A stretch of 26,810 nucleotides of DNA from a virus: the IMG/VR virus record IMGVR_UViG_3300010388_000035, positions 1 through 26,810 of that record, one strand, 5' to 3'. The notes under the pieces are model-generated. The model searched no databases, was not told the DNA's origin, and saw only the letters and a program-made list of their open reading frames with translations. Positions within the stretch are counted from its first letter, which is position 1. Each line of letters begins with the position of its first letter. Positions 1-26,810 of the stretch are shown piece after piece. The translations under genes were made by a program, and so were the position numbers.

Positions 1-1
1 A

Positions 2-49
2 AGATTTAATGACTTACAGAAAACATTTGAAGAAAGGTTCAGCAAATGA
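2..49 (+). CDS. 3' end of an upstream gene (partial)
   Basis: An open frame enters from the left edge and ends at a TGA whose ATGA overlaps the start codon of the next gene. The visible tail is RFNDLQKTFEERFSK, charged and probably helical. The four-base stop/start overlap is typical of translationally coupled phage genes, which is the main support that this is a real gene end. Product unknown; only 15 residues are visible. Confidence 0.5.
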   Translation, partial: RFNDLQKTFEERFSK

Positions 50-555
50 CCAAAAAACAAACGTTAGTAAACGACAACATGGAAAAGTTGTTTGATTTGC
101 CACCTACAGCAACGTTACAAGATAAGATGAAGAACATCATTCGCTCTACACCAGAAGAACTTAAAGAAGTAGGTGTCAATGTAACGGAAAAACAATCAGA
201 AAAACCAAAGAGAGTCTATACAAAGAAAGCCCCAACAAGAGGTGGCGCACGTAAAGGATCAGGCAGACCTAAAGGTTCAACAAACAAGATTACTCCTGTT
301 GAAATGCTTGATGACTTTAAAGTGCAAAGTGGTATGGATTTCCATCAGTTCATCAACGAACAGATTGTGGCTGCACATCACGCCGGAGACAGAGAACTAG
401 TAAGCAAGTATTTGCTAGGGTTCGCAAAGTATCTAGTGCAAGATGTACAAGAGATTAAACAAGACGTAACAAGTAACGGTCAGACAATGACAATGGGATT
501 TAGTTTTCCAACAACTGAATTGCCTGAGTGGAACGATGAATCAACAAAACATTGA
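46..555 (+). CDS. putative terminase small subunit
   Basis: This 169-residue protein lies directly upstream of the large terminase and overlaps it by 20 bases. Residues about 60-85 form a basic stretch with an AT-hook-like core (GSGRPKGSTNK), a feature common in phage DNA-binding and small terminase proteins. The rest is predicted helical and acidic. Small terminases recognise the packaging site on viral DNA and hand it to the large subunit. The start at 46 follows AGAAAGG with good spacing. Position and the basic motif support the call; the primary sequence is not diagnostic, so another DNA-binding protein of the packaging operon is possible. Confidence 0.62.
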   Translation: MTKKQTLVNDNMEKLFDLPPTATLQDKMKNIIRSTPEELKEVGVNVTEKQSEKPKRVYTKKAPTRGGARKGSGRPKGSTNKITPVEMLDDFKVQSGMDFHQFINEQIVAAHHAGDRELVSKYLLGFAKYLVQDVQEIKQDVTSNGQTMTMGFSFPTTELPEWNDESTKH

Positions 556-1978
556 AATACCTCTGTTTGGCGAGCAAAAAACGATTCTAGCAGATTGGCT
601 CACTACTGACAAGCACAACATAGACATTGTGCCCGTAGGTAGTGGGAAGACATTCTTGGCAGCGATTGCGCTTCCAATATTCGCTAGTGACCCTCGCTTT
701 CACAAGGGCAAAGATATCATTTATTCAGCACCAACTGGAGCAATGATAAAGTCTTTGATATGGGAGCCTCTGAAGCAAAGTTGTATTAAACACTTTAATC
801 TTGTAGACGGTAAAGACATCAACAACAGTGAGTTAACAATAAAGTTTCCTGGTGGTGTCTTTATCCGTTGCAAGAGCGCAGAGCAAAGAGAGAACTTACG
901 TGGTTTAAACGTAGGAGTTTGGATTGCTGACGAAGCAGCATTGTACACACAAGATACATTGCAAGAAATCACAAACCGTCTTAGACCTAAAGTTGGTCAG
1001 CCCGATACTGCAGGTAGATTGATTGTTATTAGCACACCCAATGGTAACGGCCCATTGTATGATTTGTTTCAATCAGCCATGGCCATGCCTAGCAAATACA
1101 TTGTTAGACACTACAACTATATGCAAATGCGTAGTGGTAACAGAAACTTTATTGAAGAACAGAAACGTATTCTTAGCCCATTAAAGTTTGCACAAGATTA
1201 TATGTGCTCATGGGACCAAGTAGAGAATCAGTTCTTCTACACATGGAACAAACACAAGTACACAGTAGATATGATACCGGATCGTATGGGTGATTTGTAT
1301 TCGTTTCACGACTTTAACAAACGAAGGATGACTGCAATTGTCGCACAAGTTATTAACCCAGGAAAGAAAGACGGAACAATTGAGATCCTTAAATCCTACG
1401 CTATCAACGATTGTTCAACCGAAGGGATCGCTCAAGCAATACGCAATGACTTTCCGCGTAGAAGAATCAATAGTATTATTGACATGTCAGGAACTCAAGT
1501 CAACAGAGATACAACAAGCCCCTTCGGAATTACAGATAGGGTCATTCTTGAGAAGTATGGGTTCACCATCGTCAACAACAGAAACAGTAATCCGCTTATC
1601 GCTGATACCGATAATACTAGTAACAGTTTCATTAATAGAGGTGGCCTCTTGGTTGCTAAAGATGACAAAATCTTGCTTGATGCTCTTGGCACTTACCATT
1701 TTGAAGATGGCTCAAGGAAGAAACTAGTAAAGTATACTGAGCAAGCATACGCACACATTGACGGTTTAGGTGACTGTGTACGTTATGGCATACATCACTT
1801 GTTCCCGATACATCACGAAGGCACAGACATGCCTGAATATGTTACAAGCGATGGTAGATTTACTAAACGTGCAGGTAGCGAACACTTACCGCACTCACCG
1901 TTATATCCCGGTGGCCCATCATGGGAACAGATATTAAATGAAGACCAACAAGGAAATGAAGATTATGTCTCGTGGTAG
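536..1978 (+). CDS. terL: terminase large subunit (packaging ATPase and nuclease)
   Basis: This is the motor that pumps DNA into proheads and cuts the concatemer. The 480 residues match the usual TerL length. The N-terminal ATPase has a Walker A-like VPVGSGKT (32-39), a Walker B WIADE (129-133, with catalytic E133) and a coupling motif ISTPNG (165-170). The C-terminal RNase H-like nuclease has three spaced acids: D259 in HDFN, D316 in IIDMSG, and D409/D413 in DGLGD. The gene overlaps its neighbours at both ends, so the packaging genes are probably translated together. The shadow frames inside it have no support. Confidence 0.95.
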   Translation: MNQQNIEIPLFGEQKTILADWLTTDKHNIDIVPVGSGKTFLAAIALPIFASDPRFHKGKDIIYSAPTGAMIKSLIWEPLKQSCIKHFNLVDGKDINNSELTIKFPGGVFIRCKSAEQRENLRGLNVGVWIADEAALYTQDTLQEITNRLRPKVGQPDTAGRLIVISTPNGNGPLYDLFQSAMAMPSKYIVRHYNYMQMRSGNRNFIEEQKRILSPLKFAQDYMCSWDQVENQFFYTWNKHKYTVDMIPDRMGDLYSFHDFNKRRMTAIVAQVINPGKKDGTIEILKSYAINDCSTEGIAQAIRNDFPRRRINSIIDMSGTQVNRDTTSPFGITDRVILEKYGFTIVNNRNSNPLIADTDNTSNSFINRGGLLVAKDDKILLDALGTYHFEDGSRKKLVKYTEQAYAHIDGLGDCVRYGIHHLFPIHHEGTDMPEYVTSDGRFTKRAGSEHLPHSPLYPGGPSWEQILNEDQQGNEDYVSW

Positions 1979-2396
1979 ACCAAAAATAACAAGAACCAAA
2001 GAAGAACTCAGAGTTTTCTTTGATAAACACGTTGAAGAAGCAACTGATGGTACAGGATGCTATCTATGGACAGCAGCCAAGAATAATATTGGATATGGAT
2101 TCTTTAGATATCTTAATGGAATGGCAACAGCGCATAGAGCAATCATGGATATGGAAGGCCATGACATTAAAAATAAGGTTGTATATCATACATGCGACAA
2201 CTATCATTGCGTTAACCCTGCACACTTGAGAATCGGTACCATGACTGACAAAGCGCAAATAATGAAGGCTAAAGGCAGAGCCGGAACTGTATGCACTGAT
2301 CCTAGCAAATATGAAACATGCCCTCATTGTGGTACAACGACTAACAAACTAGTGTTAGGTCACGTTCACTATCATAAATGTAAGCAGAAACCATGA
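1965..2396 (+). CDS. HNH endonuclease with C-terminal zinc finger
   Basis: The protein has the free-standing HNH pattern: C32/W35 (GCYLW), GYG, AHR (H57), then H75-x-CDN and CVNPAHL (H75, C77, D78, N79, C82, N84, H87). A second metal-binding knot follows at the C-terminus (C119-x2-C122, then H135/H137 and C139). An AT-hook-like GRPK sits at the N-terminus. The start at 1965 is preferred because AAGGAA lies nine bases upstream; in-frame ATGs at 1938 and 1956 lack a better ribosome site. It overlaps the end of terL by 14 bases. HNH proteins beside terminases can assist packaging (HK97 type), but this pattern also fits a homing nuclease. The sequence does not separate the two roles. Confidence 0.9.
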   Translation: MSRGRPKITRTKEELRVFFDKHVEEATDGTGCYLWTAAKNNIGYGFFRYLNGMATAHRAIMDMEGHDIKNKVVYHTCDNYHCVNPAHLRIGTMTDKAQIMKAKGRAGTVCTDPSKYETCPHCGTTTNKLVLGHVHYHKCKQKP

Positions 2397-2407
2397 TGCG
2401 TACAAAG

Positions 2408-2415
2408 TATAAATA
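2408..2415 (+). promoter_or_regulatory. T4-type late promoter box TATAAATA
   Basis: A perfect match to the T4 late promoter octamer, followed by C as in many T4 late promoters. It lies 12 bases after the HNH stop and 65 bases before the portal start. Transcription would begin near 2421 and include the hairpin at 2432-2460. Promoter function is inferred from the sequence match and placement. Confidence 0.6.
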
Positions 2416-2431
2416 CACTATCATAGCCGAT

Positions 2432-2460
2432 ATTCTCACGGCTATTGAAGCCATGAGAAT
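2432..2460 (+). promoter_or_regulatory. leader hairpin upstream of portal gene
   Basis: ATTCTCA pairs with TGAGAAT and GGCT with AGCC around a five-base loop, with one C/A mismatch. There is no T-run, so a terminator is unlikely. It sits between the late box at 2408 and the ribosome site AAAGGAAA at about 2466, so it would form the 5' leader of the portal mRNA and could affect stability or translation. Confidence 0.45.
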
Positions 2461-2479
2461 TAACAAAGGAAACAGTTGA

Positions 2480-4102
2480 ATGAAGAATTCACATTTAATG
2501 AAAAAGAATCCTCTGTACACTAACACATACGAAACGATGCTACAGTATCAATATGCGTATCTTGGTGGACAAGTTTTTAAAGTAAACGTTCGCAAAAAGC
2601 GTCCAAGTGAAGACAGTGTTATCTACTTGGATGTTGTAACAAACACAGTAGCGCAACCAATCTGTCGCTATATCGTAGACACAATCAATGATGTATTATT
2701 TGAGCCTGGCGTAAAGCGCAACATTCAGTTCGCAACTCCAACAGGCGCAAAAGTTTCTACAGACAATATGGAATGGCAAGAACTATTCCAATTAGATGCA
2801 GACTTACAGAATCGCTCATTGACTGGATTCATGGAAAACGTCGGTGACTTAACAAGTATCTTTGGTCATTGCTGGGTAGCAGTTGACATGCCAATGAAAG
2901 AACAAGGTAATCTTGGTCGCCCATATACAGTAGCAATGAGTCCTATCAACGTATGGGATTGGGAGTATGAGAATTACGGTGGAAGACCTATTCTCAAGTA
3001 TGTTAAGATTATGGAACATGAAACTGACCAATGCTATTATTTCAAGTGCTATCATTTAGGTGATGCAACTACACCAAGTTACTGGCGTAGTTATGAAGTA
3101 GAGAAGGGTGCTCCAATTGAAAAAGAAACAGAGTTAACAGGCGAAGGATTCTATCCACCTGGTATGGGCATTCCAGTCTTTATCGCATACGGTCGCAGAG
3201 ATCCGCGCACTATTGAATTAGGTATCAGTGATATTGATACAGCAAGTGATGCAATGCGTGAACATTACAAACTAGAATGTGAAGCATACCAATCTATTCA
3301 GTTTGCAAAGACATTGATTCGTGCAGATAACGGCGTTAAAGTACCAGCATTAGCCGGTGCTATTGTTCGTGCTACGCAAGGTCAGATTGAATCTATCACT
3401 GTTGATACAGGTGACGTAGATAAGATTATCAGTAAGCAACAAGATATCCTAGAACAAATTGAAGCATTGACTGGCTTAGGTGGATTGCGTAATAGCAAGA
3501 ACCAAATCGCTAGTGGCGTTGCTATCATTGAAGAACGCAAGCAATTACATAGAATGGCTAAAGCAAAAGCACGTGAGATGGAAGTAACAGAAGAACAAAT
3601 ATGGACTTATGCTGCTCGTTTCATGGACATGCGTTGGGCCGGTGAAGTAGTTTATGGTACTGACTATGAACAACACGATACAAACTATCGTATGGCTTTA
3701 ATGAAGGAAGCGAAGGCTCTTGCTCCAGATAATGAAATCATTAATGGATTGATTATCAACGAAATGGTTGCAATGCTTGCTCCACCAACAGAAACACAAG
3801 AGTACTTACAAGCAGTTAAGCCAACATTAGGCCCATCAATGCAGGCTGTTGTTACTGAAGAATCTAGTGAAGTTTATTCACGTGACTTGGGTACACAGAT
3901 TCCTGTTGACACAGACTATAAGTTTGTTGATGGCGAGTGGGTTAAAGGAACTAGTGAAGATGAAGGCGATGATGGAGATGGCGTAGATGAATCCAATGAC
4001 TACGTTGGTGGTGGGTCTACTACTATACAGTATATGGGTGCAAGTTATACACCACAACAAGCCGTTGCAATTCAACTATCCGGCATTAACACAGGACGAT
4101 AA
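2480..4102 (+). CDS. portal protein
   Basis: This 540-residue protein sits between terminase and scaffold/capsid, the usual portal position, and has the usual portal size. It begins with an aromatic-rich N-terminal segment and has a long helical middle (about 250-400) with the stem-like stretch QQDILEQIEALTGLGGLR. The C-terminus is acidic and low in complexity (about 490-515). Portals form the dodecameric vertex through which DNA enters and to which the terminase and the tail attach. The start at 2480 follows AAAGGAAA with seven bases between. An in-frame ATG at 2498 is a less favoured alternative. The gene ends two bases before the Dps-like gene. Confidence 0.88.
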   Translation: MKNSHLMKKNPLYTNTYETMLQYQYAYLGGQVFKVNVRKKRPSEDSVIYLDVVTNTVAQPICRYIVDTINDVLFEPGVKRNIQFATPTGAKVSTDNMEWQELFQLDADLQNRSLTGFMENVGDLTSIFGHCWVAVDMPMKEQGNLGRPYTVAMSPINVWDWEYENYGGRPILKYVKIMEHETDQCYYFKCYHLGDATTPSYWRSYEVEKGAPIEKETELTGEGFYPPGMGIPVFIAYGRRDPRTIELGISDIDTASDAMREHYKLECEAYQSIQFAKTLIRADNGVKVPALAGAIVRATQGQIESITVDTGDVDKIISKQQDILEQIEALTGLGGLRNSKNQIASGVAIIEERKQLHRMAKAKAREMEVTEEQIWTYAARFMDMRWAGEVVYGTDYEQHDTNYRMALMKEAKALAPDNEIINGLIINEMVAMLAPPTETQEYLQAVKPTLGPSMQAVVTEESSEVYSRDLGTQIPVDTDYKFVDGEWVKGTSEDEGDDGDGVDESNDYVGGGSTTIQYMGASYTPQQAVAIQLSGINTGR

Positions 4103-4104
4103 TC

Positions 4105-4533
4105 ATGTTAGCAGATAACCTAAAAGAAATATTGGCAACTACTTACAGTTACAAGATTAAAGCACAAGGATTCCATTGGAACGTTGAGGGATCTAACTTC
4201 CCTCAATATCACGAATTCTTTGGTGAGATTTATGAAGATGCTGATTCGGCGATTGACCCATTAGCAGAATACATTCGCACATTAGATGTATATGCTCCTG
4301 CTTCATTGAAACGTTTCAGCGAACTAAGTAAAATTGAAGACCAATTAAAGATTCCTAAAGCAGAGTTAATGCTTAGTGAATTACTGAAAGATACAGAAAC
4401 ACTAATCGCATTGTTAAAAGATGCGTTTGATGTAGCAACTACAGACCGTGAGCAGGGTATCGCTAATTTCTTAGCAGACCGTTTAAGTGCTCATGGTAAG
4501 TATAAGTGGCAACTTTCTGCCACATTAAAGTAA
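4105..4533 (+). CDS. Dps/ferritin-like protein
   Basis: The 142-residue protein matches the Dps family: FHWNVEG near the N-terminus, a helical bundle, and a closing AHGKYKWQL like the family's C-terminal AHxKxxWML. All four ferroxidase ligands keep canonical spacing: H24, H36 (12 on), D51 (15 on) and E55 (4 on). Dps proteins assemble into 12-mers that oxidise and store iron using peroxide and often bind DNA. The lysine-rich N-terminal DNA-binding tail of some Dps proteins is absent. The gene starts two bases after the portal stop and precedes the scaffold, so it is expressed with head genes. A role in the virion, in iron handling or in DNA protection during late infection is inference. Confidence 0.88.
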   Translation: MLADNLKEILATTYSYKIKAQGFHWNVEGSNFPQYHEFFGEIYEDADSAIDPLAEYIRTLDVYAPASLKRFSELSKIEDQLKIPKAELMLSELLKDTETLIALLKDAFDVATTDREQGIANFLADRLSAHGKYKWQLSATLK

Positions 4534-4536
4534 AAA

Positions 4537-4544
4537 GATAAATA
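4537..4544 (+). promoter_or_regulatory. T4-type late promoter box GATAAATA
   Basis: GATAAATA followed by C, four bases after the Dps-like stop and 51 bases before the scaffold start. It has seven of eight bases of the T4 consensus. It would give scaffold and capsid their own transcript. A weak leader stem (TGACT/AGTCA, 4560-4576) follows. Confidence 0.5.
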
Positions 4545-4594
4545 CTTATTACAACTCGGTGACTCCGTTATAGTCAGGAAGAAATTAACCAATC

Positions 4595-5386
4595 ATGTCA
4601 GATTTTAAAGATGAATTCGTTGGCAACGATAACGCCACTGATAACCAATCAGTAGACAACACAAGTCTAGAAAATGGTACAGATGCACCTAAAGTAAACC
4701 CAGGGTCTATTCGCAAGAGTCAGACCAATAGTATACTTAACGCATTGTCTAACGCAGCGGGCGTACAGTTTGAATCTGTTGAAGCCGCAGCAGCATGGGC
4801 AGCACGTGTTGGAGCATCACAAACTAACGGTGGCAACGTACAGCCAGTGGAGAAACCAACTCAGCAAAGTAAATCTCGTGGTAAAGACTCAGACTTACAT
4901 GAACAGTTCAGTAAACTTCAATTAGACCTGCAGGTAAAAGAGCAACGTCTACGTGAGAAGGAACTTGATTCTGATATTCAACGTAACATGGGCGACCGCT
5001 TTGACTCAGACTTGTTAGACTACGCTTTGAGTAAAATCAAATCAAACATTCAATGGAATGATGATGGTACATACTCAATCGTTAACAGTAAGGGCCAAGA
5101 GAGATACGGACAAGATGGCAATCCATTATCACTACAAGGTTTAGTTCAAGAAGTTGCTAAAGGTAACCCAAAGTTATTGAAGCAATCAGGACAAAACAGT
5201 GGTTCAGGGTTACGACCAGGACAAGGTGGATTCGCAGGTGAATCATCGGAAGCAATTCCAGATTACACACGTGATCCAGCAGCGTTTAATGCATGGGCTC
5301 AAAGAAATGGCTTAGGCAAAAACATCGGCTTGAAGGGCATGAGTGTCTCAGCAAGTGTGAGTTCTGGCAGTAAGAAAATATTTTAA
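4595..5386 (+). CDS. capsid scaffolding protein
   Basis: A 263-residue, acidic, low-complexity protein placed immediately before the major capsid gene. The N-terminal third is rich in N, D, S and T. A charged helix or coiled coil spans about 98-135 (HEQFSKLQLDLQVKEQRLRE). The tail is rich in G and S with a short conserved-looking segment, IPDYTRDPAAFNAWAQRNGL. This architecture fits internal scaffolds that guide shell assembly and are removed before packaging. No serine protease domain is visible here or in neighbouring genes, so a non-protease scaffold is likely. AGGAAG lies upstream of the start with somewhat long spacing. Confidence 0.75.
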   Translation: MSDFKDEFVGNDNATDNQSVDNTSLENGTDAPKVNPGSIRKSQTNSILNALSNAAGVQFESVEAAAAWAARVGASQTNGGNVQPVEKPTQQSKSRGKDSDLHEQFSKLQLDLQVKEQRLREKELDSDIQRNMGDRFDSDLLDYALSKIKSNIQWNDDGTYSIVNSKGQERYGQDGNPLSLQGLVQEVAKGNPKLLKQSGQNSGSGLRPGQGGFAGESSEAIPDYTRDPAAFNAWAQRNGLGKNIGLKGMSVSASVSSGSKKIF

Positions 5387-5416
5387 GCCAACAATCATAA
5401 TTTAAGGAGATTTCAA

Positions 5417-6439
5417 ATGGCATACGTCTTAGGCGGTTCAAACAACGAAGCAGATGGCTTCACAACAGCAATTGCGAATTTCGCATTACGTGCAATGCAC
5501 GAATCAAACGGTCTAGTCAACATGACTAACGTTGTTACCCCTACACAAGGTAACGAATACTTGGTACCAACATTCCAAGCAATTACATATCAAGACTACA
5601 ATCCAGCCGGATCTGGTGGTTCTGCAGGTTACGGTAACGCTAACATTCAAAACCCTGCATTGGGTCAAAACAGCATCACTGCTACTCCAGCAGTTGCTAC
5701 CACAGCGTTTGACGTATTCTACGGATGGACAACTTCATTCCAATTGGCTGCAACTTTAGGTTCAGAATTGGGTGAGTCATTCGCTGAAAAAGTTGACCAA
5801 CGTGTTACAAAAGCATTCTTGAGTTTCAAGGCTACTGCTGGTAACACAATGGAAGCACAATCTGCTGACGGTTTCTACCGCGTTGCAGCATTGGGCGCTA
5901 TGGAATTGATTCCAGAAGGCGTTACTCCAACAACTCCAACTGCTGGATTCACTACTGATTCAGTTGTTACAATGGTTCGTAACATCAAGCAAAACTTTAA
6001 AGTCGCTCGTATGCCTGGTTCTCCAGTCATCATCATTGACTCTAACGGTGACGACGGCGTAGTTGGTTCTACATTGAACCGTCTATTGTCAGAATTGACC
6101 GGTGGCGCTGTTTCTCAAACAGGTGGTTCTAACTTGTCAGCATTGGGTAACGAATTGTTATCTACTGGTAAGATTGAAAACATCTACGGTTGCCAAGTTA
6201 TGGCAACTACATTCTTGCCAACTGCTACTCGTACAGTTGCAGGTACTTCTGGTGTTTCAGTATTGGTTGGTGCATACTTCGGTGACAGTGCTTTGTTCAC
6301 AGTTATCAAAGAAGGTCTACAAATCAAGACTGGTGAGGCTCCACAAGGTCTACAACAATGGCTAACTGGCTTAGGCTACTTCGGTGCTGGCGTTGGTGAT
6401 GGTCGTCGTGGTGGCGCAATCAACATTGTTCAGGCTTAA
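5417..6439 (+). CDS. major capsid protein
   Basis: A 340-residue protein in the capsid position, downstream of portal and scaffold, with the strongest ribosome site of the head module (AAGGAGAT about seven bases before ATG). Composition is typical of an HK97-fold capsid protein: rich in A, G, T and V and low in C and K. An N-terminal helical region is followed by a long beta-rich body (TEGVTP-like turns and VIIIDSNGDDG). It would form the icosahedral shell. Strong translation and the hairpin just after its stop agree with a very abundant product. The assignment rests on context and size rather than a signature motif. Confidence 0.85.
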   Translation: MAYVLGGSNNEADGFTTAIANFALRAMHESNGLVNMTNVVTPTQGNEYLVPTFQAITYQDYNPAGSGGSAGYGNANIQNPALGQNSITATPAVATTAFDVFYGWTTSFQLAATLGSELGESFAEKVDQRVTKAFLSFKATAGNTMEAQSADGFYRVAALGAMELIPEGVTPTTPTAGFTTDSVVTMVRNIKQNFKVARMPGSPVIIIDSNGDDGVVGSTLNRLLSELTGGAVSQTGGSNLSALGNELLSTGKIENIYGCQVMATTFLPTATRTVAGTSGVSVLVGAYFGDSALFTVIKEGLQIKTGEAPQGLQQWLTGLGYFGAGVGDGRRGGAINIVQA

Positions 6440-6449
6440 TATTGAGTCC

Positions 6450-6471
6450 GAGAGAGTGGTAACACTCTCTC
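6450..6471 (+). promoter_or_regulatory. perfect 9-bp hairpin after the capsid gene
   Basis: GAGAGAGTG pairs perfectly with CACTCTCTC around a GTAA (GNRA-type) tetraloop, 11 bases after the capsid stop. There is no following T-run, so it is more likely an mRNA-stabilising or processing element than a strong terminator. It could raise capsid mRNA relative to the connector gene that follows. Confidence 0.6.
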
Positions 6472-6492
6472 TAATGTCTAGGAAAATATAAC

Positions 6493-7020
6493 ATGAGTGT
6501 ACCATATCAAAGAATCTCTGATGCGACAATTGCTGATATCATTTTTTATGATCCAGCAGCAGAACGCCGCGCAACATCATTAAATGTTGAATGGGACCCC
6601 TACTTCAAAGTCAGTTCACAAGAGTGGCTTTATAAGATGGAGTTCGGTTGGTGGCAGAAGTATTGTGATACTGTGTTTGGTGCAAACTATTATACCAACA
6701 ATAGTGCTGGTGCGTTAATCAGTGCTTTTAATCCAGACCAACTAATCAAGTCAGACCAAACTCTGATTCGTTTAGATACATTTGGCGCTATTCTTGTTTT
6801 CTACGAAAGTCTTGTTACTGACGTATCAAACATGAATGAAGTTGACTTGCAAAACTACGAGTTCGCAAAGACACGTTGCCAAAATGAATGGACAAAAGCA
6901 ATTGAATTAATGAACTGGTACGATTTGTACATGAACGCTCCAGATGGTCCTACTACTAAGTTGGAAGAAAACTGGACTGCTGACGTTGATTATTTTAACA
7001 ACGACAGGAGATATTTCTAA
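6493..7020 (+). CDS. head-tail connector / head completion protein
   Basis: A 175-residue protein between capsid and tail terminator, the position of the adaptor or head completion protein that extends the portal after packaging. It is rich in aromatic residues (WLYKMEFGWWQKY, ELMNWYDLY) and acidic, with a predicted mixed fold. No signature motif is recognised, so the assignment is mainly positional. Its TAA overlaps the next ATG by one base (TAATG), indicating translational coupling. Confidence 0.6.
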   Translation: MSVPYQRISDATIADIIFYDPAAERRATSLNVEWDPYFKVSSQEWLYKMEFGWWQKYCDTVFGANYYTNNSAGALISAFNPDQLIKSDQTLIRLDTFGAILVFYESLVTDVSNMNEVDLQNYEFAKTRCQNEWTKAIELMNWYDLYMNAPDGPTTKLEENWTADVDYFNNDRRYF

Positions 7021-7460
7021 TGGCTGCAACAATCTTAAACGCACCGTTAGTAACAACAAGTGATATCATTGCTGTACTACAGCGTGATATTCCTAAAGCA
7101 TGGGCGATCCCAATCTATGATGATTTCCCAAGCGATAGTGATATTGTTCGTTACGGCATTTATGTTTCAGATGTGCATACAATAGAAAGAAACCCTCATC
7201 AGTTAGGTGTACAATACTGCGGTACAATATATCATGCTTATGACGGCTTTCGTGTAGTGTATGTTTCGTTTCAGGACGACCAACACAACATTGACCTTAA
7301 CGCTATCATCGCTAATCTTGTAGTTGCTGTTAAGAATAACGGAGAACAATTGTTTGATGGTTATTTTGAACGTAACTTTGACCAAGATTTAAATTATGGC
7401 GTCAATGCAGAAAAGCACACTTGGGCATTTAGATTACTAAGACTTGAATTTAACACATAA
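7020..7460 (+). CDS. putative tail terminator protein
   Basis: A 146-residue protein between the connector and the tail tube protein, the position and size of lambda gpU-type terminators that cap the tail tube and join it to the head. It has an N-terminal helix (TTSDIIAVLQRDIPKAW), a beta-rich middle (GTIYHAYDGFRVVYVSF) and a final FRLLRLEF strand, as expected for this alpha/beta fold. It is coupled to the upstream gene by a one-base overlap. Called from context and predicted secondary structure only. Confidence 0.55.
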   Translation: MAATILNAPLVTTSDIIAVLQRDIPKAWAIPIYDDFPSDSDIVRYGIYVSDVHTIERNPHQLGVQYCGTIYHAYDGFRVVYVSFQDDQHNIDLNAIIANLVVAVKNNGEQLFDGYFERNFDQDLNYGVNAEKHTWAFRLLRLEFNT

Positions 7461-7484
7461 GCCACATACAAAGGAGAAATCACA

Positions 7485-7970
7485 ATGGCACGCATTACAA
7501 CAAACACAACTGGTACACAACCAGTATTACTAATCAGTACAGATTCAGCAAACGTTGAAGTCGGATCTCTATCCGTCATCTGTTTGCAAGATGTAACGAT
7601 TACAAACTCAACAGGTGTATATTCATACACTACTTTCTGTAACACAGATACATTGAAGTTGTCTACTCCTGCAGATAACGAAATCAGCACTAACATTGTT
7701 CTTGACAATGAAGTGTTCTTCGGTAACTCAGCAGCAACTGCCGATTCAGCAGCATTCTACGGATTGAGTCAAATTTCTATTGACAAGATTCCAGTATTGT
7801 TCCGTATCTATTACAACGGTGTTGGCGAAGGCGCATACTATCAAGAGGGCGAAGGCTTCTTGACAAGTCTTGCTCCAACAGTTAGCCCTGACGCTCCTGT
7901 TTGGGTCTCACCAATGACATTGGCCATCAACGGTTCAATGGAAAATGGTACTGTTCCAGTAACACCTTAA
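7485..7970 (+). CDS. major tail (tube) protein
   Basis: A 161-residue beta-rich protein with a strong ribosome site (AAAGGAGAA), placed after the terminator-like gene and before the chaperones, as expected for the tube protein. Low charge, many T, S and N residues and a plain beta composition agree. It should stack as hexameric rings around the tape measure. A strong terminator hairpin directly follows, which fits a highly expressed last gene of a transcript. Other beta-rich tail proteins remain possible. Confidence 0.7.
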   Translation: MARITTNTTGTQPVLLISTDSANVEVGSLSVICLQDVTITNSTGVYSYTTFCNTDTLKLSTPADNEISTNIVLDNEVFFGNSAATADSAAFYGLSQISIDKIPVLFRIYYNGVGEGAYYQEGEGFLTSLAPTVSPDAPVWVSPMTLAINGSMENGTVPVTP

Positions 7971-7991
7971 TCTCATCGGGATGGGAAGGTT

Positions 7992-8020
7992 AAATAGGGG
8001 GATTCGTCTCCCTATTTCTT
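7992..8020 (+). terminator. intrinsic terminator with TTCG tetraloop
   Basis: An 11-bp stem (5' arm 7992-8002, 3' arm 8007-8017, one G-T wobble) closes a TTCG loop and is followed by CTTT. Hairpins with UUCG loops are common in T4-like phage terminators. It lies 22 bases after the tail tube stop and separates that unit from the chaperone unit. Confidence 0.8.
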
Positions 8021-8036
8021 TATATAGGATTAACAA

Positions 8037-8234
8037 ATGAACGATAACAAACAAAATCAAGTGTGGATCAAGTCCACAGAAGAACGCTTAGCCGCATTAA
8101 TTGCAGACGAAGCAAAAGGAGCAGCAATGCTCAATGAAGTTGCAAACACAGTTAAGCAACTTAAAGCCAAAAGTAGTTTTAGACTTGCACTCATCAATCA
8201 ATTAATTGAGGATGAAGAAGCAAAGAAAGACTAA
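8037..8234 (+). CDS. small coiled-coil protein, function unknown
   Basis: A 65-residue highly charged protein, almost entirely predicted helix, ending in an acidic-basic tail (IEDEEAKKD). It has no cysteines, signal peptide or membrane segment. It lies between the tail tube terminator and the chaperone pair. AGGATT lies upstream of the start. I do not recognise a family. Its position suggests a small accessory or a structural tail factor, but that is inference. Confidence 0.6.
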   Translation: MNDNKQNQVWIKSTEERLAALIADEAKGAAMLNEVANTVKQLKAKSSFRLALINQLIEDEEAKKD

Positions 8235-8237
8235 ATA
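8230..8237 (+). promoter_or_regulatory. weak late-promoter-like box ACTAAATA
   Basis: ACTAAATA followed by C overlaps the stop codon of the preceding small gene and lies 36 bases before the chaperone G start. It departs from TATAAATA at the first two bases but sits at a gene end like the better boxes. Treated as a candidate only. Confidence 0.25.
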
Positions 8238-8273
8238 CATACAGTGACAATAATTTAACTCAAAGGAAAACAA

Positions 8274-8570
8274 ATGAAACTATCACAACTCTCAGCAAAG
8301 CCTCAACTAGTACAAGTAACTCTTGATGATGAAGAAATCATCAAAGAATTTGGTGAGGCTATTGAATTTTATACATGGGACCGACAACCCATGGACACAT
8401 TTATGAAGTTGGCAAGCATTGATAATACCAATGCATCAACTATCATTGACATTGTTAAGACACTTATCTTAGATGAAGAAGGTAAGCCAATCTTGACTAA
8501 AGAAAACATGCTCCCAACAAACGTTTTAATGAAGGCTATCAGTAAGGTCACTGATATGTTGGGAAAGTAA
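8274..8570 (+). CDS. tail assembly chaperone G
   Basis: A 98-residue acidic protein directly before the T frame and the tape measure, the position and size of lambda gpG-like chaperones, which coat the tape measure during tail assembly. AAAGGAAA precedes the start. Its last three codons before TAA, read with the base before them, form the slippery heptamer G GGA AAG, so a fraction of ribosomes should slip back one base and make a G-T fusion of 179 residues. A 6-bp hairpin (ATCAGT/ACTGAT, 8538-8555) ends five bases before the slip site. Confidence 0.85.
   Translation: MKLSQLSAKPQLVQVTLDDEEIIKEFGEAIEFYTWDRQPMDTFMKLASIDNTNASTIIDIVKTLILDEEGKPILTKENMLPTNVLMKAISKVTDMLGK
8561..8567 (+). other. -1 programmed ribosomal frameshift site GGGAAAG
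   Basis: The heptamer is in the exact X XXY YYZ phase of the G frame (TTG GGA AAG TAA) and is identical to the lambda G/GT slippery sequence. After a -1 slip, reading continues as GTA ACC GGC AGC ACT with no stop until 8812. The 0-frame stop directly follows. No strong downstream pseudoknot is evident; an upstream hairpin with an AAGG loop is present. Confidence 0.85.
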
Positions 8571-8602
8571 CCGGCAGCACTTTAGATATTAAATCACCAC
8601 AT

Positions 8603-8812
8603 ATGGCTATGATACTCACACTAGACACAATGGCAGAACGCTATAAACTCTTACCAAGTGAGATCCTAGCCCGTGGCAACACGTTAGATTTGTATGTAAT
8701 GGATGCTGCCTTAAGTTATCATAACTATCAGCACAAGAAGGCTATGGGTAAAGTTGAAGAAGACTATACCACTGACGAGTTAGTTGAAATGATGAAACAG
8801 GTCAAGAAATAA
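8603..8812 (+). CDS. tail assembly chaperone T domain (made as G-T fusion)
   Basis: This frame is open from the slip site at 8561-8567 through 8812, so the T part adds 81 residues to G. The first ATG at 8603 has no ribosome site in front of it (AAATCACCACAT), which argues that the domain is made mainly by frameshift rather than separately. The sequence (LPSEILARGNTLDLYVMDAA) looks like the helical T domain that binds the tail tube protein. In lambda-like tails, G coats the tape measure and GT recruits tube subunits. Confidence 0.82.
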   Translation: MAMILTLDTMAERYKLLPSEILARGNTLDLYVMDAALSYHNYQHKKAMGKVEEDYTTDELVEMMKQVKK

Positions 8813-8813
8813 T

Positions 8814-9110
8814 ATGGCAAACGAAATCACTTTCCAAATCACTGATAACATTACGTCAGAGATTAAACGCATTCAAAAAGAACTAAAGCAATTACCTGCA
8901 GAAGTTCATAAAGAGTTTGTTAAACTAACTCCTATACGTAGTGGTAATGCAAGACGTAAAACGAACTTGCGTGGAAGTGAAATCAATGCTAATTATCCGT
9001 ATGCACAAAAACTTGATAATGGATATAGTCCACAAGCACCTAGCGGTATGACTAAGCCTGCTGAACAGTTTATGAAAAAACGTTTAAACCAAATATTGAA
9101 GGGTAAATAA
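8814..9110 (+). CDS. HK97 gp10-like tail completion/neck protein
   Basis: A 98-residue basic protein with the pattern TPIRSGNARRKT, YPYAQKLDNGYS and APSGMTKPAEQF. This matches the HK97 gp10/lambda Z-like group of neck or tail completion proteins (TPxxTGxLR, followed by YAxxxexG and PFLxPA). It starts one base after the chaperone stop and ends just before the tape measure. In lambda-type order this family lies between head and tube genes; here it is moved downstream of the chaperones. Confidence 0.68.
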   Translation: MANEITFQITDNITSEIKRIQKELKQLPAEVHKEFVKLTPIRSGNARRKTNLRGSEINANYPYAQKLDNGYSPQAPSGMTKPAEQFMKKRLNQILKGK

Positions 9111-9111
9111 A

Positions 9112-11310
9112 ATGGCAGATATGAATCTAACAGTCAATGCCGATACAAGTAAAGCAGTATCAAGTTTTGATAAACTATCAAACTCAATTGACAAAGTACA
9201 TCAGAAATTCTCAGGACTAGGACCAAAGATCCTAGGTCTTGGCTTTGCCACAATGACTGCAAAAGTTATTGTTATGGCTGATGAACTTAATGACTTGAGC
9301 AATGCAAGTGGTATCGCAATTGGTAGACTTGTAGAATTCAAGAAGGCATTAGAACTAGCAGGTGGTCAAGCAGACCAAATGCCTGCAGCCATTAACAACT
9401 TTGTTCGTTCACTTGATGAGGCAGTAAGCGGTAGCAGCAAAGCACAAGACGCATTCAAACAAATTGGTGTTAGCCTAGATGACTTGAGTAAGTTAAGTGA
9501 ACAAGACCTACTACAAAAATCACTTGAAGGCTTAGGTGAAATCACTGACGCAGGTCGCCGCGCTACATTAATGATGAACTTGTTTGGCAAGAGTTTCAAG
9601 ACTGTTGATCCAGGTGACTTAGCAGCAAAACTTAAAGACTCTGCTGGTAGTGCAGACAAATATGCTCAGTCAATCAAACGTGCAGCCGAATTGAATGACC
9701 AAATGGTTATCGCTCAGGGTGCATTGAAGATGGCATTCTTAGAAGCATACAGTCCTGTCATTGAAAAATTAGTTGCATTCAACAAAGCAATGGAAGAAGG
9801 TAAGAAGTCTACTGAAACATTAGTAACCATTATCAAAGTATTGACTGTTGTTATGGCAGCAGCCTTTGCATTTACTGGATGGGGCTTGATTGTTCGTGCA
9901 ATTGGTACAGTAGGTAGAGGCGTTGGCGCGCTTGTTGGCATGTTCGGTGGAGCAGGCAGAGCAATCAGTGCTACATTCGGTGCCAACAGTGCAGTAATGA
10001 AAGTATTGCGCGGTGTAGGTGGCCTAATCGCAGCAATTGGTGCAGGTCTTGCTACAATCATTGGCATGACACCCGATGATGCTAAAAAGGACACAGATAA
10101 GGCAGGTACTGACACAGCAGCCGAAGACGCAGCCAAAGCAGAAGTAGCACGCCAACGTGAAGTCGCTGATGCATTTGAGAAAAAGCGCAATGAAATGACA
10201 AGAGTAATTACTGAGTTCAAGAAAATGAACGCAGAAGTTATTGACAACATCAACACCGAAAATGAATTGATTGGTCAAAGTAAAGAATATCAAGATACAT
10301 TAAGGGCTTTAGAAGCACTATACAAACGTAACGTTGATGAGATTGATAAGTTAAAATTAGCAAAGCAAAACTTAACTGACGAAGAAAAACGTGGCGGCAT
10401 GGCTGCAGTCATTGATGCGCAGATTGCCAAATTAGAAGAAATTACAAAAGTTGAAGCAGACCGTGTAACAAGAGCAGTAGCAAATGCAAACAGACTTCAA
10501 CAATTAGAACAGTTAAGATTGTTTGGCATTCAAACTCGCATTGACATGGAGAAGCAACTTCAAGGTGTGCAAGACGATGCAGCCAAGATGACCATGACTG
10601 AGATTGAGAAAAAGTACTATGACATTGAAGCAGCAGCAAAAGCAGCCGGTAAGGCAGCAATTGACGCAGAAGCAGCAAGACGTGGTGCAGCACTATCACC
10701 AGAAGAAGCCGCAAAGTATTATGAAATTGCAAGCAAAGGTAATGATACTCTTAAACAACAGACTAAAGATTTGTATGACCAAAGTCGTACATTTAGTAAT
10801 GGATGGAAGACAGCGTTTAATGAATACGCTGACAACGCAACCAATGCTGCTAATCGTGCTCGTGATATTTTTAATTCTATGACACAAAACATGAACAGCG
10901 CCTTAGACAATTTCGTAGAGACAGGCAAGTTAAGTTTCGGTGACTTAGCAAACTCAATCATCAAGGATATTATTAAGATTGAATTGAAACAAAGTGCTGC
11001 CGCATTCATGACCGCAGGTAAGGGCATGAGTTGGGGAAGTTTATTAGGCTTTGCAGAAGGCGGAACTCCTCCAGTAGGTCGTGCAAGTATTGTTGGTGAG
11101 AACGGTCCTGAATTGTTTGTACCAAAGAGTTCTGGCACAATCGTTCCAAACAATCAATTAGGCGGTGGCGGTGGTGTTGTTAACAATCATTATTATACCG
11201 TCAATGCTGTTGATGCTAAATCAGTAGCACAGTTGTTTGCTGAGAATCGTAAGACATTGTACGGCTCAGTTAAAATGGCTGAAAAAGAAACATCATATAG
11301 AATGAGATAA
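9112..11310 (+). CDS. tail tape measure protein
   Basis: The longest tail-module gene before the hub (732 residues) follows the chaperone pair, as usual. It is mostly helical. Two hydrophobic segments lie at about 240-263 and 298-319, then a long charged coiled coil (about 335-600). The C-terminus carries the typical GFAEGGTPP, GENGPELFVP and glycine-rich run, shared with lambda H-type tape measures. It sets tail length; at roughly 0.15 nm per residue the tail would be near 110 nm. It is also expected to be ejected with or ahead of the DNA. No lytic domain is visible. Confidence 0.93.
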   Translation: MADMNLTVNADTSKAVSSFDKLSNSIDKVHQKFSGLGPKILGLGFATMTAKVIVMADELNDLSNASGIAIGRLVEFKKALELAGGQADQMPAAINNFVRSLDEAVSGSSKAQDAFKQIGVSLDDLSKLSEQDLLQKSLEGLGEITDAGRRATLMMNLFGKSFKTVDPGDLAAKLKDSAGSADKYAQSIKRAAELNDQMVIAQGALKMAFLEAYSPVIEKLVAFNKAMEEGKKSTETLVTIIKVLTVVMAAAFAFTGWGLIVRAIGTVGRGVGALVGMFGGAGRAISATFGANSAVMKVLRGVGGLIAAIGAGLATIIGMTPDDAKKDTDKAGTDTAAEDAAKAEVARQREVADAFEKKRNEMTRVITEFKKMNAEVIDNINTENELIGQSKEYQDTLRALEALYKRNVDEIDKLKLAKQNLTDEEKRGGMAAVIDAQIAKLEEITKVEADRVTRAVANANRLQQLEQLRLFGIQTRIDMEKQLQGVQDDAAKMTMTEIEKKYYDIEAAAKAAGKAAIDAEAARRGAALSPEEAAKYYEIASKGNDTLKQQTKDLYDQSRTFSNGWKTAFNEYADNATNAANRARDIFNSMTQNMNSALDNFVETGKLSFGDLANSIIKDIIKIELKQSAAAFMTAGKGMSWGSLLGFAEGGTPPVGRASIVGENGPELFVPKSSGTIVPNNQLGGGGGVVNNHYYTVNAVDAKSVAQLFAENRKTLYGSVKMAEKETSYRMR

Positions 11311-11314
11311 GATT

Positions 11315-12010
11315 ATGGCAGCATTACAAACAATTATTGACAATAGCGAAAGCATAACAATTAATCGTAGAAAAGTTGTTGGCATTCAATATACACGTAA
11401 CGATGTACCTCGTGTAAGTTTGACTCCAACACTTAACCCATGGCGCTTTACAGTAGGCTTGCCAACACAATTGCGTTACGGCGATGTTCGTTCATTGCTT
11501 GAAGCAATTGACGCACTAGACAGAATTTACAACGAGACAATTAGTTTTGGTAGTAACCCTAACTTAGACTGGTTGTTTAGATATCAAGGCGCAATGAGCA
11601 TCACACAACGTAACGCAATAACTGTTCAAAGTTTTGAAGGCAATCAATTAGTATTGACTGGCTTACCAACTATGTCAGCAAGTCGTGCGTTATTTGAACC
11701 TAACGACTTGATTCAAATAGGTGACTACACATACCCATTCACTAGCGTAACTCAAGTATTGCGTGGTACAGGTGGTACTGTTACAGTTACAACACATAGA
11801 CCAAACATTATACCTGACCCAGTAGTAGGCTTAGGTATCACAGTTGGTTCAGATTGTGAATTCAATTTGTTCTGCCCTAACATGCCAACGTATAGATTGT
11901 TCCCAGGTGGCACAACATATAACAGTGCAGGTGTAGTAACGGGTAATGCTCGTATTGAATGGTCAGATAGTTTTGAACTATATGAATATCTTGCTGATTT
12001 GTCAACTTAA
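11315..12010 (+). CDS. distal tail / minor tail protein (M-like position)
   Basis: A 231-residue beta-rich protein just after the tape measure, in the position of lambda M or of distal tail proteins. It starts with NNSESITINRRK-like strands and PRVSLTPTLNPWRFTVGLP. An internal loop domain of about 115-180 (ALFEPNDLIQIGDYTYPFTSV) may be an insertion in the ring fold. It probably starts the tail tip complex. The call is positional plus predicted fold. Confidence 0.6.
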   Translation: MAALQTIIDNSESITINRRKVVGIQYTRNDVPRVSLTPTLNPWRFTVGLPTQLRYGDVRSLLEAIDALDRIYNETISFGSNPNLDWLFRYQGAMSITQRNAITVQSFEGNQLVLTGLPTMSASRALFEPNDLIQIGDYTYPFTSVTQVLRGTGGTVTVTTHRPNIIPDPVVGLGITVGSDCEFNLFCPNMPTYRLFPGGTTYNSAGVVTGNARIEWSDSFELYEYLADLST

Positions 12011-12018
12011 GGAAACAC

Positions 12019-12651
12019 ATGATTGATATCCCACAAGTAAACAACGCACCCTATGTAAACAACGCAGAGTTTGTTAAGTTAACCATTGTAAACCCAGATG
12101 GTTCAACAGTAGTTCACACCTTCAGTTCAAGTTATCAGAATGAAACAATTAGTGGCACTGTATATCTAGCACTCGGTGGATTGTTAATGGTTGGAACACA
12201 ACAACGTGACTTGCGTGTTTCAAGCGCAGACACTACAGTTACATTAAGTGGCTTAAACAGCGATAACATCTATCTTGTATTGGGTACGCAGATTAAAGGT
12301 AGTTTGATTGAGATATGGCGTGGTTTCTATGACGACAACTACAATCTAGTAAATACTGTTAAGCGTTACGATGGCATCATCACAAGTTATACCATCACAG
12401 AAGACCGTGAAGAAACAACAGACAACTTTGTTATTTCGGTTAACTGTTCTGCTTATAAGGTTGTGCTTGAGAATCGTATCGCAGGTAGAAAAACAAATAG
12501 TCAAAGTTGGAAAGAGTTTAATCCTACTGATGTGAGCATGGACAAAGTGCAAACATTAGATGGTGCATACTTTAACTTTGGTAAACCAGTTAACACAAAT
12601 ACTACAAATGATGTAACAACATTAAAAGCAACCGTTACAGTAGTACGATAA
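12019..12651 (+). CDS. minor tail protein (L-like / DUF2163-like)
   Basis: A 210-residue protein with a strand-rich core and a conserved-looking C-terminal segment (GRKTNSQSW, NPTDVSMDKV, YFNFGKP). This resembles the metal-binding or hub-linking region of lambda L/DUF2163-type minor tail proteins, which join the distal ring to the hub. The cysteines typical of lambda L iron-sulfur proteins are not seen: only one Cys (NCSAYK) is evident. It lies between the M-like protein and the GNAT gene, with AAGGAAACAC ahead of its ATG. Confidence 0.58.
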   Translation: MIDIPQVNNAPYVNNAEFVKLTIVNPDGSTVVHTFSSSYQNETISGTVYLALGGLLMVGTQQRDLRVSSADTTVTLSGLNSDNIYLVLGTQIKGSLIEIWRGFYDDNYNLVNTVKRYDGIITSYTITEDREETTDNFVISVNCSAYKVVLENRIAGRKTNSQSWKEFNPTDVSMDKVQTLDGAYFNFGKPVNTNTTNDVTTLKATVTVVR

Positions 12652-12660
12652 GGTCAATAA

Positions 12661-13116
12661 ATGAAAATCATTGAAGCAAATAAATTTCACATCCCAGTCA
12701 TCATTGAGATGCTTAAACATTACCGAGAAGTTACACCCGTTTCATTCTTTAAAGATATTAACAATGAACAACACGTTAACGGTTTACTCACACACATTCT
12801 AGCCGGTCGTGGCGTAATCTTGTTGAGTTATAAAGACAATGTGCCAACAGGCATGTTGTTAGCGTTTATTGATTCTAGCATATGGGATACAAATTTATGT
12901 GTACTGAAGGAATTAGCATACTGGGTAGAGCCAGAGTTCAGAGGAACAAGTGCGGGTTATCGCTTATTGTCAAAGTACAACGAGGTCGCACAGTCACTTT
13001 TAGATACGGGAAGAATCAAAACATGGACAATATCAAAAATGGTAAACAGTCCTGACTTAGATTACGCTAAACTAGGCTTTAGCAAAGTAGAAGAAACATG
13101 GAGCATGGGAGTATAA
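12661..13116 (+). CDS. GNAT family N-acetyltransferase
   Basis: A 151-residue GNAT-fold protein. The acetyl-CoA binding loop is RGTSAG (94-99) after the strand LAYWVEPEF, with S in place of the usual first G; similar RGSSAG loops occur in phage GNATs. The end (NSPDLDYAKLGFSKVEETWSM) matches the late GNAT helix and strand. It would transfer an acetyl group from acetyl-CoA to an amine; the substrate is unknown. It sits in the tail-tip operon between the L-like and J-like genes, one base before the latter, where lambda has the cell wall hydrolase K. Whether it acts on a virion protein or a host target cannot be seen. Confidence 0.87.
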   Translation: MKIIEANKFHIPVIIEMLKHYREVTPVSFFKDINNEQHVNGLLTHILAGRGVILLSYKDNVPTGMLLAFIDSSIWDTNLCVLKELAYWVEPEFRGTSAGYRLLSKYNEVAQSLLDTGRIKTWTISKMVNSPDLDYAKLGFSKVEETWSMGV

Positions 13117-13117
13117 G

Positions 13118-15649
13118 ATGCCAGTATTTACCGCAACCGCAGCGTATATCGCAGCATCAGTAGGCGTATCAAGCGCATTCGGCATAGCAGCGATTAACTT
13201 CGGTGTTCGTGCTGTTGCAGCATATGCATTAACAAAATTAATTAGCAAGAAGGATGATAACGCCGGTCCATCTGCTCCAACTGCACCTGGCACACAAATG
13301 CCACCTGCTACTGATAACAAACTTCCAGTGATATATGGTACTAGTTATGTTGTCCCATGTATTGTTGATGCTAAGATGAGCACTGACCAAACAACTATGT
13401 GGTATGTTCTTGCTATAAGTGAACACACAGATACAGGCACAATGAGTTTTGACCGTATTTGGTGGGGTGACAAAGAATTAATCTTTGGTGATGGTGCAGA
13501 CCAAACTAAAGTTACTAGTTGGATCAATAGCAACGATGAAGAAAATACAAACGTAAATGATAATATGTGGGTGTACTTCTACGCTAATGGTAGCAATGAC
13601 CCAGTTAATAGTAGTTCATCAGCGATTGCAATCATGCAAAACTCTGCAATTCCTGCCGATGAACGTTGGACAGTTAATAACTTAATGAGTGATTGTGCGT
13701 TTGCAATTATCAAGGTTGAATACACACAAAATGCTAGTTTAACTGGTATTGAACAAGTATTGATTCAGGCAACAAACACATTAACAAAGCCTGGTTCTGT
13801 ATTGCTTGATTACTTTACTAACACACGTTATGGTTGCGCTATTCCAATTGAAGACGTTGATACTGTTGCATTGGCAGCACTTGATACATACAGCGACCAA
13901 CTAATTGATTATACTGATACTGAGGGTGAACCCGCTACACAAGCACGATATCGTATTAATGGCATAGTGAACACTGACAACCCTTGCATGACTAACTTGC
14001 AATCAATGGTTGACAGTTGCGATTCATGGATTCAATGGGATGAAGTTAACAACAAATGGTCAGTAATCATTAACCAAAGTTATCTTGATTACACAGTTTA
14101 CAATGAACTATTCCAAATCAATAGTTTTAACATTATCGGTGGGGTTGATATTACACCAGTTGACTTGAACAACACATACAACAGTGTTGAAGGTCAGTTC
14201 CATAACACTAAGATTAAGGATAAGGCTGATTACGTTTACTCATTGTTGCAACCAGAAGACATGAGCCCTAATGAACCTGATAATCAACTACAAGTTCAAT
14301 TCCCATATGTCAATAATTCAGTTCAAGCGCAATACTTGACTACACGCAGATTGATTCAGTCACGTGAAGATTTGTTTGTTACATTGACTACTGACTATTC
14401 TGGTATTCAAGTAGAAGCGGGTGATGTAGTTCGTGTTGCTCAACCAGTTTATGGATGGGGACCAACTGAACTATTGCCTGATAATCCAGACAAACTATTC
14501 AGAGTAAGTCAAGTTATTGAAGCAAAGACTGAAGACGGAAGTCTTGGTGCACAAATTACAATGTTTGAGTACAATGAGCAAGTCTACGAAAACATTGATA
14601 TTGAAGATTACACACCTGCAAGTAATACTGGCATTCCTTATCCAGGATGGATAAGCGACCCAGGCGCACCCACAGTAACTGAAACAACTGTTGTTGATGG
14701 CATGATGAGCGGGTTAGTTATCAGTGCTACTGTACCTGCTACTGGTACTGTGCTATACATGGATTTCTATTATGGTACATCTAGCGACCCATTAACGCAT
14801 AAACTTTATAAGACTGTAACACCCGCAACAGGTCGTGCATTTGTTAATGGAGTTACAGTAACAATTCATGTCAATGATATACCGCGTGGCGTATACTATT
14901 GGTCAGTGAAGGCACGAGGGTCAACTAGTGTAGGCGGCGGCGAGAGTGCAAGTAGTGCTAGTTCAAGCCCAAGTACTTGGGATAGTTTAAAAGTATTGAT
15001 TCCTGCACTAGTAGGCAGTCAATTATTGGGCGGCATTGCTAAAGACATGTTGCGACCAGATGCGCAGCCACCAAGCACTCCTATTGTGCAAACAATTGGA
15101 TATGATCCATCACAGCATTTACCGGTATCAGTTACTAGTACTAGCGCACGTAATAGACCATTAATATTCCCTGGCACATCAGTGGCTAGTGATAATATAT
15201 TCCCGTGGTATCAAGGAACTGATCCAGACAGCACTGGTGAATGGACTCCTGCTGTTGTTAGAGCCTGGCCCGTAGCAGAGGGAGACTATGGTTGGTACAT
15301 AATCTGTAAATACGATGAGGCGGGCCTAGTCGTAACCCCCGGTGATTTTATTAATAAGTCAGGTCAGTTCTTTTTTCTAACTGATACAGCCGATGCCATA
15401 ATTCAAATTTGTACCTATATTGTAGCAGAGGGTAGTACAGATTATAATATTCAAACTGCGTTCTTACAAACCATTACATTGAGTCAAGTAGAACCATACC
15501 CCATCAGTGTTTCAGTATCTAATACTAGTACGGTGCAAGAGGGGTCAGTTGAAATAGAGTCTGGATGGATGATGCGAAATATGACGCCAGGAAGCAATGT
15601 CACTGTATTCAGTGCATCAACAGTATGGCAACAAATGATAGGCAATTAA
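13118..15649 (+). CDS. tail tip hub / host specificity protein J-like
   Basis: The largest protein apart from the repeat fibre (843 residues). It starts with an alanine-rich hydrophobic segment (about 5-45), then LPVIYG (69-74), as in lambda J-type hubs that begin near a predicted membrane-active helix and a PVxYG strand. The middle (about 290-500) looks like the phage tail hub domain (DLNNTYNSVEG, TLTTDYSGIQVEAGDVVRV). A fibronectin III-like domain follows (about 515-620) with VYYWSVKARG. The C-terminal 200 residues are unassigned. It should close the tail tube and anchor the fibres. Its stop codon lies in the loop of a hairpin. Confidence 0.82.
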   Translation: MPVFTATAAYIAASVGVSSAFGIAAINFGVRAVAAYALTKLISKKDDNAGPSAPTAPGTQMPPATDNKLPVIYGTSYVVPCIVDAKMSTDQTTMWYVLAISEHTDTGTMSFDRIWWGDKELIFGDGADQTKVTSWINSNDEENTNVNDNMWVYFYANGSNDPVNSSSSAIAIMQNSAIPADERWTVNNLMSDCAFAIIKVEYTQNASLTGIEQVLIQATNTLTKPGSVLLDYFTNTRYGCAIPIEDVDTVALAALDTYSDQLIDYTDTEGEPATQARYRINGIVNTDNPCMTNLQSMVDSCDSWIQWDEVNNKWSVIINQSYLDYTVYNELFQINSFNIIGGVDITPVDLNNTYNSVEGQFHNTKIKDKADYVYSLLQPEDMSPNEPDNQLQVQFPYVNNSVQAQYLTTRRLIQSREDLFVTLTTDYSGIQVEAGDVVRVAQPVYGWGPTELLPDNPDKLFRVSQVIEAKTEDGSLGAQITMFEYNEQVYENIDIEDYTPASNTGIPYPGWISDPGAPTVTETTVVDGMMSGLVISATVPATGTVLYMDFYYGTSSDPLTHKLYKTVTPATGRAFVNGVTVTIHVNDIPRGVYYWSVKARGSTSVGGGESASSASSSPSTWDSLKVLIPALVGSQLLGGIAKDMLRPDAQPPSTPIVQTIGYDPSQHLPVSVTSTSARNRPLIFPGTSVASDNIFPWYQGTDPDSTGEWTPAVVRAWPVAEGDYGWYIICKYDEAGLVVTPGDFINKSGQFFFLTDTADAIIQICTYIVAEGSTDYNIQTAFLQTITLSQVEPYPISVSVSNTSTVQEGSVEIESGWMMRNMTPGSNVTVFSASTVWQQMIGN

Positions 15650-15657
15650 TGCCTATC
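15637..15657 (+). terminator. hairpin enclosing the J-like stop codon
   Basis: GATAGGCA (15637-15644) pairs perfectly with TGCCTATC (15650-15657) around ATTAA, which contains the TAA stop. It has no T-run and is followed within eight bases by the late-type box at 15661-15672. It may end or process the upstream transcript, but without a T-run it is a weaker terminator candidate than the one at 18856. Confidence 0.5.
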
Positions 15658-15660
15658 GCA

Positions 15661-15672
15661 AAACGATAAATA
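15661..15672 (+). promoter_or_regulatory. late promoter box AAACGATAAATA, fibre cassette 1
   Basis: GATAAATA (15665-15672) preceded by AAAC, identical over 12 bases to the box before fibre cassette 2. It lies 19 bases before the ATG at 15692. T4-type initiation would place the start site near 15678, inside AGGAG, leaving a leader of about 14 bases. This short spacing is a caution. Confidence 0.5.
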
Positions 15673-15691
15673 TAAAAGGAGATAAACAAAA

Positions 15692-16162
15692 ATGAGTTTA
15701 TTATTAAACGGTTCAAAAACAGCAACAATCGCCGGAACGGTGATGCAACTTGTAGAGATTTATACTGGTGAGAGTTACACATTCCCATTCAGTTTTAAAA
15801 ATCAAGCAGGTGACCCAATCAACATTACTTCATGGACATTAAGCACATCAGTAAAATGGTATAATGCCGGCATCACGTATGCAGACAATAACAGTCCAGT
15901 AGATGTTAACTTGACTAATTTAACATTGATTAGTCCTCAACCCACGATGAGTCCAATGCCAACAGCAGAAATAATTTCTGGTTCTGCCGGTACCGGGTAC
16001 TTGTACATTCCATCAGGTATTAACGGTGGCGAAGTAATTGATATTGATGGTGTTCCATCATTGATTGCAATTGTTACCTTGCAAGTATCTAGAACAGATT
16101 CAGTTAGTGGTGAAACAGATGTGAACAAAGAACCAATTGGTTTGATTATAAGGTACCTATAA
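15692..16162 (+). CDS. fibre adaptor / upper baseplate-like protein (cassette 1)
   Basis: A 156-residue beta-rich protein. Residues about 20-55 (GESYTFPFSFKNQAGDPINI) look like the Ig-like N-terminal fold of BppU-type adaptors that dock fibres onto the tail tip. It is the first gene of the fibre unit and has the strong site AAAGGAG upstream. It corresponds in position and outline to the gene at 18964, which heads the second fibre cassette. Its partner is probably the repeat fibre that starts one base after its stop. Confidence 0.52.
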   Translation: MSLLLNGSKTATIAGTVMQLVEIYTGESYTFPFSFKNQAGDPINITSWTLSTSVKWYNAGITYADNNSPVDVNLTNLTLISPQPTMSPMPTAEIISGSAGTGYLYIPSGINGGEVIDIDGVPSLIAIVTLQVSRTDSVSGETDVNKEPIGLIIRYL

Positions 16163-16163
16163 T

Positions 16164-17507
16164 ATGAGCGAAGTCAACTTAAATTTCGTAGTAGAAACTT
16201 ACGATGCTACCTTTACGGTAGAAAACGTTGACCTAACTTTCACTCCAACTGCGACTGAGTTAGGCATTTACACTGGTGGTTATGCTACAGCAGCCGGCAG
16301 TTCTGGACAAGTACAATATAACAATGGCGGGATACTAGCAGGTAACTCGCACCTTACATTCAATTCAACAACTAAAATATTAACAGTTGATAGTATCAAT
16401 TCAAACGCAACTATACTTGCTAACAATTTAGGTGCATCAAATACTCAAACAACTTTGTTAACTGTATATAATATGGCAACATTGGGTAACGTTGCTAACA
16501 TTAGAATTACCGGTGGCACAAGTACACAATCATTGAAAACATATGGCAATGGCGTAGTGTACTTTGGCAATACAACACCAGGTGGCAGTAACACACAATT
16601 GCAATACAACAATGCAGGTGAACTTGCAGGTATGGCAAACGTTACATACACTAGTGGTAAACTAAACTTAGGTCCAGTTGCATATGTTAAGATGACCGGT
16701 GGCTCTAACAACCAGTTTTTGAAAACTGACGGTAACGGTAATTTAAGTTTTAGTAGCACAACAACTGTGCCGGGTGGCAGTAACACACAACTTCAATATA
16801 ACAACAACGGCACAATTAGCGGAATAGCCAACGTAACATTTGCAAGTGGCAACTTGAGTTTAGGTAACGTTGCTAACGTTAAGATGACCGGCGGAACTAG
16901 TGGGCAAGTATTAAGTACAGACGGTACTGGCAATCTATCATGGATTACAGGCGGTGGCGGCGGCAATACATCAGCAGGTGGCTCTAATACGCAAATGCAA
17001 TACAATAATGCGGGTGTGCTAGGTGGAATGCCTACATTTACTTTCAATAACACTAGCAATCTTACTACCATGAGTGGTAACTTAGACATGACTGGTACAC
17101 CCACATTGCATCAAGGTAAGGAAAAGATTACTAGCAGCGGTACAAGTGGTGGAACTATCAACTTTAACATACTTGATTACGGTGCAATAGTTTGGTGCAC
17201 TACAGCATTAACTGGTAACCTATCAATTAACGTTAGAGGTGACGCAAGTACTACATTGGCAAGTCAATTAAGCAATTGGGAATCTATCACTATCGTATTG
17301 GGGACATCAGTTGGTACAACTATATATGTTCCAACAGCATTTAGTCTTGATGGCACAAGTACAACAGTTAGATGGGTAGGTGGAATTGCCCCTTCGTCAA
17401 CAAATATTTCAGCCGACTATTATGTTGTGTATACATACACTATCACTAGACAATTACTTGATAACTATCTAGTGTTAGGTAGTTTCACAGGATATCATTC
17501 AGGATAA
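16164..17507 (+). CDS. repeat tail fibre protein (cassette 1)
   Basis: A 447-residue fibre protein. The N-terminal 45 residues (NLNFVVETYDATFTVENV) are short beta strands likely to bind the adaptor. Then come four copies of a fibre repeat of about 60 residues built on GGSNTQLQYNN, ANVTF, SGNLSLGNVANVKM and TDGNGNLSF. The last third (about 310-447) is a distinct globular beta domain with TINFNILDYG and YYVVYTYTITRQLL, likely a tip or trimerisation domain. The repeat pattern is common in aquatic phage fibres. Part of its DNA is shared with the fibre gene at 19736. Confidence 0.78.
   Translation: MSEVNLNFVVETYDATFTVENVDLTFTPTATELGIYTGGYATAAGSSGQVQYNNGGILAGNSHLTFNSTTKILTVDSINSNATILANNLGASNTQTTLLTVYNMATLGNVANIRITGGTSTQSLKTYGNGVVYFGNTTPGGSNTQLQYNNAGELAGMANVTYTSGKLNLGPVAYVKMTGGSNNQFLKTDGNGNLSFSSTTTVPGGSNTQLQYNNNGTISGIANVTFASGNLSLGNVANVKMTGGTSGQVLSTDGTGNLSWITGGGGGNTSAGGSNTQMQYNNAGVLGGMPTFTFNNTSNLTTMSGNLDMTGTPTLHQGKEKITSSGTSGGTINFNILDYGAIVWCTTALTGNLSINVRGDASTTLASQLSNWESITIVLGTSVGTTIYVPTAFSLDGTSTTVRWVGGIAPSSTNISADYYVVYTYTITRQLLDNYLVLGSFTGYHSG
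16836..16865 (+). repeat. 30-bp exact repeat shared with the 878-aa fibre gene (copy 1)
   Basis: Thirty bases, identical to 22145-22174 in the second fibre gene 5.3 kb downstream, encode the fibre repeat core FASGNLSLG. Homology extends at lower identity on both sides. The shared stretch could allow recombination between the two fibre genes. Confidence 0.8.
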
Positions 17508-17512
17508 TATTA

Positions 17513-18865
17513 ATGCCATTTATTTCAACATACGGTACCTTTAGCGTTAGAGGGTTCGGGGGTTTAGGTGCAGGTAGCACCCCTCCTCCACCTTCAGGTA
17601 CTGCGCACATCGGATACACTACCGTTACTGATGGATTTATATTTGACATCATCATAGATTCAAGCAACAACATTATTGGTATCTATAATAACGACACTGC
17701 ACCTACTGGTGGTAGATATCTTTTTAAATATGGGCCAACTACAAGTTTAACATATTGGTTATTTGAAGACACTGGCACAAGAAGTTATGTACTAGCACAA
17801 GATAGTAGCGGTAATATATATGGCGCCGGCTCTATTAGTTTGTATACATCTGGTACACAATTTGGTACGTTAACTGATTATGGTACAGGTACACCATCAT
17901 GGGCAAGTCGTTATAGTTATATTATATCTAGTCCATATGAGTCATCAAACTTACCTAACTTTACAAACATATCCGTAGTAGGATCAAATGTAATTGGCAT
18001 GGGCGTTAAAGATTCTGGCACCGGTATTAGACGAGCATGGATATCAAGACCTGACACTAGTGGTAGTCTAGACCCCTACGTAGGTATGCCATATTATACT
18101 TACAATTATGGATCTAGTACAGGCGCAGCACCTTATACGATGAACGGTGGATGTGCAGCATTAGAAGTACCCTCACCCGGCTTATGTGGATTTGGCACGT
18201 TTAGTTCTGTGTATGATTCAATTACATATAAACGCAGTACAACTACTATTATACGTAAAGTGTTTGATGATACCGCGGGTACATATGCCTATGTAGCCAC
18301 AAGTATTACTAGCGGTGGTAACACATACGTGGGTATCGCACGAATTCTTAAATCAACTAGAACAGTTTCCAATAGTTATACTTTTGCTACTAGCGGTACT
18401 AGCAATCAAGTTACCGGTTTTCATGTAGATACTACGAATAGTTATATCTATATTTCATATACAAGTTTGACTGAAACAAGCGTTGATAGAATTACTAAGT
18501 TCAACCTATCAGGGTCACCCGTATGGACACGCACATTGAAGCAAGCAAGTGGCGCGGCCTTGGGTATAAAGAAGATTGTTTCAAGTCCAGATGGCGAACG
18601 TTATTATCTATTAAGTGATACTGAGATATTTGAATTCCCTGCAGACGGATCAATACCGACACCAGGATCATACACAGTTAATGGTGTTACATATACATAT
18701 GGTTCAACTGGTACTGCATGGACGAATGGTACAACTAGCAACCTAGTACTAGCGTCATTGAACTTTACCGAGTATGCTAACTATCCAGACACTGCAACTA
18801 ATTCTACGTTGTCAGTTTCATCATCAACTGATTCAAGTGGAATCACATGGGCTGGAATAGGTTAA
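17513..18865 (+). CDS. propeller-like receptor-binding protein candidate
   Basis: A 450-residue protein following the repeat fibre of cassette 1. A short N-terminal segment with GFGGLGAGS and a PPPP linker (1-28) may dock to the fibre. The rest has recurring blade-like turns: DSSNNIIGIY, DSSGNIYGAG, VGSNVIGMG, TSGGNTYVGIA, TNSYIYISY and SPDGERYYLLS, consistent with a beta-propeller of six or seven blades. It is rich in S, T, G and Y with almost no K, typical of exposed phage tip proteins. I infer host receptor binding from position and fold; the sequence alone does not prove it. Confidence 0.6.
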   Translation: MPFISTYGTFSVRGFGGLGAGSTPPPPSGTAHIGYTTVTDGFIFDIIIDSSNNIIGIYNNDTAPTGGRYLFKYGPTTSLTYWLFEDTGTRSYVLAQDSSGNIYGAGSISLYTSGTQFGTLTDYGTGTPSWASRYSYIISSPYESSNLPNFTNISVVGSNVIGMGVKDSGTGIRRAWISRPDTSGSLDPYVGMPYYTYNYGSSTGAAPYTMNGGCAALEVPSPGLCGFGTFSSVYDSITYKRSTTTIIRKVFDDTAGTYAYVATSITSGGNTYVGIARILKSTRTVSNSYTFATSGTSNQVTGFHVDTTNSYIYISYTSLTETSVDRITKFNLSGSPVWTRTLKQASGAALGIKKIVSSPDGERYYLLSDTEIFEFPADGSIPTPGSYTVNGVTYTYGSTGTAWTNGTTSNLVLASLNFTEYANYPDTATNSTLSVSSSTDSSGITWAGIG

Positions 18866-18876
18866 CACCTATTTTT
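18856..18876 (+). terminator. intrinsic terminator over the stop of the propeller-like gene
   Basis: AATAGGT (18856-18862) pairs perfectly with ACCTATT (18867-18873) around TAAC, whose TAA is the stop codon. A further TTT follows, giving a run of five T. Two possible G-T pairs extend the base. It ends fibre cassette 1 just before the late box at 18881. Confidence 0.7.
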
Positions 18877-18880
18877 CAGT

Positions 18881-18892
18881 AAACGATAAATA
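18881..18892 (+). promoter_or_regulatory. late promoter box AAACGATAAATA, fibre cassette 2
   Basis: Identical over 12 bases to the box at 15661-15672. It follows the terminator by a few bases and lies 71 bases before the start at 18964. T4-type initiation would give a leader from about 18898 that contains the hairpin at 18904-18930. Confidence 0.58.
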
Positions 18893-18903
18893 GTTATATC
18901 ACG

Positions 18904-18930
18904 CTTACAACGCAATGGGGTGCTTGTAAG
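18904..18930 (+). promoter_or_regulatory. leader hairpin of fibre cassette 2
   Basis: CTTACAA pairs with TTGTAAG and GCA with TGC around ATGGGG, with one bulged C: ten pairs in all. It starts about six bases after the predicted transcript start and lies upstream of the ribosome site GAGGAGA, so it probably protects or tunes this mRNA. It is not followed by a T-run. Confidence 0.5.
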
Positions 18931-18963
18931 TTATTATGCACGAAGGCAGAGGAGAAACTTACT

Positions 18964-19734
18964 ATGGCAAAATTCGCCAACGATACCCTTATTCAGGTAG
19001 CCGGCTTTGATGGACAAATCTTAGCGCAGGAAATGGTCTACGACCAAAAAGATTTCTGGAACATGACATGGAGCACAAAGATTGGCTCTGCTGTTACACC
19101 AGTTGATTTAACAGGCGTTACGATTAGTGCACAAATCATCCGCAGACAACTAAGTGACGTTGTTGATGGTCGTTATGGTTTAGAGTTTCAAATTAGTGAT
19201 TATCCCGCATATCCATTAACATGGGGTACTGCAAGTGGTGTATTTTTCTCTGGGTCATCATCTATTACTAATGCATATACAATCACTGGTACTAACCCTA
19301 ATCTAGAAGTAGGTGATCCTGTACAATTTGATGGAGGCGTATTCGGTGGCGTTGTAGCAAATACAACATATTATATCAAATCACTACCAACATCAATGAG
19401 TTTTACGCTTAGTGAAACATTAGGTGGCCCAACATTCCAATTATCAACTGATACAGGTTCCATGTATCTAATGTTACCTGCTACATATGGGCCTGAACCA
19501 GTTAACTTAACAATCACTAATCGTATTAATGACCAAGGCAAATTTACGTTAGTTATTGACGATGATGTTTGGGGAGTTCTTGCAACTGATCCTGAATTGA
19601 ATATCAATGCAACTGATCCTGTAGGATTCAGTGGGCGCATTAAATTAAGTTTCCCTAGCGCTGGATCAACTCCAGCATATGACGAACAAATCTTCTTGTT
19701 GTTCTTGATCCGTAGTGACGGTGTGGTGAACTAA
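18964..19734 (+). CDS. fibre adaptor with inserted FCCH-like domain (cassette 2)
   Basis: A 256-residue protein at the head of the second fibre unit. The N-terminal part (DFWNMTWSTKIGSAVTPVDL) and the C-terminal strands (FTLVIDDDVWGVL, DEQIFLLFLIRSDG) form an Ig/BppU-like adaptor. Between them, at about 85-165, is a domain with VGDPVQFDG, ANTTYYIKSL and MSFTLSETLGG, the pattern of E1-FCCH-like modules found in aquatic phage structural proteins. The cassette 1 adaptor lacks this module and is 100 residues shorter. It probably docks the 878-residue fibre to the tail tip. GAGGAGA lies upstream of the start. Confidence 0.58.
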   Translation: MAKFANDTLIQVAGFDGQILAQEMVYDQKDFWNMTWSTKIGSAVTPVDLTGVTISAQIIRRQLSDVVDGRYGLEFQISDYPAYPLTWGTASGVFFSGSSSITNAYTITGTNPNLEVGDPVQFDGGVFGGVVANTTYYIKSLPTSMSFTLSETLGGPTFQLSTDTGSMYLMLPATYGPEPVNLTITNRINDQGKFTLVIDDDVWGVLATDPELNINATDPVGFSGRIKLSFPSAGSTPAYDEQIFLLFLIRSDGVVN

Positions 19735-19735
19735 A

Positions 19736-22372
19736 ATGGCTACATTAGTTAATGTAACCCCTGCTAGCCAAATATCAACTGTTGAAGTTATTAACAGAGA
19801 CCTTATTGTTACTGTACAAAAGGAAATTAAAACAGTTGATATCGTTGTTGAAGCAAGAAACACTATTGAATTACTGATTAGCCGTGCTGTTAGTCCTGGT
19901 GTCGTTTCCATATATGGTAGCGAGAACATTAACGTATCAGGACATACAGGTAACGTAACAGTTAGTTTCACAAGTCCTAATGGTTTTGCATCAGGTGGTA
20001 ACATCAGTGCACCATACTTCCTAGGTAACGTTGTTGGTAACATCAGTGGTAACATTGTTGTGCCCGGCTTGCAAGGAGACGTATTGTTTAACGACAGTGG
20101 CAATGCTGGTGCAAGTGACAATCTTCAATTCAACAAAACTTCTAATGTATTAACTGTTACTGGTAACATCGTTGCCAATACAATCACTGCTAACGTGAAT
20201 GGTACAGTAATAGGTAATATTCAACCTACTTACGTGCTTGGTAATTTGATTCCAAGCAGCAACGTTACATACAATTTAGGTAACAGCACAAACAGATTCA
20301 AAGATTTGTATTTGGCTGGCAATACAATCTACTTAGGTAACTATCAGATTGATACCAATAGTAGTGGTATCACCATGAGTGGCAATTTAACTGTAGGTAA
20401 TATTGTTACTACTGGAAAACTAAGCGGCGATGGAAGTTTGATTAGCAATATTTCAGGTGCTAACATCACAGGCACAGTAGCCAATGCAACATACTCAGTT
20501 AACTCAGGTACTGCTTATTCAGTTAGTGGTAGTAACGTATCTGGCACAGTAGCCAATGCAACATACTCGGTTAACTCAGGTACTGCATATAGTGTTTCTG
20601 GTTCTAATGTATCCGGTCAAGTAGCAAACAGTTTGGTCGCCGGAACTGTTTACACTAATGCACAACCAAATATTACATCAGTAGGTTCATTAACAAGTCT
20701 AACAGTAGCAGGTGATGCTACTGTTGCAGGTAATCTTGCAATTAACGGTAACCTAACATACGTTAACGTTACAAACTTAAACGTTCAAGATCCTGTGATT
20801 GAAATGGGCGGCGGACCTAATGGCGCGCCACTCACAATCAACGATGGCAAAGACAGAGGAACATTACTTCATTACTACACTACCGAACCTATCAATGCGT
20901 TTATGGGTTGGGACAACAGTGGTAGTGAATTCATCTTTGGTTCTAACATAACAAATACAAATGATGTTATCACAGTTAATAATTATGGTAACGTTCATGC
21001 TAACTATTTTAAGGGTAATGCTAGTGAGTTAACTGGTACTATTGCTAATGCTAACTATGCCGCATATGCAGGCACAGCATATTCAGTAGATGGTAGTAAC
21101 GTATCCGGCACAGTTGCTAATGCAGCACACGCTACAGTTAGCGATTCAGCAAATAGTGTCGCAGGAGCCGATGTTACTGGTCAGGTAGGTAATGCATTAA
21201 TTGCCGGAACTGTTTACACTAATGCACAACCAAACATCACTAGTGTTGGTACACTAATTGACTTAGATGTGACAGGAAACGTAAGTGCAGGAAATATTAA
21301 GTCCGATAATCTATTGTACGCTAATGGTGACCCTTATGTGTTTACTACTAACGCAGCCGGAACGAATACCCAAGTACAATTTAATGATGATGATAGTTTT
21401 GCTGGTGATGTTAATTTAACATTCAATAAAACAACAGGTACATTAACAAGTTTATATTTGGCTGGTGAAGGTGGTAATATCACCAGCATTTTAGGTACAA
21501 ACGTTTCAGGTGCAGTTGCCTTAGCAACTAATGCTACATCTGCTGATACTGCAACTGTTTCATATACTGCATATTCAGTAGATGGTAGTAACGTATCAGG
21601 GTCAGTAGACAATGCGATTTATGCATCAAGTGCAGGTACTGCGTCACTAGCCGACTACGCAACAGCGGCAGGCACTGCATCAAACGCAGATAATGCATAC
21701 AGTGTTGATGGTGCTAACGTTGTAGGTGAAGTTGCTAACGCAGGATTCGCATCAATTTCTAGTACAACATACGCAGTTGATGGGGCCAACGTATCCGGTG
21801 CAGTAGCCAATGCAACATATGCAACAAGCGCAGGTACTAGTGATATCGCTACTACTGCATATTCAGTAGACGGCGCAAACGTTGTAGGTGAAGTAGCCAA
21901 TGCAACTTATGCAACAAGTGCAGGAACTAGTGATATCGCTACTACTGCATATTCAGTTGATGTGGCAAACGTATCTGGCATCGGCAACATTGCAACCATT
22001 AACTTAGACGGTAACATAAGCAACGTTCTTTCTGGTGATGGCACATTCATTGCTATGTCAGGTGGCGGCGGTGGTACTCCAGGTGGGAGTGATACTCAAT
22101 TACAATACAATAATGCAGGATCATTTGGTGGCATTGCTAACGTTACATTTGCAAGTGGCAACTTGAGTTTAGGTGATGTTGCTAACGTTAAGGTAGCCGG
22201 CGGCATAGGTAACACATTCATCAGTACAGACGGTGCTGGTAATTTGTCATTTCAAACTATTACTAGTAATTTAACTGTGGGCACTAGAGCAACAGCAGTA
22301 AATATTGGAATCAGTAATTACACAATGAATGTTGAATCAAGAACTGGTAACGTAACAGTTAACGTCAACTAA
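19736..22372 (+). CDS. large repeat tail fibre protein (cassette 2)
   Basis: An 878-residue fibre built of beta repeats. The N-terminal 70 residues (VTPASQISTVEVINRDLIV) are probably the docking part. Repeats include YSVSGSNVSGTVANATY (many copies), QVxNxLxAGTVYTNAQPNITS (two copies), and QVQFN/QLQYNN units at about 540 and 785. A central domain (about 340-420; VQDPVIEMGGG and NDGKDRGTLL) is one I associate with tail fibre or structural proteins of T4-like cyanophages. Composition is very rich in A, G, N, S, T and V with few charges. No chaperone domain is visible at the end, so trimerisation may need other proteins such as the tail assembly protein at 25793. Confidence 0.82.
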   Translation: MATLVNVTPASQISTVEVINRDLIVTVQKEIKTVDIVVEARNTIELLISRAVSPGVVSIYGSENINVSGHTGNVTVSFTSPNGFASGGNISAPYFLGNVVGNISGNIVVPGLQGDVLFNDSGNAGASDNLQFNKTSNVLTVTGNIVANTITANVNGTVIGNIQPTYVLGNLIPSSNVTYNLGNSTNRFKDLYLAGNTIYLGNYQIDTNSSGITMSGNLTVGNIVTTGKLSGDGSLISNISGANITGTVANATYSVNSGTAYSVSGSNVSGTVANATYSVNSGTAYSVSGSNVSGQVANSLVAGTVYTNAQPNITSVGSLTSLTVAGDATVAGNLAINGNLTYVNVTNLNVQDPVIEMGGGPNGAPLTINDGKDRGTLLHYYTTEPINAFMGWDNSGSEFIFGSNITNTNDVITVNNYGNVHANYFKGNASELTGTIANANYAAYAGTAYSVDGSNVSGTVANAAHATVSDSANSVAGADVTGQVGNALIAGTVYTNAQPNITSVGTLIDLDVTGNVSAGNIKSDNLLYANGDPYVFTTNAAGTNTQVQFNDDDSFAGDVNLTFNKTTGTLTSLYLAGEGGNITSILGTNVSGAVALATNATSADTATVSYTAYSVDGSNVSGSVDNAIYASSAGTASLADYATAAGTASNADNAYSVDGANVVGEVANAGFASISSTTYAVDGANVSGAVANATYATSAGTSDIATTAYSVDGANVVGEVANATYATSAGTSDIATTAYSVDVANVSGIGNIATINLDGNISNVLSGDGTFIAMSGGGGGTPGGSDTQLQYNNAGSFGGIANVTFASGNLSLGDVANVKVAGGIGNTFISTDGAGNLSFQTITSNLTVGTRATAVNIGISNYTMNVESRTGNVTVNVN
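20471..20586 (+). repeat. tandem 72-bp coding repeat in the large fibre gene
   Basis: A 44-base segment (20471-20514) recurs at 20543-20586 with one mismatch, giving a 24-codon period. It encodes the GTVANATYSVNSGTA repeat. Such near-identical copies are prone to copy number change by slippage or recombination. Confidence 0.8.
20639..20670 (+). repeat. 32-bp exact repeat in the large fibre gene (copy 1; copy 2 at 21203-21234)
   Basis: Thirty-two identical bases occur here and at 21203-21234. They encode AGTVYTNAQPN. A diverged copy of the same peptide (AGTVYTSAQPN) is in the gene at 23805, so this module has spread between fibre genes. Confidence 0.8.
21803..21958 (+). repeat. tandem 90-bp coding repeat in the large fibre gene
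   Basis: A 66-base segment (21803-21868) recurs at 21893-21958 with four mismatches, a period of 90 bases or 30 codons. It encodes VANATYATSAGTSDIATTAYSV. The reading frame is kept across the repeats. Confidence 0.8.
22145..22174 (+). repeat. 30-bp exact repeat shared with the 447-aa fibre gene (copy 2)
   Basis: Identical to 16836-16865 in the fibre gene of cassette 1. It encodes FASGNLSLG in the QLQYNN repeat near the C-terminus. Confidence 0.8.
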
Positions 22373-22381
22373 GAGAATAAC

Positions 22382-23032
22382 ATGACAAACAGATATCCAT
22401 TAATCATTAACTCAGCATCTAGTCAAATACAAGAATTAGCCAGTGGCGATAAACTAGATTTGTCTAGTTCAGGTATTACAAACTTGACTATCGGTAACTT
22501 AACTGTTACCGGTGGTTCTAGTGGTCAATATATTCAAACTGACGGTACAGGCAATTTAACATTTGCATCAGTATCAGTGAGTCCTGCAGGTAGCAATACA
22601 CAAATACAATACAATAATAACGGAACCCTCGCAGGCTCAGCAAACTTAGTTTTCAATAATAGTTCAAACACACTAACTGTTACCAACATAGTTCCATCAA
22701 ACAATATTACATTAAAGAAGTTTGGCGAAACAGTTGTTGCTGGTGGTAGTACTGGTGCTGCTACATTAACACCCGATGCAAGTGCTGGTTCAATATACCA
22801 ATATACAGTTACTGGTGCAATTACATTAAGTGCATTGAGTAACGCAGTAGCGGGTACAAGTATGACAATCATCTTAACGCAAGGTGGCGCAGGCAGTTAT
22901 GTGCTTACTTCAACAATGAAGTTTGCAGGTGGCACTAAAACTTTAAGTACCGCAGTAGGTGCGATAGATATTATCAGTGTGTTCTACGATGGTTCAACAT
23001 ACTACGCAAGTTTAACAAAAGGTTACGCATAA
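22382..23032 (+). CDS. short tail fibre protein, paralogue A
   Basis: A 216-residue fibre protein. Its N-terminus (YPLIINSASSQIQELASGDKLDL) matches that of the gene at 23805 and is a common N-terminal docking motif in aquatic phage fibres. One QIQYNNNGTLAGSANL repeat follows (about 75-110). The C-terminal domain (about 120-216; YQYTVTGAITLSAL, GSYVLTSTMKFAGGTKTL, DGSTYYASLTKGYA) is a compact beta tip also related to 23805. It lies ten bases after the large fibre and one base before a LamG gene, so they probably form one fibre complex. Confidence 0.72.
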   Translation: MTNRYPLIINSASSQIQELASGDKLDLSSSGITNLTIGNLTVTGGSSGQYIQTDGTGNLTFASVSVSPAGSNTQIQYNNNGTLAGSANLVFNNSSNTLTVTNIVPSNNITLKKFGETVVAGGSTGAATLTPDASAGSIYQYTVTGAITLSALSNAVAGTSMTIILTQGGAGSYVLTSTMKFAGGTKTLSTAVGAIDIISVFYDGSTYYASLTKGYA

Positions 23033-23033
23033 C

Positions 23034-23795
23034 ATGTTTGCAGCAAGAGGTGGCTTTCTAGCACAACCTGTAGCCAGTGGTGGCGGCACTAGCATGTTCT
23101 TACCCAAGAGCACTGTATCAAGTCCTGCACCTAGAGTTTATTGTACCGGTACTACTGCATTGATACAATGGTATGCAAGTACAGGTTATACTTTAGAATA
23201 TTGGGTGTATGTTCCAACGTTCTCGCCCTGGAGTGGTACATGGACAGGTGCTGGTAACCATAACGGTACTGGTATTGACTACTGGACAATCTTTCCAGGT
23301 GCTAGTGGTTCATTATCATTCTATGCATACCCGGTGGCAACATACACTACACCAACGTCTGTTATTGCAACAAACACATGGACTCATGTTGCAGTGAGCG
23401 TACAATATAGTTCACCAAACGTAACATTTAGAATGTTTGTTAATGGTGTTGCACAAGCAATTAACGGTGGTGGTACTAGTGTTACAAACACTGCATCCGC
23501 ATATCAGTCTAATGCAGGTACTGGATTCAGCATTGGTCAACGTAGTACTGGTGTGGGTAGCAATAGTTTCTATGTTGACGATTTGCGTGTAAGTAACATT
23601 GCCCGTTATGTGTCAAACTTTACCCCACCTACTAGTCCGTTCACTACTGATGGCAACACATTATTGTTAATGAGCATGGATGGTACTAATGGTTCAACCG
23701 GACCTTTCATTGATTCAAGTAGTTTCAACAGATCCTTTACTAACTCAACTAGTACACCTCGCACTACAATTTCATCAGCACAATCTAAATTCTAA
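23034..23795 (+). CDS. single LamG (concanavalin A-like) tip protein
   Basis: A 253-residue protein. After a short N-terminal segment (ARGGFLAQPVASGGG) comes one LamG domain (about 40-205): YTLEYWVY, WTHVAVS, FVNGVAQ, then VDDLRVSNIARY and NFTPPTSPF. LamG/concanavalin-like domains bind sugars or act as adhesion modules. It directly follows the short fibre and probably sits at a fibre end. Receptor binding is inferred. Confidence 0.78.
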   Translation: MFAARGGFLAQPVASGGGTSMFLPKSTVSSPAPRVYCTGTTALIQWYASTGYTLEYWVYVPTFSPWSGTWTGAGNHNGTGIDYWTIFPGASGSLSFYAYPVATYTTPTSVIATNTWTHVAVSVQYSSPNVTFRMFVNGVAQAINGGGTSVTNTASAYQSNAGTGFSIGQRSTGVGSNSFYVDDLRVSNIARYVSNFTPPTSPFTTDGNTLLLMSMDGTNGSTGPFIDSSSFNRSFTNSTSTPRTTISSAQSKF

Positions 23796-23804
23796 GGATA
23801 AAAT

Positions 23805-24407
23805 ATGGCAAACTATTTCCCATTAATCGTAAACACATCAACAAGTCGCATTGCCGAATTACCATCGGGTGATAACTTAGATTTGTCTGGGTCAAACATT
23901 AGCAACGTAGGTAACATTACAGTTGCAAGTACAGTTACAGCAACTACATTTAGTGGTAGTATCGCAGGATCAGGTGTGACTGGTCAAGTAGGTAATGCAT
24001 TAATAGCAGGCACAGTATACACAAGTGCTCAACCAAACATTACTAGTACAGGTACATTGACAAGTGTATATGCTACCCAATATGTTGAAACAAGAACAGC
24101 ACCTACATTAAGTGGCAGCGCATTAACGCTTGACTTGAGTTTAAGTAACGTGTTTGATGTTTCATTATCAGCGAGTGTCTCAACACTAACAATCTCAAAT
24201 GCTCCTACAACAGGCAAGGCATATGGATTTACACTCAAGGTAAACATCACGGGTAGTTATACAATCACATGGCCCGCAAGTGTTAAATGGCCAAGTGGCA
24301 CTGCACCTACACTAACTACAACAAGTGGTAAAGTAGATGTATTTGAGTTCTTTACCGTTGATGGTGGAACAACATATTACGCATTCGTAGCAGGTCAGAA
24401 CCTATGA
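23805..24407 (+). CDS. short tail fibre protein, paralogue B
   Basis: A 200-residue paralogue of the gene at 22382: same N-terminus (FPLIVNTSTSRIAELPSGDNLDL) and same kind of C-terminal beta domain (GSYTITWPASVKWPSGTAPTL, DGGTTYYAFVAGQNL). In place of the QYNN repeat it has the GQVGNALIAGTVYTSAQPNI module of the large fibre, so it is a mosaic. AAGGA precedes the start; its TGA overlaps the next ATG (ATGA). Confidence 0.75.
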   Translation: MANYFPLIVNTSTSRIAELPSGDNLDLSGSNISNVGNITVASTVTATTFSGSIAGSGVTGQVGNALIAGTVYTSAQPNITSTGTLTSVYATQYVETRTAPTLSGSALTLDLSLSNVFDVSLSASVSTLTISNAPTTGKAYGFTLKVNITGSYTITWPASVKWPSGTAPTLTTTSGKVDVFEFFTVDGGTTYYAFVAGQNL

Positions 24408-25780
24408 GCATAGAACGAGATTTACGTAGAGCCTTTAAAGGTGGCGGCGCTGCTACTGACCCATATTGGAATAACGTATCTGCACTTGTGCTTACAAACA
24501 GTACAGGGCCCACAAGTAATAAAACAGCAGTTGATGAAACAGGTGGCGTTACGTTTAGCATCGGCACAAGTACAACAGGTGGTCCAGCATACTCATACCT
24601 AAGCCCATTTACAAATAGCCCAGGTAGTTATTATAGTTCTGCTACTATGGGCGGTAGCGGATTAAAATCATCAGCAAATACTAACTTAAATTTCGCAGGA
24701 GACTTTACAGTTGAATGTTGGGCAATGATACCGAGTGGTACAAGTTTGAGCGGGTATCCTAGTCCCATAATCAATGGTGACAACGCAGGTTTCTTTGCGT
24801 ACGGACCAACTGCAGGATATTGGAGTGCTAATTCATATGGCGGCGTAATCGGTTATGCATTCAATAGTGCTATTGCTAGTAACGATGGCGTTTGGCGTCA
24901 TCTAGCATTGTCACGTAGTGGAACTAGTTTACGTTTCTTTATTGATGGTACACAAATTGGTACCACTGCGACCGCATCGGGTACTACTAACTATAGTGGT
25001 AGTAACTTTATGTGCGGAGTAGGATCAGGCCCAGGCGCAGGTGATAACCAATGTCCAGGATATATCAGCAACGTAAGATTCAGCAACTCAGCAAGATACA
25101 CTAGTAACTTCACACCACCTACATCAAAATTCACAGTTGATGCAAATACTAAATTCTTATGGTTAGGCAATGCTGCATTCTGGGATGTAAGTACAATTAA
25201 AAATACAATCACTCAGTTACCAGCGACTACTGTTGTTCAGAATTCTAGTATTAAGAAATGGTCTACTTTAAACAGTATTGAAAGTTCTGGCACGGCCAAC
25301 TTAAACTCGCTTACTATGCCATCTAATGCTGCGTTTGCATTCTCTGGTTCATATACAATAGAGTTTTGGGTTTACATATCAAGTGCCACTACACAAAATG
25401 CAACTTCAATCCTATTCTATCGTCCAGGTATTATAATTTATTCAAATAGGTCTTCTTATAGTAATGTGTTTAGTGCAGTAGTTGATATTGATGGTAGTAC
25501 CTTTTTAAGTACAGTAAATAGTAAAGACAGTGCATGGCACCATATAGCACTTGTGAGAAATCAAGCAAATGCTAACATGACATACTTCTTTGTTGATGGA
25601 GTCATGTATGGTTCAGCACAACGCAATACTACATACAGTGAAACAATTCAGAATATAGGAAGTAGCGGTGTCCCTAGCGACCAATTAATTGGATACTTAG
25701 ATGAACTTAGAATTACAAAAGGTGTTGCAAGATACACTGCAAACTTTACGCCACCTGCAGCACCATTCCCAACTAGTTAA
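24404..25780 (+). CDS. double LamG (concanavalin A-like) tip protein
   Basis: A 458-residue protein with two LamG domains. Domain 1 (about 20-255): FTVECWAM, WRHLALSR, FFIDGTQIG, YISNVRFSNSARY. Domain 2 (about 265-455): YTIEFWVY, WHHIALVR, FFVDGVMYG, YLDELRITKGVARY. Each ends in NFTPP. A short basic N-terminal segment (ERDLRRAFKGGG) may dock it. It is coupled to the upstream short fibre by ATGA. The pair (short fibre plus LamG protein) repeats the arrangement at 22382/23034, indicating duplication of a two-gene unit. Sugar binding on the host surface is the likely role. Confidence 0.8.
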   Translation: MSIERDLRRAFKGGGAATDPYWNNVSALVLTNSTGPTSNKTAVDETGGVTFSIGTSTTGGPAYSYLSPFTNSPGSYYSSATMGGSGLKSSANTNLNFAGDFTVECWAMIPSGTSLSGYPSPIINGDNAGFFAYGPTAGYWSANSYGGVIGYAFNSAIASNDGVWRHLALSRSGTSLRFFIDGTQIGTTATASGTTNYSGSNFMCGVGSGPGAGDNQCPGYISNVRFSNSARYTSNFTPPTSKFTVDANTKFLWLGNAAFWDVSTIKNTITQLPATTVVQNSSIKKWSTLNSIESSGTANLNSLTMPSNAAFAFSGSYTIEFWVYISSATTQNATSILFYRPGIIIYSNRSSYSNVFSAVVDIDGSTFLSTVNSKDSAWHHIALVRNQANANMTYFFVDGVMYGSAQRNTTYSETIQNIGSSGVPSDQLIGYLDELRITKGVARYTANFTPPAAPFPTS

Positions 25781-25792
25781 TAAGGAAATAAA

Positions 25793-26242
25793 ATGATATA
25801 CGCAAAAGTAATAATGGACGATGTCCAACAAGTAGGAACATTGCAAGAATTGTTCCCTAACACAAGTTTCCCTGATACCGGTGTTGATGGTATGTGGCTA
25901 AGCGAAAATCACATTTTGCCTGTGATTGAGTATAAAGAAACAGACCCTTCAATTGAAAAGGTAGAAGGTTGTGATCCTTATCGTAACGGTCCTGAAGTGC
26001 ATACATTCAGAACTATTCCATTAACACAAGAAGAACAAGAACTATATCAATCAAATAAGATTGTGGCACAATGGAATGGAGTTCGTTATGAACGTGATAT
26101 TAGATTACATGATACAGATTGGTCACAGTTACCTGACGTACCTGAAGCAACTCGTAATAGTTTTGTGGTATATCGTCAAGCACTGAGGGATATCACAACT
26201 CAGACTGACCCATTTAACATAGATTGGCCAACAAAGCCATGA
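25793..26242 (+). CDS. tail fibre assembly / tail assembly chaperone-like protein
   Basis: A 149-residue protein after the fibre genes. The C-terminal half carries the pattern RDIRLHDTDWSQLPDVPEA, YRQALRDI and IDWPTKP, which matches the phage tail assembly chaperone group (Phage_tail_APC-like) usually found with fibre genes. The N-terminal half (IYAKVIMDDVQQVG) is a small beta domain. It probably helps fold or attach the fibres. AAGGAA lies before the start. Its TGA overlaps the next ATG. Confidence 0.8.
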   Translation: MIYAKVIMDDVQQVGTLQELFPNTSFPDTGVDGMWLSENHILPVIEYKETDPSIEKVEGCDPYRNGPEVHTFRTIPLTQEEQELYQSNKIVAQWNGVRYERDIRLHDTDWSQLPDVPEATRNSFVVYRQALRDITTQTDPFNIDWPTKP

Positions 26243-26460
26243 TTGATTTTACTAGCAAGCAATTAAGTTACATTGTACTAAGTCTCGCCGGTATCGGTGG
26301 AGGCGGCTATGTTACGATGAATGGTAAGGTTGATGAAATTGACAAGAAACTTGCAGTAGCAATTAACAGTAGCGACAATACAGTTAGGGCCATGGAAAAG
26401 ATTGAACGTCAGTTAGTTCGTATAGAAGAAAAAATAGACTCTAGGAATAACAAGAGATAA
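26239..26460 (+). CDS. small membrane-anchored coiled-coil protein (lysis-related candidate)
   Basis: A 73-residue protein starting at an ATG that overlaps the upstream stop (ATGA); a TTG at 26224 would add five residues but is less likely. One hydrophobic, glycine-rich segment (9-27, YIVLSLAGIGGGGYVTM) is followed by a charged coiled coil (31-67) with hydrophobic residues at a/d spacing (I55, L59, I62, I66). A short membrane anchor plus coil fits holin- or inner-spanin-like proteins placed after tail genes, but it is shorter than typical Rz proteins. Topology and role are inference. Confidence 0.6.
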   Translation: MIDFTSKQLSYIVLSLAGIGGGGYVTMNGKVDEIDKKLAVAINSSDNTVRAMEKIERQLVRIEEKIDSRNNKR

Positions 26461-26463
26461 ATA
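26456..26463 (+). promoter_or_regulatory. late promoter box GATAAATA at the end of the late operon
   Basis: GATAAATA overlaps the TAA stop of the last + strand gene. No + strand gene follows within the window; the next feature is a gene on the other strand. Initiation near 26469 would yield a short RNA or one antisense to the lipoprotein gene. Confidence 0.42.
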
Positions 26464-26467
26464 AAAT

Positions 26468-26545
26468 TGAGCAGGGTCTCTTGTGAAATCTTAACACCAC
26501 GCCATGGTAATATTCCTTTATATTTGATTCTGCTCACCCATTTTT
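26468..26545 (+). ncRNA. candidate short structured RNA
   Basis: Starting about five bases after the GATAAATA box, TGAGCAG (26468-26474) pairs with CTGCTCA (26530-26536), closing a loop of 55 bases that holds a 5-bp stem (AATAT/ATATT, 26509-26524). A run of five T follows at 26541-26545. Promoter, 5'-to-3' closing stem and T-run together suggest a transcription unit of about 78 nt. No known RNA family is recognised, and the pairing could be chance. Confidence 0.25.
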
Positions 26546-26607
26546 CGCAGGGGTGCTATCGTTCATAATGTTAGTATCTTATTCCTCAAAGGTAGCATCT
26601 CTGCAAC

Positions 26608-26810
26608 TTATTCTTTATTAGGGAACGGTATAATAACTGTTCCCTTTTCTTTTGGTTGCAAAGTTCTAGCAACATTCAAAGAACCTGTAAATCGTTCATG
26701 CTTAGTTGCAACTGAGCCTGACTTGATATAGTAATTTCTCTTTTTCAACTCTTCGGTAGTAATCGTTTCATCAAGCATAATTGTTGCTGACCCACATCCA
26801 CTCAGTAATA
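26608..26810 (-). CDS. partial lipoprotein gene (convergent)
   Basis: An open - strand frame enters from the right edge and ends at 26608. The first visible residues, LLSGCGSA, contain a lipobox (LSGC), so the mature protein would begin at this cysteine and be lipid-anchored; the start of the signal peptide is outside the window. The mature part is 62 residues, mostly hydrophilic (TTEELKKRNYYIKSGSVAT, ending VIIPFPNKE). This is the only - strand gene here and it converges on the late operon. Small lipoproteins in phages act as outer spanins or surface-exclusion factors; neither can be chosen from this sequence. Confidence 0.68.
   Translation of the reverse strand, partial: LLSGCGSATIMLDETITTEELKKRNYYIKSGSVATKHERFTGSLNVARTLQPKEKGTVIIPFPNKE

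Follow-up and report, generated by a model that had tools for sequence, protein, structure and literature searches.

Does a Dps gene located in the head module of a phage encode part of the virion, or a protein that acts elsewhere during infection? This question is raised by the window (the whole stretch of DNA analysed, 26,810 nucleotides of IMG/VR virus record IMGVR_UViG_3300010388_000035), in which a gene for a Dps-type mini-ferritin is found between the portal gene and the probable scaffold and capsid genes. In this uncultured virus of aquatic bacteria, the product appears to be a dispensable aid of late infection and not a piece of the virus shell.

A mini-ferritin gene within the head module

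The Dps gene begins two bases after the portal stop codon (junction ACAGGACGATAATCATG) and precedes the scaffold and capsid genes, as a preliminary description of the sequence had stated (Table 1). An HNH endonuclease gene (1938–2396), with a true start that is probably an ATG near 1965, overlaps the end of the large terminase gene and precedes the portal gene. The 263-aa ORF downstream of Dps did not match any family in Pfam and PHROG searches and is labelled a scaffold because of its placement before the capsid gene. The 340-aa capsid candidate has 143 viral relatives and no relatives in isolate phages. Within the tail module is a gene encoding a GNAT-type acetyltransferase (12661–13116, phrog_1249), and several of the tail-fibre-like genes (16164–25780) have in common repeated GGSNTQLQYNN and VSGTVANA-type segments, a pattern that suggests shuffled fibre cassettes.

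Table 1. Features of the window that bear on the Dps locus
Feature	Position	Strand	Basis or remark
Terminase large subunit gene	536..1978	+	phrog_2, 9.5e-36
Late-promoter-like TATAAATA	2408..2415	+	Upstream of portal; consensus match only
Portal protein gene	2480..4102	+	phrog_145, 2.1e-23
Dps/mini-ferritin gene	4105..4533	+	ATG start, 142 aa; Pfam, PHROG and PDB matches and predicted fold
Intergenic control region, Dps to scaffold	4534..4594	+	GATAAATAC from 4537; RNA structure 4557–4576
Probable scaffold gene, 263 aa	4595..5386	+	Position only: precedes capsid gene, syntenic in relatives
Probable major capsid protein gene, 340 aa	5417..6439	+	Weak phrog_267 match, 4.8e-5
Small membrane/coiled-coil (holin-like) gene	26224..26460	+	Site-B Dps follows its homologue in relatives

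The 142-aa protein matches Pfam family PF00210 (Ferritin; 1.9e-20), phrog_3636 (4.1e-31) and 46 distinct Dps-like PDB chains, the best of which is 8ff9 (2.1e-20). The AlphaFold model, built with 22 phage relatives (pLDDT 96.3, pTM 0.90), is a four-helix ferritin-like bundle with a short BC helix (helices at residues 2–26, 32–59, 68–74 for BC, 86–113 and 117–141), and the top solved structure identified by Foldseek was the Pseudomonas aeruginosa Dps PA0962 (TM 0.94, rmsd 1.4). A twelve-subunit shell is presumed for the protein, the prediction itself being of a single chain.

The four ferroxidase ligands H24, H36, D51 and E55 are present at the positions and in the exact Dps spacing given by the preliminary description; the spacing H-x11-H-x14-D-x3-E turns up in 0.02% of sequences obtained by shuffling the protein. 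Residues H24, W25 and H36 are unchanged in 88 phage relatives, and D51, E55 and R58 are unchanged in every one of the 88 that covers them. Loss of the ligands in close relatives had been named as grounds for doubting an intact iron-oxidising site, and the ligands proved invariant in the full-length phage relatives examined, so the site appears to be intact.

The pairwise dN/dS between the window Dps and that of relative L001 is about 0.07, for a pair in which synonymous change is high, and two other Dps pairs gave values of 0.06 and 0.11. The reading frame is intact in Dps carriers, and the sequences point to purifying selection that keeps the gene working. A recent chance capture of the gene as a neutral passenger, without function, would fit its patchy presence and its GC content, which is below that of its neighbours (37% versus 40%). 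This reading is rejected as very improbable because the dN/dS shows purifying selection; the invariant ligands, the intact frame in carriers and the fact that a different Dps is independently carried elsewhere (site B, below) also stand against it.

The portal–scaffold slot and a second Dps position

More than 100 loci of the same lineage were gathered by capsid and portal scans. The gap between the portal and scaffold genes is usually 30–90 bases long and empty in these relatives, and the counterpart of the control region in Table 1 then directly follows the portal gene. Over 94 distinct capsids, this slot (site A) contained Dps in 11, was empty in 79 and contained other genes in four, though 11 of 94 is a biased rate because some carriers (L001–L005) were obtained through a Dps search. 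The cargo of loci L182, L184, L185 and L207, and of L096 and L176, is a DNA methylase with an HNH-like ORF, or the latter alone. On this sequence comparison the slot is a cargo site.

The nearest relative, L082, has a portal 86% and a capsid 89% identical to those of the window and no Dps in its slot, and the slot of L092, the sister of L001, is empty as well. Absence of the gene at an otherwise intact junction in close relatives is the pattern of accessory, moron-like cargo. A capsid component would be present wherever the homologous head module occurs, and Dps is not. A structural capsid role, one of the options in the preliminary description, is therefore rejected as a necessary role because near-identical sister head modules lack the gene, as do the 79 empty slots.

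The slot Dps proteins form one clade in a focused tree (93/78), and in a wider Dps tree the protein of L042, from a different context, falls among them. The carriers, by contrast, fall in separate parts of the capsid tree, where four to five changes are needed, and the gene therefore appears to come and go at one site. These trees are most simply explained if members of the lineage exchange the gene at a fixed site and also lose it. In the window and in L001, L004, L198 and L204, GATAA is found at both ends of the insert, formed by the portal stop and by the start of GATAAATA.

When whole records were searched, a further Dps, 38–44% identical to that of the window, proved frequent in relatives whose slot is empty. 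This gene is located at the end of the late operon (site B), past the tail-fibre genes and the small membrane gene and before genes on the opposite strand. The window itself has no plus-strand ORF of at least 60 aa after position 26460, hence no Dps behind its small membrane gene. Among 13 near-complete relatives (contigs of 29 kb or more, selected through their capsid or portal), seven have Dps at site B, two at site A, four have none and none has both. Mutual exclusion of the two sites was considered, but the numbers are too few for significance. Because four of these relatives have no Dps, the benefit of the gene is likely conditional. The site-B proteins keep the ferroxidase ligands, with W25 replaced by V or L, and are found on a different branch of phage Dps from the site-A proteins. 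In L294–L301 (e.g. L298:6341-6775, minus strand), FHVN or FHLN stands in place of FHWN beside the ferroxidase histidine. A model of one site-B Dps built without an alignment was poor (pLDDT 51) and was set aside.

Candidate expression signals around the Dps gene

Five NATAAATA motifs with the form of a T4 late promoter are present on the plus strand (2408, 4537, 15665, 18885 and 26456), and none is present on the minus strand of the window. Four of the five are in intergenic DNA, which totals 592 bases, versus 0.45 expected (p about 0.002). The motifs occur here in a small non-T4 phage. Judged from its placement, the site at 2408 would drive both portal and Dps. The 2-base spacing leaves no room for an intergenic promoter ahead of Dps, and a promoter may be located inside the portal gene. 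With one late-promoter-like site ahead of portal and another, at 4537, between Dps and scaffold, Dps is probably carried on the portal transcript, ahead of the element that controls scaffold and capsid. Its synthesis together with the head proteins, suggested earlier from gene order, is accordingly judged probable.

A small RNA structure is found just upstream of the scaffold ribosome binding site, and in the same place in about 165 relatives. All 166 sequences examined (the window and its relatives, the latter with 84 distinct 75-mers) contain CG-N7-CG followed by a segment able to pair with the N7 loop; in the window, loop positions 4560–4564 pair with 4572–4576. Over 26 distinct sequences, 94.5% of the proposed pair cells are standard pairs, both sides have changed in 21 cells versus 6.8 by shuffling, and the covariation score is 0.325 versus 0.162 ± 0.020 for shuffled sequences (0/500). 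Slid versions of the pairing collapse. The predicted helix between loop and tail is supported by this compensatory change, while an H-type pseudoknot is graded as possible because the two CG pairs never vary. The element could control translation of scaffold and capsid. An Rfam search of the window, RNA element included, gave no match.

Proposed role and comparison with known Dps proteins

The favoured reading, considered fairly probable as a whole, is that the gene encodes a catalytic Dps-type mini-ferritin, an accessory protein whose task in the infected cell would be to oxidise and store iron, and not a building block of the capsid. The phage would make it late, from the portal transcript, and twelve subunits would form a hollow shell in which Fe(II) is oxidised with peroxide and ferric iron is stored. 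Free iron and peroxide would be lowered in the dying host while genomes replicate and are packaged, and fewer particles with damaged DNA would result. The protein would act in the infected cell, probably without binding DNA directly, and the slot would simply be a late position that tolerates insertion, immediately ahead of the scaffold and capsid control element.

The charge of the protein bears on the alternative that it acts in the manner of E. coli Dps, binding phage or host DNA and compacting it to shield it or to shut down the host. PHROG 3636 is labelled 'DNA binding protein' and the family name points the same way, but the protein is acidic (pI 4.94, charge about −7), starts at helix A with no N-terminal extension and lacks the lysine-rich N-terminal tail, the positively charged terminal extension of DNA-binding Dps of the E. 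coli type. Removal of iron and peroxide is therefore likelier than DNA coating, and the DNA-binding reading is improbable. Hoarding of host iron, with release of the mineralised iron at lysis or its use by phage enzymes, would draw on the capacity of the family to store iron. Among the genes of the window no iron-dependent phage enzyme was recognised, and this reading has slightly less to recommend it still.

The remaining alternative places Dps inside the virion or on its surface, with protection of packaged DNA or delivery of iron to the next host as its role. A Dps DNA motif was used to draw a sample of 80 phage loci; in about nine of them, from uncultured T4-like phages, the gene separates the two terminase subunit genes, and one other (L359) has an arrangement similar to the portal slot. 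The T4-like loci with the order TerS (gp16)–Dps–TerL (gp17) are L320, L327, L358, L366, L375, L391, L396, L399 and L440-L476. Among relatives of that T4-like terminase, TerS could be recognised in 49 loci, 31 of which have Dps between the subunits, and in three further Dps loci the small subunit is cut off; Dps in the packaging operon is thus recurrent, and stable in that lineage, which is unrelated to the lineage of the window. Recurrence beside packaging genes in two unrelated lineages would also fit a packaging- or virion-linked role. Location in the head operon was rejected as proof of a head function, the sampled frequencies being at roughly the level that random insertion in large genomes could produce, and position alone is weak evidence for a packaging role because most phage Dps genes lie elsewhere.

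Virion-associated Dps would also fit several long BFVD proteins named 'Prohead protease' (A0A6J7WPK9, A0A6J7XDU5 and A0A6J7WIS1) with a Dps fold in their predicted structures. These representatives may be unusually long members. A fusion of Dps and prohead protease is a tentative lead arising from the BFVD names; a scan of every collected phage Dps locus found no long fused frame. With a width of about 9 nm, a Dps 12-mer would need a recruitment signal for packaging, and none is visible. Against virion packaging there are also the sister phages described above, which lack Dps beside 86–89% identical portal and capsid proteins, and the relatives with Dps after the tail genes, outside the head module. 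In its favour, mass spectrometry revealed a ferritin-like protein, gp217, in material prepared from a Vi01-like phage, the infection of which was unaltered by iron-uptake mutants (PMC10892097). Packaging of Dps in the virion is unlikely on balance. A wider proposal, in which aquatic phages took a phage-specific Dps lineage into the packaging operon on repeated occasions as an iron-loading shell that travels with or guards the genome, with a virion- or packaging-linked ferritin common to unrelated tailed phages, is a little more doubtful again.

The origin of the gene was approached through bacterial Dps proteins. A first genome scan found no close bacterial donor, and the best bacterial Dps in an alignment-based search were 36–41% identical. 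A fully supported branch separates bacterial Dps from all phage Dps in a tree that is unrooted and includes only the nearest hits on its bacterial side; the label 'phage-specific clade' suits this sample but is not proof. Dps is common and strongly selected in uncultured aquatic phages, forms branches separate from the closest bacterial Dps in the sample, and occurs in non-orthologous forms at two alternative late positions in one small phage lineage, which makes control of iron and peroxide during phage maturation a testable and apparently recurrent need. Entry of any of these Dps shells into virions, if it takes place, would turn phages into direct iron carriers, a point relevant to the 'Ferrojan horse' idea.

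The presence of a phage-borne Dps in a head operon had been called unusual in the preliminary description. This holds for isolate phages, in which 13 of 50,697 records match the window Dps, but not for uncultured aquatic phages, in which relatives number in the hundreds. No isolate-phage Dps, those of Synechococcus phages S-EIVl and S-SRM01 included, exceeds about 31% identity to that of the window. Dps has been reported in Gratiaviridae and other gut phages, where it was read as protection against oxidative damage (PMC8008677), and in Lactobacillus phages, where the genes are near replication genes and the same protection was proposed (PMC6669764). The harm to be averted is ascribed to iron and oxygen radicals. 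None of the papers covered by the literature search describes a phage Dps placed between portal and scaffold. Phage-borne Dps is therefore already known, and its position here is uncommon and recurrent.

P. aeruginosa PA0962 (8ff9), the best match in sequence and fold, has the same ferroxidase motif but is bacterial, 31% identical and extended at the N-terminus by about 13 residues, whereas the window Dps has no extension. The tail-less mini-ferritins Dlp-1 and Dlp-2 of Bacillus anthracis and the Dps of Listeria resemble the window Dps in fold and length, although they are 20–30% identical to it and are chromosomal stress genes; they protect through iron oxidation and not DNA binding. The Dps between the terminase genes of T4-like phages shares with the window gene a late packaging operon, tight spacing and the same catalytic residues, but belongs to another branch of phage Dps and is about 43% identical.
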